Shown in pieces: positions 1 to 64,000 of a DNA stretch of 64,000 bases. How positions within the stretch are numbered: position 1 is the stretch's first letter; each line of letters begins with the position of its first letter. The translations under genes and the position numbers were made by a program. The notes under the pieces are model-generated. The model did no database searches. It was not told the origin of the DNA and saw nothing but the letters and a program-made list of their open reading frames with translations. Origin of the DNA: Thermoplasmata archaeon (lineage in GTDB: Archaea; Thermoplasmatota; Thermoplasmata; Thermoplasmatales; GCA-001856825). Where the stretch lies: contig JAJZYX010000003.1 of assembly GCA_021797855.1 (NCBI GenBank), positions 1 through 64,000 of the forward strand. Direction: 5' to 3'.

Positions 1-114
1 CTTGTTTGTCTTTTCAACTGGCCTGAATATCTCAAAGAATATCCTTCCGTTAGCGACATTGATATTACCAAGGAATCTCAAGTCATAAAAATCATCTATT
101 TTTAAAGAAGGCAT
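1..114 (-). CDS. N-terminus of a possible S9-family (prolyl oligopeptidase/acylaminoacyl-peptidase type) peptidase, cut by window edge
   Basis: Thirty-eight codons read from an ATG at 114 down to base 1 without a stop, so only the 5' end is visible. The start reads MPSLKIDDFYDLRFLGNIN, followed by a strand-like stretch with GRIFFEIFRP. The 'DFYDLRFLG' opening and the next 'NGRIFFEI' strand resemble the start of the beta-propeller of acylaminoacyl-peptidase-like S9 enzymes; that is inference from a short match. A TATA-like box on the same strand about 25 bp upstream supports a leaderless start here. It could be another beta-propeller protein. Confidence 0.45.
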   Translation of the reverse strand, partial: MPSLKIDDFYDLRFLGNINVANGRIFFEIFRPVEKTNK

Positions 115-423
115 ATGTCGTTCATTTTGTCTCCTTATAAAAGTTTGACCTAAATGCACCCCTTTTCTACTTACACCCTGAATTTCCGGTACATCCTTAC
201 TACCTATATTTCTGAACTCTGTAAGATGGGTGCAGAAATATCAGGTTTTCGGGAATTTGAAAATGCTAGAATTAATTTGAGATATGAACTGTGCTGTGAT
301 GTTTCAACGTGTTAAGAAGGTATTATGTTGTAGCATACAAATCTCTAACATAACCCAAAGGGCAAAATATAGGAATCAAACATCAACAAATATTTGATAA
401 AATCTAAATTTGCAAAAGTCAGT
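115..423. other. Intergenic region between two divergent genes
   Basis: About 310 bp without a supported gene. It holds the TATA box of the minus-strand peptidase gene (136-145) and, near its right end, AT-rich sequence at about 388-404 that could be the promoter of the membrane protein starting at 424. I saw no RNA gene, repeat or conserved ORF in the middle. Confidence 0.5.
136..145 (-). promoter_or_regulatory. TATA box for the partial peptidase gene
   Basis: On the minus strand the stretch reads ttttataagg, centred about 26 bp before the ATG at 114. This spacing is the same as for most genes in the window and fits a leaderless archaeal transcript. Confidence 0.5.
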
Positions 424-1158
424 ATGACTCCCGCGTTGACCGCAAAAGTAACAGGCGAAACGTGGTCGATTAGGCTTAGACAAGTTAGGGGTATAGAAAG
501 TTTTTTATCGCTCATAGGACTTTTTAAGACCGTGACATTGCCCAGATACATCAAGGTCATTCTGACGGGAGCTACCGTCGTTGTCGTAATAGCTGCGTTG
601 GTTATAATCCCGTTTGATATTCTCGAACTTCATCACAGTACTTCAACGGTTCTCCCTCCACCACCATCCTCAACCCATATTGGCTTAGTCACCAATTCAC
701 AGGTCAACAACTCCAGCGGGCAAGATTTGAACGAGAAACCAGGAGCATTCAGCTTATTTTCTGCTCAATCGACCCAAAAACCAGTAAACGCAGATATAGC
801 ATATTTCGTTAATTCAATAGGCAACTCCAGGGTCATTATTGGCTCATTTGAGTTCACATCCAAATCTTCAGCCTCCTTGTTCGTTTCTCAGACTTATCAT
901 AGCGCAATTCTCGATCTGGAGGGATACGAGGTGGGACCCGGTGGTTTAACTGTTGACGTAGTCAATGATTCATTCGACGGCTTCCTCTTCACTGCCATAA
1001 CCCTGGGCACGTTTGGAAACAATACGGGGTCGGGTTCAATTGTTTTGATTGTAGCTGGCTCATCTAACCATTTCGCCTTCGCCATTGAGGTCTACCATCT
1101 CGCGATTTCCGAACCAATCGTTCTGATTCATGATGAAATACTAGCAATGACAAATTAG
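424..1158 (+). CDS. Membrane-anchored protein of unknown function
   Basis: A 244-residue protein from the ATG at 424; an in-frame TTG at 394 would add ten residues. Around residue 45 a Lys/Arg-flanked stretch leads into one strong transmembrane helix (VILTGATVVVVIAALVII), then a Ser/Thr/Pro/Asn-rich linker (LPPPPSS), then a roughly 150-residue domain with alternating hydrophobic strands. By the positive-inside rule the N-terminus is cytoplasmic and the large domain is outside the cell. Several N-x-S/T sequons lie in the outer domain. I recognise no family. The neighbouring permease gene on the same strand follows after 86 bp and may or may not be related. Confidence 0.6.
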   Translation: MTPALTAKVTGETWSIRLRQVRGIESFLSLIGLFKTVTLPRYIKVILTGATVVVVIAALVIIPFDILELHHSTSTVLPPPPSSTHIGLVTNSQVNNSSGQDLNEKPGAFSLFSAQSTQKPVNADIAYFVNSIGNSRVIIGSFEFTSKSSASLFVSQTYHSAILDLEGYEVGPGGLTVDVVNDSFDGFLFTAITLGTFGNNTGSGSIVLIVAGSSNHFAFAIEVYHLAISEPIVLIHDEILAMTN

Positions 1159-1244
1159 ATATCTTAAATAATTATTTTCTTGATTCCTATGGATTATGCC
1201 TGGAAAAATCTTTATTCCCAATTCGTGTGGTGACGATTGTTGTA

Positions 1245-2306
1245 ATGAATATCTCGATGTATTTCCTAAAGAGGCTAGCTTCAATACCTCCTACTATTTT
1301 GGCAATTCTCTATTTTTTATTCGTGTTGTTTTCGGCGATAGGGAACCCCAATTCCAATTCATATTTTCCTTCTTTTTCCGATTCTATCTTTTCATATCTC
1401 GGAGCTTTCGGAAAGTTTGTATGGAATGTTTTAACGGGAAATTGGGGCTATCTTGTTGCCTTCCCTAAAGAGCAGACGTTTAGCGGTCCAGTTTCAGTGC
1501 TCATTAGCATATACTTCTTTTCAACTCTTGAAGTAGTTATTTTTGCAGCTACTATATCATTGATAGTCTCATTTCCTCTTGGAAGGTATCTAGGGACTCA
1601 CCATACATACAGGTTTGCTAAAATAAGCAGGTCAATAACTCTATTAGGATATCTCACTCCTGCCTATGTAACCGCTTTGGTCCTTCAGATACTGTTTGGC
1701 AAAGGGGTGATACGGGGAAACCCGCTAGCAATCTTCCCCATTACAGGTGCATTCGACGCAACTTCCCTTCCCTCCGAAATTACGAAGCCGAGCTGGTTGG
1801 AGAGCAATGGAATACTAATCTCAAGTCCTACTCACATGTTGCTCATCGATTCTCTCTTACATGGCGACTACACGCTGGCCTTCAATGTGTTTATGCACCT
1901 TGTCCTGCCTGTTGCAACACTCGTCATCAGTATCACCGCTATAGTCACGTTCTTGGTATCCTCTGCTTATACCGATCATATAGGTACGGAGTATGTGAAG
2001 AGCGCTAGAAGCAGGGGAGTTCCTGAAAGACAGATAGAAATAAGGCACGTTAGACCTAACGCTGTATTGCCAGTAATGGCTTCAGCCACAATAATGGTAG
2101 CATTTCTACTAAGCAACGTGATCATGATGGAGAATGTTTTTGACTACCCGGGGATTGGGCTATTTCTAGCTAATACAATTTCGTACGACCAGTACTATCC
2201 AACCGCAGTTGTGATTTTCCTACTAGGAGTGATGGTAATGCTGATTAGCCTTACCATCGACGTAATCTACTTTGCAAAGAATCCTCTAATCCGTAGGGAG
2301 GGTTGA
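1245..2306 (+). CDS. ABC transporter permease, DppB/OppB type (peptide/nickel family)
   Basis: Integral membrane protein of about 353 residues, of the BPD_transp_1 family that forms one half of the channel in peptide or nickel importers. It starts with the typical 'YFLKRLASIPPTILAILYF' first helix and carries the cytoplasmic EAA loop near residues 250-275 (YVKSARSRGVPERQIEIRHV, then PNAVLP), followed by the conserved 'ENVFDYPGIG' segment. I chose ATG 1245; in-frame GTGs at 1227 and 1230 are alternatives. The partner-type permease lies tail to tail 8 bp downstream on the other strand. No binding protein or ATPase is nearby, so the substrate is unknown. Confidence 0.85.
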   Translation: MNISMYFLKRLASIPPTILAILYFLFVLFSAIGNPNSNSYFPSFSDSIFSYLGAFGKFVWNVLTGNWGYLVAFPKEQTFSGPVSVLISIYFFSTLEVVIFAATISLIVSFPLGRYLGTHHTYRFAKISRSITLLGYLTPAYVTALVLQILFGKGVIRGNPLAIFPITGAFDATSLPSEITKPSWLESNGILISSPTHMLLIDSLLHGDYTLAFNVFMHLVLPVATLVISITAIVTFLVSSAYTDHIGTEYVKSARSRGVPERQIEIRHVRPNAVLPVMASATIMVAFLLSNVIMMENVFDYPGIGLFLANTISYDQYYPTAVVIFLLGVMVMLISLTIDVIYFAKNPLIRREG

Positions 2307-2314
2307 TATACTAT

Positions 2315-3307
2315 CTAAGTTGTCCGGGGGTCAAGCGCCTTTCTCATTCCGTCTGAAAGTGCGATCAAACCTATTACTAAAATGAGAAGGAACAAGACGG
2401 GAAAAAAGACTGTCCACCAATAGCCCATGTATAGGAACAGGGAAGCTGTAGCAGGAATGTATTGAGAACCAACCAAATGAAAACCAAACAGATATCCGAA
2501 TTCTGGAAATCCATTAATAAGAGCCCCTAATTCCGGTGTCGTTGCCAGCGGTGTGAATTGTTGCCAGAATAAGAAGTTGGTAGCGGAGAAAATCATTATT
2601 ACCGTCGCAATGTCTAGCGAGAACCTGATTAGAACGGGGGTAGCTATATTAGGAAAAACGTGAGAATATACGATGCGCAGATCAGACGCACCCGAAGCTC
2701 TTGCTGCCTCGATAAATTGGTTTCCCTTTATATTTAGTGTGAGCATTCTAGCTATTTGCGCGTAATATGCCCACAATACAGCAATTATCCCAATCGAAAT
2801 CGCGAAGAGTGTGAAATGAAGTAAGAACCCGAAAATTAAGACAGAGATGATTATAGGGATACTGATAAACGTATTAGACACGAAAGAAATGACCCATTCC
2901 AGCTTCTTAGTTAGGAATGCACCAGAAACTCCAATAAAAGTGCCTATTGTCGCACTCACTCCTGCTATCAATACGGCAAATCCCAAGTCTACCGGTATGG
3001 AAGCGAGTATGGCGGGGAGGATGGGAATCCCGTAGGCAGTAGTGCCTAATAAATATAGCAACCCCTCATTCGTTGTTGGCGGTGAAGGTTGCTTCATTAG
3101 AACTGACCTTATGCCAGGGTTAGAGAAAGAGAATAAATTAAATGCATTGCTTACGCCCAAATACTTCGGGTCTATGAAATCAAGCAGAGATATAATCAAA
3201 TATATCGTGACTATGATTGCTCCAACCTGAAATGATAGATTCCTCTTTAACCTTCCAGCAAAGGAATCTCCCAAAGACCATTTAATGTAGTTAGCTGTGA
3301 CCGACAT
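2315..3307 (-). CDS. ABC transporter permease, DppC/OppC type (peptide/nickel family)
   Basis: About 330 residues with six predicted helices and the EAA loop 'EAARASGASDLRIVYSHVFPN' broken by the usual spacing, followed by 'ATPVLIRFSLDIATVIM', as in DppC. I took the ATG at 3307 because about 27 residues before the first helix is typical; an ATG at 3418 would add 37 residues without family resemblance. DppB and DppC are normally consecutive in one operon, but here they are convergent, 8 bp apart, and no solute-binding protein or ATPase gene is in sight. The pair probably works with components encoded elsewhere. Confidence 0.83.
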   Translation of the reverse strand: MSVTANYIKWSLGDSFAGRLKRNLSFQVGAIIVTIYLIISLLDFIDPKYLGVSNAFNLFSFSNPGIRSVLMKQPSPPTTNEGLLYLLGTTAYGIPILPAILASIPVDLGFAVLIAGVSATIGTFIGVSGAFLTKKLEWVISFVSNTFISIPIIISVLIFGFLLHFTLFAISIGIIAVLWAYYAQIARMLTLNIKGNQFIEAARASGASDLRIVYSHVFPNIATPVLIRFSLDIATVIMIFSATNFLFWQQFTPLATTPELGALINGFPEFGYLFGFHLVGSQYIPATASLFLYMGYWWTVFFPVLFLLILVIGLIALSDGMRKALDPRTT

Positions 3308-3442
3308 CCTTTTGGGGATTAATATTGCAACTGTTCTTAACCTTTCGTAGATTATAAGAGTGTTGAGACTGCATTGCCTTCCTCGAAATACAAAAATGTT
3401 ATTAGGCAAAGACGACATTCGTGAACACGAAGGGGAAAGGAT

Positions 3443-4264
3443 ATGGATTGGGGAATGAAGAATAGACTTTCAAGGATGATAAAACCTTCCACGGGAAGGT
3501 CGGTAATGCTGGCAGCGGATCATGGTTACTTTATGGGACCTACCCGGAAGCTGGAAAATCCCAGGAAGATGCTCGAACCACTACTTCCATTTGCTGATAC
3601 TGTAGCTGTGACAAGAGGGATTCTCAGAACTTCGATTGACCCGGAGTGGGATACTCCGATCCTCTTGAGAGTGTCCGGGGGGACGAGCATCCTGAAGGAT
3701 GATTTGAGCGACGAGGAAATTACAACATCTATGACCGATGCCGTCAGGCTGAATGTATCCGCCGTAGCCCTCTCTATATTTGTCGGAACTAACCACGAGA
3801 AGCAGTCCTTGGTAAATCTTTCCAGGTTGGTCAACGAGGGTGAGGAATTCGGAATGCCCGTAATGGCAATAACCGCGGTAGGAAAGGAGCTTAAGAAGAG
3901 GGATGCTAAATATCTCGCTCTGTCGTGCAGACTTGCGGCTGAGATAGGGGCACATATTGTTAAGACGTACTACTGCGATAATTTCAGGAAAGTCGTGGAC
4001 GGATCACCAGTTCCCCTAGTAGTCGCAGGCGGACCAAAGTTGGATACTGAACTTGATGTGCTAAACCTCGTTTACAACGCCCTTCAAGAGGGCGCTATCG
4101 GCGTGGACATGGGCAGGAATATCTGGCAGAACGACTACCCGGTGGCGATGATAAAGGCCATAAGGGCCATCGTTCATGAAAAGGCAACTGTCAAGGAGGC
4201 AATGCAAGTCTACACGGACAATAAGGGAAGAGCAACAGAACAGGTCGCAATACACAGGTCCTGA
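3443..4264 (+). CDS. LsrF/DhnA-family class I aldolase or thiolase
   Basis: A 273-residue TIM-barrel enzyme. Its sequence follows E. coli LsrF closely: 'DWGMKNRLSRM', 'AADHGYFMGPT', 'TRGILRTSIDP', and the segment IVKTYYC that holds the Schiff-base lysine in this family. It ends in 'GVDMGRNIWQND' and 'AVVH'-like helices (RAIVHEKATV). LsrF transfers the acetyl group of phospho-AI-2 breakdown products; other members are FBP aldolases or make aminodideoxyheptulosonate. No lsr genes are here, so the substrate is open. The ATG at 3443 follows a purine-rich stretch (aggggaaagg). The gene stands between divergent dppC and convergent ThyX-like genes. Confidence 0.85.
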   Translation: MDWGMKNRLSRMIKPSTGRSVMLAADHGYFMGPTRKLENPRKMLEPLLPFADTVAVTRGILRTSIDPEWDTPILLRVSGGTSILKDDLSDEEITTSMTDAVRLNVSAVALSIFVGTNHEKQSLVNLSRLVNEGEEFGMPVMAITAVGKELKKRDAKYLALSCRLAAEIGAHIVKTYYCDNFRKVVDGSPVPLVVAGGPKLDTELDVLNLVYNALQEGAIGVDMGRNIWQNDYPVAMIKAIRAIVHEKATVKEAMQVYTDNKGRATEQVAIHRS

Positions 4265-4303
4265 GGAACCCCTGCAGGCGACTCTCTCCGCTATTCCAAA
4301 GCT

Positions 4304-5875
4304 CTATCCTTTCTGCTCATTTTTTATCTTTATTTCCTTTCTCAATTCCGCACTCAACCTCCCGAGTTCCTCCTCCTTGGTGTTCAGAAATTTGAAGGCC
4401 GGGGTTATGGAAGGGTTCACTTCCAACACGCGATCAACCATCACTCTGCTTAATCTTCTTAAATCGAAATGGGCCTGCGGTGTTGATCTCAGGTCCGTAA
4501 GATAGACCAGCTCCCTGAGGTTGACTGTTACTATGATTGGATGCTTGTGGGCAAACAAGACAACGTACTGAGCGGCATTGCGGTCTTCGGAATATATGTC
4601 ATTGAACAGTTTCCTTGATTCCTCCATCACATTCATATATTCTTTCAACAACTCCCGGATATTTGAGACAATAGGAGGGATGTCGTAACCGAAATTGGGG
4701 GTAAGCTTCTTCCTCTGAACTGTCAGGGTCCTGTGTCTTTGGAAGTCCCTAAATGCGCCGAAATTTGTGTTGATCTCGAAGGTGTAGCGAACATGTTCAA
4801 AGCTTCTGTCCGGCTTCTGTCTCCTGTTACCCCTTAGTGACATTATCCTGTTTAGCATTTCCCTCTTCTTGGATATGTCAAGAGAGGATATCGCAGAGTA
4901 TAGGGCAGCAAATTCCCCATCAGTGCGCTCGAAATAATGGGCGGAAAGCACGTTGTTTATGACCTTTTCATCCCCTTCGTGGAAGATCAACCTTACTTCT
5001 TCGCCAAACGATGAATCCGCAGATATCGGTTCCGGCAATACTGTTGAAATCTTTTTCAGGTACTCAATGCCTTCAATTCCGTGTGGTTTCTCTACATTGT
5101 CTATTAGCTTCGGAAAGACTAGCTTTAGCTCTGACAAAAGGTCTTTGTAAAGTTTATCCGCTTCCTTTAATTGGCTGGATTTGAGCCTCTCGAGCAGGTG
5201 AGAGAAAGCCCTGGCATTTCCACTTATTCCTATATTTGTGAGTGTGGAGGCTGGAAGGAGAAATCGCGCCTCATCGAGTGTTCTGCTCCTGACTGAAGAA
5301 TCGTAGGCTTTTCTCATCATTTCTTCAGTGATGCCTCCGTCCCCTGGATTGATCTCCTTCCCACCGGGAAGGTAAAACCTCGTGTTTTCAAAGGGGTTGT
5401 TCTCACGGATATATGAAGCTACTCCGTCTGCCACCCTTTCATAAAGCTCGAAAATAGATTCGTTGAACTCTTCATACCTCTTCTGGAATTTCTGGGGGAT
5501 TCCCGCTGAATCCGCTTCCAAATAGAGGTACTTACCATCCTTCTTGTCCCTATAGGAAACGTACCTAGAACTCTTCTCCAGATATGATAAACCGATTCTG
5601 CTCTCCTCTATGATCTTTGAAAGAACATTGCTGACGTTTTGTATTCCGACCTGTGCGGTAGCCAATTCCGCGACAGACTCGTCACCGTACTCCAAGAACA
5701 CTCGTTCGTAGAATTTTTCTGCCCTGTCGGGAACTCCCTCAAATTCCTTGTCCCAGAGCTTCCTGATGTCCAATTCCCTAGTCCTGCTGTAGCGCGACAT
5801 GAGAGCTCCCCTATCTATCATCTTTTCGCAAGTTATAAGGAAAACATCCTTGTCACGGTTGGAAAATGAGTCCAT
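4304..5875 (-). CDS. Tandem (double-domain) ThyX-like protein
   Basis: A 523-residue protein with two ThyX-like halves (about 20-240 and 300-510); classical flavin-dependent thymidylate synthase ThyX has a single domain of about 220 residues and works as a tetramer. In the N-half, residues 91-105 read ESRIGLSYLEKSSRY, which keeps the S-x2-E-x-S-x-RY end of the ThyX signature but has lost RHR. In the C-half, RHR is present at 380-382, followed by TLTVQRKKL instead of the signature tail; an 'FEHVRYTF' motif (about 359-366) supplies the usual Glu-His. So each half keeps a different part of the motif. A TATA-like box at about 5893-5903 supports ATG 5875. Whether it makes dTMP cannot be decided from sequence. 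Confidence 0.8.
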   Translation of the reverse strand: MDSFSNRDKDVFLITCEKMIDRGALMSRYSRTRELDIRKLWDKEFEGVPDRAEKFYERVFLEYGDESVAELATAQVGIQNVSNVLSKIIEESRIGLSYLEKSSRYVSYRDKKDGKYLYLEADSAGIPQKFQKRYEEFNESIFELYERVADGVASYIRENNPFENTRFYLPGGKEINPGDGGITEEMMRKAYDSSVRSRTLDEARFLLPASTLTNIGISGNARAFSHLLERLKSSQLKEADKLYKDLLSELKLVFPKLIDNVEKPHGIEGIEYLKKISTVLPEPISADSSFGEEVRLIFHEGDEKVINNVLSAHYFERTDGEFAALYSAISSLDISKKREMLNRIMSLRGNRRQKPDRSFEHVRYTFEINTNFGAFRDFQRHRTLTVQRKKLTPNFGYDIPPIVSNIRELLKEYMNVMEESRKLFNDIYSEDRNAAQYVVLFAHKHPIIVTVNLRELVYLTDLRSTPQAHFDLRRLSRVMVDRVLEVNPSITPAFKFLNTKEEELGRLSAELRKEIKIKNEQKG

Positions 5876-5987
5876 GCGACCCCAACTTCAATTCCAATAT
5901 ATTCTTTGCCTCGTGTGTTTAGGTGGGGTATCCTTCCCTTCACCAAAATCGGATAAATGTATTTTATTAGGGGCGTATTTGCAGACT

Positions 5988-7952
5988 ATGATGTATAGGG
6001 TCCCTGATGCAGGAAGGAAGCTACTAGAGGAGAGGGTAACAACCTCAAGATTGCTTGGGGCAGACGAAAACCTGGTACTTCACGGCGGGGGAAATACAAG
6101 CGTCAAGATGAAGGTAATGAATGTGGCAGGGAGGGAAGTGGATGCTTTGTTGGTCAAAGGCTCTGGTTCAAACCTAGCAACAATAGGACCGGATGGGTTC
6201 ACCGTAATGAAGCTGAGGGACCTGCTGGAAGCGAAGTCGGTCGAAAAAATGACCGATGAGGAAATGTCGTCGTTTATCAGAGGTAGCATGCTCGATCCGG
6301 ATCAGCCCTTTCCGTCAGTGGAAACGTTCATCCATGCGTTCATAGATTCCAGATACGTTGATCACACCCACGCAGACTTCATCGTTGCCATAACAAATAC
6401 GGATCTCGAAGATCAGGCTATTGCCAATATATTCGAGGAGAAGGTTTTAGTTATTCCGTATGTACAGCCTGGTTTCCAGCTGGCAAAGGTATTCCTGAAG
6501 GAGATGAACAAGGCAAACCTGTCAAATTTTGCAGGAATCATCCTGAGAAACCACGGTCTTGTAACCTGGGGCGATACTGCAAAGCAGAGCTATGAAATGC
6601 ACATTAGACTTGTTTCTGAAGCCAGGAAGTTCGTGGAGAGCAGGTGGAAAGGCATTCCACGCAGCAAGATGACCAAGGAAATGGGAGATGAACTCATCGA
6701 TTTCCTACCAAAACTCAGAGGGATGTTAAGCAGAAAGTCAAGGAAGATACTGACGTGGGATCATTCTGATGAGGCGGTAGGTTACTCCTTGAGCAACGAG
6801 GCAAGGATTTTTGCAACCCTGGGACCCGCAACGCCGGATATGCTCGTAAGGACGAAGAAGGATTACCTCTATTCTGAAGGGATTACCGATATTGAAGAAA
6901 AGGTAGAGGGATTTGCAAGAACTTACGAGGACAATTTTAGGAAATACGTTGACTCGGGAAGGACTATGCATGATCCCTATCCGTCGGTACTGGTGATAAG
7001 AGGATGCGGGATAATATGTGCAGCTCCTTCGAAAAGAGAGGCCGACATCATCAGGGATGAAGCCTTACATTCATTCAAGGTCTCCTCCGCAGCCAGAGCG
7101 ATAGGGAAAAACAAGTTCATCACTGAAAAGGAGTGCTACGACATGGAATACTGGCCATTTCAGGAGGCAAAGGTATCGAAGGGTAAGAAGAGCGAGCTTG
7201 AGGGGATTGTTGGACTGGTCACGGGGGCAGCAAGCGGAATAGGTAAAGTCACTCTGAAGAGGTTTGCAGAAGAGGGTATCTTTGGAGTCGGAGGGGACAT
7301 AGACCCAAAGATCGTGCAGGTTTCCTCTGAAATTGGCCCAAATTCACTTGGGATTGTCTTTGACATTTCAAAGGAAGATTCTGTCAGGGAGGCATTCAGG
7401 GAAATAGTGAGTAGATTCGGAGGAATAGACGTGGTGTTCAACAATGCCGGTTATCTAAAGCCATCTCCGATAGATGAGACCACCCTTGATGACCTCAGGA
7501 AGCACGTGGAAATAAATTCCATTGGCACATTCCTGGTAACGAAGGAAGCATTCAGGATAATGAAGTCGCAAGGAATTGGAGGGTCTTTCATTTTCAATGT
7601 AACAAAAAACGTTACTAACCCCGGAGAAGGGATGATGTCCTACGGAACCTCTAAAGCCTTTGCCGCTCAACTCTCCAGGTACGTCGCCCTTGAAGGGGGC
7701 AAATTCGGCATCAGAAGCAATGTCGTCAACCCGGACAAGATATTCAGGGAATCGAAGATATGGGAAGGAGGAGTCCTTGAAAACAGGGCAAGGGCAAAGG
7801 GAATAACTCCGGAAGAATACAAGAGAGGAAATCTGCTTGGGATAGAAGTTCTTCCGGATCACGTTGCTAACGTGGTGGTTGAGCTAGTACGAGAAAGAGT
7901 GTTCGGTGCCACCACAGGAACAATGATACCCATCGACGGTGGGATTAAGTGA
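5988..7952 (+). CDS. RhaD-like bifunctional class II aldolase/short-chain dehydrogenase
   Basis: A 654-residue fusion. Residues about 1-390 are a class II aldolase domain with metal-binding motifs HGGGNTS, HTHAD and NHGLV; residues about 400-654 are an SDR domain with the NAD motif TGAASGIG, NNAGY, and the catalytic YGTSK. This matches the 'bifunctional rhamnulose-1-phosphate aldolase/lactaldehyde (alcohol) dehydrogenase' family of deoxysugar breakdown. Start: ATG 5988 (or 5991), with an AT-rich box (ataaatgtatttta) about 25 bp upstream; a longer frame to 5799 would run into the divergent ThyX gene. No rhamnose or fucose genes are adjacent, so the sugar is unknown. Confidence 0.85.
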   Translation: MMYRVPDAGRKLLEERVTTSRLLGADENLVLHGGGNTSVKMKVMNVAGREVDALLVKGSGSNLATIGPDGFTVMKLRDLLEAKSVEKMTDEEMSSFIRGSMLDPDQPFPSVETFIHAFIDSRYVDHTHADFIVAITNTDLEDQAIANIFEEKVLVIPYVQPGFQLAKVFLKEMNKANLSNFAGIILRNHGLVTWGDTAKQSYEMHIRLVSEARKFVESRWKGIPRSKMTKEMGDELIDFLPKLRGMLSRKSRKILTWDHSDEAVGYSLSNEARIFATLGPATPDMLVRTKKDYLYSEGITDIEEKVEGFARTYEDNFRKYVDSGRTMHDPYPSVLVIRGCGIICAAPSKREADIIRDEALHSFKVSSAARAIGKNKFITEKECYDMEYWPFQEAKVSKGKKSELEGIVGLVTGAASGIGKVTLKRFAEEGIFGVGGDIDPKIVQVSSEIGPNSLGIVFDISKEDSVREAFREIVSRFGGIDVVFNNAGYLKPSPIDETTLDDLRKHVEINSIGTFLVTKEAFRIMKSQGIGGSFIFNVTKNVTNPGEGMMSYGTSKAFAAQLSRYVALEGGKFGIRSNVVNPDKIFRESKIWEGGVLENRARAKGITPEEYKRGNLLGIEVLPDHVANVVVELVRERVFGATTGTMIPIDGGIK

Positions 7953-8041
7953 GTAAGGGATGCTGATTCAAACAGTTCCTTAATTTTACGAAGGTTTTTC
8001 CCTGCAATAAAAGAGAAATGACGCTAATTCAGTCAGAAAAA

Positions 8042-8050
8042 ATATTTAAA
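8042..8050 (+). promoter_or_regulatory. TATA box of the bcp gene
   Basis: The sequence atatttaaa is centred 25 bp before the ATG at 8071, with purines just upstream. There is no Shine-Dalgarno before that ATG, so the message is most likely leaderless. Confidence 0.6.
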
Positions 8051-8070
8051 GCGCATTATCTTGAAAATGC

Positions 8071-8526
8071 ATGGCAGACGAAATTAAGATTGGAGATACT
8101 GCTCCCGACTTCGAATTCCCCCTGAACGGGGAGAAGAGAAAACTCTCCGACTTCAAGGGTAAGACTGTGGTCGTCTACTTCTACCCGAAGGATTTCACTC
8201 CTGGTTGCACGACAGAGGCTTGCAACTTCAGGGACAACTTTGATGCCTTCAAGAAGCTGGGAATAGAGGTGATAGGTATAAGTGTTGATTCCGAGAATTC
8301 TCACAAAAAATTCGCAGAGAAATACGACCTCCCATTCCATCTGGCACCAGACTCATCCAAAGAAATATCTAGGAAATACAACGTGCTTGGGATTGGAACA
8401 GCTAAGAGGGTTACATTCATAATAGACCGGCAGGGGAAGGTGGCCCATGTCTTTCCAAAAGTAAGCCCAAAAGACCACGCGAGAGAGGTGCTAGATAAAA
8501 TCAAAGAGCTCGGACTCGCGTCCTAG
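8071..8526 (+). CDS. bcp: Peroxiredoxin, Bcp/PrxQ type (thiol peroxidase)
   Basis: A 151-residue cytoplasmic peroxidase that reduces H2O2 and organic hydroperoxides. The sequence shows 'KIGDTAPDFEFPLNGE', 'YFYPKDFTPGCTTEACNFRD' with the peroxidatic Cys (about residue 48) and the Bcp-type resolving Cys five residues later, and the 'VTFIIDRQGKV' strand. Length and order fit the family. A strong TATA-like box supports ATG 8071. Its TAG stop sits in a CTAG that also serves as the stop of the convergent membrane-protein gene. Confidence 0.93.
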   Translation: MADEIKIGDTAPDFEFPLNGEKRKLSDFKGKTVVVYFYPKDFTPGCTTEACNFRDNFDAFKKLGIEVIGISVDSENSHKKFAEKYDLPFHLAPDSSKEISRKYNVLGIGTAKRVTFIIDRQGKVAHVFPKVSPKDHAREVLDKIKELGLAS

Positions 8527-9338
8527 GAGTTTCTACGACCGAACCAGCCTCTTCTGGGCGAGCCTGATTCTTTCGGAGGCTGTACTTCAGGAGGTGGCGG
8601 GTTCTGGTCTCCATCCTTTTCTTTCCTCTTCCTGGACATTGAAATCGCCCGAGCAAAGAATGCAAATGCAAGGAAGAAGAGGTAGGTTATCGCAAGGTAG
8701 CTCAGTATCAGGCTTTCAGACAACAGAAGGACCAGATTGGCAGTGGATATCAAGATAGGCCCGAGGAATTCCACATAGTGAGGCTTTGAGGTATCGTTCT
8801 TCAGGAACAGAGTTACATTAACCACATATGCATGCTGGGACAGCTGCCCCGTGCTCCATGCATAGGTGTAATTGGAACCGTAAAGGCTGAGGGTAGCATT
8901 CTTTGATAGGAGGGTGTTGGTCGGATCGAAGAGGTCTACCAGTTTAAGGGCAATGTTATTTGTAAAATTCAGCGAGGGCAGAGTGAAATTGAATACGTAC
9001 CCTCCCTGCGTGTTAGTATAGCTGTAGTGGATATCGTAGGTGACCGATGAAATGGTGAGGGAGGCTGTGGCTTGGTGTGGCGCGCTTGAAATGGAATCAG
9101 AAATGCCTGCCATAGCTAGGAAGAATGCGATCAATATCGCTATGAGGCCATAGAAAGCCCTGTCGGAGAATCTCCAGGCTTTTGTATAATGGAATACGAC
9201 GAGAAGGATTACTGGTATCAGGAGGTAGAGGAATGAAATATAGAAGGAAAGGTACAGCAAGATAGATGATACGACCGTTCCCACTGCGAGTCCATAGATG
9301 CCGTTTTTCCTCCGTTTTCCAGTAACCCCTTCCCACAT
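8523..9338 (-). CDS. Membrane protein of unknown function with an extracellular beta domain
   Basis: A 271-residue protein. It begins with basic residues and three closely packed hydrophobic helices (about residues 14-75), then a roughly 110-residue Asn/Thr/Tyr-rich region with alternating strands and several N-x-S/T sites, probably outside the cell. One or two C-terminal helices (about 195-230) follow, and the tail is charged and proline-rich (PPPPEVQPP) and presumably cytoplasmic. No family recognised. The TAG stop overlaps the bcp stop by 3 nt in opposite orientation. The start ATG at 9338 is 34 bp from divergent truD. Confidence 0.65.
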   Translation of the reverse strand: MWEGVTGKRRKNGIYGLAVGTVVSSILLYLSFYISFLYLLIPVILLVVFHYTKAWRFSDRAFYGLIAILIAFFLAMAGISDSISSAPHQATASLTISSVTYDIHYSYTNTQGGYVFNFTLPSLNFTNNIALKLVDLFDPTNTLLSKNATLSLYGSNYTYAWSTGQLSQHAYVVNVTLFLKNDTSKPHYVEFLGPILISTANLVLLLSESLILSYLAITYLFFLAFAFFARAISMSRKRKEKDGDQNPPPPEVQPPKESGSPRRGWFGRRNS

Positions 9339-9371
9339 CTTGTTCTGAGAGGATAAAAGAGTTAATTAATA

Positions 9372-10595
9372 TTGTTGAAGGAATTTCAAAACGTGGACTT
9401 TTCCATAATAGGAATCAAGGGTTACTACTTCGATCTCAAACCTTCGGGAGGGAAGCTCAGGAGCCAGCCTGAGGACTTTTACGTGGAGGAAGTTGTCGAA
9501 GGTTTGGAGAAAAAGGATGAAGGAAACACCCTCGTTCTTAAATTGAGAGCAAAGAACTGGGAACACAATAGGTTGATCAGGTTTGTCGCAAGGATTTACC
9601 ATGTGTCACAAAGGAGAGTCTACTTCTCTGGAACCAAGGACAGGAGAAGCGTCAAAGTGCAATATCTGAGCATTCCCGGCGTAAAATATAGAGCATTCAA
9701 CCTGGTCGACGTTGAGGTGCTTGACCATTTCTATCTTGATGCCCCGTTAACCGTTGGCTCCCACAGTAAGAACCTCTTTAGAATAAGGGTTGAAGGCGCA
9801 GATGAGCGAGTTTTTCTAACCAATTGCAGGGAAGTCTCCGCAAAAAAGGTGATACCTAACTTCTACGGACCACAACGATTCGGCCCTCTAAGACCAGTCA
9901 CTCATCTTGTTGGGAGGGAGATCGTTAAGGGGAATTTTTCTGGTGCAGTAAATCTTTTCATAGGCTATCCCGGAGAGGATAGATTTGCGGACTTGAGGAA
10001 GGAATACATTGATAACCCGGACCCAAAAGTCGGGTTGGAGAAGTTTCCGAAATCTCTGGACTTGGAAAGAAAGGTCATGGAGCATTTACTTTTGAAACCT
10101 GGGGATTACTCAGGAGCAATAAAGGTGCTTCCTGACAACCTTGTCTCAATGTTCGTGCACGCGTATCAGGGATACGTATTCAACAAGATACTCAGCAGGC
10201 GCCTCGAGCTTCACACGCCAATCCTCCCTGGGGACATATACAGATTTGGAGATAAGACCGTGAGAGTAAACAGCATAAACATTGAAAGAATAGCCTCATC
10301 CTTCGAAAGAGGGGTTGGCTCGCCTACCGGCCTAGTGGTTGGAAGCAGAGTAGATCTTGCAGGCGGAAAGATGGGCGAGATAGAGGATGAAGTGCTCAAG
10401 GAAGAGGGGATAAGACAGAACGACTTCAAAATTCCATTCGGTCTAAACTCGAATGGTGAGAGGAGGGATCTTTTCTTCAGGCCGGAGGACTTCGAATTTG
10501 ATGGGTCAACAGTCAAGTTTTCTTTACCTCCCGGTGCTTATGCCACTTCAGTAATGAGGGAGATAATGAGGGTAGATGAGATGGCCAACTATTGA
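9372..10595 (+). CDS. truD: tRNA pseudouridine(13) synthase TruD
   Basis: A 407-residue enzyme that isomerises U13 in tRNA. It has the family opening (IGIKGYYFDLKPSGGKLRSQPEDFYVEE), the catalytic motif SGTKDRRSV with Asp90 as nucleophile, and the TRUD-domain segment in the second half (VHAYQGYVFNKILSRR; FELPPG-like 'FSLPPGAYAT'). The frame has no ATG near the expected N-terminus, so a TTG at 9372 (or 9375) must be the start; this is the only start consistent with the conserved first strand. Its 3' end overlaps the convergent protease gene by 7 nt. Confidence 0.92.
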   Translation: MLKEFQNVDFSIIGIKGYYFDLKPSGGKLRSQPEDFYVEEVVEGLEKKDEGNTLVLKLRAKNWEHNRLIRFVARIYHVSQRRVYFSGTKDRRSVKVQYLSIPGVKYRAFNLVDVEVLDHFYLDAPLTVGSHSKNLFRIRVEGADERVFLTNCREVSAKKVIPNFYGPQRFGPLRPVTHLVGREIVKGNFSGAVNLFIGYPGEDRFADLRKEYIDNPDPKVGLEKFPKSLDLERKVMEHLLLKPGDYSGAIKVLPDNLVSMFVHAYQGYVFNKILSRRLELHTPILPGDIYRFGDKTVRVNSINIERIASSFERGVGSPTGLVVGSRVDLAGGKMGEIEDEVLKEEGIRQNDFKIPFGLNSNGERRDLFFRPEDFEFDGSTVKFSLPPGAYATSVMREIMRVDEMANY

Positions 10596-11656
10596 TCCTT
10601 CCTGAAAATTGTACCGCAGTCGTCGCATCGGTATAAATCGTCATAAAGCAGTGTTAGGTGTGATGAACCGCAGTTCTTGCACGCACCAGCCTTCCTTACA
10701 GGAGTGATAGGTAAAGGATTATAGGAAGGGAGAGCATTTGGAACTGATCCCCGTGCTCTGTAGGCTGATACTGCTTGCATCACGTATGCTACCAGAACAA
10801 CAACTCCACCGACTAAGGAGACCAGCACCATCGCACTTATGAATGCATTTGTATAACTGGAAGCTAGGGGGTCACCATACCCAAGTGGCATCAGTAGAGA
10901 TGGCGAATCAATCGAAAAATGGAATAATACGTCCGCGTACAACCCAAATCTGAGGTACAGGATTCCGAGAAGAACACCCCCTAGCATGGCCTGGGGCACC
11001 TTAGATAGATCCCATGATGTCACATGAGCGAAGCCGAATATCACTGAAGAGATTATTAGGACCGTTATCTCAGGCATCCCGAACTTGTACCCTCCGCCCC
11101 AGATTACCCTGTACCAAGGTAGGTCAGATGGTCGGGACTTAGACTGCTTCCCATGTCTGCTCCACGTATAGTAAAGATAGAGTGGGATACCCATATAAGC
11201 GACTCTGGATATGAGCTCTTCATACAACCCCGCATTGGTGATTGTCAAGAAATTCAGGTAGAATGGGGTGGAAGTGGTAATAGGAGTTATAACTGGGTGA
11301 CCCGCCAATCCTATCAGGCCTATGTAGACCACAGAAAGAAAGTAGTTAAGTGCAAAGAATTCCGTGAGCCTGAATAACGGAGAATTCTCAAATTTCTTGG
11401 CAGAACGATACAGCCCAACCATCAGGAACACTATAACCGCTATTACCACCAGCACTAGCCAGATGGCTGTGAATGTGCCGGAGAGATATGCTATTAAAAT
11501 AGGAATGGGGACTATTACGAATAGGGGAAAAGGAGTTTGAAGCATATTGTGAAATGTGGGCTTTAGAAGGATGACAGTCATTGCCAGGTCTACGATCATC
11601 ATTACTGCCCAAAGCACCGACAGAACTGCAACAAATATCACGTATCCCTTGTTCAT
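10589..11656 (-). CDS. CPBP-family intramembrane metalloprotease with C-terminal zinc ribbon
   Basis: A 355-residue multi-helix protein. The abortive-infection/CAAX-protease (CPBP, Rce1-like) motifs are present in order: EELISR (EExxxR), FGFAH (FxxxH) and HFSID (HxxxD/N), which place the metal-binding residues within the membrane. About 30 residues at the C-terminus form a separate zinc ribbon with CKNC and CDDC pairs. The substrate is unknown; CPBP proteins in prokaryotes process peptides or act as membrane scaffolds. The ATG at 11656 overlaps the stop of homoserine dehydrogenase by 4 nt (ATGA), so the two are probably cotranscribed and translationally coupled. Confidence 0.82.
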   Translation of the reverse strand: MNKGYVIFVAVLSVLWAVMMIVDLAMTVILLKPTFHNMLQTPFPLFVIVPIPILIAYLSGTFTAIWLVLVVIAVIVFLMVGLYRSAKKFENSPLFRLTEFFALNYFLSVVYIGLIGLAGHPVITPITTSTPFYLNFLTITNAGLYEELISRVAYMGIPLYLYYTWSRHGKQSKSRPSDLPWYRVIWGGGYKFGMPEITVLIISSVIFGFAHVTSWDLSKVPQAMLGGVLLGILYLRFGLYADVLFHFSIDSPSLLMPLGYGDPLASSYTNAFISAMVLVSLVGGVVVLVAYVMQAVSAYRARGSVPNALPSYNPLPITPVRKAGACKNCGSSHLTLLYDDLYRCDDCGTIFRKDQ

Positions 11657-12624
11657 CTGGTTACCCTTTCAGCCCTGGACAGTAATATGTCGTTTAATAC
11701 TGTTGCGGCAGATTCCAGCGGCCCGTCATGGTCAGTGAATAGCGTGAGATGATTGAAGATGTCAGTATTGAACCTTATGAGCATAGCTGGACCTACTGTA
11801 TTGGAATAGATGCTGTTTCTCTCTATCCTCCTGTATTCGACCTTCACTCCTTCAGGCGTCACCTCAGTTATTTGCCTGTTTCCATCCTTAACCTCACTTT
11901 CCTTAGCGAGAATTGTCGCGTCCTTTATAGTCCTGGTTGAACCGTAAATTCTTCGGTGCAAGATCGTACCCTTTCTCGCGGAATCTATTCCCTCGAGATC
12001 ATCCCTCTGGTCCTTTTCAGCTATTCCCATCCTGATCGCCTCTTCCTTGGCGGATGCCTTGCTCCTTCCTCCTTCCATTTGGGAGATGACGAATGTGCTG
12101 GTTGCATTCAGAACCCCTTCAACCGACAGGAACTTGGCTGGCTTGACGCAGTAGTCCATGAGGTTGAATACTGGCATCCCCCCGCAGACCGTTGCCTCGT
12201 ACCTTATAGACCTCCCCATTTCCTTGGCCACCCCAAACGCATCAAAATCAGAGACTAGGATGCTCTTGTTTGCCGTTACCACATCCTTTTCATTTTCAAA
12301 CGCCTTGACCACATGATCAATCCCGGGTCGTCCGTCCTTTGTGCTTTGCGTGATTTCCACAACTATATCTGATTCCAGATCCCTTATCGCCGAAGATGCG
12401 CTTATCCTTTCAAATGAGTCGAGTGTTTTGAGGCCTCCGCCTTCCTTGGCCTGAATGATTCTTGTAAGCGGAAGTCCGTCAGTGATTACTGTCCCCGTCG
12501 TATCGCTGACCGATACAACATCAATCTTTTCGCCAGTGGACGCACGAATGAAAGGTCCCTTCTCGTTAATAAGTTTCAGGAGATTCTTCCCTATCGAGCC
12601 CAACCCAATTAACTGGACTCTCAT
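11653..12624 (-). CDS. hom: Homoserine dehydrogenase
   Basis: A 323-residue NAD(P)-dependent enzyme converting aspartate semialdehyde to homoserine, the branch point to threonine and methionine. It shows the nucleotide-binding GLGSIGKN at the N-terminus, 'TANKSILV', 'YEATVCGGMPVF' and 'GVLNATSTFVISQM' in the substrate domain, and the 'DLEGIDSARKGTIL' helix. There is no ACT domain, as in short archaeal forms. A TATA-like box (gataataaaac) at about 12641-12652 supports ATG 12624. The CPBP protease gene follows with a 4-nt overlap. Confidence 0.93.
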   Translation of the reverse strand: MRVQLIGLGSIGKNLLKLINEKGPFIRASTGEKIDVVSVSDTTGTVITDGLPLTRIIQAKEGGGLKTLDSFERISASSAIRDLESDIVVEITQSTKDGRPGIDHVVKAFENEKDVVTANKSILVSDFDAFGVAKEMGRSIRYEATVCGGMPVFNLMDYCVKPAKFLSVEGVLNATSTFVISQMEGGRSKASAKEEAIRMGIAEKDQRDDLEGIDSARKGTILHRRIYGSTRTIKDATILAKESEVKDGNRQITEVTPEGVKVEYRRIERNSIYSNTVGPAMLIRFNTDIFNHLTLFTDHDGPLESAATVLNDILLSRAERVTR

Positions 12625-12706
12625 GTTAATCGCATGTTACATTGTTTTATTATCTTTATTTAGCCGGAAGGAGAAATGTTAAATCATTGTAATTCAATAT
12701 TAGTTC

Positions 12707-13369
12707 ATGGGCGAAGACAGGGTCCTTCCCTCCCTCTCGAAGAGTACGGATGAATACATGGCAGCAAGTGAACTCCTGGAGGATGGACTTCTTGAGGAAG
12801 CAGAGAAGCACGCTAGGAAATCTATTGAAATAAAGAAAAACATCGACGCTCTCATACTGCTCATTGACATTCTCGAGAGACAGGGAAAGGATTCATCGGA
12901 TTTTCTGAAGATGCTTCAGGACGAATACCCTGCCAACCCGGATACGTATCGTAGGCTTTCGCTTTCATCTCTGAAATCTAATAAGGAAGAGGCCCTATCG
13001 TACATAAACAGGGCAATCACCCTGATGAAGAAGCCCATCTACTATTTCGATAAGGCAGGTTTGCTGTACTCAATGGAAAGGTACGCGGAGGCGCTCGCAT
13101 CCATAGATATGGCCATAAGGATGGAGAACAGGAATACCTCTTTCTGGGACCTTAGGGCTGAGATACTTATGAAGATGCAGAGGATGAATGATGCGAAGGA
13201 GTCCTGCGACATTTCCCTCAAGATAAATCAGAGGGACAGGAGAGCACTGGTCATCCTCTCCAAAATTTACTTGATCTCAGGAGACAAAGAGAAGGCTAGG
13301 GAGATGCTCCTTAGAATTGAAGATAGGGACGAGGAAATCAAAAAGTTGCTCGATGAAGCTATCTCTTAG
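12707..13369 (+). CDS. TPR-repeat protein
   Basis: A 220-residue soluble protein made almost wholly of helical pairs with the TPR pattern (for example AELLEDGLLEEAEKHARKS, then FDKAGLLYSMERYAEALAS, then WDLRAEILMKMQRMNDA), giving about five repeats. TPR stacks mediate protein-protein contacts; no partner domain is present and the partner is unknown. A TATA-like box (aaatgttaaatc) lies about 25 bp before ATG 12707. The stop interlocks by 4 nt with that of convergent apgM. Confidence 0.82.
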   Translation: MGEDRVLPSLSKSTDEYMAASELLEDGLLEEAEKHARKSIEIKKNIDALILLIDILERQGKDSSDFLKMLQDEYPANPDTYRRLSLSSLKSNKEEALSYINRAITLMKKPIYYFDKAGLLYSMERYAEALASIDMAIRMENRNTSFWDLRAEILMKMQRMNDAKESCDISLKINQRDRRALVILSKIYLISGDKEKAREMLLRIEDRDEEIKKLLDEAIS

Positions 13370-14580
13370 GCACCGTATTTGTCCGACTTGTTTGCAGAAC
13401 TCAACAGGACATCTATAAGATCGTTGCCTCTAAGTCGAAGATATCCGTCCTTTGAGCTGATCTCGTCAAATTTCCCCACGCCATCGCGTCTGCAACCAGG
13501 ATACCTCAGAAGTATCGGGACTGGATCTGAAGTATGCTCCCTTACGCTCGCGGGTGTGGAATGATCCCCAGTGAAGCATATCAGAATATCGTCCTTTATC
13601 TTCATGATTGTGTCCGTCATCGCAGAATCTATCCTTTCTATGAACTCCTTCTTTGCCACTCCCTTGCCATCGTGTCCTGCAATATCTGTTCCCTTGACAT
13701 TTACGAGCATGAAATCCACTTCCCTCAGTCCCTCCACGGCAGCTGAAAATTTCTTCTTGATGTTCGTGTCCGTCGATCCTGTCACGCCAGCAGGCGTATA
13801 ATCTTTTAAGCCGACGAGCTTGCAGATTCCAGATACCAGAGCCACTGCGGCAACAAAGCCACCCGTGAGGGAGTGTCTTTCCTTGAAACTCGGAAGGATT
13901 GGTACCTGACCCCCACCCCTATACAGGATTGCATTTGCTTCCATGAGCCCTTTCCTCCTCCTCTCCTTGTTTATTTCATGATCCTTGAGGATAACAAGAG
14001 AGCGTCGGTAGAATTCGTTAAGGATTCTTGCTGTCTTTTCTCCCTTTTCCGAGGTAGCAACTATTTTTTTAGGTTCTAAATTGTCTGAGTGAGGGTCGTT
14101 GTCAGAAACTTCGGTTGAAATGCCATTTCCCCTTAGCACCAGGGCTCCTCTGTGCTCCGTACCCTCCTTGAAAAGAATCTCCACATCTTCAATCTTCATA
14201 TTCAGGGACTTCGCTAGGTCTGATGTTCCTTCCCTGATTCTTCCTGCTCTCCTATCTAGAACAATTCCAGATTCATCCACGGTAGCGAAATTTGCCCTGA
14301 AGGCAATGTCGCCTCCCTTCAATACAAGACCTGTACCCATAGCCTCGAATGGACCCCTTCCCGTGTAATATTTGTACGGGTCGTAGCCGAGATAGTTGAG
14401 GTGTGAGGTGTCCGATCCAGGAATTATTCCTGGTTTTATAGGGTCTATTAGACCAACCATACCTTCTTCTGCAAGTCTATTTATGTTTGGCTTTTCTGCT
14501 GCCTCCAAAGGCGTTTTACCACCAAGTTCCTTAACGGGTCTGTCCCCAAGTCCGTCTGCAATTAACAGAAGAATCTTCAC
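13366..14580 (-). CDS. apgM: 2,3-bisphosphoglycerate-independent phosphoglycerate mutase, archaeal type
   Basis: A 404-residue alkaline-phosphatase-superfamily enzyme that interconverts 3- and 2-phosphoglycerate. It shows 'LLIADGLGDRPVKELGGKTPLE', 'GIIPGSDTSHLNYLGYDP' with the catalytic Ser of the SDTSH motif, 'RGPFEAMG', 'DIAGHDG' and 'FTGDHSTP'. Length fits the archaeal ApgM family (about 400) and not bacterial GpmI (about 510). The start is a GTG at 14580, placed about 25 bp after the TATA-like box attttataaag. Confidence 0.94.
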   Translation of the reverse strand: MKILLLIADGLGDRPVKELGGKTPLEAAEKPNINRLAEEGMVGLIDPIKPGIIPGSDTSHLNYLGYDPYKYYTGRGPFEAMGTGLVLKGGDIAFRANFATVDESGIVLDRRAGRIREGTSDLAKSLNMKIEDVEILFKEGTEHRGALVLRGNGISTEVSDNDPHSDNLEPKKIVATSEKGEKTARILNEFYRRSLVILKDHEINKERRRKGLMEANAILYRGGGQVPILPSFKERHSLTGGFVAAVALVSGICKLVGLKDYTPAGVTGSTDTNIKKKFSAAVEGLREVDFMLVNVKGTDIAGHDGKGVAKKEFIERIDSAMTDTIMKIKDDILICFTGDHSTPASVREHTSDPVPILLRYPGCRRDGVGKFDEISSKDGYLRLRGNDLIDVLLSSANKSDKYGA

Positions 14581-14610
14581 TTATTGTAATACCCTCTTTA
14601 TAAAATAAAT

Positions 14611-15342
14611 TTACCGAAGAAACACCAATGCACCAATGCAAGTTGCAAATGAGACTGAAAGAAAATTGACAGAGTACTTCGTTAAATATCCCCTGTTCTC
14701 CAGCGTTTCTCCAAGAACGGAATCGAATAGGTTCCCGGCGAACGCAATGAGGCCTGACATGAATGTAAGGTCAAGCATTGAAATGAGCGAAACGGAACCT
14801 AACACACCAAATATCACAAAACCAAGAATGGAAAAGAATAGGGGAAATATTAGGGAGACTATCGTTCCAAGGATGGATATCCCCCCATTGATTCCCGTTT
14901 CTGCAGGTTTAAGGGTTAGGATCATATAGGTTCCTTCATCCAGGGACCCTATCTCTGAGGCCGCCGTATCTGAAAGTATTGTTCCGAGAGCAACAATATA
15001 CAGGAAAAAGACCACCTTTGGAGAGACTCCCCAGAAATTGATCAGAGATACTGCGGCAGGAATAGCACCCGCTGCGAAGACATTCCTAGCCCCTCTCTCC
15101 CCCTTTATCCCTTCCTGCAGGCTCCAGCTTTTTTTCTTCTCAAATCCAGCAAGGGTTGATATATATGAAAGACCCAAGAACAGGAATAGCATTACGAAGT
15201 ACAGCCACCCACCTCCTATTATGATGAGAGACCCTATGACAGCCGCGGTTATGGCCCCTTCCCTGCTGAAAGCTTTGATCTTGATACCTAGTATAAAGAG
15301 GAGAGGTATCGTGATTAGGAGGACTAGGTTGTATTCGTCCAT
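14611..15342 (-). CDS. DUF92-family integral membrane protein
   Basis: A 243-residue protein with six or seven hydrophobic helices and the family motif SDTAASEIG (about residues 122-130), plus 'FAGNLFDSVLGETLE' near the C-terminus. DUF92 includes plant VTE6, which phosphorylates phytyl phosphate; an isoprenoid-phosphate kinase role here is a family-based guess. The TATA-like box (atttataaaat) about 25 bp upstream supports ATG 15342. It is divergent from kptA. Confidence 0.8.
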   Translation of the reverse strand: MDEYNLVLLITIPLLFILGIKIKAFSREGAITAAVIGSLIIIGGGWLYFVMLFLFLGLSYISTLAGFEKKKSWSLQEGIKGERGARNVFAAGAIPAAVSLINFWGVSPKVVFFLYIVALGTILSDTAASEIGSLDEGTYMILTLKPAETGINGGISILGTIVSLIFPLFFSILGFVIFGVLGSVSLISMLDLTFMSGLIAFAGNLFDSVLGETLENRGYLTKYSVNFLSVSFATCIGALVFLR

Positions 15343-15481
15343 GCGCCTTTTGAAATCCTGATATTTTATAAATCGTTTGTTATTTGAACTTTTTGGACAT
15401 CATTTACGTTTTCATCCTATCTTTAACCAATGTCACCAGGTTCCTGCAAAAGTTATATTACTCCTTTCACAATTTGCTTTG

Positions 15482-16222
15482 GTGCCAACAGAAGAAATCC
15501 GAAAGTGCATGGTCCATGGATACTACAGGGGTAGAAATTGCCCCTCGTGCGGTGAGGAGGGAAAGTTCGTTCTCTCTGACGAAGAAGTGGACATGCTAGG
15601 GAGAATCATAACAGGGATATTAAGGCACAAACCAGAGAAGTACCATCTTGAAATATCAGACAGGGGCTACGTAAACATAGACGAGATGGTACAGGAAATA
15701 CGTTTTTACTACAGAAGGTTTCACTTCGTCGGACCCTCCCACATATTTGCCATTGTCCTCACTGACCAGAAAGGGAGATACCAGCTCACCGAAAACAAGA
15801 GGTATCTCAGAGCCACCTACGGGCACTCAATTGATGTAGACCTTACCGATCTACCCACAGATGGGATACCGGAAATTCTCTATTACCCGACCAACAGGGA
15901 GGAATTTGAGATACTCAAGGAAAATGGAATTCTACCATCAGACAGAAGATGGATCCATCTCTCCAGTTCCAAGGAGAAAGCATATATCGCAGGTCTTTAC
16001 CACTTCGATGTTCCTCTCGTAATCCCGATAAAAAGCGATAATATCTTAGACACCGGTGAAAGCATATACCACGCAGGGCAGGAGGTTTTCATCTGCAAAT
16101 TTGTTCCACCAGATAGTATGCTTGAGCCAGAGGAGTATGAAGGCAAAATTGACGAGAAAACTTTGGAAGAAATAAAAGTCTCAAAAGAAAGAAAGATGAG
16201 AAGCAAGCAAGAGGGCTGGTAG
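15482..16222 (+). CDS. kptA: RNA 2'-phosphotransferase KptA/Tpt1
   Basis: A 246-residue enzyme that transfers a 2'-phosphate from RNA to NAD. Landmarks are a short N-terminal zinc-finger-like stretch (C-x2-HGYYRGRNCPSC), the ILRHKPEKYHLEISDRGYV core with the conserved Arg-His, 'RYLRATYGHS', and a 'WIHLSSSKEKAY' strand. I chose GTG 15482 so that the first Cys is included and because a TATA-like box (agttatatta) lies 25 bp upstream; ATG 15509 would lose that Cys. The last codons and the TAG stop lie inside the tRNA-Ala gene. Confidence 0.88.
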   Translation: MPTEEIRKCMVHGYYRGRNCPSCGEEGKFVLSDEEVDMLGRIITGILRHKPEKYHLEISDRGYVNIDEMVQEIRFYYRRFHFVGPSHIFAIVLTDQKGRYQLTENKRYLRATYGHSIDVDLTDLPTDGIPEILYYPTNREEFEILKENGILPSDRRWIHLSSSKEKAYIAGLYHFDVPLVIPIKSDNILDTGESIYHAGQEVFICKFVPPDSMLEPEEYEGKIDEKTLEEIKVSKERKMRSKQEGW

Positions 16223-16284
16223 ATCAGCGGAAGATCGCCTGCTTTGCAAGCAGGAGGTCCGGGGTTCAAATCCCCGCCAGTCCA
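16213..16284 (+). tRNA. tRNA-Ala (anticodon TGC)
   Basis: A 72-nt cloverleaf. Acceptor stem 16213-16219 pairs with 16277-16283 (one G-T pair), the D stem is GATC/GATC, the anticodon stem CCTGC/GCAGG encloses TTTGCAA with anticodon TGC, and the T stem CGGGG/CCCCG encloses TTCAAAT; discriminator A, no encoded CCA, no intron. Its first 10 nt are the end of kptA including the TAG stop. An internal TATA-like box (aataaaag, about 16171-16178), within kptA, is about 38 bp upstream. Confidence 0.95.
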
Positions 16285-16351
16285 TCGAAGATTTGTTGGT
16301 CAGGAGAATGCAGCGAACGGATAACCCTTGCCACCATTGGTCCAACACCCA

Positions 16352-16903
16352 TCACAAAATATCCTTTGAACTTATGACTTTTGCAAATTCTTCGTTTATT
16401 GATGCAAGGTTAACCTTGTGCACTAAGCCAGCTGCGATCCTGTTCCCTTCCGGGTCTACCCTGTCGAAGGTTGCACATCCATCTTCTATTACATGGCTCC
16501 TAAACCCAAGGTTACCAGACATCCTTGCCGTGGTGCTTACGCAGTGGTCTGTTACAAAACCAACATAGAACACCTGCGGATCTTTCATCTTTCGAAGAAT
16601 TGACTCGAGATTCGTGCCTATAAAAGCACTATTCACATGTTTCGTAATGACGAGCTCATTTGAAGCTGGTTCAGCTTCCTCTATAAACTCGAATGTAGGT
16701 TTACCCTCTCTGAAGAGCGATGCCGGGTTAGAGGATTCGTGCCTAACGTGAATTATTCTGAGCCTTCTATTCCTAAAGGTGACAATAAGTTTATTGATCA
16801 CTTTTTCCGCATAAGGATTGTTCCTTTTGCCGATCTCAGGCTCTAACCATGCCTTCTGAGCATCTATCACAACCAGAACTGCACCCTTTTCCAATTTTGT
16901 CAT
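16352..16903 (-). CDS. Isochorismatase-like cysteine hydrolase
   Basis: A 183-residue protein of the isochorismatase/nicotinamidase superfamily. The catalytic triad can be placed: Asp14 in LVVIDAQ, the Lys in 'LVITKHVNSAF', and the Cys in 'GFVTDHCVSTTARM', preceded by the usual cis-peptide region. The metal-binding residues typical of nicotinamidase are not clear, and a better nicotinamidase candidate lies at 25185-25706, so the substrate is unknown. A TATA-like box (aatattaatag) is about 25-35 bp before ATG 16903. Confidence 0.82.
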   Translation of the reverse strand: MTKLEKGAVLVVIDAQKAWLEPEIGKRNNPYAEKVINKLIVTFRNRRLRIIHVRHESSNPASLFREGKPTFEFIEEAEPASNELVITKHVNSAFIGTNLESILRKMKDPQVFYVGFVTDHCVSTTARMSGNLGFRSHVIEDGCATFDRVDPEGNRIAAGLVHKVNLASINEEFAKVISSKDIL

Positions 16904-16983
16904 CTTAGCCAGCAGATTTAGATTGTCTATTAATATTGTGACCCACCTTACATTTCATTCCAAGAACTTGTATTCGCTCATTA

Positions 16984-17003
16984 AATAGTTGAGATAAACT
17001 ATT
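16984..17003. repeat. Inverted repeat upstream of tRNA-Ser
   Basis: Perfect 7-bp arms aatagtt/aactatt around gagata, extended by two further matched pairs after one mismatch. It lies 37 bp before the tRNA-Ser gene and partly coincides with the TATA-like region, so it may be only the AT-rich promoter, or a binding site. Confidence 0.4.
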
Positions 17004-17039
17004 AAATTCCCAGAATCTCTCCCCCCACTGTGCTTCCTT

Positions 17040-17124
17040 GCCAGGGTAGCCTAGTCCGGCCAAGGCGATAGATTCGAGATCTATTGCTCGAGAGAGCTCG
17101 GGAGTTCAAATCTCCCCCCTGGCG
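17040..17124 (+). tRNA. tRNA-Ser (anticodon CGA)
   Basis: An 85-nt class II tRNA. Acceptor GCCAGGG/CCCTGGC pairs perfectly with discriminator G, as archaeal serine tRNAs have. The anticodon arm ATAGA-TTCGAGA-TCTAT gives CGA; a long variable arm (TGCTCGAGAGAGC) follows, and the T arm is GGGAG-TTCAAAT-CTCCC. No intron, no encoded CCA. Confidence 0.95.
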
Positions 17125-17387
17125 TAAATCAAAAGCCGTGACTTTTCAATCGTATAAAGGGAAAATAGGATTATTTTATTTGCAGTTAGATTACCCGTTT
17201 GGACTGAATCAAATAACTACAAATGCAGATCATTATGCGGAATTTTATAATTAGATTGTAGAATTGCGCCTGTGACCTAAGTATCTGCGGATTGTCGGAA
17301 ATCTGGAAATGTACCAAAATAGTGATATGAGTGTATGGCAAGTAGACAAGCTCTTAAATTTCATCCCGACCTTGGTATTTGGGAGAC

Positions 17388-18140
17388 TCATGTCTTCCCG
17401 GCATAGAACATGTCGATCAGGCCGGATATTGAAGAATATACCAATTTCGATATTTCAGAACCCAGGTCTGTTCCGGTACCTGCATATCTGTATTCCTCTC
17501 CCTGAACGAAACTCACGATTGCAGTAACGTCAGTGATAGTACCTGTGGCTAATTTTTCAGAATACCTGCTCTTGATGTTTTTACTCATTAGCGAATATGC
17601 CTTCGCTTCGACTGAAGTCTTGAATGCATCAACATACGCTTCACCTGTTAGTTTGAAATCCGTCAGAATTATGGTATTTATTGTACCGTAAACGACCTTT
17701 CCGGAATACGAAAGACCGTCAAGTGGAGATGCTGCATTATCGAGACCTAGAGAGATGAAGCAATGTGTGTGCTCTGCTCTGACGTACGCAAAGGCCTCAG
17801 GATTAACGGCCGTAAGTAGTCCTACGGTTTCTCCTGGCTTTGCCTCCAGTCCCTCCACTATCTTTAGGAGATACTCTGCTGGCTTTCCATCGCAATCCTC
17901 TTTTCCATAGAGCGAATAATTGATAATAGCAGAGCACCTTTTCAACCCGCCATTTAAAGAGGCATTGCTCAGGCATCCCGTGCTACTCGTTTTAATAAGA
18001 AGAAAATCACGGTACATTTTGGCTGAAAAGAACTCTCCTTCAATTGTTTGGTTCTTTTTTAACAAGGTCAACACATCCCTTTGAAGGATGCCGTTCATAT
18101 AAGCTTTGATATGAATTCGACTAAATTCCAGATGCTTCAT
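17388..18140 (-). CDS. cbiZ: Adenosylcobinamide amidohydrolase CbiZ
   Basis: A 250-residue enzyme that cuts the aminopropanol-nucleotide loop off incomplete or foreign corrinoids to give adenosylcobyric acid for re-assembly. Family landmarks include 'SNASLNGG', 'SLGLDNAASPLDG', 'YGTINTIILTDFKLT', 'EAKAYSLM', 'ATGTITDVTAIVS' and the C-terminal 'RYAGTGTDLGSEISKLVY'. The gene is about 11 kb away from the main B12 locus in this window, which encodes the enzymes that would use its product (CbiB, CobY, CobS). A TATA-like box (gatatttg, about 18157-18164) supports ATG 18140. Confidence 0.88.
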   Translation of the reverse strand: MKHLEFSRIHIKAYMNGILQRDVLTLLKKNQTIEGEFFSAKMYRDFLLIKTSSTGCLSNASLNGGLKRCSAIINYSLYGKEDCDGKPAEYLLKIVEGLEAKPGETVGLLTAVNPEAFAYVRAEHTHCFISLGLDNAASPLDGLSYSGKVVYGTINTIILTDFKLTGEAYVDAFKTSVEAKAYSLMSKNIKSRYSEKLATGTITDVTAIVSFVQGEEYRYAGTGTDLGSEISKLVYSSISGLIDMFYAGKT

Positions 18141-18485
18141 TCAATTCAACTGAACAAATATCCTCACCGGGGGAAATAGATTGGATACTTTTCCAATAAC
18201 AAAAAATCGCAACACCAAAAATCACCATTTGGGGGCTACTGGAGGTCCGATTTCCTTGAGGGAACACGGTATTACCTCTGAACCTTGGGTTTACTAATAT
18301 GGCCTGCTTCACTCCTTCAACTTATAAACTGAGATTACTTCATAAAATTCTTAAATTGAGCGCCTTGATTTACTGCGTCATTTACATAGAACCACTTCAT
18401 ATTACTACCCAGCATATGAAAGCTACAAATTAGACGATACTGTTTAAAACGAAACATTAATGAATATAAATGAACTATAGTCTCC
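18141..18485. other. Divergent intergenic region cbiZ/trpB2
   Basis: About 345 bp carrying the promoter of cbiZ at its left end and a TATA-like box (aatataaat, about 18463-18471) for trpB2 at its right end. A 63-codon minus-strand frame at 18121-18312 has no family resemblance and overlaps the cbiZ start, so I do not call it. I looked for cobalamin-riboswitch features and found none I could defend. Confidence 0.5.
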
Positions 18486-19838
18486 GTGAATCCAAAGGAT
18501 AGAGCGATATTCCTGGATCAGGATGAAATTCCAAAGAGCTGGTACAACATCCAGGCCGACCTTCCTGAACCGCTGCCACCTCCGCTGGATCCTGAGACTC
18601 GAGAACCGGTAAATCCTAATAAACTAACCAGAATATTTGCAAAGCAGTTAGTTTTACAGGAGGTGTCCAGAGAAAGATATATCAATATACCAGAGGAGAT
18701 CAGGGAAGCCTACAAATGGCTTCCAAGACCTTCCCCCTTATATAGAGCCTACGGACTTGAGCGATTCCTAAAGACTCCTGCAAGAATATATTACAAGTGG
18801 GAAGGTGTTAACCCAGCCGGAAGCCATAAACCTAATACCGCCTTGGCCCAGGCATATTACAACGCAAAGGAAGGGGTCCAAACCTTGACTACAGAAACGG
18901 GAGCCGGTCAGTGGGGTTCTGCTCTGGCGATGTCAGCTGCTTATTTCGGCCTCAAGGCAAGAGTTTATATGGTTTCGGCCAGCTACAGACAAAAACCAGG
19001 TCGAAAGATAATGATGGAAACCTGGGGGGCAACATGCTACTCGTCCCCAAGCAGTAACACAGAGTATGGCAGGAAACTCCTCGAAGAAGATCCGGAAAAC
19101 CCGGGTTCTCTCGGAATTGCAATCTCAGAGGCCATTGAAGACGCGCTGACTCACGAAAACACAAAATATTCCTTGGGGTCCGTGCTTAACCACGTACTTC
19201 TTCATCAGACGGTAATCGGTCAGGAGGTTGAAAGACAACTCGAATTAGTGGACGAAGTCCCAGACGTAATTGTAGGGAATATAGGCGGGGGATCAAACTT
19301 CGGTGGTTTTTCACTCCCATTCATGGGAAAGAAACTGAATGGAAAACTAAATGCTAGATTCGTTGCCTGTGAATCGTCTGCAGTTCCGCACACCACCAAA
19401 GGCAAGTACACATACGATTTTGGCGATACGGGTCATCTAACTCCCTTGCTGAAGATGCTCACACTTGGAAGCGACTATAAAAATCCTCCCATACATGCAG
19501 GAGGTCTGCGGTACCACGGTATGTCCCCCATAATATCTTATCTGATAGAGAATGGCTATATGGAATCTTATGCATACCCGCAGAATGCGGTATTCGAGGC
19601 TGGAACCATATTTGCCAGAAGCGAGGGCATCATTCCTGCCCCTGAGTCCGCCCATGAGATTAGATTCGTCATTGACGAGGCCCTTAGATGTAAGAGGGAG
19701 AACAAAGAAGAGGTAATCATTTTCAACAATTCAGGGCATGGACTGCTGGATCTTTCGGCATACGATCTCTACAACAACAAGAAGCTAGAAGACTGGGAAC
19801 CACAGAAGATCAACTACCCTAGTCTCGTGCAAAATTGA
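18486..19838 (+). CDS. trpB: Tryptophan synthase beta chain, TrpB2 type
   Basis: A 450-residue PLP enzyme of the long, stand-alone TrpB2 group, condensing indole (or a related acceptor) with serine. It has the TrpB2 N-terminal extension ('[21 protein letters not shown]'-like), the PLP lysine in [11 protein letters not shown], the phosphate loop GGGSNFGG, and 'GTETGAGQW'-like [10 protein letters not shown]. No trpA or other trp gene is adjacent. The start is a GTG at 18486, about 20 bp after a TATA-like box. Confidence 0.92.
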
Positions 19839-19937
19839 GAAGGTTATGGAACGCACTCCTTCCAATATCGAGAATTGGGGTTTCCCCCCATACAATGGAA
19901 TTCACCTGATTTGGAAAGGAGAGGAGGGCTGTAAGAG

Positions 19938-21098
19938 ATGATTGTCAGAGGGTTCTCCCCTTATGTATTCAACGGCGAGGTTGGTAATTTTGTATCTCCA
20001 CCGACAGACATGGTGTCAAAGACTGAAGTCACAGCACTTTCCTCCCGTGGGGACAATGTGGCCGATATAACTTTCGGAGATGATCCATTTGGGAAGTTGA
20101 ATGCCCTTGTTCAAAGCAAAAGCATTATTGGCCTTGGTTCTGATATAATGCTCCTACTCAAGCAGGATTTCTTGCGGAATGGCAAAAACTCTACCAGGAT
20201 CGGCTTGATATGTACTGTGGATCTTGAAGGAAAGGAGAGCAGTTTGATACCCCACGAATCCACAATCAGAGAATTCGTTGACCAGAGGAAAAATTTCCTG
20301 AGAATGACAGGCGCGCAAGTGGAACCAGTGTTCCTGACTGTCAGTGGGACAACCATCGAAAGCTATCTCCTAAGCTTATTGCCAGGGAGGGAGAAGTTAT
20401 TCTCATTCGATGACTCGGCGGGAGTGAAAAACTCGGTCTACATTTTGGACGATGGGACCAGAATTCGCGAGATTTCGAAGCTTCTTATTAAAGCCAAGGG
20501 CATTATTGCAGACGGGCATCATAGAGTCAAGGCACTAACCGAGATAAATAACGAAAGGAAGATGTTGGGCCTTAAACCTATACCTTTACTCTCTTACATA
20601 ACAAGTCTGGATAGCAACTCCATTGAAATTACGGGCATACACAAGTTGATAAGGAAAGAAAATAAAGACATAATGAAGAGGATAAAATCAGGTTTCAGAA
20701 TGAGAGAAAGACCTTCTTACTCCTCAAAAGGAAATGTTGTTTTCTACGACGGCACTTTCAGAGAAATAAGGCCTACCCAGCTTACTGTGAGGATCCTGAG
20801 GAGTATCGGAATATACCCCGAAACCCCAGCAGATTATTTCCAATTTGCTCTGATGGGGGTTCAAACGAAGGATAGCGTTACCCAACATCAAGAAAAAATG
20901 ATCGCATATACCCCCTATGAGGATAGGGCGATGTTAGAAGTGGATAGGGGTTCGGCAAAGGCAGCAGTCCTCATGCCTTCTTGGGAGAAGGAGATGTTCA
21001 GGAAGGTTGTGTCTTCTGGAAGGGTCCTCCCCCCCAAATCTACCTTTTTTTACCCCAAGATTTTTGCAGGAATTGTCATGTCCATAAACAGAGATTAG
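19938..21098 (+). CDS. DUF1015-family protein
   Basis: A 386-residue soluble protein. The diagnostic motif is IADGHHRVKAL (about residues 192-202) with flanking 'YILDDGTRIREISKLL' and an N-terminal 'FSPYVFN' start. The family is widespread and poorly understood; I do not assign a reaction. A purine-rich stretch (ggaaaggagagg, ending about 15 bp before) precedes ATG 19938, and no clear TATA box is seen in the 99-bp gap after trpB2, so it is probably cotranscribed with trpB2. Confidence 0.8.
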   Translation: MIVRGFSPYVFNGEVGNFVSPPTDMVSKTEVTALSSRGDNVADITFGDDPFGKLNALVQSKSIIGLGSDIMLLLKQDFLRNGKNSTRIGLICTVDLEGKESSLIPHESTIREFVDQRKNFLRMTGAQVEPVFLTVSGTTIESYLLSLLPGREKLFSFDDSAGVKNSVYILDDGTRIREISKLLIKAKGIIADGHHRVKALTEINNERKMLGLKPIPLLSYITSLDSNSIEITGIHKLIRKENKDIMKRIKSGFRMRERPSYSSKGNVVFYDGTFREIRPTQLTVRILRSIGIYPETPADYFQFALMGVQTKDSVTQHQEKMIAYTPYEDRAMLEVDRGSAKAAVLMPSWEKEMFRKVVSSGRVLPPKSTFFYPKIFAGIVMSINRD

Positions 21099-21419
21099 CA
21101 ATGATAATTGTTGTTCATGTTTCCCATTGCATCTATCAAAACATAGACTAGCCGCCTCCCAATCACAAACATTGGCAGAGCAGGATGGAAACTGTCATCT
21201 TACCACAGAACACGATTTTTTCACATTTTGCTTACAGTTTATATTAAGTCCTTAAATAACCGCGTTCCGTGACGGAAAGGTGACTTCATTCTTGTTGAAA
21301 TTGCGCCTCCTCAATATAAAAGTTAATCTTATAATCAGAAACAGTCCTTTTGAGAGGTCTGAAATGATTTCCTTAGGGACGGGAAAGAGTAAAATACGGT
21401 GATAATTTTCCCTTCATCT
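21099..21419. other. Intergenic region before tRNA-Thr
   Basis: About 320 bp without a supported ORF. AT-rich sequence at about 21387-21397 (agtaaaatac) is a plausible TATA box for the tRNA. I examined the rest for C/D-box guide RNA signatures and hairpins and saw nothing convincing. Confidence 0.4.
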
Positions 21420-21492
21420 GCCACCGTAGCTCAGTCGGAAGAGCAGCTGATTTGTAATCAGCAGGTCGGGGGCTCGATTCCCTCCGGTGGCT
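21420..21492 (+). tRNA. tRNA-Thr (anticodon TGT)
   Basis: A 73-nt cloverleaf. Acceptor GCCACCG/CGGTGGC, anticodon arm GCTGA-TTTGTAA-TCAGC with TGT, T arm GGGGG-CTCGATT-CCCTC; discriminator T, no CCA, no intron. The first base of the T loop is C instead of the usual T. The gene ends 3 bp before the stop codon of the convergent APC permease. Confidence 0.95.
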
Positions 21493-21495
21493 TCC

Positions 21496-22860
21496 TTAGT
21501 AGTGGTCCGCTTCTTTCGTCTCAAGGCTATTCAACATATGAATGCCGTCATACCATTTCCGGAACATCGCCCTTCCAAATGACGAAAGTAGGACTGACGC
21601 AAGGATTATTGCACCGAACAGAATAATGGATGCCCTCGCAGGACTTCCTGGAGAGAGATCGGCCATAGTAGAGAATACGACTGTAATTCCCATGATCGCG
21701 ACTGATAAGAGAGCAATGATAGAACCCCTTGTCTCCCTTGTCTTTATCGTCATTTTCAATAGTGAAAAACCTCCTATCACCTGAATGGTCATGTAAGAGA
21801 ACGACACGACCGCAGCAATTGCCACAAACCCCATAAAATTCCCAAGAAAGAAGTTGGCTACTAGTATCACTGCCGTCTCAAGAATTAAAAAGACCAGTAT
21901 CGGTCTTCTCCTTGCAGTGACAATTCTTGCCAGGATACCATCATCTCCCATCCTTCTGATTTCGTTCAGGACTGAATTGGAATATGCAACACATAAGTTC
22001 ATGGAGCTTAAGACGGCAAGAGCTGCAAAGAGGGCGTATACCCCTTTTCCGAAAGCAACTTGAACTGACTTGCCAATATAAAATGGATCGGATGAATAAG
22101 CAGAAATGCCCTTTAGGCCCAGAAAGGCAAGTATGGAAAAAGCGGAGATGACGAGCAAAATGCCAGTCGCTATATAGGAGTAGACTAATGCTTTGGGAAC
22201 GACAAACCTGCTCTTCCTTGTATTTTCGGAAAGATACACCGGAGACTCCATACCTGCAAATGCGAGTATTCCAAAGACAACTCCACTAAACACTGAATAT
22301 ACCCCCGATAGATTAGTTGGAATGACAGAGAAAGATAAGGTTGTCTCGTTTCGAAGGAACAAAACGTCAAGAGCTATGACAAAAAATAGTTCCATTATTC
22401 CAGCTGCCACGGTGTACTTTATGGATCGTCCGAGCCCTTGGTATATAATCCCTAAAAGAACAAGCAGGAATATAAGCGGTATCAGATAACTTAGCATCCC
22501 AGAAAGACTTCTACCCAGCGGAATAAGATGCAGTAAGAAGAATGAGGCAAACAAGGCAATGTTTGGTATTACGAGGAGGGCATATGCGGCGTATACAATG
22601 GAAATGAATATTCCCGCTCCCTTTCCTAGTATCCTACCTGCGAATAGATAATACCCACCATTCGATTGGTACCGTCTTGAAAGATTCCAGACAACGTATA
22701 CCGCTGTCATTGCGGTAAAAAAAGAAATCAGCATTACGACCCCCAAGTAAGGACCTGAATAAACTGCTATTGCTGAGAATAGTGCTACTATGTCCAGCAT
22801 AGGTCCTATGGAGGTGAACGACTGCATGAAGGAGCCTGAAAATGTTACTCTCTGTTCCAC
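21496..22860 (-). CDS. APC-superfamily amino acid permease
   Basis: A 454-residue membrane protein with about 12 predicted helices. The first helices carry the APC pattern 'SIGPMLDIVALFSAIAVYSG' and 'GGYYLFAGRILGKGAG', and 'LAFAGMESPVYLSENTR' corresponds to the conserved TM6 region. The exact substrate is unknown. The start is GTG 22860; the next in-frame ATG is near residue 12. It lies tail to tail with tRNA-Thr. Confidence 0.85.
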   Translation of the reverse strand: MEQRVTFSGSFMQSFTSIGPMLDIVALFSAIAVYSGPYLGVVMLISFFTAMTAVYVVWNLSRRYQSNGGYYLFAGRILGKGAGIFISIVYAAYALLVIPNIALFASFFLLHLIPLGRSLSGMLSYLIPLIFLLVLLGIIYQGLGRSIKYTVAAGIMELFFVIALDVLFLRNETTLSFSVIPTNLSGVYSVFSGVVFGILAFAGMESPVYLSENTRKSRFVVPKALVYSYIATGILLVISAFSILAFLGLKGISAYSSDPFYIGKSVQVAFGKGVYALFAALAVLSSMNLCVAYSNSVLNEIRRMGDDGILARIVTARRRPILVFLILETAVILVANFFLGNFMGFVAIAAVVSFSYMTIQVIGGFSLLKMTIKTRETRGSIIALLSVAIMGITVVFSTMADLSPGSPARASIILFGAIILASVLLSSFGRAMFRKWYDGIHMLNSLETKEADHY

Positions 22861-23301
22861 TACGCGTTGAGTTATGCCAGAGTAATAGTGTTTTCTGTGC
22901 GTAGTTTTAGCATTTAAATGAGATCCAATTGCAGGTTAGTTCTCACCTATAATCTTGTCTTTTGGCACGGTAACGACTAGCTCTCAAATCCTATTCGATT
23001 TCTTTCCGCGATTTATTCCCTTGAATATCCCTCAAATTTTCAGTTGAAAGGTAAATCCCCTAACAAGCTTCGAGCATGCAATTAGTTATATTCTCGCGCT
23101 CTCAAACAGCCCATGTAGGGTGAGGCACAAAGATATGAAAGAGTGTATCGCTAGGAGGGGTGCTAATTAATTTACAATTATCACGTTATGACTACCCTTT
23201 AGCATTCTATGACTGCATCAAAAATTGTGCTCTGCTTGTAATGATATACCGCCGGATTCTCTCATGGAAGATAATTTATATAGAGTGTTAATTACGAACG
23301 A
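22861..23301. other. Intergenic region APC permease/eL40
   Basis: About 440 bp, the longest gap in the window. Only the TATA box of the eL40 gene at its right end is clear. Short frames exist (for example an 18-codon frame starting near 22917) but none resembles a known protein. I cannot exclude a small RNA. Confidence 0.4.
23275..23283 (+). promoter_or_regulatory. TATA box of the eL40 gene
   Basis: tttatatag lies about 23 bp before ATG 23302, with purine-rich sequence just upstream (ggaagataa). It is consistent with a leaderless message. Confidence 0.55.
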
Positions 23302-23451
23302 ATGCCTTTCAAGGAAGCGACAGAGAGAATATTCAACAAGAAAATCTGCATGCACTGCTACGCCTCGAACCCCATAAGGTCTACAACATGCAGAAAGTGC
23401 GGGAGCCATGAGCTTAGGATGAAGGCCAGGGAAAAGAGAGGGGGACAGTAG
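23302..23451 (+). CDS. rpl40e: Large-subunit ribosomal protein eL40 (L40e)
   Basis: A 49-residue protein. The sequence shows '[19 protein letters not shown]', then the second pair [11 protein letters not shown] and a basic C-terminus (MKAREKRGG). The C4 zinc finger C-x2-C ... C-x2-C and the length are those of archaeal eL40, a component of the 50S subunit. It is too short for usual ORF cut-offs. The stop is 1 bp from that of the convergent Pcp-like gene. Confidence 0.95.
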
Positions 23452-23452
23452 A

Positions 23453-24037
23453 CTAGATCGCCTTCTGTATTACTATTTCCGCAGACTTGATAAGGCTGTC
23501 TATTGCCATGGTTGGATATTTCCCGTCGAGCGAGCTATCGGAGTCTACGGGAAGAAGAACAAGTCCGGCCCTTGCTTTTGAGAGATAGAGAGAGTAGAAG
23601 AATATCTTGTTGCATAGGGATGCACCGCATGAGTAAGAGACCTCCGCAGGTATCCTTGACGACCTCAGGGAATGGACTGTTTCCTCAGCTGGGATCCTGG
23701 AAAACAGGGCATCCGGCCCATTTTCTATAATCTTTCCCACTTTAGTAGCCGGTCCATCTTCATCCCCACCTCCCGCCTGCCAGTTAATTGCCAGCTTCCC
23801 TATCCCAACAGATGTTCGTCCCGGTGAAAGGCAAAGGTTTATTATTGCCTCATAATCCTTCCCAATTTCCTCCCGATAGACCCTGTCGATGGCGGAATGC
23901 CCCATTTCCAGCGTCGTGCCTACAACCTCTTTCCCTTTGAAGTAGGACCCGTTAAGGAGTTCGGCAATTTCTCCTGATGTATTTCGTTTGAATGTCGAGT
24001 AGGGTTTAAATCCCGTGACTAGGATAATTGAAACCAC
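23453..24037 (-). CDS. Pyroglutamyl-peptidase-like protein (C15 fold) lacking two catalytic residues
   Basis: A 194-residue protein aligning over its length with pyrrolidone-carboxylate peptidase: 'ILVTGFKPYSTFKRNTS', 'SPGRTSVGIGKLAINW', 'VSYSCGASLCNKIFFYSL'. The C15 catalytic triad is Glu-Cys-His. The Cys is present (Cys142, SLCN), but Glu is Gly80 (IGKLAIN where active enzymes have PERVAIN) and His is Leu161 (GLVLLP where active enzymes have GFIHIP). It is therefore probably not a normal pyroglutamyl peptidase. The start overlaps the pncB end by 19 nt, so it is the last gene of the cysS-pncA-pncB group. Confidence 0.82.
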   Translation of the reverse strand: MVSIILVTGFKPYSTFKRNTSGEIAELLNGSYFKGKEVVGTTLEMGHSAIDRVYREEIGKDYEAIINLCLSPGRTSVGIGKLAINWQAGGGDEDGPATKVGKIIENGPDALFSRIPAEETVHSLRSSRIPAEVSYSCGASLCNKIFFYSLYLSKARAGLVLLPVDSDSSLDGKYPTMAIDSLIKSAEIVIQKAI

Positions 24038-25182
24038 CCTAACTGTTCGAGCACGTATTCCCTGCTCTTGTCCACGTCCTCTTTGTAATTAACCTTACCG
24101 CCATCTACAACCTTTTCATAAATCGATTCCATCGATGTACCGTCGACGGGGCATCTCTGCTTTGATTCTGTGGATACAAGGTAGGAGTGACACTTCTTGC
24201 ACCTGAACACATTCTTGTTGCCGGAGTATTTCCCTTTCTTTGTCTTGTCCTTCCCGTCTATGTTTACTATGTCCATGGCGAAATCTATTGCTGCTGCACT
24301 TGAAATTGAAGTCCCGATCCCAAATCCAGTTGCTCCAGCTTTCTTCAGGCCTTCAATATCTTCTTCCTTTATGCCTCCTGAGACTATGATACCGACATCC
24401 CCTTTCCCCCTGCGGTCAAGCTCCCACTTGACTTCCCTCACTATATCCGAAAAGTTTCCACGCCTTGACGAAGGGGTGTCCAGTCTAACGGCATCCAAAT
24501 CCTCTATTATTTCAGCAGCCCTAATGGCAGATTCCTTCTCATCACCATATGTATCAACCAGGGCAGTTCTTGCGGAGTCTGCTTCCATGACTTCGTCATA
24601 CATCTTCCACCCCTTCTCTTCTCCAAGCAAGAGGAGGAGGGAGTGTGGCATTGTTCCTTCTGCCCTCTTACCTATCCTTTCCGCACCTATGATGCTCGAT
24701 ACCTTGTCACAGCCCCCAATGTAGGCATTCCTGTCAATCAGAGGTGCAAGTGCAGGGTGCATCCTTCTCACTCCGAATGAAAGGAGAGGAATGTCACCAA
24801 TCCTCTTCTTGAAGAACGACGCCTTGGTCGCGATACCAGAAGCCTGGGAAATTGAGCCCAGTAGCGGGGTTTCAAGCATCCCGAATTCTAAGTATCTGCC
24901 AGTTATCTTCACCGCTGGAATGGGTATTCCATTTATGTCTCTCGGAGGAAAAATCGTACCCTCGGGTAGTGAAAACACATCAACATTCTTTCCCCTCAGG
25001 AGCTCAGTGAGATCATCCAGTCCTGCAAGTGTTATCCACGGAAGATCCCGCGAAGAGCAGGTTATCTCCATGACGACTTTTGGGTTAACACCAGCTCTCT
25101 TCAACACCTCCTTGGCCCTTAGGAAATAGATGTCAGTCGTCTTCAGGTTTACAATTTCCTCAAATGAGGCAATATTTCTCAT
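24019..25182 (-). CDS. pncB: Nicotinate phosphoribosyltransferase, archaeal type
   Basis: A 387-residue enzyme joining nicotinate and PRPP to give nicotinate mononucleotide in NAD salvage. It resembles the Thermoplasma acidophilum enzyme: 'EGTIFPPRDINGIPIP', 'ITGRYLEFGMLETPLLG', 'SFGVRRMHPALAP', 'VRLDTPSSRRGNF', 'GFGIGTSISS'. The C-terminus carries a zinc-ribbon-like CKKC ... C. The gene follows pncA (nicotinamidase) after 2 bp, so the pair runs nicotinamide to NaMN. Confidence 0.93.
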   Translation of the reverse strand: MRNIASFEEIVNLKTTDIYFLRAKEVLKRAGVNPKVVMEITCSSRDLPWITLAGLDDLTELLRGKNVDVFSLPEGTIFPPRDINGIPIPAVKITGRYLEFGMLETPLLGSISQASGIATKASFFKKRIGDIPLLSFGVRRMHPALAPLIDRNAYIGGCDKVSSIIGAERIGKRAEGTMPHSLLLLLGEEKGWKMYDEVMEADSARTALVDTYGDEKESAIRAAEIIEDLDAVRLDTPSSRRGNFSDIVREVKWELDRRGKGDVGIIVSGGIKEEDIEGLKKAGATGFGIGTSISSAAAIDFAMDIVNIDGKDKTKKGKYSGNKNVFRCKKCHSYLVSTESKQRCPVDGTSMESIYEKVVDGGKVNYKEDVDKSREYVLEQLGWFQLS

Positions 25183-25184
25183 TT

Positions 25185-25706
25185 TCAGATGATTTCAGTG
25201 AAAGATATTACCTTTGCTCCGTAGTTTTTTGACATGTATTCCAGTACCTTCTTCTTTGTGTCCGGAGAGTAGGTATCAGTGCACTCCTCAACCACTATTG
25301 GAGTAAAGCCCCTGAAGAAAGCAGAGGCAACAGAATGGACAACGCAGATATCCGTAACGACGCCACAGAATACCAACCTCTTTGCTCCTCTCTTCCTAAG
25401 CAGTTCATCTAGCCCTGTTTTGTAAAAAGCGTCGTAGGTCCTTTTCTTGATGACAACCTTAACCCCCTTCAGTTCCGGAACTGTCTCCGATTCGTGGGTG
25501 CCTTCCATGGCATGGCGCCCCCAGACTGCCATCTCGGGGTCTCCTTCCCTGTGTGAATCCTGTACCAAAACGGCGAACTTCCCGCTCTTTTCTATAAGTT
25601 CTTTTGTATACCTTACCACCTCTTCAAATTTGGGATGCCCTAGTCTTCCTGTTACGAACTCGTTGATAAGGTCTATGGAAACTATTGCGTCAAAGTCTAC
25701 CACCAT
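25185..25706 (-). CDS. pncA: Nicotinamidase
   Basis: A 173-residue isochorismatase-superfamily hydrolase, most likely nicotinamidase. Catalytic residues: Asp12 (IVSIDLINEF), Lys in 'VIKKRTYDAF', Cys in 'CGVVTDICVVHS'; 'VQDSHREGDPE' supplies metal-ligand positions Asp and His, as in nicotinamidases. The position directly before nicotinate phosphoribosyltransferase supports this. Its ATG overlaps the cysS stop by 10 nt. Confidence 0.87.
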   Translation of the reverse strand: MVVDFDAIVSIDLINEFVTGRLGHPKFEEVVRYTKELIEKSGKFAVLVQDSHREGDPEMAVWGRHAMEGTHESETVPELKGVKVVIKKRTYDAFYKTGLDELLRKRGAKRLVFCGVVTDICVVHSVASAFFRGFTPIVVEECTDTYSPDTKKKVLEYMSKNYGAKVISFTEII

Positions 25707-27046
25707 AGGTAGCTCCCCTCCGCGGTATCTTCTATCTTTATGCCCCTTGAGTTAAGGCTTTCCCTTATCCTGTCTGCAGACGTAAAATCCCCCTTTTTCC
25801 TCAGTTCGTTCCTCAACTCAAGTAGAACGTTCAGAGACCTTTCGGGAAGGGGAGGGGTGTGTACTATTCCCAGTACTTTCTCCACTTCGCTGAGTACGTA
25901 TCTAATCTCACCCTTCTCCTGGATCGTCAGACCCTTCTTGGCAAGGGAGTCTTTCACGAAGGAGACTATTTCCCTCATGGTTTCCGGTGTATTCATGTCG
26001 CTTTCCAGAGGTGCAAATATCTTCATCACCGCTTCCACGGCCCTCTCTGTTTTCAATTCCGGAGAATCATCAACCCTATGCTGCAGGATTGCAATTCTTT
26101 CCGCCGTTCCCTGAGCGTCAGCTGCCGCTTTTTCCTCGAAATTCACTGGGGCATTGTACTTCATGGAAAGCATCATGATCCGAATAGCTTCCGGCCAGTA
26201 ATTCTTTAGAGCCTCTTCAACGGTAACGAAATTCTTGAGGCTCTTGCTCATCTTTATATCATCCACATTCAAATGGCCTGTGTGGATCCAGTATTTGACC
26301 ATAGGTCTCTTCCTGGAAATCGCTTCCATCTGGGCTATTTCCGATTCATGATGGGGGAAGATAAGGTCCTTCGCCCCTCCGTGTATGTCATAATTTGGCC
26401 CGAAGATTGATTCAGTAATTGCCGTATCCTCAATGTGCCACCCCGGCCTTCCTTCGCCCCAGGGGCTCTGCCAGGACGGTTCCCTCTCTTTCTTCTTCTT
26501 CCATAGCGCAAAATCGAGGGGATCTTCCTTCTCCTCATTCACTTCAACCCTCGCTCCGGCCATAAGCTGGTCGAGATTTTGTTTCGACAGCCTTCCATAT
26601 TCCTTGAATTTTCTTGCCCTGTAGTAAACCCCGTCAGAGGTTTCGTAGGCATACCCTTTCTTCATGAGTCTTTTGATCTGGGAAATTATCTCTTCTATGA
26701 AATCCGTTGCAAACGCATAGTAGTTCACCGACCTGATCTTGAGCTTCTCCATCACATCGAAGAATCGGGATGAATACGTGGCTGTAATGTCTTCCCATGA
26801 TCTGCCGGTCTCTTTCATCTTCGTGATGATGTGATCTTCTATGTCTGTGATGTTCATGAGGTAGAAGAGCCTTATCCCCCTGTACCTAAGGTACCGGGCG
26901 AGAACATCGTAGAATATGTACGTTCTTGCATGCCCCATATGCGGGTCATCCTGAACGGTAGGTCCGCAAACGAACATGTATAGCCTTTTCCCTTCTCTTG
27001 TTTCTATCTCTTTAAGAGAAGATGAAAGGGTGTCCCTTATCTCCAT
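25697..27046 (-). CDS. cysS: Cysteinyl-tRNA synthetase
   Basis: A 449-residue class Ia synthetase. It has the zinc Cys and HIGH-like motif in 'FVCGPTVQDDPHMGHAR' (first position is Pro-His-Met-Gly-His), 'GRPGWHIEDTAI', and the KMSKS loop IKMSKSLKNF. I chose ATG 27046 because its TATA-like box lies about 25 bp upstream and the first strand fits; a TTG at 27061 would add five residues and sit too near the box. It heads the pncA-pncB group and is divergent from coaBC. Confidence 0.95.
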   Translation of the reverse strand: MEIRDTLSSSLKEIETREGKRLYMFVCGPTVQDDPHMGHARTYIFYDVLARYLRYRGIRLFYLMNITDIEDHIITKMKETGRSWEDITATYSSRFFDVMEKLKIRSVNYYAFATDFIEEIISQIKRLMKKGYAYETSDGVYYRARKFKEYGRLSKQNLDQLMAGARVEVNEEKEDPLDFALWKKKKEREPSWQSPWGEGRPGWHIEDTAITESIFGPNYDIHGGAKDLIFPHHESEIAQMEAISRKRPMVKYWIHTGHLNVDDIKMSKSLKNFVTVEEALKNYWPEAIRIMMLSMKYNAPVNFEEKAAADAQGTAERIAILQHRVDDSPELKTERAVEAVMKIFAPLESDMNTPETMREIVSFVKDSLAKKGLTIQEKGEIRYVLSEVEKVLGIVHTPPLPERSLNVLLELRNELRKKGDFTSADRIRESLNSRGIKIEDTAEGSYLWW

Positions 27047-27065
27047 ATTTGGGAAGAACAAGCAT

Positions 27066-27082
27066 CATTAAATTTTTTATCG
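27066..27082. promoter_or_regulatory. Shared TATA region of divergent cysS and coaBC
   Basis: The AT-rich block attaaattttttatcgt lies 20-36 bp before the cysS ATG (27046, minus) and 19-35 bp before the coaBC GTG (27101, plus). Both start codons require a TATA box inside this single block, so the two core promoters overlap. Confidence 0.5.
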
Positions 27083-27100
27083 TAAATACTATGTACTTAA

Positions 27101-28270
27101 GTGCCTAAAGGCAAAGGGGAACTTAATTTAAAAACTTCACTGCTAAAGGATAAGAAGATAATCCTTGGTGTCACGGGGTCAATCTCTGCAGTGGAATCCG
27201 TCAAGCTTATTCACGAGCTTAGGAGGCATGGGGCAGAGGTTTTCCCTGTTATGACCAGCTCAGCCTGCAAGATCATACACCCCTCGAGTCTGGAATATGC
27301 ATCAGGAAATAGTGCCGTCCTGGAGCTCACTGGGAAAATAGAGCACGTGAGACTGGTTGAAGATTCTGATCTCTTCCTAATTGCCCCCTCTACAGCAAAC
27401 ACGATATCTAAGATGGCGCACGGAATAGATGATTCGACAGTAACCTCTGTCTTCTCGAATGCACTCGAAAGGATCCCGGTGCTTGTTGTCCCAGCAATGC
27501 ACTTGAACATGTATACGAATCCGATAATTCTGAAGAACATTGAGACGTTGAAATCCTACGGTGTCTCTTTCCTCAATCCGATCGTCGAGGAATCGAAGGC
27601 AAAGATTGCAGATACGGAATCGATAGTTGCAGAGACCATAAGAGCCCTCCACAATGAGTTAAGGGGAAAGAAAATATGCGTAATCGGAGGTTCCAGCAAT
27701 GAAAAATTGGACGACGTCAGGGTCATCTCCAACAACTCAACCGGCGAAACCTCAATTGATATTGCAAAAATGGCCTACTATCTCGGCGCTGATGTTGACT
27801 TATATTTGGGCAGCGTAAGAGTCGAAGTTCCACAATACTTGAGGTACAGCACGTTTTCTAACGTTGCATCTCTAGTATCGAAGATTCCTTCTATTGAAAA
27901 GAATGACGCTGTGATAGTGCCGGCAGCACTTTCAGATTTCACTACGAACAAGATGCGGGGAAAGGTGAGCAGCGACAAACCTATAAAGATAACACTCAAG
28001 CCCGCTCCGAAGTTCCTGAAGCTTCTGAGGAAAAGTTACACAGGGGTAATCGTTGGGTTCAAGGCGGAATTCGATGTGGGGAGGAAGGAACTGTTGGAGA
28101 GAGCGAGGAGCAGAATGAAGGAGTACGGTCTTGACATGGTTGTGGCCAACGATATTAAAGACGTGAGACCTGGGATAACTAAGGTCATAGTTCTGAAGGG
28201 AAGGGATGAGACGACTCTGGAAGGTGATAAACTTGACGTCGCTAGGAGAATACTCGAGCTACTCCCGTAA
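27101..28270 (+). CDS. coaBC: Bifunctional phosphopantothenoylcysteine decarboxylase/phosphopantothenate-cysteine ligase
   Basis: A 389-residue two-domain enzyme of CoA synthesis. The flavoprotein CoaC half (about 10-180) shows 'ILGVTGSISAVESVKLI', the catalytic His in 'KIEHVRL', 'IAPSTANTISKMAHG' and PAMHLNMY, the archaeal form of the PAMNxxM motif. The CoaB half shows 'DDVRVISNNSTG' and 'AALSDFTTNKMRGKVSS' with the conserved Lys. The start is GTG 27101. Pantoate kinase, which acts earlier in the archaeal pathway, overlaps its 3' end. Confidence 0.93.
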   Translation: MPKGKGELNLKTSLLKDKKIILGVTGSISAVESVKLIHELRRHGAEVFPVMTSSACKIIHPSSLEYASGNSAVLELTGKIEHVRLVEDSDLFLIAPSTANTISKMAHGIDDSTVTSVFSNALERIPVLVVPAMHLNMYTNPIILKNIETLKSYGVSFLNPIVEESKAKIADTESIVAETIRALHNELRGKKICVIGGSSNEKLDDVRVISNNSTGETSIDIAKMAYYLGADVDLYLGSVRVEVPQYLRYSTFSNVASLVSKIPSIEKNDAVIVPAALSDFTTNKMRGKVSSDKPIKITLKPAPKFLKLLRKSYTGVIVGFKAEFDVGRKELLERARSRMKEYGLDMVVANDIKDVRPGITKVIVLKGRDETTLEGDKLDVARRILELLP

Positions 28271-29102
28271 GGCTTTTTCTCCTGGAAGCGCAACACTCTT
28301 CTTCATACCTAACAGCGAGGAGGACATACTTAGGAAGGGGTCCAAAGGGGTTGCAATTTGCATAGACACGGGCATGACGACCAAAGTGGAGCCATCTGAA
28401 TCCATGGACATCAGGTTCAACGGAATACCCATAGACAACTCTATTCAGGAGGAGGTAGCAGGTGTCCTGAATTTTACGGGTAAGATATTCTCAAACTCAG
28501 AGCTCCCCCCTTCAAGCGGATTTGGTCTCAGTGCAGGTGCTGCGCTTACCACTGCCGCTGCAATACTTGGTAACGATGCAAGAAGCGGGAGAATTTACGA
28601 AATAGCGCACAAGATAGAGCTGACCAGGGGGACTGGCCTGGGAGACGTTCAGTCTCAGATCACAGGCGGATTTCACATAAGACTGAAGGGTGGGAGTTTC
28701 CCCTACTCAATCACAGAGAGAATACTTGAGGAACCGACGGAGCTAATAATTCTTCCTTTCAAGAAGAAGACACCAACCGGTGAGGTTATAAAATCTCCCA
28801 CGAACCTCGCTGAAATTGTGAAACATGGCAGGAGGGCATTCAATGCATTCATTAAGAAACCAACACTCAAAAACGCATTCGCTCTCGGCAGGAGATTCGC
28901 ATTTGACTCAAATCTCGTCTCTCCAAGGGCAGAAAAGATACTGAACGACTTGCCTAGGGATTCATCGTCTGTCTCGCTCATAGGGGATAGCATCATATCT
29001 CTTTACAGCGAGGAATCGATGGACATTCTAAGGAAATATGGAGACCCCATAAAAACTAGGATTTCTTCCACAGGCTTAATCCTAAGTCAGAGGGAAGTAT
29101 AG
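28233..29102 (+). CDS. Pantoate kinase (GHMP family)
   Basis: About 289 residues. It has the GHMP phosphate loop PPSSGFGLSAGAAL and the archaeal pantoate-kinase opening 'RKAFSPGSATLFF', followed by 'RGTGLGDVQSQITGG'. Pantoate kinase and phosphopantothenate synthetase replace bacterial PanC/PanK in archaea; location directly after coaBC fits. Start is uncertain: I prefer TTG 28233, preceded at 5 nt by ggtga, complementary to the 16S 3' end; GTG 28224 and ATG 28206 are alternatives. It overlaps coaBC by about 38 nt and the convergent btuD by 21 nt. Confidence 0.85.
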   Translation: MTSLGEYSSYSRKAFSPGSATLFFIPNSEEDILRKGSKGVAICIDTGMTTKVEPSESMDIRFNGIPIDNSIQEEVAGVLNFTGKIFSNSELPPSSGFGLSAGAALTTAAAILGNDARSGRIYEIAHKIELTRGTGLGDVQSQITGGFHIRLKGGSFPYSITERILEEPTELIILPFKKKTPTGEVIKSPTNLAEIVKHGRRAFNAFIKKPTLKNAFALGRRFAFDSNLVSPRAEKILNDLPRDSSSVSLIGDSIISLYSEESMDILRKYGDPIKTRISSTGLILSQREV

Positions 29103-29813
29103 GAAATCATCTATTTCACGTATATTTGTTTCAAACGTTTCTGATATCCATCTTTTCAGGTCGGAATCTTCTTTGGTACCCCGGAAAATCAGTTTTCCGT
29201 TCTTCATGAGAATGACAGTTCCGCCTATCTTGTTCAGTGCGTTCAGATCGTGTGAAACCATTATTATACCCTTGTTCTTCAAATTAGAAATAATATCCAG
29301 TACTTCCTGAACCGACCTTATGTCAAGGTGAGCCGTCGGCTCATCCATTAGGATATAACTGGCGTCTTGCACAAGGGCTCTCGCAATTATGGCTTTCTGA
29401 AGCTCGCCCCCAGAAAGCGTATTTATTTCCTTCAGAGTGAGGTTGGTAATCCCCACCATTTCAATTGCATCGTTTACCCTCCGGTCTTCGTGCCACCATT
29501 CTCTAGAATGGCTGTAGAGCCCCATTGATACGAAATCCTTCACTGTAAAGGCATAAGGAGTGGAAAATATCTGTGGCACATACGAAATCTCTCTAGCAAT
29601 CTCAGTTCGCGAAAGTGCGCCTACCTCTCTACCGTTAAGGAAGATCCTACCCTCAAATTTTACAAGGCCAAGTAGCGCTCTCAGTAGAGTTGTCTTTCCA
29701 GACCCGTTCGGACCCATCAGAATGACCCGTTCTCCGTCTTTAACCTTCAGGCTGAGATTCTCTACTGCAATCTTCTTTCCGTACCTGACTGTAAGGTCTC
29801 GAATCTCTATCAA
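29082..29813 (-). CDS. btuD: ABC transporter ATPase, BtuD/FecE type (probable corrinoid importer)
   Basis: A 243-residue ATPase with Walker A GPNGSGKTT, signature LSGGELQKA, Walker B ILMDEPTAHLD and the switch His in MVSHDLN. It forms an operon with the permease (4-nt overlap) and binding protein. The class serves B12, haem or ferric siderophores; the surrounding cob genes and a shared promoter element with cobT point to corrinoids, which is inference. Confidence 0.85.
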   Translation of the reverse strand: MIEIRDLTVRYGKKIAVENLSLKVKDGERVILMGPNGSGKTTLLRALLGLVKFEGRIFLNGREVGALSRTEIAREISYVPQIFSTPYAFTVKDFVSMGLYSHSREWWHEDRRVNDAIEMVGITNLTLKEINTLSGGELQKAIIARALVQDASYILMDEPTAHLDIRSVQEVLDIISNLKNKGIIMVSHDLNALNKIGGTVILMKNGKLIFRGTKEDSDLKRWISETFETNIREIDDFLYFPLT

Positions 29814-30796
29814 AGCTTTCTCCTCCTGTAGAGAAGATAGATGAGAACGGGGGCGCCCACAAAGGAGGTGATGATTCCTACCGGTATCTCCCCCTGAGGA
29901 GTGCTCCTAGCTATGGTATCGCTTGCCAGTAAAATGTTGGCGCCTATAAGTGGGGCTACAAATATTAGGAACCTGTGTGACTCCCCTACAATCTTCCTCC
30001 CTATGTGAGGGGAAACAAGACCGATAAATCCTATGATGCCAACCGCTGAAACTGCGAGACTGGTTATGAGACTTGATACGAGCAATGTTACTGTTTTGAT
30101 CCTTCCTGTATTGACCCCCAAGCTCTTTGCTTGATCATCCCCTATAAGAATTATATCCAGTTCTTTCCGGAAGTAAACTATGACAGGGAGAATAACGATA
30201 AGTGCAATGAAAAGCCAGTAGTCTTCCGTCCATGTAGCGCCATATAATCCTCCAAGTAGCCAAAAGATAACGCCCCTCAAATTCGTTATCTTAAGATATA
30301 TTATATAGGAGGCAACGGCCGAGAAGAGAAAACTAACCGAAACACCTGCAAGTATCAGCATCTCAGTGTTAACTTCGCCGTTTGATCTGGAAATTATAAA
30401 GGATATGGATACTGCAATCATTGCAAAGATGAATGCAAGAACCGGAACTAGGAATGGAGAGGTGAGAAATCCGATTGCAGCACCTACGGCGGCACCACTG
30501 GAGACACCTGTAAGATATGGGTCGCCAAGAGGGTTCTTGAAAATTGTCTGGGTTACTAACCCTGAAACCCCTAGGATGGTCCCTATGATTACTGCAAGAA
30601 TGATCCTTGGGAGTCGGATATAAAACAGTATGGTCGACACGGTCCAGTTTGGATCTTTACCAAAAAAGTAAAGATAGATATTCCTAACTATATCCGTGAT
30701 AGAAATATGCACAGGCCCTATAGACAGAGAGACTAGAATATTGATTATTGTTAGAAAAACGAGAAAGATGGTAAATAAGTAGTTAGTGGGCTTCAT
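29810..30796 (-). CDS. btuC: ABC transporter permease, BtuC/FecCD type
   Basis: A 328-residue membrane protein with about ten helices. Family landmarks: 'RLPRIILAVIIGTILGVSGLVTQTIFKNPLGDPYLTGVSSGAA', broken by loops, 'SLGVNTGRIK', and 'GIIGFIGLVSPHIGRKIVG', then 'IARSTPQGEIPVGIITSFVGAPVLI'. It forms the membrane channel of the importer with btuD and btuF, overlapping both by 4 nt. Confidence 0.9.
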   Translation of the reverse strand: MKPTNYLFTIFLVFLTIINILVSLSIGPVHISITDIVRNIYLYFFGKDPNWTVSTILFYIRLPRIILAVIIGTILGVSGLVTQTIFKNPLGDPYLTGVSSGAAVGAAIGFLTSPFLVPVLAFIFAMIAVSISFIISRSNGEVNTEMLILAGVSVSFLFSAVASYIIYLKITNLRGVIFWLLGGLYGATWTEDYWLFIALIVILPVIVYFRKELDIILIGDDQAKSLGVNTGRIKTVTLLVSSLITSLAVSAVGIIGFIGLVSPHIGRKIVGESHRFLIFVAPLIGANILLASDTIARSTPQGEIPVGIITSFVGAPVLIYLLYRRRKL

Positions 30797-31731
30797 TCAA
30801 ATGCTTGAGGATACAAGAATTGCGCGACCATTTGGACTGCGAATATTGTCAGCGGGCCTGGTTCATTCATCCACTCCGATTCCGTTACGTTGAAAACGAG
30901 CAGACGATCGCCTTTAATTGCAGATATGTTTTTCCACACCTGAGATTGGTTCCCTGTCGTGAAGTAGGTAATGTTTGAAATCCCTGTACCGTTATCAACT
31001 ATTATTGCCTGAGGATTGTCCACAACAATCTGCTCGAGACTTATCACCGGGTAAGCTCCAGTTAGGTTGTCTGCAATGTTTTCACCGCCAGCTGCAGAAA
31101 TTACGCTATTGATGAAGCTGGTAGGACCAGCCGTATAAATGGGATCGGGCCATAGCATATAGAGCAGAGAGACTCTGCTATAATTCTCTATCTTCTGTTG
31201 AACCCCCTTGATGACTGTTTTCATATGATTGACTTCAGCGACCGCGGTGGAATAATGGCCGGTGACATTGCCAAGAGTTAACATATCTGAATATATGTTG
31301 GAAATATTCTGAGGCTCAAATACAAGAACTGGAATGGAAAGGTTTTGAAGCTGGTCAATGATCTGCATTGGTTGAATAGTTGTGGCAAGAACTAGGTCTG
31401 GTGTCATATTGACAACTTGCTCAACTGAAGCCGTGCCGTTATCCATTGCAACATGAGGTAATTTTGTAGCATTCTCGGGCCACCAGTCATAACTTGTATC
31501 AGCCACTAGAAGGTTCCCTGCACCGATGGCATACATCATTTGAGTATTAGATGGGTCCATTGAAACAACCCTTTTTACAGGGAGTGGAATAGTAACTTTC
31601 CTGCCAAGATCGTCTACTACGGTAATGGTAGAGGGGCCAGGCTTTTGCTTGTGCAAGTCGCTATACGCGAATGATAATGACGCCGCTATAACAATAACCA
31701 CGACAATGGAAACAATGACTTTGGAGTTCAT
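30793..31731 (-). CDS. btuF: Corrinoid/iron-type solute-binding protein BtuF
   Basis: A 312-residue extracytoplasmic protein. One N-terminal hydrophobic helix (IVSIVVVIVIAASLSFA) anchors or exports it, and there is no lipobox Cys. The mature part is a class III binding protein ('KRVVSMDPSNTQMMYAIG', 'VEQVVNMTPDLVLATT', 'EQIVVDNPQAIIV') with many N-x-S/T sites. First gene of btuFCD. The region just upstream contains the 35-bp element also found before cobT, which supports corrinoids as ligand. Confidence 0.85.
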   Translation of the reverse strand: MNSKVIVSIVVVIVIAASLSFAYSDLHKQKPGPSTITVVDDLGRKVTIPLPVKRVVSMDPSNTQMMYAIGAGNLLVADTSYDWWPENATKLPHVAMDNGTASVEQVVNMTPDLVLATTIQPMQIIDQLQNLSIPVLVFEPQNISNIYSDMLTLGNVTGHYSTAVAEVNHMKTVIKGVQQKIENYSRVSLLYMLWPDPIYTAGPTSFINSVISAAGGENIADNLTGAYPVISLEQIVVDNPQAIIVDNGTGISNITYFTTGNQSQVWKNISAIKGDRLLVFNVTESEWMNEPGPLTIFAVQMVAQFLYPQAFE

Positions 31732-31733
31732 CT

Positions 31734-31768
31734 ATGTCAAATAAACTTGAATTATTTAAATTTTATTT
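31734..31768 (-). promoter_or_regulatory. Promoter/candidate operator of btuFCD, copy of the element before cobT
   Basis: Read on the minus strand this 35-bp element matches the one before cobT (35570-35604) at 28 of 35 positions, including aaataaa, tcaagttt and ttgacat blocks. It begins 3 bp upstream of the btuF ATG and includes the TATA-like box. The inner inverted repeat is aaactt-N10-aatttt (one mismatch). Confidence 0.55.
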
Positions 31769-31866
31769 GAATCAAAATACCTTTAATTCAATTTCGATGA
31801 AATATAGAATGAACTATGGGAGGGGCAGCAAATATGACACTCCATAGCAAAAGCCCGTTAACTTCG

Positions 31867-33195
31867 TTATTTTCTCTGGTTTCGGTTTATCACAAATCTG
31901 TCTAGCATGGGAAACATGAGATGCGAGTACAAGGCGAGCGCATTGTTATAGTATATCCCGTCGCTTCCATCCCCAAGTCCCTTACCCCTCAGATTTTTGA
32001 ATACTGTCCTTTCTCTTATATCGTCAACCTTTGATTGATGGAATTCGTGTCCTTTAAACTTTGACCCTACGTTTGAAATGAGCGTCTCTTGTCCAGCCTT
32101 CAGCTCGGTGTATCCTATAGTTAGTTTCGATGCCATCGAAATGCTCACGTCAAAAATTCCGACCATACTGTGGTCCCGGTCCGTTTTCAGATTTGATGAT
32201 AAGTACATCAATCCTCCGCACTCTCCGAGTATCGGAGTGCCTTTATCAGCTTCTTTTTTAATCCAGCCCTTAGTCTCTTTTCCTCTCTCTAGTCTATCGG
32301 CGTATATCTCTGGGTACCCTCCACCCAGATATATGAAAGAAGGTTTATCTACAATTTCGTCAGATAGAGGACTAAAGAATTCCAGATCAAAGATTTCCTT
32401 GAGGAACTCAATGTTCTCCCTGTAGTAAAAGAGGAATGCGTTATCCAGAGCAATGGCGGCCTTGCCTGATTTTTTGATCTTTTCTTCACTGACAGTTTCT
32501 CTTGGAACTTCCATCTTGGTAATATCGAGAATTTTCTCCACGTCAATCCTTTCTGAGACTACCTCACTTGCGGCCCTCACAAATTCTTCAGTGTTAGTAT
32601 TTGGTGTTATTAGTCCAAGATGACGAGAACCCACAGAGAGATTAGAATCATGCGGAATCCATCCGAGTGGAGTCACCCCGCGGGGGAGGCGCCTGGTACA
32701 GTCCCTGTAATGGTTGTCTGAAGCAACATTGTTGAATATCACGCCCTTGATGTTGTTCCTTTTGAATTTCTTCAGTCCTGTTACTACAGCCGATGAGGTA
32801 GTGGAACTTCTAGAACAATCTATAACCAGGATAACTGGAGTGTTCAGAGTATTGGAAAGTTCCCAAGTGCTATATCTGCCATTCATACCGTCATAAAATC
32901 CCATAACTCCTTCGATAATTGAAACATCAGACCTTATTGAATACTTATTGAACGATTTTACGACACCTTCTTTGCCCATCAGCCATAGGTCAAGATTTAT
33001 TGAGTCACGACCACTAGCTACCTTGTGGTACATCGGATCTATAAAATCTGGACCAGCCTTGAATGGTGATACCTTTACTGATTTAGAAAGGGCCCTCATG
33101 AGTCCTAAACTGATAGTCGTTTTGCCTGAATCACTCCTATCCGACGAAATAGTCAGGCAACTCACTCTAACCGTTTCTGGTTTTTCACTATTCAT
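31867..33195 (-). CDS. cbiA: Cobyrinate a,c-diamide synthase
   Basis: A 442-residue glutamine amidotransferase that amidates two carboxylates of the corrin ring. The N-terminal synthetase domain has the P-loop SDRSDSGKTTISLG and 'FKAGPDFIDPMYH'; the C-terminal GATase domain has 'LGECGGLMYLS' with the nucleophilic Cys and 'GHEFHQS'. It has its own TATA-like box about 25-35 bp before ATG 33195. In the window it stands between the APC permease and btuF. Confidence 0.92.
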   Translation of the reverse strand: MNSEKPETVRVSCLTISSDRSDSGKTTISLGLMRALSKSVKVSPFKAGPDFIDPMYHKVASGRDSINLDLWLMGKEGVVKSFNKYSIRSDVSIIEGVMGFYDGMNGRYSTWELSNTLNTPVILVIDCSRSSTTSSAVVTGLKKFKRNNIKGVIFNNVASDNHYRDCTRRLPRGVTPLGWIPHDSNLSVGSRHLGLITPNTNTEEFVRAASEVVSERIDVEKILDITKMEVPRETVSEEKIKKSGKAAIALDNAFLFYYRENIEFLKEIFDLEFFSPLSDEIVDKPSFIYLGGGYPEIYADRLERGKETKGWIKKEADKGTPILGECGGLMYLSSNLKTDRDHSMVGIFDVSISMASKLTIGYTELKAGQETLISNVGSKFKGHEFHQSKVDDIRERTVFKNLRGKGLGDGSDGIYYNNALALYSHLMFPMLDRFVINRNQRK

Positions 33196-33264
33196 TGATG
33201 ATGCAGAGAACTAGGATATCTAAAATTTTCCTGAGATATTACGTTCTTTGAGACATAGCCTGAG

Positions 33265-34605
33265 CTACGAATTCCTAAGTCCTTTACTTATGAGATATGC
33301 TATGATACCAGAAACAATTATGACAACAGACAAAGTTACTGAAATGTTAAATGGATAGAGGTAGTTGTTCTCCGCTATAGTCATAATGGCATAGATGAGG
33401 ATTATTGAGGCAATGGCTGGGACAAGTAGGTTGCTAATAATCCTCAGTCTTCCCATTTTATAGCTATAAAAGGCTAAGGAAACTGAGACGATTATATGGG
33501 ATGAATAGCTAAGAATAGCGGCCATAACCAGCAAAAATATGCTTCCTTCAAACGGACCGAAAAAAGAACCTGCCAGAAGGGCAATAGATAGACCGACCAG
33601 AGCACCGAAAATGGCTGGGGTTCTTGGAACCCCATTTATATTAACCTTTGACAACCACCTTGGACCGAAATTCCCCTCCCTTGACAATCCGTAGAGCATC
33701 CTGGTATAGTTGTTTGATGTTGCAACTACAGAAGAGTTGAAACTGTTCAAAATAAGTACGAGGAGGAAGATTGAAAAGAAGATACCAAGACTTTTCCCGT
33801 AAATCCAGTATCCAGGATCGTTGATGACAGAGTAGAGATAAAACTCTTTTGGACCAAGTACAATACTTTGTGCAAAGGAGCTAAGGATGATTACACTACC
33901 CAATAGGAAAAGGGAAATAAGTAGAGAACGGGGTACATTGTACGTCGGACTTCTTGTCTCAGATGATAGAGGAGTGAGTCCACTTATCCCGCCAAATGCA
34001 CCCAAGCCAAGGATTAGTGCTAGTGGCCTGATGGTAGATATGTTCATGGCAGTGGCGTAATGTAAATTGTTTCGAAATAACCAAATAAGCAGTATAGAGG
34101 TAAAGATCAGAAATAAGATTTCGACTAACCCCGTAACAATAAAATAACGCGTTGAAAACTCTACCTTCTTTAGAACAACAGCCACTGCTTCCATAGTCAT
34201 TACAATAGCTACGAGATACCACAACCATTGGTACTGAAGAACTCCTCCAAGAGAATTCAGAAATGCAGAAATCCCAAGTAAGCCAAACCCCCCAAACCCT
34301 ACAATATAATAAATCCAATAGATCCAGCCTGAAACAAATCCCACACCTTTTCCTAGCCCCATTGAAGCATATTGCATCCAAGGTGCTGGCGAATCAACAA
34401 TCCGCGACCATTGATAAATGACGTACGTTATCGCACCATAGATTATGAATGAAACTAGGAGAACAGATGTCATGTCGAAACCAGCAAATGATGCCAGTGC
34501 GACAAGGTATAGTGATACAGTAGCTGCTGGTCCATTCATAGCAATTGACTGCCCAACACTATCAAATATTCCTAAGGATCCCTTCCGAAGGTCAGATTGA
34601 TCCAT
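33265..34605 (-). CDS. APC-superfamily permease inside the cobalamin locus
   Basis: A 446-residue protein with about 12 helices, APC-like ('IAMNGPAATVSLYLVALASFAG', 'PAPWMQYASMGLGKGVGFVSG', 'FGGISGLTPLSSETRSPTYNVPRSL', 'YTRMLYGLSREG'). The ATG at 34605 directly abuts the cobT stop codon at 34606, so it is translated from the cobT message. Substrate unknown. Its position between cobT and cbiA suggests a small molecule used in nucleotide-loop assembly or remodelling, such as a lower-ligand base or an amino acid; that is inference only. Confidence 0.85.
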   Translation of the reverse strand: MDQSDLRKGSLGIFDSVGQSIAMNGPAATVSLYLVALASFAGFDMTSVLLVSFIIYGAITYVIYQWSRIVDSPAPWMQYASMGLGKGVGFVSGWIYWIYYIVGFGGFGLLGISAFLNSLGGVLQYQWLWYLVAIVMTMEAVAVVLKKVEFSTRYFIVTGLVEILFLIFTSILLIWLFRNNLHYATAMNISTIRPLALILGLGAFGGISGLTPLSSETRSPTYNVPRSLLISLFLLGSVIILSSFAQSIVLGPKEFYLYSVINDPGYWIYGKSLGIFFSIFLLVLILNSFNSSVVATSNNYTRMLYGLSREGNFGPRWLSKVNINGVPRTPAIFGALVGLSIALLAGSFFGPFEGSIFLLVMAAILSYSSHIIVSVSLAFYSYKMGRLRIISNLLVPAIASIILIYAIMTIAENNYLYPFNISVTLSVVIIVSGIIAYLISKGLRNS

Positions 34606-35571
34606 TTACTCACTTATAAGATCGGAATAGAGGCTGTCTATTTCTTCCACTATCTCTCTATCAGTAAATCCAGTGGATGAGGCGAAGTAGTAAGCGCCTC
34701 CTGCCCCGACCCCCTCCTTAACTATACCATTCTCATAGTCTCTTATCCCTGGATGCCTTGAAATTGAGAGATTGACTTTAACCTCGGTGAAAGCCGCCCC
34801 TATCTCATTTGCAGTTTCCGAGAACGTTGCACTCTTATCCTCTACTACATAGTTGGTAGTCACAATTGTGCCACTGTTATAACCCTCAGATTTCAAGAGT
34901 GCGGCAACTGCAAGCATCTGCGTGCCGCCGGCTAAATAGACTTTCCCCCTAAACCTCCTAGTAAAACCATAGAGGAATGATAAGACGGGGTCTCCAAATT
35001 CCATAAGAACCTTGCTCCGTTCTATTTTGCCTACCCTGAGAAGTGCCTCCTCCACGACCTTCGACTTAAGTGCCACAGGATTATTTGACATGGATGAAGA
35101 GGAGACGGAATTGTAACCGAGGCTACGGAGGATTGCCATCGCAGTAGTCGTGCCTCCGGGTATGCTTTCCGCCAGCATAACCTCCTCATCCTCCTTAAAT
35201 ATCTCATCTGCAAGTATACTGCTCCTTTCAAGAATTTCTTTGATTTCTGGAACACCTGATTCTCTTCTAATGTCTCTTCCTTCTTTGTCTGATATGAAGA
35301 AATATGGAAGAGAAGGACTTGTTACAGCCCCAGCTCGAGCCACTAGGACAGGGAACCCAACAAGTTTCTTTGACGCCTTTGTTATTATTGCAGGAGTTGG
35401 ATTCCCAGATGGTGTAACTGGTATAGAATCTATGCACTTTGGTCTATCGTAAAACAAATACTCCGCATCTGCAGGTGGGGTAAATTTGATCAGGTCCTCA
35501 CTCTCTCCTGCAGCTGTTATGCCATTTACCCTAGATACCGCGGTATTACCAATTGCAAGTATGAATATCAT
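34606..35571 (-). CDS. cobT: CobT-like nicotinate-nucleotide:benzimidazole phosphoribosyltransferase
   Basis: A 321-residue protein of the archaeal CobT-related group, which activates the lower-ligand base as alpha-ribazole phosphate. It shows 'LAIGNTAVSRVNGITAAGES', 'SIPGGTTTAMAILRSLGY', 'YLAGGTQMLAVAALLKS' and 'GVGAGGAYYFAS'. I chose ATG 35571 because the TATA-like box is about 20-25 bp upstream; a TTG at 35580 would add three residues. First gene of the minus-strand arm, divergent from the cobS arm with 61 bp between starts. Confidence 0.88.
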   Translation of the reverse strand: MIFILAIGNTAVSRVNGITAAGESEDLIKFTPPADAEYLFYDRPKCIDSIPVTPSGNPTPAIITKASKKLVGFPVLVARAGAVTSPSLPYFFISDKEGRDIRRESGVPEIKEILERSSILADEIFKEDEEVMLAESIPGGTTTAMAILRSLGYNSVSSSSMSNNPVALKSKVVEEALLRVGKIERSKVLMEFGDPVLSFLYGFTRRFRGKVYLAGGTQMLAVAALLKSEGYNSGTIVTTNYVVEDKSATFSETANEIGAAFTEVKVNLSISRHPGIRDYENGIVKEGVGAGGAYYFASSTGFTDREIVEEIDSLYSDLISE

Positions 35572-35604
35572 GTCAAGCAAACTTGATAAAATTAAAGTTT
35601 ATTT
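35570..35604 (-). promoter_or_regulatory. Promoter/candidate operator of cobT and of the divergent cobS arm
   Basis: Contains the minus-strand TATA-like region for cobT and an inverted repeat aaactt-N10-aagttt (35579-35600). The plus-strand TATA-like box for the 51-aa protein (about 35601-35610, tttatttaac) begins at its edge, so one bound protein could control both arms. 28 of 35 bases match the element before btuF. Confidence 0.55.
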
Positions 35605-35632
35605 AACCCTTTTGAATTTACCAACTAACAGT

Positions 35633-35788
35633 ATGGAAGCAACAACATATCATAGATATAAAACTCATCCATTTAGGAGCCCTGAGTTACTCCTTGCATT
35701 TCCTATAGCCGTTCCTTCAGTTGCCAGAATGGGCAAACCCCTTTCATTATCCGGAGAGGGAAGTGAAAAGGAGAATTTGACATCGTGA
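35633..35788 (+). CDS. Small protein of unknown function preceding cobS
   Basis: A 51-residue frame from ATG 35633, which lies about 25 bp after a TATA-like box (tttatttaac). Its stop overlaps the cobS GTG start (GTGA), the usual coupling in this locus. The protein has a Tyr/His/Lys/Arg-rich start (YHRYKTHPFRSPE), a short hydrophobic centre (LLLAFPIAVPSV) and a Ser/Glu-rich end. I recognise no family. Promoter position and coupling argue that it is translated; it could also be only a leader peptide. Confidence 0.55.
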   Translation: MEATTYHRYKTHPFRSPELLLAFPIAVPSVARMGKPLSLSGEGSEKENLTS

Positions 35789-36492
35789 AGTCGCTAGTAT
35801 CATTCTTCACGCGAATCCCAGTAGGAGGGGTTGCTGAGGGACCAAGTAGACTCTATCTATTAGTTGTTGTTTCAGCCTTGATAGCTTTATTTCCGGTGGT
35901 AGTCTTTTTGATAACTTTTCAGTTTCTACCTAGGATCCTCGTCTCTATTTTGTCTCTCCTGTCCATATATACAACAACTGGCTTGCTACACGTTGACGGT
36001 TTGTCCGACTTTGCTGACGGCATAATGAAGAAGGGCTCTAAGGAAGAGAAGATCAAGGCGATGAAAGATGTTAACACTGGTGCTGCTGGACTGTTTTCAA
36101 TGATCATGGTGATAATTTCTGAAGTCTATGCAATATCTGTCGTCGGGGTTCAAATACAAACAGTAATCCTATTCTTCTTAGTTTCTGAAGTTTCGTCAAA
36201 ATTTTCAATGCTAGTTGGCCTTACATTCTTTCCGTCTCCTGACTCTGGTCTGGCACATATGTTGAAAGGAAGTACGAAGAAATATGACATTCCCATTTTT
36301 CTTGCTATCTCGCTGCCCGTTCTCTTTATATCATTTAGGATTTGGTTGAATATTCTAGTTGGAGGTGCCGTATCGATTGTAGTGGGATTGATTTCCTTGA
36401 AAAATTTTTCTTTCGTAAATGGAGACTCACTTGGTGCTATGAATGAAATTAGCAGGGCGGTGACAATGTGGTTGATCTGCTTGGGGTTGTGA
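35785..36492 (+). CDS. cobS: Adenosylcobinamide-GDP ribazoletransferase (cobalamin synthase)
   Basis: A 235-residue integral membrane enzyme that joins AdoCbi-GDP and alpha-ribazole (phosphate). Landmarks: 'FFTRIPVG' near the N-terminus and LLHVDGLSDFADGIM with the catalytic Asp residues, then 'KDVNTGAAGLFSM'. It has about six helices. The start is GTG 35785 overlapping the preceding stop by 4 nt, and the end overlaps cobY by 25 nt. Confidence 0.93.
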   Translation: MKSLVSFFTRIPVGGVAEGPSRLYLLVVVSALIALFPVVVFLITFQFLPRILVSILSLLSIYTTTGLLHVDGLSDFADGIMKKGSKEEKIKAMKDVNTGAAGLFSMIMVIISEVYAISVVGVQIQTVILFFLVSEVSSKFSMLVGLTFFPSPDSGLAHMLKGSTKKYDIPIFLAISLPVLFISFRIWLNILVGGAVSIVVGLISLKNFSFVNGDSLGAMNEISRAVTMWLICLGL

Positions 36493-36986
36493 TGGCAGGT
36501 GGAAAATCGTCCAGGTATGGGAAGGAAAAACTTTTGGAGGTCTTAAATGGGAAAAGGGTAATTGATATCGTGGTTGGAAACCTGTCTCTGTCAAGTGTGA
36601 AAAAAATCTTAATAGCTGTCTCTCCGAATGCCCCTAAAACTCTCCACTACTGCAAGAGATATGACTATATCCTTACTCCAGGAACCGGCTATCCAGAGGA
36701 CATAAAATTTCTCCTTGACAAGCTTTCAAAACCTTTGTTGATTGTCAATGGGGATTCTGTATTTGTAGATCCAGTGACTATCAATTCCTTTATCTCAAGA
36801 TATCACGGCAGAAGCATGACCGCAGTTGTAAATTTACCTAACGGCAAGGTATACATTGGTCTCAACATAGCAGTACCAGGGGATGAAGTCGATGAAGTCG
36901 TGGAATTCGGAAATCAGCTCCTCTCTCTGAATATAAACACCCCAGAAGACCTCGGGAGGGCAGAGACTATTGTCTCCAAGCGGTAG
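36468..36986 (+). CDS. cobY: Adenosylcobinamide-phosphate guanylyltransferase, archaeal CobY
   Basis: A 172-residue nucleotidyltransferase that replaces bacterial CobU and has no kinase activity. It begins with the nucleotide-binding 'MAGGKSSRYGKEKLLEV', and has 'LIVNGDSVFVDP' and 'NINTPEDL', as in CobY/MobA-like folds. The start is GTG 36468 or the nearby GTG/ATG at 36489/36492. It makes AdoCbi-GDP, the substrate of CobS encoded just before. Confidence 0.87.
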   Translation: MVDLLGVVMAGGKSSRYGKEKLLEVLNGKRVIDIVVGNLSLSSVKKILIAVSPNAPKTLHYCKRYDYILTPGTGYPEDIKFLLDKLSKPLLIVNGDSVFVDPVTINSFISRYHGRSMTAVVNLPNGKVYIGLNIAVPGDEVDEVVEFGNQLLSLNINTPEDLGRAETIVSKR

Positions 36987-37869
36987 GGAATTGTGGGTTT
37001 TAATCGTTTTAGTTGCACTCATAATAGATTTCATCTTTGAATATCCTAATAAAATACATCCTGTTGCGTGGACGGGGAAACTGCTTGGTTTATTTGATAA
37101 TCACAGATTGTCTTCAACTCATAGAGGTGAATTCATTAACGGGATGACCTCGGTCTTAGTAACGATTTTAATATGGATGATAGTCCTTTATTTTACTGGA
37201 CTCCTACCACTAACTATTAGAACGATAATAGAGATTTACATACTAAAGTCCACATTTTCCATAGGAGGGTTGGTTAAATCTGTTAGAAGGTGCGAAACAG
37301 ATGATACCGAAACATTGAGGAGAAACGTTGCCCAGATTGTTTCAAGGGATGTAACAAATCTGGACCAGAATCATTTGTACTCAGCGGCATTCGAGTCCGG
37401 GGCAGAAAATCTGGTCGACTCGGTTGTTTCACCTTTGTTCTATTTTGCTCTGTTTGGAATTTGGGGGGCTGTTGTTTTCAGGATAGTAAATACTGCCGAT
37501 GCAATGATTGGATACAGGAACGATAAGTACGAATTCTACGGTAAATTTGCTGCAAGAGCTGATGATGTTCTGAATTTCCTGCCATCACGAATCTTTGCCT
37601 TGATAGTGATGGTGGCAAACCCTAGACGTGTTTACAAGAACTTGAAAAATTACAGTAAATTGAAGATAAATGGGATGTACTCCATGGCGACCGTTGCTGC
37701 GGTTTTCGACGTGAAAATAGAGAAAATCGGTCACTATTACGTGGATGGTAGATCATTCCCAAATGAGCGCTCACTTAGGAAGCTTGAATATGCGATATAC
37801 TTAATATCGTATTCCCTATTTTTCGTATTAATAGGGGTGGTATATTTTCATGGAACATGGTGGAGCTAG
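36970..37869 (+). CDS. cbiB: Adenosylcobinamide-phosphate synthase CbiB
   Basis: A 299-residue membrane protein that attaches (R)-1-amino-2-propanol phosphate to cobyric acid. Family motifs include 'IIDFIFEYPNKIHPVAWTGKL', 'QIVSRDVTNLDQNHLYSAAFES' followed by 'ENLVDSVVSPLFYF', and 'NTADAMIGYRNDKYEFYGKFAARADDVLNFLPSR' in separate parts. I chose TTG 36970 because ggaggg lies 9 nt before it; TTG 36991 is possible. It overlaps cobY and cobD by 17-20 nt. Confidence 0.9.
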   Translation: MSPSGRELWVLIVLVALIIDFIFEYPNKIHPVAWTGKLLGLFDNHRLSSTHRGEFINGMTSVLVTILIWMIVLYFTGLLPLTIRTIIEIYILKSTFSIGGLVKSVRRCETDDTETLRRNVAQIVSRDVTNLDQNHLYSAAFESGAENLVDSVVSPLFYFALFGIWGAVVFRIVNTADAMIGYRNDKYEFYGKFAARADDVLNFLPSRIFALIVMVANPRRVYKNLKNYSKLKINGMYSMATVAAVFDVKIEKIGHYYVDGRSFPNERSLRKLEYAIYLISYSLFFVLIGVVYFHGTWWS

Positions 37870-38827
37870 AGAAGGGGAAGAACATCTTATGGATTTTTCC
37901 TACTCCGCGAATCCATACAGGCCACCGTTTGTCAGGAGAGCCCTTCAAAGGGCAAAAATTGATAGGTATCCCTACTGCAATGACAGATTCGAAAGAGGTA
38001 TAAGGGATAAGTATCGCATCCCGCAGGAAGTTGTTATAACTGCGGGCATCACAGAGCTGATTCAGATAATTATATCCTATTTCAGACGGAGAAGGATAGT
38101 CTCTCTGAGAAGTACATATGGGGAGTATGCCAGAACTGCAAGACTCTTTGGTTCTGAGCTTGAAATAATTACCGACCCAGATCCAGATATAGCGGTACTG
38201 ACGCCAAAGAAAGAGGATGTCCTCTTCTTTGCCAATCCCAATAACCCCACGGGGAAGTATTACAAATACGTTAATGAGCTGGCCGAGCAGGCAGAAGCCA
38301 AAGGATTCATGCTCATATTGGATGAAGCGTTCATCGATTTTGTTGATTCAGTAGTTCCATACGACATCAACGACAACGTGGTTGTAATGCGGTCTTTCAG
38401 CAAGGCCTACAACCTCTCGGGAATTAGGATCGGTTACGCAATAGCTTCAAAGCCACTTGCAGAGAGATTTAGGGAGATGAGGCTTCCCTGGGGCATCGGT
38501 TCACTGGGCTGTGCATTTATAGAGGAAATTCTGAAGGATAGGGAATTTCTACCAAATTCCCTGAAAAAAATTCGCAGGGAGAGAAGAAGGATTTCTGAGA
38601 CCACAGGCCTTAGAACTGACTCCAATTACTTTCTAGCCTCGATGGGGGATGCTAAAGTTGCAGTTAATAGACTTAAACAAAAGGGAATACTCGTAAGGGA
38701 CTGTTCATCGTTCGGGCTTCCTGATGCCATTAGATTCTCCATAAGGAGCAAGAAAGACAACGATCTTCTCCTTTCTTCGCTAAAGGATATGGAGGTGATG
38801 CCCCCTGACTACGTATCGTTCGAGTAG
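37850..38827 (+). CDS. cobD: CobD-like threonine-phosphate decarboxylase (PLP fold type I)
   Basis: A 325-residue aminotransferase-like protein. It begins EHGGAREGEEHLMDFSYSANP, the CobD-type opening, and has 'FFANPNNPTGKYY', 'LILDEAFIDF' and the PLP lysine in RSFSKAYNLSGIRIGYA. CobD makes aminopropanol phosphate from L-threonine phosphate for CbiB, the neighbour. Close relatives are histidinol-phosphate aminotransferases; the locus and the HGG start favour CobD. No threonine kinase is seen in the locus. Confidence 0.87.
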   Translation: MEHGGAREGEEHLMDFSYSANPYRPPFVRRALQRAKIDRYPYCNDRFERGIRDKYRIPQEVVITAGITELIQIIISYFRRRRIVSLRSTYGEYARTARLFGSELEIITDPDPDIAVLTPKKEDVLFFANPNNPTGKYYKYVNELAEQAEAKGFMLILDEAFIDFVDSVVPYDINDNVVVMRSFSKAYNLSGIRIGYAIASKPLAERFREMRLPWGIGSLGCAFIEEILKDREFLPNSLKKIRRERRRISETTGLRTDSNYFLASMGDAKVAVNRLKQKGILVRDCSSFGLPDAIRFSIRSKKDNDLLLSSLKDMEVMPPDYVSFE

Positions 38828-38840
38828 GTTCAGACCATTG

Positions 38841-40268
38841 ATGATTTTAGGCACGTCCTCAGGAGTTGGAAAATCGCTCATGGTAACAGCTCTATGTAGA
38901 ATATTCTCTGATATGGGAATCAGAGTTGCGCCATTCAAGGTGCAGAATATGTCCCTGAATGCTGGAGCTGCAGATGGGGGAGAGATGGCATATGCGCAGA
39001 TTGTTCAGGCATTTGCAGCGGGTATTGAACCGTCAGTCCACATGAATCCCATCCTCCTAAAACCGGAGGGTGATAGAACGCACGTAATTGTCCAGGGAAA
39101 ACACATAGGCACTTATGATTCGGGTCGCTACTTCACGGAGGGAAACGAATCTCTCTTGAAGAAGGCATTGGAATCCTTTAATTTACTCAAGAGAACTTAT
39201 GATCTAATAGTAATTGAGGGGGCGGGGTCTCCTGCAGAGATAAACCTAAGGGGGGACATAGCTAATACGAGATTCTCTAAACTTGTTGGAGCCAGGGAAA
39301 TTCTAGTAGTTGATATCGAGAGAGGTGGTGCGTTTGCGAGTACTGTTGGAACACTAGACCTTGTCTCCTTCAATGATTTAATCGGGATAATAGTGAATAA
39401 ATTTAGAGGGGACGAAAAGCTTCTCAAACCTGGGTACGATTACATAGAGAGAAGATTTTCAACTAAGATTCTCGGGACCGTCCCATTTGTGCCAAACAGC
39501 ATCCCGGAAGAAGACTCTCTTAGAACGTACCACAGGCGGGATGGGAAACCAATGGTGGGAATAGTAAAGACCCCAAACATGGCGAATGCAACCGACTTCG
39601 AGATATTGGAAAGGTATCAACGCATAGGCTTTCAGTTTATTACAAAACCAGAATTAATGGAGAAATCTGATATTATTATCCTACCTGGCTCCAAGCTTAC
39701 CACAGTTGACCTAGATCATCTTAAAAGGGAAGGGTACATTGACGGTCTAAGAAATATTTCAGGTGAGAGGTACATAATGGGGATTTGCGGAGGGCTCCAA
39801 ATTCTTGGTAAATGGGTGAATGACGTAGAGGAAACTGGCAGAGGAAAGATTGAGGGTGCAGGATTGCTGGACATAAGCACTATCTTGAAGGGAAGGAAAG
39901 TGGTAAGGCGTGTGAGATCGAGGATTCTGTACCCTGAAATGAAAGGGATATTTGTTGACGGTTATGAAATACATACCGGAAGGTCTGCAGGCAAACCCCA
40001 TTTTTCAAACATAATCTCTGAAGATGGCAAGAACACAAATCTAATGGAGGGATCATATAAGTCGAAAGTCATCGGAACCTATATACATGGTATATTTGAC
40101 AACACTCACTTCACTCAAACACTTTTCAATCTTGTGAGAAGGGGTCTCGGTATGGAACCCTTAGAGGAACCGGCAGTAGTAAGCACCGATTACGAAATAA
40201 GGAGATTCTCCGATGTGGTGAAAAAAAGCATTGACTTGGACTACATCTTGAAGTCATTGAAAAAGTAA
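38841..40268 (+). CDS. cbiP: Cobyric acid synthase
   Basis: A 475-residue glutamine amidotransferase amidating positions b, d, e and g of the corrin ring. P-loop ILGTSSGVGKSLMV, 'FKVQNMSLNAG', 'MNPILLKPEGDRTHVIVQGK'-like segment, and the GATase Cys in 'MGICGGLQILG' with the His in 'THGIFDN'-like YIHGIFDN. The start is ATG 38841 or the TTG just before. Last gene of the plus-strand arm; 142 bp follow before acyP. Confidence 0.93.
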   Translation: MILGTSSGVGKSLMVTALCRIFSDMGIRVAPFKVQNMSLNAGAADGGEMAYAQIVQAFAAGIEPSVHMNPILLKPEGDRTHVIVQGKHIGTYDSGRYFTEGNESLLKKALESFNLLKRTYDLIVIEGAGSPAEINLRGDIANTRFSKLVGAREILVVDIERGGAFASTVGTLDLVSFNDLIGIIVNKFRGDEKLLKPGYDYIERRFSTKILGTVPFVPNSIPEEDSLRTYHRRDGKPMVGIVKTPNMANATDFEILERYQRIGFQFITKPELMEKSDIIILPGSKLTTVDLDHLKREGYIDGLRNISGERYIMGICGGLQILGKWVNDVEETGRGKIEGAGLLDISTILKGRKVVRRVRSRILYPEMKGIFVDGYEIHTGRSAGKPHFSNIISEDGKNTNLMEGSYKSKVIGTYIHGIFDNTHFTQTLFNLVRRGLGMEPLEEPAVVSTDYEIRRFSDVVKKSIDLDYILKSLKK

Positions 40269-40410
40269 AAGGCTTTTCGTAGGTATACTTAACTAGATTT
40301 GATCTGACATAAGATTTCACAGTTATTGCACTGTGCATACATCACCGAGGTACTAATACAAAAATTCAGAGCAGCACTAAATATTTGAATGTCTTGAATA
40401 TCGCTTAATA

Positions 40411-40677
40411 ATGCAGTGCAACGTGAAATTTTATGGAATTGTTCAGGGCGTGGGGTTTAGAGAGCGAACAAGGAGAATGGCAAAATCCCTAAATCTAAAA
40501 GGGTGGGTAAGGAACCTGAGAGATGGTTCTGTAGAAGCTATGATACAAGGAGATCCGGATTTAGTCGAGAGGCTGATCCAGTACTGCACTTCGGAAATCC
40601 CAAATGCCCTAGTGACAGATATTAAGAAAAGGTATGTCGAAGAGGATGACTTTGATAATTTTAAAATAATAAAATAA
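40411..40677 (+). CDS. acyP: Acylphosphatase
   Basis: An 88-residue enzyme hydrolysing carboxyl-phosphate bonds. It contains the full signature: GIVQGVGFRERTRRMA with the phosphate-binding loop and catalytic Arg, and 'LKGWVRNLRDGSVE' with the catalytic Asn. Length fits. A TATA-like box (aaatatttg, about 40379-40387) is 25 bp before ATG 40411. It is convergent with the peroxiredoxin gene, 5 bp apart. Confidence 0.95.
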   Translation: MQCNVKFYGIVQGVGFRERTRRMAKSLNLKGWVRNLRDGSVEAMIQGDPDLVERLIQYCTSEIPNALVTDIKKRYVEEDDFDNFKIIK

Positions 40678-40682
40678 AAAGG

Positions 40683-41201
40683 TTAGACCTTCAGAGTGGC
40701 CTTCCCAGGTTCCCAGTTGACTGGGCATAACCCGCCCGTTTGAAGAGCTGCTAGAACCCTGTACGTCTCTTCAGTGCTTCTGCCTACATTATCGTCAGTA
40801 ATGACAACATATTTTATGATCCCTTCTGGGTTTATTATGAAGAGACCTCTGTGTGAGTTACCAGATACCTCATCTAGCACTCCGTAGTCCCTGGATATTT
40901 CCCCCTTCCTGTCCTCCACCATGGGATATTTAGCTGCGGCAACTCTTTCGTCGTGCTCCACCCACGCTTTGTGAACGTATACTGTATCTCGACTAACTGC
41001 CACGATCTCAGCTCCAGCCTTCTTGAAATCCTTGTACTTCTCTGCGAACCCTTCTATTTCAGTTGGGCAGACGAACGTGAAATCTGCAGGGTAGAAGAAG
41101 AGGATTACCCATTTCCCTCTGAGCTTTGATAGCCTAAAGTCCTCTATTTTCCCATCCACGAAAGCCTTTGCCTCAAAATCAGGTGCCTTTTTTCCAATCA
41201 T
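40683..41201 (-). CDS. Peroxiredoxin, AhpC/typical 2-Cys type
   Basis: A 172-residue peroxidase. The peroxidatic Cys is in 'DFTFVCPTEIEGF' (about residue 46) and the resolving Cys in 'GGLCPVNWEPGK' near the C-terminus. It differs from the Bcp-type protein at 8071, so at least two peroxiredoxin classes are present. It is one of the few genes with a good Shine-Dalgarno: ggtgatt 3-9 bases before ATG 41201, with a TATA-like box about 40 bp upstream. Confidence 0.94.
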   Translation of the reverse strand: MIGKKAPDFEAKAFVDGKIEDFRLSKLRGKWVILFFYPADFTFVCPTEIEGFAEKYKDFKKAGAEIVAVSRDTVYVHKAWVEHDERVAAAKYPMVEDRKGEISRDYGVLDEVSGNSHRGLFIINPEGIIKYVVITDDNVGRSTEETYRVLAALQTGGLCPVNWEPGKATLKV

Positions 41202-41318
41202 TTAATCACCATTTAATACTTGAAGAATAGTTAATTCGGAAATATAAATCTTAGTAACACCTTTGAGAACCACTGGCTCCTGAACGAATGAAGTCTCGCT
41301 ATTATTCTAACTCCAGAC

Positions 41319-42323
41319 TCAATAGTAGTTGGCATATTTCAACCCATAATTCGAGACTGCAACGCCCCTCCCTGAAACCACTATACCTAGTTCTTGGGGA
41401 TTGAACTTGGACAGTTCCTGGATCACTTGGTCTTCGTCTTTCTTTGATGCTATTACCATCATCCCTATACCCATATTGAAGACCTCAAACGCCTCCTGGT
41501 AGGAAATGCCGCCATCGTTGATTATTTTTGTAAATAAATCTGGAATTTTTGGGTAGGTCAGTCTGTACCCTTTTTTGTTAAGTCTCAGCAAATTTCTGAT
41601 CCCTCCGCCCGTTATGTGAGCTATACCGTGGATGTCAAGCTCCTGCGTCAGCTTGTAGACTTCCTTAGAGTAGATTCTAGTCCCTTTCAGAAGCTTTTTC
41701 CACAGTTTCTCCCCGTGGAAATTTTTATTGAGGAGGTCTGGCCTGGCCTCATATGTCCTCCTGATCAGAGAAAAACCGTTGGAATGAAAGCCGCTAGATT
41801 CCAGGCCGATTATCCTGTCCCCTTCCTTAACAAATCTTCCAGTAATCACCTTCCCACGCTCCAGGTACCCAACGACTGTCCCGGAGATATCAATTCCCTT
41901 CACAAGGTCTGGTACTGAGGCAGTTTCCCCACCGACCATAGGTATCCCTGCTTCTCTGCAGGCCTCATTGATGCTCCTACCAAGCATTCTGCCGGAATCT
42001 TCGTCCAGAACCGAACCTGCTATATAATCAACCATAGCCATTGGCTCAGCGCCCATACAGACTATGTCGTTTACATTCATCCCAACGAGATCGTATCCCA
42101 GCTCATCCATGTATTTGTGCTCAAGCGCCATGATTGTCTTGGTACCAACGTTGTCTGTGTGAATTGCGATGTAGTTCCCCATAAAAGAAACTAGTCCGGA
42201 GTAGTGACCGATATCCGTTGCCCTCCTGTATTTTCCACCTTTGAATGTGAGCTCTGAGATAATTGACCTTCTAAAATTTCCGACTGAGTCAAAGTCCACT
42301 CCGCTCTCGCTATACTTAGTCAT
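41319..42323 (-). CDS. purM: Phosphoribosylformylglycinamidine cyclo-ligase
   Basis: A 334-residue enzyme of purine synthesis (FGAM to AIR). Family motifs: 'GVDFDSVGNFRRSI', 'HTDNVGTKTIMALEH', 'GMNVNDIVCMGAEPMAMVDYIA', 'MVGGETASVPDL', 'GLESSGFHSNGFSLIR', 'AHITGGGIRNLLRL'. A TATA-like box at about 42344-42356 supports ATG 42323. Divergent from the tRNA methyltransferase gene. No other pur genes are in the window. Confidence 0.95.
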   Translation of the reverse strand: MTKYSESGVDFDSVGNFRRSIISELTFKGGKYRRATDIGHYSGLVSFMGNYIAIHTDNVGTKTIMALEHKYMDELGYDLVGMNVNDIVCMGAEPMAMVDYIAGSVLDEDSGRMLGRSINEACREAGIPMVGGETASVPDLVKGIDISGTVVGYLERGKVITGRFVKEGDRIIGLESSGFHSNGFSLIRRTYEARPDLLNKNFHGEKLWKKLLKGTRIYSKEVYKLTQELDIHGIAHITGGGIRNLLRLNKKGYRLTYPKIPDLFTKIINDGGISYQEAFEVFNMGIGMMVIASKKDEDQVIQELSKFNPQELGIVVSGRGVAVSNYGLKYANYY

Positions 42324-42393
42324 CTCTTTTGTAAATGCGAAGGTTGATTAAGAATATCGCTGTATTCATTTACCTTAAGAAGATAGGGAACTG

Positions 42394-43311
42394 GTGAAGC
42401 TAGTATCTGAGTTCCCCGGTGGAAACAGCGAGATTTCCAAAGCGGAGATTTCGGGATTGCTTCGCAGCTATGGCGGGAAAATACTGGGAGAGAATAAGAG
42501 GCTCATCTTCTTTTCAACAGATCGCCCTGATGAAGTGGCGAGAAGAGTAGCTTTTTCTAAAAGAATTGGGAGGATCATCGAGAATGAACGAATTGAGCTT
42601 CCGCAGTCAGCCACTTATTCCATCCGGGAAGAGAAGGGTAACGGGAAACCCTCTTTGATAGAGGAGGTTGCCAAAAAAATCAGAGGAAGGGTCAATCTAG
42701 ACAACCCTGATTTTTTATTCCATATCTATAATTTTGAAGAACCGATTATTGCGCAAGTGATACATGAGAGAAAAATGAAGGAGCTGATCGACCCTCGATA
42801 TTATTCAAGACCGTTCAACCACCCTTCAAGCATATCACCGATGATCGCAAGGGGTATGCTGAATATTGCAGGGGTGAGGGAGAGTGAGAGGTTTGTTGAC
42901 CCATTTGCTGGAACCGGAACCTATCTGATAGAGGGGTACAGGATGGGAATCATAGGGTTCGGCATAGACAGGAACCCAAAGATGGTAGAGGGTGGAAACC
43001 GTAATCTCAGGCACTTTGGATTCCCTCCCAACATTGTCCAGGGAGACTTTGCTGATCTGACATCTATCGACGATTTGTCCGCAATTGTGACAGACCCCCC
43101 TTACGGGAGAGGGTCGAAAATTTTTTCTCAATCGCGAGAGACTCTTTACCAGAGATTATTTTCACTCATATCCAGAGCGAAGGTCCCAGCCGTATTCTGT
43201 ATTCCTTCGATTTCCCTTTTAGACACTGCGAGTGAGTATATTGATCTAAAGGTAGTGGCATCTATAAGGGTGCATTCCTCACTCACGAGGTACATAGCAA
43301 TTTCCAAGTGA
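42394..43311 (+). CDS. tRNA (guanine(10)-N2)-methyltransferase, archaeal Trm-G10/Trm11 type
   Basis: A 305-residue enzyme. The first half is THUMP-like, and the second half is a Rossmann methyltransferase with 'FVDPFAGTGTYLIEGYRMGI', 'GIDRNPKMVEGG' and the catalytic motif TDPPYGRGSK (D-P-P-Y type for exocyclic amines). 'RPFNHPSSISPMIARGMLNIAG' is typical of the family. The start is GTG 42394. It is 70 bp from divergent purM. Confidence 0.85.
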   Translation: MKLVSEFPGGNSEISKAEISGLLRSYGGKILGENKRLIFFSTDRPDEVARRVAFSKRIGRIIENERIELPQSATYSIREEKGNGKPSLIEEVAKKIRGRVNLDNPDFLFHIYNFEEPIIAQVIHERKMKELIDPRYYSRPFNHPSSISPMIARGMLNIAGVRESERFVDPFAGTGTYLIEGYRMGIIGFGIDRNPKMVEGGNRNLRHFGFPPNIVQGDFADLTSIDDLSAIVTDPPYGRGSKIFSQSRETLYQRLFSLISRAKVPAVFCIPSISLLDTASEYIDLKVVASIRVHSSLTRYIAISK

Positions 43312-43433
43312 TTTTTCCTTCCATGAGTGAAAAAAAATCATTTGCCCACTTCCGGTCCCGGGTAAGCTAGGCCTTGCCGACAATAAACAGTCTCACCCTA
43401 AAACTTATAACTTGCGAATCCTATTCTTTCTCA

Positions 43434-44180
43434 ATGAGCGATAACCCCTTCTTCAAAAACTTTGCAAAGAGCTATTCCAGTAACAATTCCTTCAAGTCAG
43501 GTAAAGATCTCAAGACCCTTATGAATTTGCTGCCGGCGAGCATCCAAATAGCTCTGGATGTTGCGACCGGAACAGGATTTGTTGCGCTCGAACTTTCACG
43601 CCGGAGCGAGAAAGTGATAGCTCTTGATACCACTGACGCAATGCTCTCTGAAGCCAAAAAGCTTCTGACATCTAACAAAATGACCAATGTGGAATTTGTG
43701 AAATCCGACTATTACTCCTACGACACCTTCCTGAAATTCGACCTCATAACGTGCAGGAGGGCGCTTCACCACTTTGACCACAAAGAGGTGTTCTTCAAGA
43801 AGTCTAAGGAGTTGCTGAAGGAAAATGGAATACTGGCAATTATTGACATGATCGTACCTGACTCGGACAAGGCAGATCTGGTTAATCAACTTGAAAGGAA
43901 AAGGGACCCGACCCATGTGGCCGCATTGAATGAAGGTGAGCTGCTGTTCTATCTCAAATCGGCTGGCTTCAGGATCATGAAGACGGAGGTGGAGAGTGAA
44001 GAGATGAGGTTCGAGGATTGGCTCCATCCCGTTGAAACAAATTCTATTAACGGAATTGAATGCAAGAAATTCATAAACGGTCTTTCAGATTCGGAGCTTA
44101 AATCGATGAACTATGATAGGCATTCCAATACGATGACGAAGAGACGGATTATCGTAACTGCGTCGCCAGCCGGCTCATAG
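43434..44180 (+). CDS. Class I SAM-dependent methyltransferase
   Basis: A 248-residue UbiE/BioC-like methyltransferase. Motif I is 'ALDVATGTGFVALEL', motif II 'VIALDTTDAMLSEAKK', then 'DLITCRRALHHFDHK' and 'GILAIIDMIVPD'. The substrate is unknown. I chose ATG 43434, not upstream codons, because a TATA-like box (acttataac, 43403-43411) lies 25 bp before it. Confidence 0.83.
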   Translation: MSDNPFFKNFAKSYSSNNSFKSGKDLKTLMNLLPASIQIALDVATGTGFVALELSRRSEKVIALDTTDAMLSEAKKLLTSNKMTNVEFVKSDYYSYDTFLKFDLITCRRALHHFDHKEVFFKKSKELLKENGILAIIDMIVPDSDKADLVNQLERKRDPTHVAALNEGELLFYLKSAGFRIMKTEVESEEMRFEDWLHPVETNSINGIECKKFINGLSDSELKSMNYDRHSNTMTKRRIIVTASPAGS

Positions 44181-44241
44181 AGACAGCAACAAAAAATTAC
44201 GGGAAACAAAGTACTAAATATAATATCGTGATTCGAGGGCA

Positions 44242-44478
44242 ATGGTCAAGAGAACATACCTCTCCATAATATTCAATACTGAGGGTGAGAGACCCTCCGA
44301 GATAATATCCAGGCTGCAATCTCTTGGCTTCAAACCCATAACAGGAACGAGGGACCTTGTGTATGAGTGGGGGGACCACGCAACTGTGTCAGATGCCATT
44401 TCACTCATAGACAGAGTTCACGCAACACTTGGCGGCTTCAACGTTCTCTTTACCGCTGAGACGATAGACGAAAGATAG
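44242..44478 (+). CDS. Small conserved-looking protein of unknown function
   Basis: A 78-residue protein. Its pattern of two strand-helix-strand units (RTYLSIIFNT, EIISRLQSLGF, DLVYEW, VSDAISLIDRVHATL, NVLFTAETI) suggests a ferredoxin-like or ACT-like fold. A TATA-like box (taaatataat, about 44215-44224) is 25 bp upstream of ATG 44242. Its last 29 nt overlap the 3' end of rnp4 on the other strand. Confidence 0.65.
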   Translation: MVKRTYLSIIFNTEGERPSEIISRLQSLGFKPITGTRDLVYEWGDHATVSDAISLIDRVHATLGGFNVLFTAETIDER

Positions 44479-44761
44479 GAATTCTTCTGACGTAGCCACA
44501 AACACCGCAGCTGACCGTAATAGTGGAATTGTTTATTCTGACTCTTCCACTACCTGAATATATCCCGTTCTTGCATCTCTTGCAGACCCACGTTTTTGCG
44601 TCAACCGTAACTTTTGACTTATATTTCGTTGAATACAGGTAAATCAATTCATATTTCCGGTTGGCTTGCTTAAACCTCTTCTCTCTTTCGTCTTTCAGCG
44701 CAAGCGCGAACAGCTCCGCCATTCTCTGTTCCGCTACTCTCTTCTCACTTGACTTCGGCAT
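44450..44761 (-). CDS. rnp4: RNase P protein component 4 (Rpp21/Rpr2)
   Basis: A 103-residue protein of archaeal RNase P, which matures tRNA 5' ends. The sequence has an N-terminal helical part (ALALKDEREKRFKQANRKY) and a zinc ribbon with CKRC and CGVCG plus 'SGRVRINNS', as in Rpp21. Start ATG 44761 overlaps the pyrC end by 17 nt. It is last in the queE-AMMECR1-pyrC-rnp4 group. Confidence 0.9.
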   Translation of the reverse strand: MPKSSEKRVAEQRMAELFALALKDEREKRFKQANRKYELIYLYSTKYKSKVTVDAKTWVCKRCKNGIYSGSGRVRINNSTITVSCGVCGYVRRIPIFRLSSQR

Positions 44762-45962
44762 CCAGGAACTCCCCAGAAGGGGATGATATAGCCTCCCCCT
44801 CCTGAACTATCAAGTTTCCACGGAGGAATACCAGGTCAGGAAAAATACCCTCAAAGTCTCCGAATGGTGTCCACCCGCACTTAGAATGCAACCTTTCCTC
44901 CCTTATTCGAACCGGCTTCTTCAGGTCAACTGATATGAAATCTGCATCGAACCCTTCCGCGATATATCCCTTGTTTATCCGGCATATCTGTGCAGGCCTT
45001 TCCATCAGTGCGGAAACCGCCTTTCCCATAGAGATGAAACCCTTCGTTTGCAGCCATAGAACGAGGGGAACCCTCGTTTCAACCCCAGGAATTCCAGAAG
45101 GTGCTTCCTTGAATGACTCCTTTTCCTTGCGCTTGTGAGGTGCATGGTCTGAAGAAATCACGTCTATCAGCTTCGAATTGAGGTTATTAAGCAGCTCTTC
45201 CTGCACACTCTTCTTCCTCAGCGGAGGGTTTACTTTGCCAAACGGTCCAATCGGCACCGAATTGTTGAGAAGAATGTGGTGAGGGGTTACCTCGGTAGTA
45301 AAACCAAGAGATTTGGCAAGTTCTAATGACCGAAGCGAGGTCACGTGGGCAATGTGAATTTTTGTCAATCTGTATCTGAAAATGTGCTGAATTGCGTCAA
45401 TTTCGCATTCTAGAGGCCTCGCCATATCGTGGGATATAAGGCTGTCACTCTCCCTGAAGTTGAGGTCTAAGCATTCCTGCAGTTCCGCGTGAACTACTTT
45501 CACTTTGTCCTGCCATTTACACCTCTCCAAATCAGTAAGAAGACCGCCGGTGGATTTCCCTAGAAATATCTTCTCACCTATTGCGTTCCTGACCACGGCT
45601 GAGGAGGCGGCTTGGTAAAGGGCGAAGTCTGCGTAAGATTTATTCCTTACTGCGGAAAGCTTCGAACTGAACGCCTCGGGGGTGTCTACTGGAACCTTGT
45701 TGTTAGGCATATCACAGACTGTGGTAGTTCCTCCTAGGATTGAGGAGAGTGAACCAGTTCCGAAATCCTCCTTATCCGTCTCTCCCGGGTCTCGGAAATG
45801 GACATGCATGTCTACCCCTCCGGGCAGGATGTACCCCGGAAGACTCTTTACTTCCATACCGGGGGCTTCCGCCTTCACTCCCTTTATCACGCCATCGTCT
45901 ACTATTACGTACCTCTCCTTAAACTCCCCCGCAATGTAGAATTTTCCGTGGAAAGCTTCCAT
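44745..45962 (-). CDS. pyrC: Dihydroorotase, class I
   Basis: A 405-residue zinc amidohydrolase of pyrimidine synthesis. Metal site: GGVDMHVHFRDPG (His-x-His), 'HAELQE' and 'HIAHVTSLRS', and the catalytic Asp in 'VISSDHAPH'. It shows 'TVCDMPNNKVPVDT' in the substrate loop. Start ATG 45962 overlaps the AMMECR1 stop by 1 nt (TAATG). No other pyr genes are adjacent. Confidence 0.95.
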   Translation of the reverse strand: MEAFHGKFYIAGEFKERYVIVDDGVIKGVKAEAPGMEVKSLPGYILPGGVDMHVHFRDPGETDKEDFGTGSLSSILGGTTTVCDMPNNKVPVDTPEAFSSKLSAVRNKSYADFALYQAASSAVVRNAIGEKIFLGKSTGGLLTDLERCKWQDKVKVVHAELQECLDLNFRESDSLISHDMARPLECEIDAIQHIFRYRLTKIHIAHVTSLRSLELAKSLGFTTEVTPHHILLNNSVPIGPFGKVNPPLRKKSVQEELLNNLNSKLIDVISSDHAPHKRKEKESFKEAPSGIPGVETRVPLVLWLQTKGFISMGKAVSALMERPAQICRINKGYIAEGFDADFISVDLKKPVRIREERLHSKCGWTPFGDFEGIFPDLVFLRGNLIVQEGEAISSPSGEFLDAEVK

Positions 45963-46582
45963 TATCCTTTCCCCGGTTTCAGGATCTTTCTGAAGACCGG
46001 ACCCCGGGGCTCAACCTCACCGAACACTTCTGCTGTGAAGGTATAAATTGATGTCTCATGATCCTTCCAGCACTCTGGTTCCATTCCGGCCTTCCAGCAG
46101 ACTGCATTGAGGAACGACTTCTCGTCCATTTTCTCATCCACCGCAACCTGGGGGAGCAGCAGGCCTGAATAGGAACCTCTTTCTGCGATCAGACCGTCCC
46201 TCCCTACCTCTATCATCGACGGAAGTTCCTTCCTGTTCTTCACCTCAAGAACAGCCGGTTTGCTGAGCAGCGAAACCTCTACTATAATTTCATCCATCTC
46301 ATCCTTAGTCACGGGTGGGAACCTTGGGTCGTTCACAGCCGCTGCAATCGCACTTTTGATTACTGCCTCTCCAAGTGGGTATATCGGTTCTGGGAACCCA
46401 ATACAACCTCTGAGTTCTCCAGAGGTCTTTGTGAGGGTCGTGAACACCCCCCTCTTCTCGACAAACTTGCCTCCATAACTGTTCTTTATGATCAGCTTAA
46501 TGTCTATGTATTCTTCAATGGCCCTTCTGGCCATCTTCGTAGCTATCTCGCCATCCTCATCCGTATATTCCTGCCCCATCAT
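45962..46582 (-). CDS. AMMECR1-domain protein
   Basis: About 206 residues with the hallmark LRGCIGF (about residues 55-61) and 'AAVNDPRFPPVTKDEMDEIIVEVSLL', covering the whole AMMECR1 domain. Function of the family is unknown. ATG 46582 overlaps the queE stop by 4 nt; upstream codons in the frame lie within queE. Placement between queE and pyrC in a coupled group is notable. Confidence 0.9.
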   Translation of the reverse strand: MMGQEYTDEDGEIATKMARRAIEEYIDIKLIIKNSYGGKFVEKRGVFTTLTKTSGELRGCIGFPEPIYPLGEAVIKSAIAAAVNDPRFPPVTKDEMDEIIVEVSLLSKPAVLEVKNRKELPSMIEVGRDGLIAERGSYSGLLLPQVAVDEKMDEKSFLNAVCWKAGMEPECWKDHETSIYTFTAEVFGEVEPRGPVFRKILKPGKG

Positions 46583-47211
46583 ACTCCCCGCTTGTCCCCC
46601 CATATTATTTTGTGCAACTGTGGCAGTACTCTGATATTCAATCTTTCTTTTAATACTTTTTCAGTAAGCTCCTTGAGATTTTTCCCGCCTTCTGGCTGAA
46701 AAATCACTTCCCCGTCAAAGGGATATTTTTCTATTACAGTCTTGGAGAATGAATAGTCTTTATCGTCGGAAATCACGAACTTCAGATAGTCCTTTGCGGC
46801 TAACAGTTCGATGTTTTGATACAGGTTGTGCTCCACCATATTTGATGAAGGTGTTTTAATGTCCATCGCTATTATCATGTTTTCATCTGTCGGCACGTTT
46901 TCGACAGATATAGAGCCACTTGTTTCCAAGATTATTTTGTATTCCTTGTCCAGCAGCTTGTACATGAGCGAATAAACTTCATCCTGAAGAAGAGGTTCAC
47001 CTCCAGTTATGCAGACGAATTTCGTCTTATACTTGGCTGCTTCCTCGACAAGACTCTCAACTGTTCTCTTCTCCCCTCCTGAATAAGAGTACTTAGTGTC
47101 GCACCACGTACACCTAAGGTTGCAACCAGACAGTCTTATGAAGAATGTCGGTACACCTATAAAAGGACCCTCTCCCTCGATTGAATAGAAGGTTTCGATT
47201 ACCGTCAGCAT
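46579..47211 (-). CDS. queE: 7-carboxy-7-deazaguanine synthase
   Basis: A 210-residue radical-SAM enzyme on the path to archaeosine in tRNA. It shows 'FYSIEGEGPFIGVPTFF', the cluster motif CNLRCTWC (within SGCNLRCTWCDTKY), 'ITGGEPLLQ' and 'DIKTPSS'. I chose ATG 47211 since the conserved ET-x-EGEG start follows directly, gaggag lies just before it and a TATA-like region (gataaagtttta) is about 30 bp upstream; the longer frame to 47334 runs into the regulator gene. No queC or queD in the window. Confidence 0.93.
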   Translation of the reverse strand: MLTVIETFYSIEGEGPFIGVPTFFIRLSGCNLRCTWCDTKYSYSGGEKRTVESLVEEAAKYKTKFVCITGGEPLLQDEVYSLMYKLLDKEYKIILETSGSISVENVPTDENMIIAMDIKTPSSNMVEHNLYQNIELLAAKDYLKFVISDDKDYSFSKTVIEKYPFDGEVIFQPEGGKNLKELTEKVLKERLNIRVLPQLHKIIWGDKRGV

Positions 47212-47300
47212 CTTCTCCTCGATATAACTTGACGGCAATAAAACTTTATCAATCAAATTGGGTGGAGGTTGTCGATATCGGGTATGTGTGGGAAGGGACT

Positions 47301-47924
47301 TCAAGTCACAGACTTTGATAGCGTGATTTCGCAATCGTACTTGTCCTTCGACACAGTGTCCTTCTTTATGACCTTGTAGGAAGGGAGCATTGATTCTATC
47401 AGGGCATCTTCGAATGTTCCGCAGAATTCGTTATTTGTTTCCAGTGCCAGGGAGTAGTATATGCAGTTGTTTCTTTTTATAACTATATTCCCGTCCTTCT
47501 CGATCGCTGTCGCCATACACCCGAGGTTGTTGTAAAACGTCAGCAAGTCGTTTATGTCCTTAGCCTTATCCCCATCCGCTCTCACTATCCTTTCTCCAGC
47601 CCTCTTCAGGAAATTTCGAACCCACAGTGATCCGTTTTCTGTTGTGAGCTCGTCTAGAAGAATCTTTAGCAGAAGGTCGTACTTCTTAGGAAAAAGTTTC
47701 ATTCCTTCGGCAGAAATCCTGTAAATTTTCTTCGGCCTCCCGACTTTTGTCTTGACGAATTCAGAATACACGTAGCCCATCCCTTCCAGGGCACTCAGAT
47801 GCTCTCTCACCGCATTGCTCTGGATGCCGAGCCTCTCTGAAAGTTCATATACCACTCTGGGCTTATTAAGCAATTCTTCGAGGATTCGCCTCTTGCTAGT
47901 TCCCAGAGTAGCTATCTCTTCCAT
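47301..47924 (-). CDS. SufR-like winged-helix regulator with conserved cysteines
   Basis: A 207-residue protein. The N-terminus is a winged helix ('SKRRILEELLNKPRVVYEL', 'GIQSNAVREHLSALEGMGYV', 'GRPKKIYRIS'). The C-terminal part has four Cys: one in NLGCMA, then x17, one in NNCIYY, then x13, one in EFCGTFEDALIESML, and one near the end (YDCEI). Cyanobacterial SufR also binds an Fe-S cluster with a C-x13-C spacing and represses suf. The gene is divergent from sufCBDSU with 91 bp between starts, supporting the role. TATA-like box (attaaatac) about 25-33 bp before ATG 47924. Confidence 0.8.
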   Translation of the reverse strand: MEEIATLGTSKRRILEELLNKPRVVYELSERLGIQSNAVREHLSALEGMGYVYSEFVKTKVGRPKKIYRISAEGMKLFPKKYDLLLKILLDELTTENGSLWVRNFLKRAGERIVRADGDKAKDINDLLTFYNNLGCMATAIEKDGNIVIKRNNCIYYSLALETNNEFCGTFEDALIESMLPSYKVIKKDTVSKDKYDCEITLSKSVT

Positions 47925-48000
47925 ACAGTACAGAGAATCAGACGGGCGTATTTAATTTTTATCACTTTAGACAGGAAAAAATGTTTAAATAGCACAGTAC
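47925..48000. promoter_or_regulatory. Divergent sufR-like/suf promoter region with repeated acagtac
   Basis: Both TATA-like boxes are here: minus-strand attaaatac (about 47949-47957) and plus-strand atgtttaaat (47981-47990). The heptamer acagtac occurs at 47925-47931, at the start of the regulator gene, and at 47994-48000, between the plus TATA box and the sufC start. ccatac is next to each copy. These are candidate operator half-sites. Confidence 0.45.
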
Positions 48001-48015
48001 CATACAAAAATTACA

Positions 48016-48783
48016 ATGGATTCAAACGTTCTATCAATAAAGAATCTAAGGGTATCTGTGGGGGATAAGGAGATACTGAAAGGGGTGACTATCACTGTCA
48101 AGTCCGGTGAAATTCATGCACTAATGGGACCGAATGGTACAGGAAAGAGCACACTGGCACATACCATAATCGGGTCACTAAGATACAAGGTCAACAGCGG
48201 GGAAATAATGATAAATGACATCAACCTTAAAGATCTCCAGGTTTACGAGCGGGCCCGGGCCGGCCTCTTTGTCGCTTTTCAGGAGCCCGTTTCCGTCCAG
48301 GGGCTCAGGTTCATCAACTACCTGAGAACAGCTTATACGTCCCTCCATCCAGAAGAGAGGTTGGAATACAAGAAGTTCGTTGAGGAAGTGAAGGAGCTCC
48401 TTGCATATTTTGGACTCGACAGTTCCTTCATTGACAGGGGACTGAACGATGGCCTTTCTGGAGGAGAGAAGAAAAGGATGGAAGCCCTGCAAATGCTGAT
48501 ACTTAAGCCGAAATTCATAATTCTAGATGAGATAGATTCCGGCCTTGACATAGACGCACTCAAGGTCGTGTCTAAGGCCATAGGCAGAGCAAAAGAGAAC
48601 GGAGCCGGAATAATAATCATAACACACTATCAGAGAATTCTGGACTACATAAAGCCGGATTACGTTCATGTGCTCATTAACGGAAGGATCGCCGAAAGCG
48701 GGTCAGGTGACCTGGCTAAGCTGATTGAGGAGAGGGGCTACGAATATTATAGAGGAGGAGAAATAGATGCAAAAGTGGAATGA
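48016..48783 (+). CDS. sufC: Fe-S cluster assembly ATPase SufC
   Basis: A 255-residue ABC-type ATPase of the SUF scaffold complex SufBC2D. Walker A GPNGTGKSTLAH, signature LSGGEKKRMEALQ, Walker B FIILDEIDSGLD (the SufC form with Ile after Glu), switch His in IITHYQR. ATG 48016 follows the TATA-like box by about 30 bp. First gene of sufCBDSU. Confidence 0.95.
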   Translation: MDSNVLSIKNLRVSVGDKEILKGVTITVKSGEIHALMGPNGTGKSTLAHTIIGSLRYKVNSGEIMINDINLKDLQVYERARAGLFVAFQEPVSVQGLRFINYLRTAYTSLHPEERLEYKKFVEEVKELLAYFGLDSSFIDRGLNDGLSGGEKKRMEALQMLILKPKFIILDEIDSGLDIDALKVVSKAIGRAKENGAGIIIITHYQRILDYIKPDYVHVLINGRIAESGSGDLAKLIEERGYEYYRGGEIDAKVE

Positions 48784-50191
48784 AAACGAAGTTGAAGAAG
48801 TGAAGAAGCTGAACGAAATCAAGTACGATTTCGTGACAAACGTAAAGCCTGCTTACCAAGTGCAGAAGGGTATTAGCAGAAGTGTCATCGAGGAGATGTC
48901 AAGGGAGAAAAAGGAACCTGACTGGATGAGAAATATTAGACTCAAGGCCCTTGAGATTTTTCTCTCGAAACCCGTCCCAACCTGGGGACCGGACCTGTCG
49001 GAACTAAATTTCGACGAGATCACTTACTACATCAAACCTGAGGACAGGAAGGCAAACAACTGGGAGGATGTCCCAAAGGAGATAAAGGATACCTTTGACA
49101 AGCTGGGTGTTCCCGAGATGGAAAAGAAGTACCTTGCAGGTTCGGTCGCTCAGCTTCAGTCAGAAGGGGTGTACTCCAGACTCAAGAAACAGTGGGAAGA
49201 CAAGGGAGTCATCTTCATGGACATGGACAGCGCCCTGCAAAAGTACCCGGATATTGTGAGGGAACATTTCGGCAAGGTCGTTCCTCCATCAGACAACAAG
49301 TTCGCTGCACTGAATACGGCAGCGTGGTCTGGCGGTTCGTTCCTCTACATACCGAGGGGGGTCAGTCTGGATCTCCCTGTGCAGGCTTACTTCAGGATGA
49401 ACGGCGCCTTGGAAGGGCAGTTCGAAAGAACGATGATCATTGCGGAACCTGGAGCATCTGTGCATTACATTGAAGGGTGCACTGCACCAACATACAGCCA
49501 GTACTCGCTTCACGCCGCGATAGTAGAAGTATACGTAAAGGAGGGAAGCAAGGTAAGATACACCTCTGTCCAGAACTGGTCGGACAACATCATTAACGGA
49601 CCTACCAAGAGGGCATGGGTGGAGAAAAACGGAAGGATGGAATGGGTGCAGGGTTCCCTTGGATCAAAGATAACGATGACCTATCCCTCATCGATACTCA
49701 GAGGGGAGTATGCAAGCACCTCAAACCTGAACGTAGCCTTAGGAATCGGACCCGTATGGAAGGATAACGGGGCCAAGGTTATACACGCCGCACCTAACAC
49801 AAGCTCTAAGGTCGTCGCAAAGAGCATTTCTGGAAAGGGAGGTATGTCAGTTTACAGAGGTCAGCTGAGGATAAATCCAGGAGCGTATAACTCGAAGGCA
49901 TCTGTGCAGTGTGATGCCCTCATTCTCGATGATATATCGAAAAGCAATACGTACCCACACAACGAGATACTTGAAGAGAGCGCATCATTCTCTCATGAGG
50001 CCTCGGTTGGAAAGATATCGGAGGAACAGGTAGATTATCTCATGAGCAGGGGAATAAGGGAAGAGGATGCCAGGTCCCTGATTGTTCTTGGATTCCTGGA
50101 TGATGTCCTCAAGGAGATCCCTCTAGAGTATTCCATAGAGTTCAACAAGCTTGTAAAGCTGGAAATGAACAAGTACGGTGCTGTAGGGTGA
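48767..50191 (+). CDS. sufB: Fe-S cluster assembly protein SufB
   Basis: A 474-residue protein of the SufBC2D scaffold. Landmarks are the N-terminal 'KPEDRKANNWEDVPKEIKDTF', 'SGGSFLYIPRGV', 'EPGASVHYIEGCTAPTYS' and the C-terminal 'HEASVGKISEEQVDYLMSRG' with 'ARSLIVLGF'. The full length fits SufB. It overlaps sufC by 17 nt and sufD by 4 nt (GTGA). Confidence 0.95.
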   Translation: MQKWNENEVEEVKKLNEIKYDFVTNVKPAYQVQKGISRSVIEEMSREKKEPDWMRNIRLKALEIFLSKPVPTWGPDLSELNFDEITYYIKPEDRKANNWEDVPKEIKDTFDKLGVPEMEKKYLAGSVAQLQSEGVYSRLKKQWEDKGVIFMDMDSALQKYPDIVREHFGKVVPPSDNKFAALNTAAWSGGSFLYIPRGVSLDLPVQAYFRMNGALEGQFERTMIIAEPGASVHYIEGCTAPTYSQYSLHAAIVEVYVKEGSKVRYTSVQNWSDNIINGPTKRAWVEKNGRMEWVQGSLGSKITMTYPSSILRGEYASTSNLNVALGIGPVWKDNGAKVIHAAPNTSSKVVAKSISGKGGMSVYRGQLRINPGAYNSKASVQCDALILDDISKSNTYPHNEILEESASFSHEASVGKISEEQVDYLMSRGIREEDARSLIVLGFLDDVLKEIPLEYSIEFNKLVKLEMNKYGAVG

Positions 50192-51345
50192 ATCTTGAAG
50201 AGTTAGTTGAAAATAAGAGAAGAACGGCAGATTCCATGCCGGTCCAGGGAGAGCACGATTCTCCGTCCGTGAAGAGTTACACGTCCATCAAAGAAAATGA
50301 TCTGCTTCCCCTTTTGAGGTCACAGAGGAATGGCTGCGCGGGCATGCAGAGGAACATAACGACCCACAACGGGTCCCCCTGCAGGCTCTTCGGTGGTGGA
50401 AACGTTAAGTTCATCTCAGTGGAGGAGGCGGTATCTCAGGGTTTGATGAAGCCAGAAGACCTTTTCAATGAGAACTATGATAAGCTAAGTGCAATAAACC
50501 AGGGATACTTCAACGATGGTTTCTACCTGGGATTCCCCGCTAACTACCAGGGGGACAAGATGATAAACATCCTCCACACGGGTGACAGGAATTTCAATGT
50601 CAGAAACCTGTATTCCATCGGGAGCAATTCTTCAGCCAAGATACTTGAAAATTTTATAGTGACTGGCAACTCGTCAGTATCGCAGGGAACAGTAATCAAG
50701 GTTGGCGAAAATTCTTCCCTCGACTATTTCCTTCTCGAAGACGAGGAGAACACAGAACTGAGTTACCTGGAGAGGACAATCGTGCTGGAAAGGTACTCTA
50801 GCCTGAGAATCCATCACCTCTCTCTACCTGGAAAGAAGAGCATATCAAGATTCCGAATCGTACAGTCAGGAGAACACGTGGAATCGAAGTACTACGGAGC
50901 CGCGCTTGGAAAGCGGGATGAGCATCTCGACCTGGAGGTTTATACGGACCACAGGAATGTTTACGGGAAAAACGACACGACATTCAAGGGGATACTTGGA
51001 GGCAAGTCGTCTCTCATCTTCAGAGGGTTCATAAAAATAGGCGAAACTGCCCTCAACGTAGAATCGTTCCTTATGGCAAATCTGCTTCTTCTAACAAAGG
51101 AGGCAGTAGGTAATGCCCTGCCAGTCCTGGAGATATACAACGGAGAAGTAAAAGCAAAACACGGGGAATCCGTCTCAAACATTTCGGAAGAGCAGCTCAT
51201 ATACCTGATGAGCAGGGGCCTTGACCTCAGAGAAGCCAAAAAGGCCGTCATAGAAGGCTTTATAAGTCCTATTGTCTATCCTCTTCCTGAAGATATTTCT
51301 AGGAAATATCTTCAAATTGTGGAAGAAGTGATAGGCGATGATTAG
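50188..51345 (+). CDS. sufD: Fe-S cluster assembly protein SufD
   Basis: A 385-residue SufB paralogue. The beta-helix core and the C-terminal 'SVSNISEEQLIYLMSRGLD' with 'AKKAVIEGF' mark the family; 'GAALGKRDEHLDLEVYTDH' and 'SSLIFRGFIKIG' are SufD-like. The start is GTG 50188, overlapping the sufB stop. It overlaps sufS by 8 nt. Confidence 0.93.
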   Translation: MNLEELVENKRRTADSMPVQGEHDSPSVKSYTSIKENDLLPLLRSQRNGCAGMQRNITTHNGSPCRLFGGGNVKFISVEEAVSQGLMKPEDLFNENYDKLSAINQGYFNDGFYLGFPANYQGDKMINILHTGDRNFNVRNLYSIGSNSSAKILENFIVTGNSSVSQGTVIKVGENSSLDYFLLEDEENTELSYLERTIVLERYSSLRIHHLSLPGKKSISRFRIVQSGEHVESKYYGAALGKRDEHLDLEVYTDHRNVYGKNDTTFKGILGGKSSLIFRGFIKIGETALNVESFLMANLLLLTKEAVGNALPVLEIYNGEVKAKHGESVSNISEEQLIYLMSRGLDLREAKKAVIEGFISPIVYPLPEDISRKYLQIVEEVIGDD

Positions 51346-52600
51346 TGCTCATGGGAGAAAGAAGGATTTCCCCATCTTCAGGAAAAAAATTGACGGGAAG
51401 GATATAGTTTACCTTGATTCCACTGCTACGACCCAGAAACCAAAGAAAGTTATAGATGCAATCGTCGCCTACTACGAAGGCGCAAATGCAAATGTCCACC
51501 GTTCTGTTTACAAGCTTGCGGACGAGGCCACGGAGCTCTATGAGGATTCCAGGGCAAACGTCGCAAACTTCATAGGGTCAAAGCAGAACGAGATCGTTTT
51601 CACGAGAAACACGACGGAAAGTCTCAATCTCCTTTCCTTCACCATTGGAGAGAGTCTGAGGAAAGGGGACAGGATACTCATAACATCCATGGAGCATCAC
51701 AGCAACATACTGCCGTGGATGCGGCTGGAGGAGAGAGGCGTGAGACTGGATTATGCAGGCTTTGACGACGAAGGACACCTAAATATCGAGGACCTCAAGT
51801 CTAAACTCGTTAAGGAAACGAAAATCGTGTCTATAACTCACCAATCAAACGTCCTTGGAACGATTAATCCCATAGAGGATATTGCTAAGATCGTGAAGGA
51901 GAACGGTTCAACATTCATTGTTGACGCAGCTCAATCCGTACCGCACATGCCTTTCAGGGTCAGGGAGGAATACGATTTCGTGGCCTTCTCTGGGCACAAG
52001 ATGCTAGGCCCCATGGGCATAGGCGTTCTCTATGGGAAGTACGACCTGCTTGATTCAATGCCCCCGTTCAACAGGGGAGGTGAGATGATAAAGGATGTGG
52101 ATTTTCATAAGGTAATCTTTGAGGATCCACCTGTAAAGTTCGAGGCAGGAACACCTAATGTGGAAGGGGCTGTTGGTCTCTCGGCAGCTATTGACTACCT
52201 GAAGGAGATTGGAATGGACGAGGTAAGGAGGCACGAAAAACGTCTCACTTCGATGACTCTCAAAGGTCTAGATGACCTCAAAAGCGTCAAATATTACGGT
52301 CCAAGAGACCCTGATCAGAGGGGTGGAGTGATAGCGTTCAACGTGAAGGATGTCTCAAACGTGAAAAGGAAACTGGAGGGGAGGAACATAAAGGTGGACC
52401 ATTTCTACCACTCCCACGACATCGCAACTTTTCTGGATGAAAGGAACGTGTATGTCAGATCCGGGCACCACTGTGCCGAACCGCTGATGCGAACGCTTGG
52501 ACTTTCTGGAACCGCAAGGGCATCTTACTACGTCTACAACGGAGAGGAGGACGTGGAAGCATTCATTCGATCCCTGGGTGAGATAGATGTACAACGATGA
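51338..52600 (+). CDS. sufS: Cysteine desulfurase SufS
   Basis: A 420-residue PLP enzyme of group II that supplies persulfide sulfur. It shows 'YLDSTATTQKPKKVIDAI', 'ANVHRSVYKLADEAT', the PLP lysine in 'FSGHKMLGPMGIGVLYG', and the catalytic Cys in 'RSGHHCAEPLM'. The product would be passed to the SufU-like protein encoded next, overlapping by 14 nt. Confidence 0.96.
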   Translation: MISAHGRKKDFPIFRKKIDGKDIVYLDSTATTQKPKKVIDAIVAYYEGANANVHRSVYKLADEATELYEDSRANVANFIGSKQNEIVFTRNTTESLNLLSFTIGESLRKGDRILITSMEHHSNILPWMRLEERGVRLDYAGFDDEGHLNIEDLKSKLVKETKIVSITHQSNVLGTINPIEDIAKIVKENGSTFIVDAAQSVPHMPFRVREEYDFVAFSGHKMLGPMGIGVLYGKYDLLDSMPPFNRGGEMIKDVDFHKVIFEDPPVKFEAGTPNVEGAVGLSAAIDYLKEIGMDEVRRHEKRLTSMTLKGLDDLKSVKYYGPRDPDQRGGVIAFNVKDVSNVKRKLEGRNIKVDHFYHSHDIATFLDERNVYVRSGHHCAEPLMRTLGLSGTARASYYVYNGEEDVEAFIRSLGEIDVQR

Positions 52601-52943
52601 GGTGATGGACAGGTACCAGAATCCGGTCAAGTACCGAAGGATGGAGAATTACAACATCAAGATAGACGAGGCATCCACCACCTGCGGAGACAAGATCATT
52701 CTCTATGTCAAGACTAATGGAGGGAAAATTGAAGATATGACGTGGCAGGGGGAAGGATGCATTCTTTCTATGGTCTCCACGGATCTCTTCTGCGAGAATT
52801 CCGTTGGCAGGGATATAGAGTCGGTGAAGGGAACAGATGACCTGAAATTCGTGGAAAGCTTCCCTGTTAAAATATCTCCGGGAAGGATCAACTGTGTCCT
52901 CCTCCCCCTGAGGGCCCTTAGAAGGGGTACAAAAGAAAAGTAG
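52587..52943 (+). CDS. sufU: SufU/IscU-like Fe-S scaffold or sulfur-transfer protein
   Basis: A 118-residue protein with the three conserved Cys: TTCGDK (with Asp two residues on), 'WQGEGCILSMVSTDL' and 'GRINCVLLPLRAL'. It has the 'DRYQNPVKYRRM' start. The family either holds nascent clusters (IscU) or carries zinc and takes sulfur from SufS (SufU). Position after sufS favours SufU. MeaB starts 26 bp later. Confidence 0.9.
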   Translation: MYNDEVMDRYQNPVKYRRMENYNIKIDEASTTCGDKIILYVKTNGGKIEDMTWQGEGCILSMVSTDLFCENSVGRDIESVKGTDDLKFVESFPVKISPGRINCVLLPLRALRRGTKEK

Positions 52944-52969
52944 TTTACCGTCAAAGGAATTTGCGGTCG

Positions 52970-53881
52970 ATGCTCAACCTATCCGACCTCATATCTTCTG
53001 CGAAGAGCGGGAACAGGCGTGATATTGGAAAACTCATAACCATGATTGAAAACAGGGATGACAATTACTCGGAACTGATGAATGTTATAAAAGGAAGAAG
53101 CGGTGACGCATTCGTTCTGGGAGTGACGGGGCCCCCTGGAGTAGGGAAGAGCTCCCTTATCTCCAGGCTAGCGTCTCAGTTTTCCGCGAGGGAAAAGCTT
53201 GCAATAATAATGATAGATGCCTCATCTCCATTCAGCGGGGGCTCTCTCCTTGGAAACAGGCTCAGGCTGAGCAACACCGACACTATATACGTCAGGAGCA
53301 TGGCTACGAGAGGATCTACCGGCGGATTGAACCTCGCCCTCGGAGACGCGATTGAGCTGCTATCGTACCTAGGGTTCACGATGGTGATTGTAGAATCGGT
53401 AGGGACTGGCCAGGATGAAACTGACATCCTCCATTATTCTGATAAGATACTCATGGTCCTTTCTCCTGGTTTGGGAGACCAAGTTCAGGCCATTAAGGCA
53501 GGCCAGATGGAGATAGGGGACTTCATCGTTCTGAACAAGTCTGATAAACCTGAATCCGTGATAGCAGAGAAGGAGTTGTTGGAAACATTGAGCATTCCGG
53601 ATTCATCCAAGAAGCATACGCTATTCAAGGTATCCGCTCTGACAGGAGAAGGCATTGACAGACTTGCAGAAGCCATAGATTCCTCAAGGAGCGCTGCCCG
53701 GAGCGCTCAGTCAGACATAAGCAGGGAGAAGGAGAGGATTAGGAGGGAAATATTGGCAATCCTGAAATTAAGGGATGAAGACCTGGAAAAATTCGCAAAG
53801 TACGTTCTGGAGGGAAGGATGGCTAGGCAGGAGGCTATCAACAAGATTATCAAGTTGATGGGGAACGAGACGCACGTTTGA
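52970..53881 (+). CDS. meaB: MeaB/ArgK-type GTPase
   Basis: A 303-residue G3E P-loop GTPase that loads and protects B12-dependent mutases such as methylmalonyl-CoA mutase. P-loop GVTGPPGVGKSSL, 'IIMIDASSPFSGGSLLGNRLRL', 'RSMATRGSTGGL', 'VIVESVGTGQDE' and the base-recognition NKSD. I chose ATG 52970 (TTG 52961 is possible). It follows sufU by 26 bp on the same strand. No mutase gene is in the window. It connects the suf region with the cobalamin genes at 29-40 kb. Confidence 0.92.
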   Translation: MLNLSDLISSAKSGNRRDIGKLITMIENRDDNYSELMNVIKGRSGDAFVLGVTGPPGVGKSSLISRLASQFSAREKLAIIMIDASSPFSGGSLLGNRLRLSNTDTIYVRSMATRGSTGGLNLALGDAIELLSYLGFTMVIVESVGTGQDETDILHYSDKILMVLSPGLGDQVQAIKAGQMEIGDFIVLNKSDKPESVIAEKELLETLSIPDSSKKHTLFKVSALTGEGIDRLAEAIDSSRSAARSAQSDISREKERIRREILAILKLRDEDLEKFAKYVLEGRMARQEAINKIIKLMGNETHV

Positions 53882-54021
53882 ATTTGGAAACCTCGCTACA
53901 AATATTCGCAATTGCGGTAAAGGCTTTTGCCCGCATTGAATAGACTGTGAATTTAGGCTACTGACATTCAGAAACTATTTGTAATCGTACACCGATATAC
54001 TCTGGCAAGGGTGAATTTATA

Positions 54022-55128
54022 ATGAAGATAACAGTTAGTTTGATTAAGGCCGATGTAGGCGGACTTGCGGGACACTCAAGAGTGCACCCTCAGCTAAAAG
54101 ATGAGGCTAAGCTTGTCCTGGAAGAAGCCAAAAATAAATCTCAAATCATAGACTACCACGTCACTTCCGTGGGTGACGATCTTCAGCTTGTTGTGACGCA
54201 TAAGAAAGGGGTAGACTCCAAGGAAATCCACGGGTTGGCGTGGGATGCATTCCTGAAGGCAACCGAAGTAGCCAAGAAACTTAAGCTCTACGGGGCAGGA
54301 CAGGACCTGCTGAAGGATTCGTTCTCGGGGAATCTGAAAGGAATGGGACCCGGAGTTGCGGAGTTTGAATTCGAGGAGAGAAAGAGCGAGCCAATAGCCG
54401 CCTTCATGATGGACAAAACCGAGCCCGGGGCATTCAACCTTCCGATATTCAAGATATTCGCAGATCCTTTCAACACCCCAGGGCTCGTCATAGATCCCCA
54501 CATGCACGACGGTTTTAAATTCGAAATATGGGACACCATAGAGCACAAGAAGGTGTTCCTGAAGACCCCTGAGGAGACTTACGACATTCTTGCCCTCATC
54601 GGATCGAAGTACAGGTACGTCATAAAGAGAGTATTCCCTGCTGAAAGCACGGGGATGTCCAAGGAGGCAGTTGCTGTCGTTAGCACTGATATGCTGCACG
54701 AAATCGCGGGCAAGTATGTAGGAAAGGACGACCCCGTCGCTATGATAAGGGCGCAGGCTGGTCTCCCTGCTATGGGGGAGATACTGGAAGGCTTTTCCTT
54801 TCCACATCTGGTTTCTGGGTGGATGAGAGGGAGCCACAATGGGCCGCTAATGCCGGTATCAGTTGCTGATGCAACCCCCTCCAGATTTGATGGCCCTCCT
54901 AGGGTCATCGGGCTTGGATTCCAGCTGGCCGAGGGAAAGCTTGTGGGCCCTGCCGACCTGCTAGGGGACAAGGCATTTGATAATGCAAGACAACTGGCAG
55001 TGCAGATAACAGACTACATGAGAAGAAACGGACCTTTTGAGCCACACAGATTACCCGAGGCAGAAATGGAATACACAACACTACCAGCAGTCCAGAAGAA
55101 ACTGAGATCCAGAATGGTTGACCTATAA
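54022..55128 (+). CDS. fbp: Fructose-1,6-bisphosphate aldolase/phosphatase, archaeal bifunctional type
   Basis: A 368-residue gluconeogenic enzyme that both condenses triose phosphates and dephosphorylates FBP. It has the family N-terminus 'TVSLIKADVGGLAGHSRVHP', 'SVGDDLQLVVTHKKG', 'GAGQDLLKDSFSGNLKGMGPG', 'DKTEPGAFNLP', 'LVIDPHMHDGFKFE', and 'MRGSHNGPLMPV', with metal-binding Asp residues. TATA-like box (cgatatac, 53993-54000) is 25 bp upstream. Its stop overlaps the next start (TAATG). Confidence 0.96.
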   Translation: MKITVSLIKADVGGLAGHSRVHPQLKDEAKLVLEEAKNKSQIIDYHVTSVGDDLQLVVTHKKGVDSKEIHGLAWDAFLKATEVAKKLKLYGAGQDLLKDSFSGNLKGMGPGVAEFEFEERKSEPIAAFMMDKTEPGAFNLPIFKIFADPFNTPGLVIDPHMHDGFKFEIWDTIEHKKVFLKTPEETYDILALIGSKYRYVIKRVFPAESTGMSKEAVAVVSTDMLHEIAGKYVGKDDPVAMIRAQAGLPAMGEILEGFSFPHLVSGWMRGSHNGPLMPVSVADATPSRFDGPPRVIGLGFQLAEGKLVGPADLLGDKAFDNARQLAVQITDYMRRNGPFEPHRLPEAEMEYTTLPAVQKKLRSRMVDL

Positions 55129-55724
55129 TGCCCAACGGAAGCTTAAGAGGAATGCTCCTCAAGGACAGAATCATCGATATCCTCCGGGCCGACGGGAAGT
55201 CAATTTCTGAGATATATAAGGAAATAAACATGGAGGATGAGACAAAGATTCATCGCCTTGCCCTGACCGGTTATCTTTGGGCCATGGCAGATTTCAACGT
55301 GCTGAAAGAGAAGTACGTCAAGCCATCAAAACTTTATTTCCTACTGAAGAAGGATGAGACTTCGATATACGAGATGATTGGGGAACAGACCGCAAATGAG
55401 CCGCCTGATAAGCGTGGGGAAGAAGTGCTTTACATTCTTTACACCCTCTTTGACAGGCCGATATTTGAGGCTGAACTCGAGAGGGCTGGAGTGACCGGGA
55501 ACGTGAAGGGGAAGAGATTAGACAAGAGGGAGAGGAAGAAGCTCATGGGAAAGGTAGACCTGAAGGGATTGAAGATTCCTTCGGATTCAGATGCGTACGT
55601 CCCTCTGCCGTCAGCGTCCTACCCCGCACTTGCTCTCAGGGTTCTGGGGAACATAATATCTGAGAAATACGACGTCAAGAGGGTTAAGAAGGGCATCCAG
55701 AAGGAATTGGACAGCGTTCTCTAA
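55128..55724 (+). CDS. Winged-helix-like protein of unknown function coupled to fbp
   Basis: A 198-residue soluble, basic protein. The first 80 residues look like a winged helix (LLKDRIIDILRADGKSISE, IHRLALTGYLWAMADF, VLKEKYVKPSKLYFL). The rest is Lys/Glu-rich (DKRGEEVLYILYTL; KRLDKRERKKLMGKVD). I recognise no family. The TAATG overlap with fbp suggests translational coupling, so it may regulate or serve the same process. Its stop interlocks with the pheS stop by 4 nt. Confidence 0.65.
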   Translation: MPNGSLRGMLLKDRIIDILRADGKSISEIYKEINMEDETKIHRLALTGYLWAMADFNVLKEKYVKPSKLYFLLKKDETSIYEMIGEQTANEPPDKRGEEVLYILYTLFDRPIFEAELERAGVTGNVKGKRLDKRERKKLMGKVDLKGLKIPSDSDAYVPLPSASYPALALRVLGNIISEKYDVKRVKKGIQKELDSVL

Positions 55725-57175
55725 GATTCAAAGAGATTTTTCAGTATTTTCCTTTCCTTCAGGAACGATAGGTCGTTCCTATAGATGTCCCTTATGTCGT
55801 CTAAGGATAGGACTGTCATCAAGAGCCTTTCTAATCCGAGACCCCATGCCGCCACATTGTATTTTATCCCCCATGGTCGTAGCACTTCTGGCCTGAACAT
55901 ACCTGCACCTCCGAGCTCCATGTCCTTTCCACGGAACGTACCGTGGACTTCGAGAGAAGGCTCTGTGTAGGGGAAGTAGCTTGGCTTTACCCATACATCC
56001 TTCACACCCAGGCGATGGTAGAATCTCTCCAGCGTATCCATGAGTACTCCGAAGGTGACCCCCCTTCCGGAAATCACCCCCTCCACCTGTGAGAATTCGG
56101 CGAGGTGCTTAGCATCGAGATTCTCCCTCCTAAATATTTTTTCCACCGAGAATATCTTGCACTCTTCCTTAGGGTGTTCCACTATGTATCTTATAGTGTT
56201 CACAGTGGTGTGAGTTCTCAGAAGAAGCTTTGAAGCCTCGTCAAACGACCACTTGTACTGCCATCCCTTTGATCCTCCGATCCCTATTTCATGCACCCTC
56301 CTGATTTTCCTGGCCATGGCAGGATCTATTTTCCCCTTTCCTTTCAGGTAAAGGGTGTCTTGCATATCCCTTGCAGGATGATCCTGAGGAATGAACAGCA
56401 TGTCCATGTTCCAGAACGCTGTTTCAACTATCTCCCCCTTGAGTTCGGTGAAACCCATCTCGAGCATCACTTCCCTCACCTCCGCTATGAACTCAGAAAG
56501 GGGATGGATCTTTCCCGGAAGGTACCTGGGAGCATAAAGCGTAGGGTCGTATGGCCTCAGATTCATGCCTTCGCCATACCTCTCTATTATTTCCGGAGTT
56601 ATCTGATTGATCTCGTCAATCTCTTCAAGCGACTCTGGCGATATCTGCTCTCCGAGTGCAGTCAGTTTTACGAGCCTCTCCATCCTGACCTTCTCGCTTA
56701 TGAAACCCTTCCTGGGCTTCAGGAGCTGCACATCCTCCTCGCTGACTTTTCCACCTTTTGCGGATTCGAGCGCTCTTCTCGTTCTCTCTATATGGTCTGT
56801 CAACCTTTGCTCATTCTCAAGAACTATCTTCCCGTCGACCACCTTTCCACCGTTCTTCAGAATCTGGGCAAGACCGTACCGAAGGTCACTTCCCATAATT
56901 CCCTCAAGTTCCTCCGTCTTATTCTTCCCTAGTCTATACAACTTCAGAAGATTCTCCTCTGGAAGGCCGCTGGAAAGCACCTTTTCCCCCTCAGAGCCGA
57001 TTGAGAATTGAACTACGGGCTTTTCAAGAACATTGACTAGCTTCTTCTCCCTCAACCAGGAAATGGAGCTAGCAACCTCGTTCCTGTCAAACAACTTGAA
57101 AAGGTCTTCTGCCCCTACGTACCCCTTCCCCTTTAGATATTTAATGATCTTCTTCTCCCCGTTTGTCAGTTCCAT
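55721..57175 (-). CDS. pheS: Phenylalanyl-tRNA synthetase alpha subunit
   Basis: A 484-residue class II synthetase subunit of archaeal/eukaryotic length, with N-terminal winged-helix DNA/RNA-binding modules (residues about 1-190), motif 2 around 'RTHTTVNTIRYIVEHPKEE', 'FRRENLDAKHLAEFSQVEG', and motif 3 'GLGLERLLMTVLSLDDIRDIYRND'. 'PARDMQDTLYL' is typical. No pheT lies in this window. Confidence 0.95.
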   Translation of the reverse strand: MELTNGEKKIIKYLKGKGYVGAEDLFKLFDRNEVASSISWLREKKLVNVLEKPVVQFSIGSEGEKVLSSGLPEENLLKLYRLGKNKTEELEGIMGSDLRYGLAQILKNGGKVVDGKIVLENEQRLTDHIERTRRALESAKGGKVSEEDVQLLKPRKGFISEKVRMERLVKLTALGEQISPESLEEIDEINQITPEIIERYGEGMNLRPYDPTLYAPRYLPGKIHPLSEFIAEVREVMLEMGFTELKGEIVETAFWNMDMLFIPQDHPARDMQDTLYLKGKGKIDPAMARKIRRVHEIGIGGSKGWQYKWSFDEASKLLLRTHTTVNTIRYIVEHPKEECKIFSVEKIFRRENLDAKHLAEFSQVEGVISGRGVTFGVLMDTLERFYHRLGVKDVWVKPSYFPYTEPSLEVHGTFRGKDMELGGAGMFRPEVLRPWGIKYNVAAWGLGLERLLMTVLSLDDIRDIYRNDLSFLKERKILKNLFES

Positions 57176-57397
57176 TCCAAATCATTATGAGTGAGGTGAT
57201 AAAATGTTTATGCATCGCGATTCCGATAATACAATGCTGATAGGAGCGTTGTTGGCTAAACTCTTTCCTCAACAGTGATGTCATTCTTTCTATCTCTTTC
57301 ATTTGCAGCTACATATTCCAGCATCACTACCTTCTATTACATCCCCTACTATTTTTATCCGGAATAATGCTAGATAGTGCATCCACCCATTGCCTCC

Positions 57398-57848
57398 ATT
57401 TCTGTCTACGAGAATGTTGAGTTTGGGTTGTGATTGCATGTGAAGGCAGCGAAAGAGACCATAGACAGCATTGTAATCCATGCCTTGATCTAGGCGGATC
57501 TTTACGAAGAGGTTATAGGTAACATAAATGCGATGGTGAATTCGCTCCCGGGTGGCAAACAACAGAGGTTGTGCATATCCCGGGCGATCGTCCTGAGACC
57601 AAAGGTCCTGATACTAGATGAACCAGCTGACGCGCTCGATCCCATTTCAAAGGGTAAGATTGCGAACCTTATTGCGTCACTCAAGAGCAAATACGCTGTA
57701 ATTCTGGTTACAAACGACATGAACCTAACTAGGAGGGTGTCTGTATACAAACCTGATCTACAACGGTAAATTCATAGCTGAGGGAACGGGATCCGAGTTC
57801 TTTGAGTCAGAGATTGAAGAGGTCAGGGATTTCATTAGTGAGGCGTGA
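57398..57848 (+). pseudogene. pstB: Decayed pstB (phosphate ABC transporter ATPase)
   Basis: Conceptual translation recovers a PstB C-terminal two-thirds: ISVYENVEFGL, stop (57431-57433), LHVKAAKETIDSIVIHALI, stop (57491-57493), [21 protein letters not shown] with the LSGGQQQRL signature altered to LPGGKQQRL, Walker [14 protein letters not shown], and VILVTNDMN where an intact gene has His. After 'RRVSVY' (about 57745) a frameshift is needed to continue [11 protein letters not shown] to a TGA at 57846-57848. The Walker A part is missing. Sequence 57176-57397 may contain a still more degraded front part. No other pst genes are adjacent. Confidence 0.8.
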
Positions 57849-57933
57849 TGAATCGCTCCCAGTGTCTCCCTGGCGTTGCCTATGACGCTTCTGCACGGGA
57901 TATGATTTAATATTAATCAATCATAAGGCTGCG

Positions 57934-59385
57934 ATGCCTGAAGAAGAACAGAAGAAATATATGCTTACTGCAAAGAAGGCCGAAAATATTAGTGAGTGGT
58001 ACACCCAGGTTATTATAAACTCTGAGTTTGTAGATTACAGCGCAGTATCTGGAATGATGGTTTACAGACCGGATTCATATTTCGCCTGGGATACGTTAAA
58101 AGAGGCCACCGATAGGCTGTTCAAGGAAGCTGGGGTGCAGAACGTGTATTTCCCATTGTTCATACCCGAGAGGTTGCTGGAGAAGGAGAAGGAACATGTG
58201 GAGGGCTTCTCACCAGAGGTTGCCTGGATAACTCATGCAGGGAAGTCCGAACTTTCTGAAAGGCTCGCTGTTCGGCCTACTTCAGAAACAATAATGTACG
58301 ACAGCTTCTCAAGATGGATTCGTTCCTGGAGGGACCTGCCGATAAGGTACAACATATGGGCAAGCGTAGTGAGATGGGAGTTCAAACATCCAACTCCGCT
58401 CCTCCGCAGCAGGGAGTTCCTTTGGAACGAGGGGCACAGCGCATTTGCTACGCTGGAGGAGGCTGAGAAGGAAAGGGATCAGATCCTGGACATCTACGAA
58501 AAGGTTACAAGGGAGTATCTCGCCCTCCCCGGAATAAGGGGGAGAAAAACGGAGAAAGAAAAATTTTCCGGGGCCATAGCTTCTTACAGCATAGAGCATT
58601 TAATGCCTGACGGATATTCGCTGCAAGGACCAGACCACCACAGCGACGGACAGAATTTCGCAAAGGCATTCGATATACAGTTTACTGACAAGGACGGAAT
58701 CAAGAAATATGTTTATCAGAATACTTATGCGATAAGCACAAGAGAACTAGGGGCTATGGTTCTAACACACGGCGACGATAAGGGCTTAGTTCTTCCACCC
58801 AAGCTGGCCCGCATCCAGGTGGTGATAATCCCGATATACAACAATGCAAAGAAGGATGAGATACTCGACTATTCAAGATTAATCCACGAAAGAATAAAGG
58901 ACAAGATAAGAAGCTACCTTGATGACAGGGACGAATACACCCCGGGATGGAAGTATAATGAATGGGAGATCAAGGGGGTACCGATAAGACTTGAAATCGG
59001 GAAGAGAGAACTCGGAAGTAGAAAGGTAACGGTAGTGAGGAGAGATACAGGCATGAAGGAAACGATCAACTTCGACGGCTTAGAGACCACACTTCAGTCT
59101 CTGCTAGAGGATATCCATTCAACTCTATATTCAAGGGCTCTGGATTTTCTGAACTCTCACATTTTCCCTGTAGACAGGTACGAAGACCTCAAGAAATTGG
59201 TGGGTAAAGGATTCGTCCAGGCACCCTGGTGCGGGTCTGGTGATTGCGAGGACAAGGTTAAGGAAGAAACAGGGGCCAAGATATCAAATCTGCCTTCAGA
59301 CGCTCAGCACAAGGCGAAGGGGAAGAAGTGCGTGTACTGTGGAAGGGATGCGCTTCACATTGCAAACTTCGCTAAATCGTATTGA
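57934..59385 (+). CDS. proS: Prolyl-tRNA synthetase, archaeal/eukaryotic type
   Basis: A 483-residue class II synthetase. 'AENISEWYTQVIINSEFVDY', 'GMMVYRPDSYFAWDTL', the Pro-binding 'RPTSETIMYDSFSRWI', 'EFLWNEGHSAFAT', and 'SYSIEHLMPDGYSLQGPDHH'; the C-terminal domain carries zinc-type Cys pairs (CGSGDCEDK; CVYCG). TATA-like box (tttaatatt) about 25 bp before ATG 57934 supports a leaderless start. It follows the pstB remnant. Confidence 0.96.
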   Translation: MPEEEQKKYMLTAKKAENISEWYTQVIINSEFVDYSAVSGMMVYRPDSYFAWDTLKEATDRLFKEAGVQNVYFPLFIPERLLEKEKEHVEGFSPEVAWITHAGKSELSERLAVRPTSETIMYDSFSRWIRSWRDLPIRYNIWASVVRWEFKHPTPLLRSREFLWNEGHSAFATLEEAEKERDQILDIYEKVTREYLALPGIRGRKTEKEKFSGAIASYSIEHLMPDGYSLQGPDHHSDGQNFAKAFDIQFTDKDGIKKYVYQNTYAISTRELGAMVLTHGDDKGLVLPPKLARIQVVIIPIYNNAKKDEILDYSRLIHERIKDKIRSYLDDRDEYTPGWKYNEWEIKGVPIRLEIGKRELGSRKVTVVRRDTGMKETINFDGLETTLQSLLEDIHSTLYSRALDFLNSHIFPVDRYEDLKKLVGKGFVQAPWCGSGDCEDKVKEETGAKISNLPSDAQHKAKGKKCVYCGRDALHIANFAKSY

Positions 59386-59423
59386 AAAGAGTTGGAGAAT
59401 CAATGCAGTCTATGCAGGAATAT

Positions 59424-59520
59424 TGATTTAAATACAAACGATGATTAATTCTATCGTTTGGAAGCCGTAGTGCAGCGAGTTTTGTTCCATTTTGGTCCCG
59501 GCCAAAAGAGTATACATTAA
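59424..59520 (+). other. Candidate small RNA or 20-codon microgene
   Basis: Between proS and a convergent membrane gene: TATA-like gatttaaatac (59425-59435), then an 8-bp perfect inverted repeat caaacgat/atcgtttg around 10 nt (59435-59460), then a TTG (59458) opening a 20-codon frame MEAVVQRVLFHFGPGQKSIH that ends at 59520 in a TTAA shared with the convergent stop. A second hairpin, ttttgg-tcccgg-ccaaaa, lies at 59490-59507. Either a regulated small RNA or a micro-ORF could explain it; none is proven. Confidence 0.3.
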
Positions 59521-59732
59521 GCCTGTTTCACTTCAGATTCTCGCTGCTTGATCCTAAAGTGGGATAGAGCGATCCCCAAGACGCTAAAGAGTATCAGGAC
59601 TACAGAAATTGAGTACAGCCCTATATCGTTCCAGTCGCCATAAGCGATTGACCATCCCAAGTAGAAGGAAACTGCCCCGAGCAGAAGGGCAAATGAGAGA
59701 TACTGGATGATATGGTCTCCCGTGAGCTTCAT
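59517..59732 (-). CDS. Small two-helix membrane protein of unknown function
   Basis: A 71-residue protein with two hydrophobic helices (about 11-31 and 38-57) joined by a short polar turn (YGDWND), and a charged C-terminal tail. No family recognised. A TATA-like box (aatttattg, about 59752-59760) lies 25 bp before ATG 59732. Confidence 0.6.
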   Translation of the reverse strand: MKLTGDHIIQYLSFALLLGAVSFYLGWSIAYGDWNDIGLYSISVVLILFSVLGIALSHFRIKQRESEVKQA

Positions 59733-59794
59733 TTGAAGGGTATAATGACCTTCAATAAATTAACTTTCTCATATTAATGATGAGTTATCCATCA

Positions 59795-60241
59795 CTACAA
59801 TCTGATAACGCTCCCCTCATTTTCTATCCTGCCTACAAAGTAAATTGCCACAGCGTATGCCACTATAGAACTGACGGCGCTCATTGCCATACCTATAGAG
59901 TATCCAAAGAACTGCCCCTCCAGAAGGAATGATATCCCATTGTAAATTGCGCTGACTACCGCAACCAGTGCAATTATTCCAGTCACCTTCAGGGCTCTAG
60001 ATTGAGATTTGGAAGATAGGATCAGGAAATTTATTGATATCGCAAGGACCAGTATAGCAAGAATCATGTGGGTCCGAACCTGCCAGAAGTGAGAAAAGTA
60101 ATACAGGAGGGCATAAACCCCTTCACCCTTGGACTGAGGAAGACTTAATTCTAGATTGATTGTCATGCCCAGCCAGAACTGTACTAGTATAATGCCCAGA
60201 AATGTGAAAATGTGTATTTTCATTGACCTTATAGGAGACAT
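59795..60241 (-). CDS. Four-helix membrane protein of unknown function
   Basis: A 148-residue protein with four predicted helices. Helix 2 is preceded by 'FSHFWQVRTHM', which puts two His residues and an Arg near the membrane; such a pattern is seen in haem-binding helices (CtaA-like), but the match is too weak for a call. An alternative start is Met7. The TATA-like box (ttttataatg) lies about 40 bp upstream of ATG 60241, so a short leader is likely. Confidence 0.6.
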   Translation of the reverse strand: MSPIRSMKIHIFTFLGIILVQFWLGMTINLELSLPQSKGEGVYALLYYFSHFWQVRTHMILAILVLAISINFLILSSKSQSRALKVTGIIALVAVVSAIYNGISFLLEGQFFGYSIGMAMSAVSSIVAYAVAIYFVGRIENEGSVIRL

Positions 60242-60487
60242 TGGTTGATCTGCGCCTTCAATTCTCCAGGACCTTCATTATAAAAATCCTTCGAAATTCA
60301 GAAGGCTAATTTTCAAAACAACACTTCTGGTTGTGAAATGGTTGCCTCACTCGGAATGCCACTTTCTCTATGACTTAGTTCTAGGCGGAACCAATGACAT
60401 TTTCTTAAATCCGTTCAAAATGGTTGAAAAATCTGTTTCTCTTCATTCCTTTCCCTGGTCCCCAAATAGCGCTGAAGCTGGTTTTGA

Positions 60488-60506
60488 CCACTCAGCATGC
60501 TAGTGG
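60488..60506. repeat. Imperfect hairpin downstream of the DtxR-type gene
   Basis: Arms ccact(c)agc and gctagtgg pair with one bulged base around an AT centre. It sits 16 bp past the stop of the minus-strand regulator and could help end that transcript; no T-run is decisive on the minus strand. Confidence 0.3.
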
Positions 60507-60521
60507 AGATATTTCTTTATT

Positions 60522-60914
60522 CTAAGCAGTTATCTTTATGCCGCTCCCTCTCATCTTCTCCGTAAAAGCCTTCATTTTCTCGGCGAGGTCGTCGTCTATG
60601 AAATGCTCGAAGAAGCACGCTCTTTCCCTGGCAGTGCGCTCGTCACACCCGATCAATCTCAGGAGGTCGTATATGGAGCCCTCTTTCTTTTCAAGTTCAT
60701 TCAGTACTTTCGCTCCCTTCTCTGAAATTGTCATGCCACGGTATTTATGATAGATTATGAGTCCATCTTCGGACAGCTTGGTAAGCATCTGAGAAACGGA
60801 CGCGGGCGTAACCTTCAGGTACTCGGCTATCTCAAGAGGTCTGGCATAGCCATGTTCCTTGATAAATCGATCAATTGTCTCCAGATATTTCTCCCTGTCT
60901 TCGTTAGATTTCAT
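60522..60914 (-). CDS. DtxR/MntR-type metal-dependent regulator
   Basis: A 130-residue protein: winged helix (residues about 5-65, with 'ARPLEIAEYLKVTPASVSQMLTKLSEDGLI') and the dimerisation helix part 'DERTARERACFFEHFIDDDLAEKMKAF' (about 90-118), which carries the E-x2-C-x2-EH pattern of metal site ligands. It is short and has no SH3-like domain, as in MntR. TATA-like box at about 60936-60950. Target genes are unknown; the nearest are the small membrane proteins. Confidence 0.82.
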   Translation of the reverse strand: MKSNEDREKYLETIDRFIKEHGYARPLEIAEYLKVTPASVSQMLTKLSEDGLIIYHKYRGMTISEKGAKVLNELEKKEGSIYDLLRLIGCDERTARERACFFEHFIDDDLAEKMKAFTEKMRGSGIKITA

Positions 60915-61074
60915 GCCAACTAAATAATTGAAACGTAGTATATCTTTTATCGTGCACCACTTTGCGCATTCTTACTGCTCACCGTCAAACCTATCCCAAA
61001 GGGATTATTCCTTAGCCAGGTGAGCTGTCCGGTTGAAAGCAATTAGTTGTACGGAGCTGGGACACGCTGCATTC

Positions 61075-61218
61075 TTATTTCCTAGTTAACCCCAGAATTA
61101 TGAGCACTAGGCCCAGCACCAGGAGGGCAAGGTAGGCAGGGTGGAAACCCCTAATCACATAAAGCGCAACCACCAATGCGATTTCAATGAAACCAATCGC
61201 AAGATATCGCAGTATCAC
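61075..61218 (-). CDS. 47-residue membrane protein
   Basis: Starts with GTG 61218, has two hydrophobic helices (LAIGFIEIALVVALYVI and AYLALLVLGLVLIILGL) separated by RGFHP and ends TRK. A TATA-like box (gttaatatc, about 61241-61249) is about 25 bp upstream. Codon pattern, clean helix spacing and promoter make it likely to be real, though no family is recognised. Confidence 0.55.
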   Translation of the reverse strand: MILRYLAIGFIEIALVVALYVIRGFHPAYLALLVLGLVLIILGLTRK

Positions 61219-61404
61219 TTCATTTTATTGCTAAATGGGATATTAACTTCTGCCCCTTCCCGGCTCTTTTAATTTTTGGATTCAGTCAATCATGATTGGG
61301 GTTGGGGACTCCTGCCTACCACCTTCTTGACATATTGTGAGCATAGGCAACTCGCAAAATGAAAATTTTCCGAAATCGTTTAGACGAAGGGATATAGGGG
61401 CATA

Positions 61405-61477
61405 TGGGCCCGGCCGGATTCGAACCGGCGGTCTCCGCCTTGTAAGGGCGACGTCATAGCCGCTAGACCACGAGCCC
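61405..61477 (-). tRNA. tRNA-Val (anticodon TAC)
   Basis: A 73-nt cloverleaf on the minus strand. Acceptor GGGCTCG/CGGGCCC (one T-G pair), anticodon arm TCGCC-CTTACAA-GGCGG with TAC, T arm GCCGG-TTCGAAT-CCGGC; discriminator A, no CCA, no intron. Confidence 0.95.
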
Positions 61478-61527
61478 TGATTCTAGATTTACGAAGGATA
61501 ATTAATGTTAACTGTCCTTCCTTTGTT

Positions 61528-62853
61528 TCAGAGTATCGGAAGCTGATTCTCTATCTCCCAGTCGGTCACATGAGACCTGAAATCGTCCCATTCCTTCTGC
61601 TTGATGTATATAAAATTGTTATATATGTGGTCGCCGAGGATGGATTTCATGAATTCACTCTTCCTAAGATGGTGGAGCGCCTCTCCCAGGGATTCTGGAA
61701 GGGAACCTATTCCCATTGAGTCCCTCTGTTTCTGGGTAAGGTGGAATATGTCAAGTTCGGTGGGTTCCGGGCACTCCATCTTCTTTTCTATCCCGTCCAG
61801 CCCCGCTGCAAGTATAGTTGCAAACTGAAGGTAAGGGTTGCCCGCAGAATCTGCAGCCCTGAACTCGAACCTTTTCTTGATTTTATCCCCTGCTGGTATC
61901 CTTATCAGGGCTGATCTGTTCTTGGTCCCCCAAGCTATGTAGACGGGAGCCTCATACCCAGGAACGAGCCTTTTATAAGAGTTCACCCAGGAGGCGAATA
62001 TTGATGATAGTTCCACCGCATGAGAGAGAACGCCAGCGAGATAGTGATATGCCATTTCCGACAGCCCATTTTTGTCCTTCTCGTCCCAGAAATAATTGGT
62101 ATCCTCCGTTGGTGTCATAAGGCTTTGATGTATATGCATCCCGGTGCCGTTTATGCCGTAGAAAGGCTTAGGCATAAACGTAGCATAGAGCCCGAACTTT
62201 GCGGCGACAGTTTTTATTGCGGTTCTCATTGTAATGATCCTGTCAGCCATAAACAGTGCAGGTGCGTATCTCAGGTCTATCTCGTGCTGTCCTGGTGAAA
62301 CCTCGTGATGAGCAGCCTCCGGCATGTATCCCAGGAAATCCAGGTAGTTGAGAATCTCCTTTTTAACGATCTCACCCTTGTCAAGCGGGCCAAAGGTGAA
62401 GTATCCTCCAGTGTCATGCGGTACGAATTTTCCGTCCTTTTGCTCAAGAAGGAAGAATTCAAATTCTGGTCCTACGAAGAATTCCATATTCTTCTTTTCG
62501 ATTCTTTCGAGCTGCCTTTGGAGAATGTACCTTGGATCGCCCATGAACGGAGTTCCGTCCGGCTTCATAATGGAACATACGAACCTAGCTGCCTTCCCTC
62601 CATCGACCGCCCATGGGAGAATTTCAAATGAAGAATAGTCTGGGAACGCCCTCATATCGCTCTCCTCTATTGTTGCGTACCCCAAGATTGAAGAGCCATC
62701 AAAAAGCACCCCCTCCTCGAGAATTTTTTCAAGCCTGTTCCTCGGGAGCATAACGGACTTTGGTGTCCCCCTGATGTCAGTAAATTGGAAGTAAAAATAT
62801 TTCAGGTCCTTCTGGTCTGATATTTTGATGATCTCCTTCTCGTCATAGGCCAT
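61528..62853 (-). CDS. glnA: Glutamine synthetase, type I
   Basis: A 441-residue GSI enzyme. It has 'FQFTDIRGTPKSVMLP', 'LFDGSSILGYATIEESDM', 'VGPEFEFFLLE', 'HHEVSPGQHEIDLRYAPAL', 'MPKPFYGINGTGMHIHQSL', and 'NRSALIRIP' in order. The length and absence of the adenylylation-site region of longer bacterial GSI-beta suggest the GSI-alpha group. A TATA-like box (acttaaatcg) is about 25 bp before ATG 62853. Divergent from the MDR gene. Confidence 0.96.
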   Translation of the reverse strand: MAYDEKEIIKISDQKDLKYFYFQFTDIRGTPKSVMLPRNRLEKILEEGVLFDGSSILGYATIEESDMRAFPDYSSFEILPWAVDGGKAARFVCSIMKPDGTPFMGDPRYILQRQLERIEKKNMEFFVGPEFEFFLLEQKDGKFVPHDTGGYFTFGPLDKGEIVKKEILNYLDFLGYMPEAAHHEVSPGQHEIDLRYAPALFMADRIITMRTAIKTVAAKFGLYATFMPKPFYGINGTGMHIHQSLMTPTEDTNYFWDEKDKNGLSEMAYHYLAGVLSHAVELSSIFASWVNSYKRLVPGYEAPVYIAWGTKNRSALIRIPAGDKIKKRFEFRAADSAGNPYLQFATILAAGLDGIEKKMECPEPTELDIFHLTQKQRDSMGIGSLPESLGEALHHLRKSEFMKSILGDHIYNNFIYIKQKEWDDFRSHVTDWEIENQLPIL

Positions 62854-63000
62854 GAAATGTCAATGCCTCCACGATTTAAGTTTTTTCTTAATCCGAGGAA
62901 CGATCATCCTCCGGAAAACTGAAGAGATTTTATCAGTTGCAAACTCTTGATCAGCTTTTCTTTCACCAAGATTTAATTATCTTTGTGTAGATTTGAGAAT

Positions 63001-63960
63001 GTGAAAGCAATAGTGATTAGACAGCCTGGAGGATTTGAAAATACTAAAGTAGAAGACGTGGAAAAACCTAAGGGACCAATTACTGTACGGGTAACTTACG
63101 CGGGTTTGAATCCGGTGGACATAAACGTCGTACTGGGAAAGGTGAACTACACCATCTCGCCTTACCCGCACATCCCGGGAGCCGAATTCGTTGGGATAGT
63201 CGAGAGAGTACAGAATTCGAAGAAATTCAAGATTGGTGACAGGGTTGTTGTCTACCCGAGGGTATATGACCAAACATGCGACAGGTGCAGGGGTGGGATG
63301 GAAGAACTCTGCAGGAACGGAAGCGTCATGGGAGTTGGGTGCAATGGGGGGTTCTCAGAATACTTCGCCACTGATGAGGCCCATTTGGAACACATACCGG
63401 ATTCAATGAGTTTTGAAGATGTGGTATCTCTTCCTGTAGGTGGATTAACCGCTTATCATGCTCTAAAGAGAGCGGGTCTGAAGCAGGGGGAAAAACTGCT
63501 GGTAGTAGGTGCCTCGGGTAACACTGGGACGTATGCTGTCGCATTAGGAAAGCTAATGGGAGCAGAGGTGTACTATTCCTCAAGGAAGAAGCTAGTCGAG
63601 GATTATGGTTCGGTTGAATGGAAGAATGAAAAGGTTGATGTGATAGTTAACTCCCTTGGGACAGAGGCATGGGAACCCTATGTTGATTTCCTTGACACGA
63701 GCGGAAGGGTGGTCACATTCGGAACCCTAACCGGAAAGGAAGTAAAGCTTAATATTGCTCACCTTTATACTGGAGAGAGATCTATCATCGGCTCGACAGC
63801 AGGGTCCCGCAGGGAGTTTAGCGAGCTGATAGAACTTGCTCACAAAAATAACATTAAGAGCAGAGTATGGAAAACATTCAAACTAGAGGATTATAATACG
63901 GCCATAGGGGAATATGGAAAGCGGGAGGGAAGGATAGTTCTCAAGGTATCAGAGGGCTGA
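63001..63960 (+). CDS. MDR-family (zinc-type alcohol dehydrogenase-like) oxidoreductase lacking catalytic zinc ligands
   Basis: A 319-residue NAD(P)-dependent MDR protein. It has the glycine-rich nucleotide motif (VVGASGNTGTYAV) and 'GDRVVVYPRVYDQTCDRCRG' with part of the structural zinc lobe (three Cys: CDRC and ELC). The catalytic-zinc positions C-G-x-D and GHE are replaced by LNPVD and GAE, as in quinone-reductase-like members. I chose GTG 63001, 25 bp after a TATA-like box (gatttaattatc); the frame extends to an ATG at 62983 that overlaps the box. Substrate unknown. Confidence 0.83.
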   Translation: MKAIVIRQPGGFENTKVEDVEKPKGPITVRVTYAGLNPVDINVVLGKVNYTISPYPHIPGAEFVGIVERVQNSKKFKIGDRVVVYPRVYDQTCDRCRGGMEELCRNGSVMGVGCNGGFSEYFATDEAHLEHIPDSMSFEDVVSLPVGGLTAYHALKRAGLKQGEKLLVVGASGNTGTYAVALGKLMGAEVYYSSRKKLVEDYGSVEWKNEKVDVIVNSLGTEAWEPYVDFLDTSGRVVTFGTLTGKEVKLNIAHLYTGERSIIGSTAGSRREFSELIELAHKNNIKSRVWKTFKLEDYNTAIGEYGKREGRIVLKVSEG

Positions 63961-64000
63961 GTTCCTCACTCTCTCACCTCTCAGGTTACCACAACAGAAG

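Follow-up and report, generated by a model that had tools for sequence, protein, structure and literature searches.

A domain-duplicated ThyX of Thermoplasmata with the thymidylate synthase active-site residues divided between its two halves

Introduction

In the MtbThyX and HpThyX thymidylate synthases the FAD of one active site is held by the RHR motif of subunit A together with Ser71 and Arg190 of subunit B, while dUMP is bound by Arg95 and Arg199 of subunit A and by Arg87, Ser105 and Arg107 of subunit C, whose Tyr108 forms the lid (PMC6514825). The M. tuberculosis (Mtb) numbering used here was verified against the 3gwc sequence. The T. maritima (Tm) enzyme has four sites, each at a three-monomer interface; R78 lies opposite the flavin N1, S88 and Y91 are critical, and H53 is supplied by the third monomer (PMC11940539). 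R174 takes part in dUMP activation (PMC8316439).

A domain-duplicated ThyX of Chloroflexi was noted in 2009, as uncharacterised (PMC3224940). In the ThyX-MsrB fusion of Thaumarchaeota the ThyX domain keeps the flavin site and loses S88, and the protein is predicted not to make dTMP (PMC6211008). Neither a later study of a duplicated ThyX nor a solved structure or assay of one was found in the literature searched, subscription papers lying outside that search. The statement in the original prediction that no function had been described for such double proteins fits this literature, although the duplication itself was already known. Here we analyse a double ThyX encoded in the window, the stretch of 64,000 nucleotides of a Thermoplasmata archaeon that was examined, and its relatives in other archaea, bacteria, plasmids and phages.

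Results

The gene and its two ThyX domains

The gene, its domains and the residues discussed below are, with protein numbering and Tm equivalents, as follows.

4304..5875, minus strand: double ThyX gene, 523 aa (P0001), an intact ORF with two PF02511 matches
5111..5740, minus strand: N-terminal Thy1 domain (PF02511, residues 46-255; Pfam, E 4.7e-22)
5672..5686, minus strand: N-half residues 64-68, GDESV, with S67 at the Mtb Ser71/Tm Thr55 position and D65 at the Tm His53 position
5561..5605, minus strand: N-half residues 91-105, ESRIGLSYLEKSSRY, RHR lost and E100, S102, R104 and Y105 kept (Tm E86, S88, R90 and Y91)
5264..5266, minus strand: N-half R204 (Tm R147)
4412..4990, minus strand: C-terminal Thy1 domain (PF02511; Pfam, E 3.3e-20)
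4730..4738, minus strand: C-half RHR, residues 380-382 (Tm R78-R80, FAD side)
4487..4489, minus strand: C-half R463 (Tm R174, dUMP activation)

The 523-residue protein scores 150.7 bits against the Pfam Thy1 profile in two matches (gathering cut-off 24.8), and a Pfam scan returned Thy1, a weak DUF5856 and nothing else. Against the NCBIfam ThyX equivalog TIGR02170 it scores 87.8 bits, 0.1 short of the cut-off of 87.9. In profile-profile comparisons with single ThyX the family N-halves gave a probability of 99.3 and the C-halves 99.1, while N-halves matched C-halves with an E value of 1.3e-5. Judged from the double Pfam match and the profile comparison of each half, the protein is composed of two diverged ThyX domains. 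An assembly artefact was ruled out, as the same architecture recurs in nine further species of its genus as well as in single-contig genomes. None of the neighbouring genes in the window is related to nucleotide metabolism. A fused class II aldolase and short-chain dehydrogenase (PF00596 and PF13561; 5979-7949) is divergent to the double ThyX gene, and two transport permease genes (PF00528) on opposite strands converge at 1227-3418.

Division of the active-site residues

The window protein carries the dUMP-side set, E100, S102, R104, Y105 and R204, in its N-half, and RHR together with R463 in its C-half. From residue 380 the C-half reads RHRTLTVQRKKLTP, in which RHR (380-382) is followed by TLTVQRKKLTP and not by ExSxRY; FEH stands upstream at 359-361. 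A contiguous RHRx7S within one domain is absent, RHR being confined to the C-half and ExSxRY to the N-half, yet the full ThyX catalytic set is present across the protein, with equivalents of E86, S88, R90, Y91 and R147 in the N-half and of R78, H79, R80 and R174 in the C-half. The original prediction had read the N-half as lacking RHR but retaining SxxExSxRY, and the C-half as having RHR and an upstream Glu-His but no tail; both readings are borne out by residues 91-105 and 359-382, respectively. In addition to what was claimed there, R204 and R463 are divided between the halves in the same way.

Conservation of the split

Doubles were gathered with the PF02511 profile on whole genomes, by tblastn for plasmids and phages, and from genome and viral contigs, giving 132 non-redundant sequences from archaea, bacteria, plasmids and phages. 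Their N-halves conserve E100, S102, R104 and R204 in 100% and Y105 in 96%, and their C-halves R380 and H381 in 100%, R382 in 98% and R463 in 99%. The reciprocal positions scatter: in the N-half W, D, E, R or S is found at R78 and G, W or S at H79, and in the C-half P, R, L or K at S88, S, T or G at R90, and Q, P, A or S at R147. Among 16 doubles with identities down to 22%, E100, S102, R104, Y105 and R204 (N-half) and R380, H381, R382, R463 and R473 (C-half) are invariant. When the deepest groups are included (39 doubles), S88, R90, Y91 and R147 occur in 39/39 N-halves and R78, H79, R80 and R174 in 39/39 C-halves. No Arg appears in these 39 among the residues listed at R174 in the N-half or at R147 in the C-half; the register at R174 in the N-half differs between alignments, and this position is therefore termed not conserved rather than lost.

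As the contig sets had been seeded with motif patterns, which could favour the split, the tally was redone on sets obtained with the Pfam profile only (21 Thermoplasmatales, 4+4 other Thermoplasmatota, 28 Chloroflexota and 6 of one Chloroflexota order, with two genomes shared). All Pfam-only doubles tallied have RHR and no ExSxRY in the C-half; the tally required ExSxRY in the N-half, which left out one Chloroflexota double (L238) and would also miss a swapped arrangement. No swapped arrangement, with RHR in the N-half and ExSxRY in the C-half, was seen among the doubles listed. The complementary loss proposed from the single sequence thus holds at equivalent positions across the family; degeneration of the two motifs at non-equivalent positions was looked for and not found. 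Chance degeneration was ruled out by the family-wide invariance of the divided residues.

Some doubles depart from the common pattern. On inspection by eye, the N-half loop of the double L238 (genome G059) is SRSTRY, with Ser replacing E86, and in the Bacillus and Paenibacillus plasmid doubles L048 and L051 the C-half RHR has become RHNR, one residue having been inserted into the FAD motif. Within the 132 doubles the His53 position is Asp in every Thermoplasmatales member and in 69/71 bacterial ones, and His in most viral ones. This natural H53D is the substitution that was made deliberately in T. maritima ThyX (PDB 4kar/4kas).

Predicted structure

An AlphaFold2 model of the single chain (97 sequences; mean pLDDT 93.8, pTM 0.90) is a confident two-domain ThyX. 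The best 50 Foldseek matches in the PDB are all ThyX chains with probability 1.00, including 1o2x, 4gt9 and 6j61; TM scores by target reach 0.74, covering one half, and no ThyX of ~500 residues was among the solved structures found. The protein is thus predicted to fold as ThyX. The model of a 461-residue viral protein aligns with that of the window protein over its full length (529 columns, TM 0.69/0.78, 17% identity), and the arrangement of the halves thus recurs in an independent model.

Distribution of double ThyX

The window's own genome and 40 relatives of its order, including single-contig genomes of 99% completeness, were searched for thymidylate synthases. Of these 41 genomes, 23 have the double as their sole form and 17 a single ThyX; no genome has both, and in one, which is 82% complete, neither was found. 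No match to ThyA (PF00303) was found in the 41, the window's own included. The assembly that contains the window is 52% complete and has no second ThyX and no ThyA, in agreement with its near-complete relatives; a normal synthase accompanied by an unrelated fold of the double was not found, the predicted fold matching ThyX. A search for thymidine kinase gave matches in 6/41 genomes and none in the window's own family.

Among 81 Chloroflexota genomes there are 36 doubles and 35 singles, and a single genome with a double has a ThyA-family match, which is partial (50 bits). A full ThyA accompanies the double ThyX (L052, L185) in one of 12 further bacterial genomes that contain doubles, that of a Parabacteroides (G049), and a P. 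distasonis plasmid carries a related double (L045) four genes from dihydrofolate reductase (DHFR). The genes near doubles on phages and plasmids include those for dUTPase and dCMP deaminase, dCTP deaminase, or DHFR. Within the order, the distribution of the double as the sole enzyme supports a role in FAD-dependent dTMP synthesis.

Intermediates and order of loss

In a domain tree calculated without the motif columns, the N-halves lie together to one side of a branch with support 71, and the C-halves lie together likewise with support 94. Other Thermoplasmatota families and one Chloroflexota genome (G131) form one group apart from the remaining doubles in both subtrees, and among those remaining a Chloroflexota order (that of G120) and a Thermoplasmatota family (f16) are among the deepest, again in both. 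The Chloroflexota order has a complete N-half motif, RHRLAAYTQHSGRY, in 5/6 genomes and QHR in the sixth, while the family f16 has RHR twice, SHR once and HHR once. In total, seven doubles retain RHR in the N-half and three have QHR, SHR or HHR (L248-L253, L260-L263), with the C-half RHR intact; in all of these doubles the C-half dUMP loop is already lost. Variation of the first Arg of the N-half RHR within one family is expected of a residue that is no longer needed.

The doubles with a full or partial N-half RHR are apparent evolutionary intermediates. The simplest order of events suggested by these sequences is that the C-half dUMP loop was lost first and the N-half RHR decayed later.

A second, deeply separate group (L264-L267 and L226; Thermoplasmatota f10, f23, f30 and f31 with Chloroflexota G131) has SHP in place of the N-half RHR in 4/5 members, for example FLHSHPFYNSEQ.SQRY, and might represent an independent fusion with the same split. 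As the deep branches are long and partly unresolved, one fusion cannot be told from two with certainty. In the long frames L268 and L269 (G146, G164) a single complete motif (RHRKSSPNGESGRY) lies ~390-450 residues from the start, preceded by an N-terminal part that is not recognised as a ThyX half.

Discussion

When the published subunit roles are mapped on the doubles, residues of the A role are conserved only in the C-half and those of the C role only in the N-half. The Ser71/Thr55 position is Ser or Thr in 39/39 N-halves and scattered in C-halves, and for this reason the B role is also assigned to an N-half; no such difference between the halves is seen at the Arg190/R165 position. In the MtbThyX structures (PMC6514825) a single site draws these two residue sets from different subunits. 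The split therefore predicts one composite site for each chain, which lends support to the composite site per fused pair suggested originally.

We propose that tandem fusion of two ThyX domains produced a protein in which the C-half would keep the role of subunit A, its RHR holding FAD and its R174 equivalent acting on dUMP. The N-half would keep the role of subunit C through the E86/S88/R90/Y91 loop and R147, and would also supply the conserved Ser of subunit B. Two such chains would assemble as a pseudo-tetramer in which two sites are composite and the two reciprocal positions are dead, compared with four identical sites in the classical enzyme. By analogy, and assuming the three mutually perpendicular twofold axes of the classical enzyme, each site would combine one C-half with two different N-halves, giving two sites per two chains. 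The chemistry would be that of ThyX, reduced FAD transferring the methylene of CH2-THF to dUMP. The protein is not a classical ThyX by the strict motif definition and most likely works like one.

We put at about 85% the probability that the double works as a thymidylate synthase, in the form of an obligate asymmetric pseudo-dimer whose homodimer has two sites where the classical tetramer has four; its activity, its binding of FAD and dUMP, its oligomeric state and which N-half acts in cis are what we infer. The equivalog score 0.1 bit below its cut-off, the Asp at the H53 position in the window's order and in most bacterial doubles, and the Ser at the E86 position in one Chloroflexota double count against this reading. 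The wider view, which we hold at somewhat better than even odds, is that the doubles form a widespread thymidylate synthase class for which fusion and complementary decay would have made an obligate asymmetric pseudo-heterotetramer out of a homotetramer, the intermediates revealing the order of loss and each site being built from one C-half and two N-halves. Part of the same view, and sharing its odds, is that the C-half R147 and N-half R174 would also have gone before the N-half RHR.

An alternative raised in the original prediction is a different flavoenzyme, such as a methylase or reductase that depends on FAD and uses another substrate, with dTMP coming from a different route. The lack of a contiguous RHRx7S and the equivalog score just below its cut-off are compatible with this, as is the proposal that the S88-less ThyX-like domain of archaeal ThyX-MsrB is a flavin electron relay (PMC6211008). 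However, the residues of dUMP chemistry (equivalents of S88, R90, R147 and R174) are invariant, a constraint that a new substrate would not impose, and doubles replace single ThyX one for one within an order whose 41 genomes gave no ThyA match. The alternative gained no positive support, and we regard it as improbable. Even less credible is a protein with one catalytic half and one decayed structural or regulatory half: each half does appear degenerate when read alone, but neither half of the window protein contains the complete set, and both hold residues 98-100% conserved in 132 sequences, which decay would not keep. Two working sites per chain, with other residues standing in (for example the N-half residue 230, R in 64% and K in 10% and beside a one-residue deletion, or K87, conserved in 97%), is equally hard to sustain, as outside the deep clades no conserved N-half residue corresponds to H79 of RHR, and the C-half lacks a conserved Ser or Arg that would substitute for S88 and R90.

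If the working-synthase reading is correct, an essential enzyme with four identical sites, each borrowing from three subunits, was reduced after fusion to half that number of sites and to halves that depend on each other. It would then be a clear example of complementary degeneration whose intermediates survive. Annotation is affected as well: in public records these proteins are labelled FAD-dependent thymidylate synthase, yet a motif check of either half alone would read it as dead. Each half can be mutated without the other, something a homotetramer does not allow, and the doubles so offer a direct experimental handle on the subunit roles of ThyX.

Thaumarchaeal ThyX-MsrB is fused to MsrB and has no complementary ThyX partner, unlike the doubles. 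The duplicated ThyX of Chloroflexi has the same tandem architecture, and its active site is not analysed in the accessible text of PMC3224940. To that text the present work adds the split and its invariance, the intermediates, and the members from archaea, actinobacteria, plasmids and phages. Within the literature searched, the tandem architecture was already known; what appears to be new is the complementary division of the site with its invariance, the intermediates and the occurrence of the double as sole synthase. With classical ThyX (PF02511/TIGR02170; T. maritima TM0449 and M. tuberculosis ThyX) the double shares its fold and residue set, and probably the FAD, dUMP and CH2-THF chemistry. 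In contrast to the classical enzyme, whose place it takes within the order, its two domains are fused and share out the site residues, RHRx7S is no longer contiguous, and half as many sites are expected per four domains.
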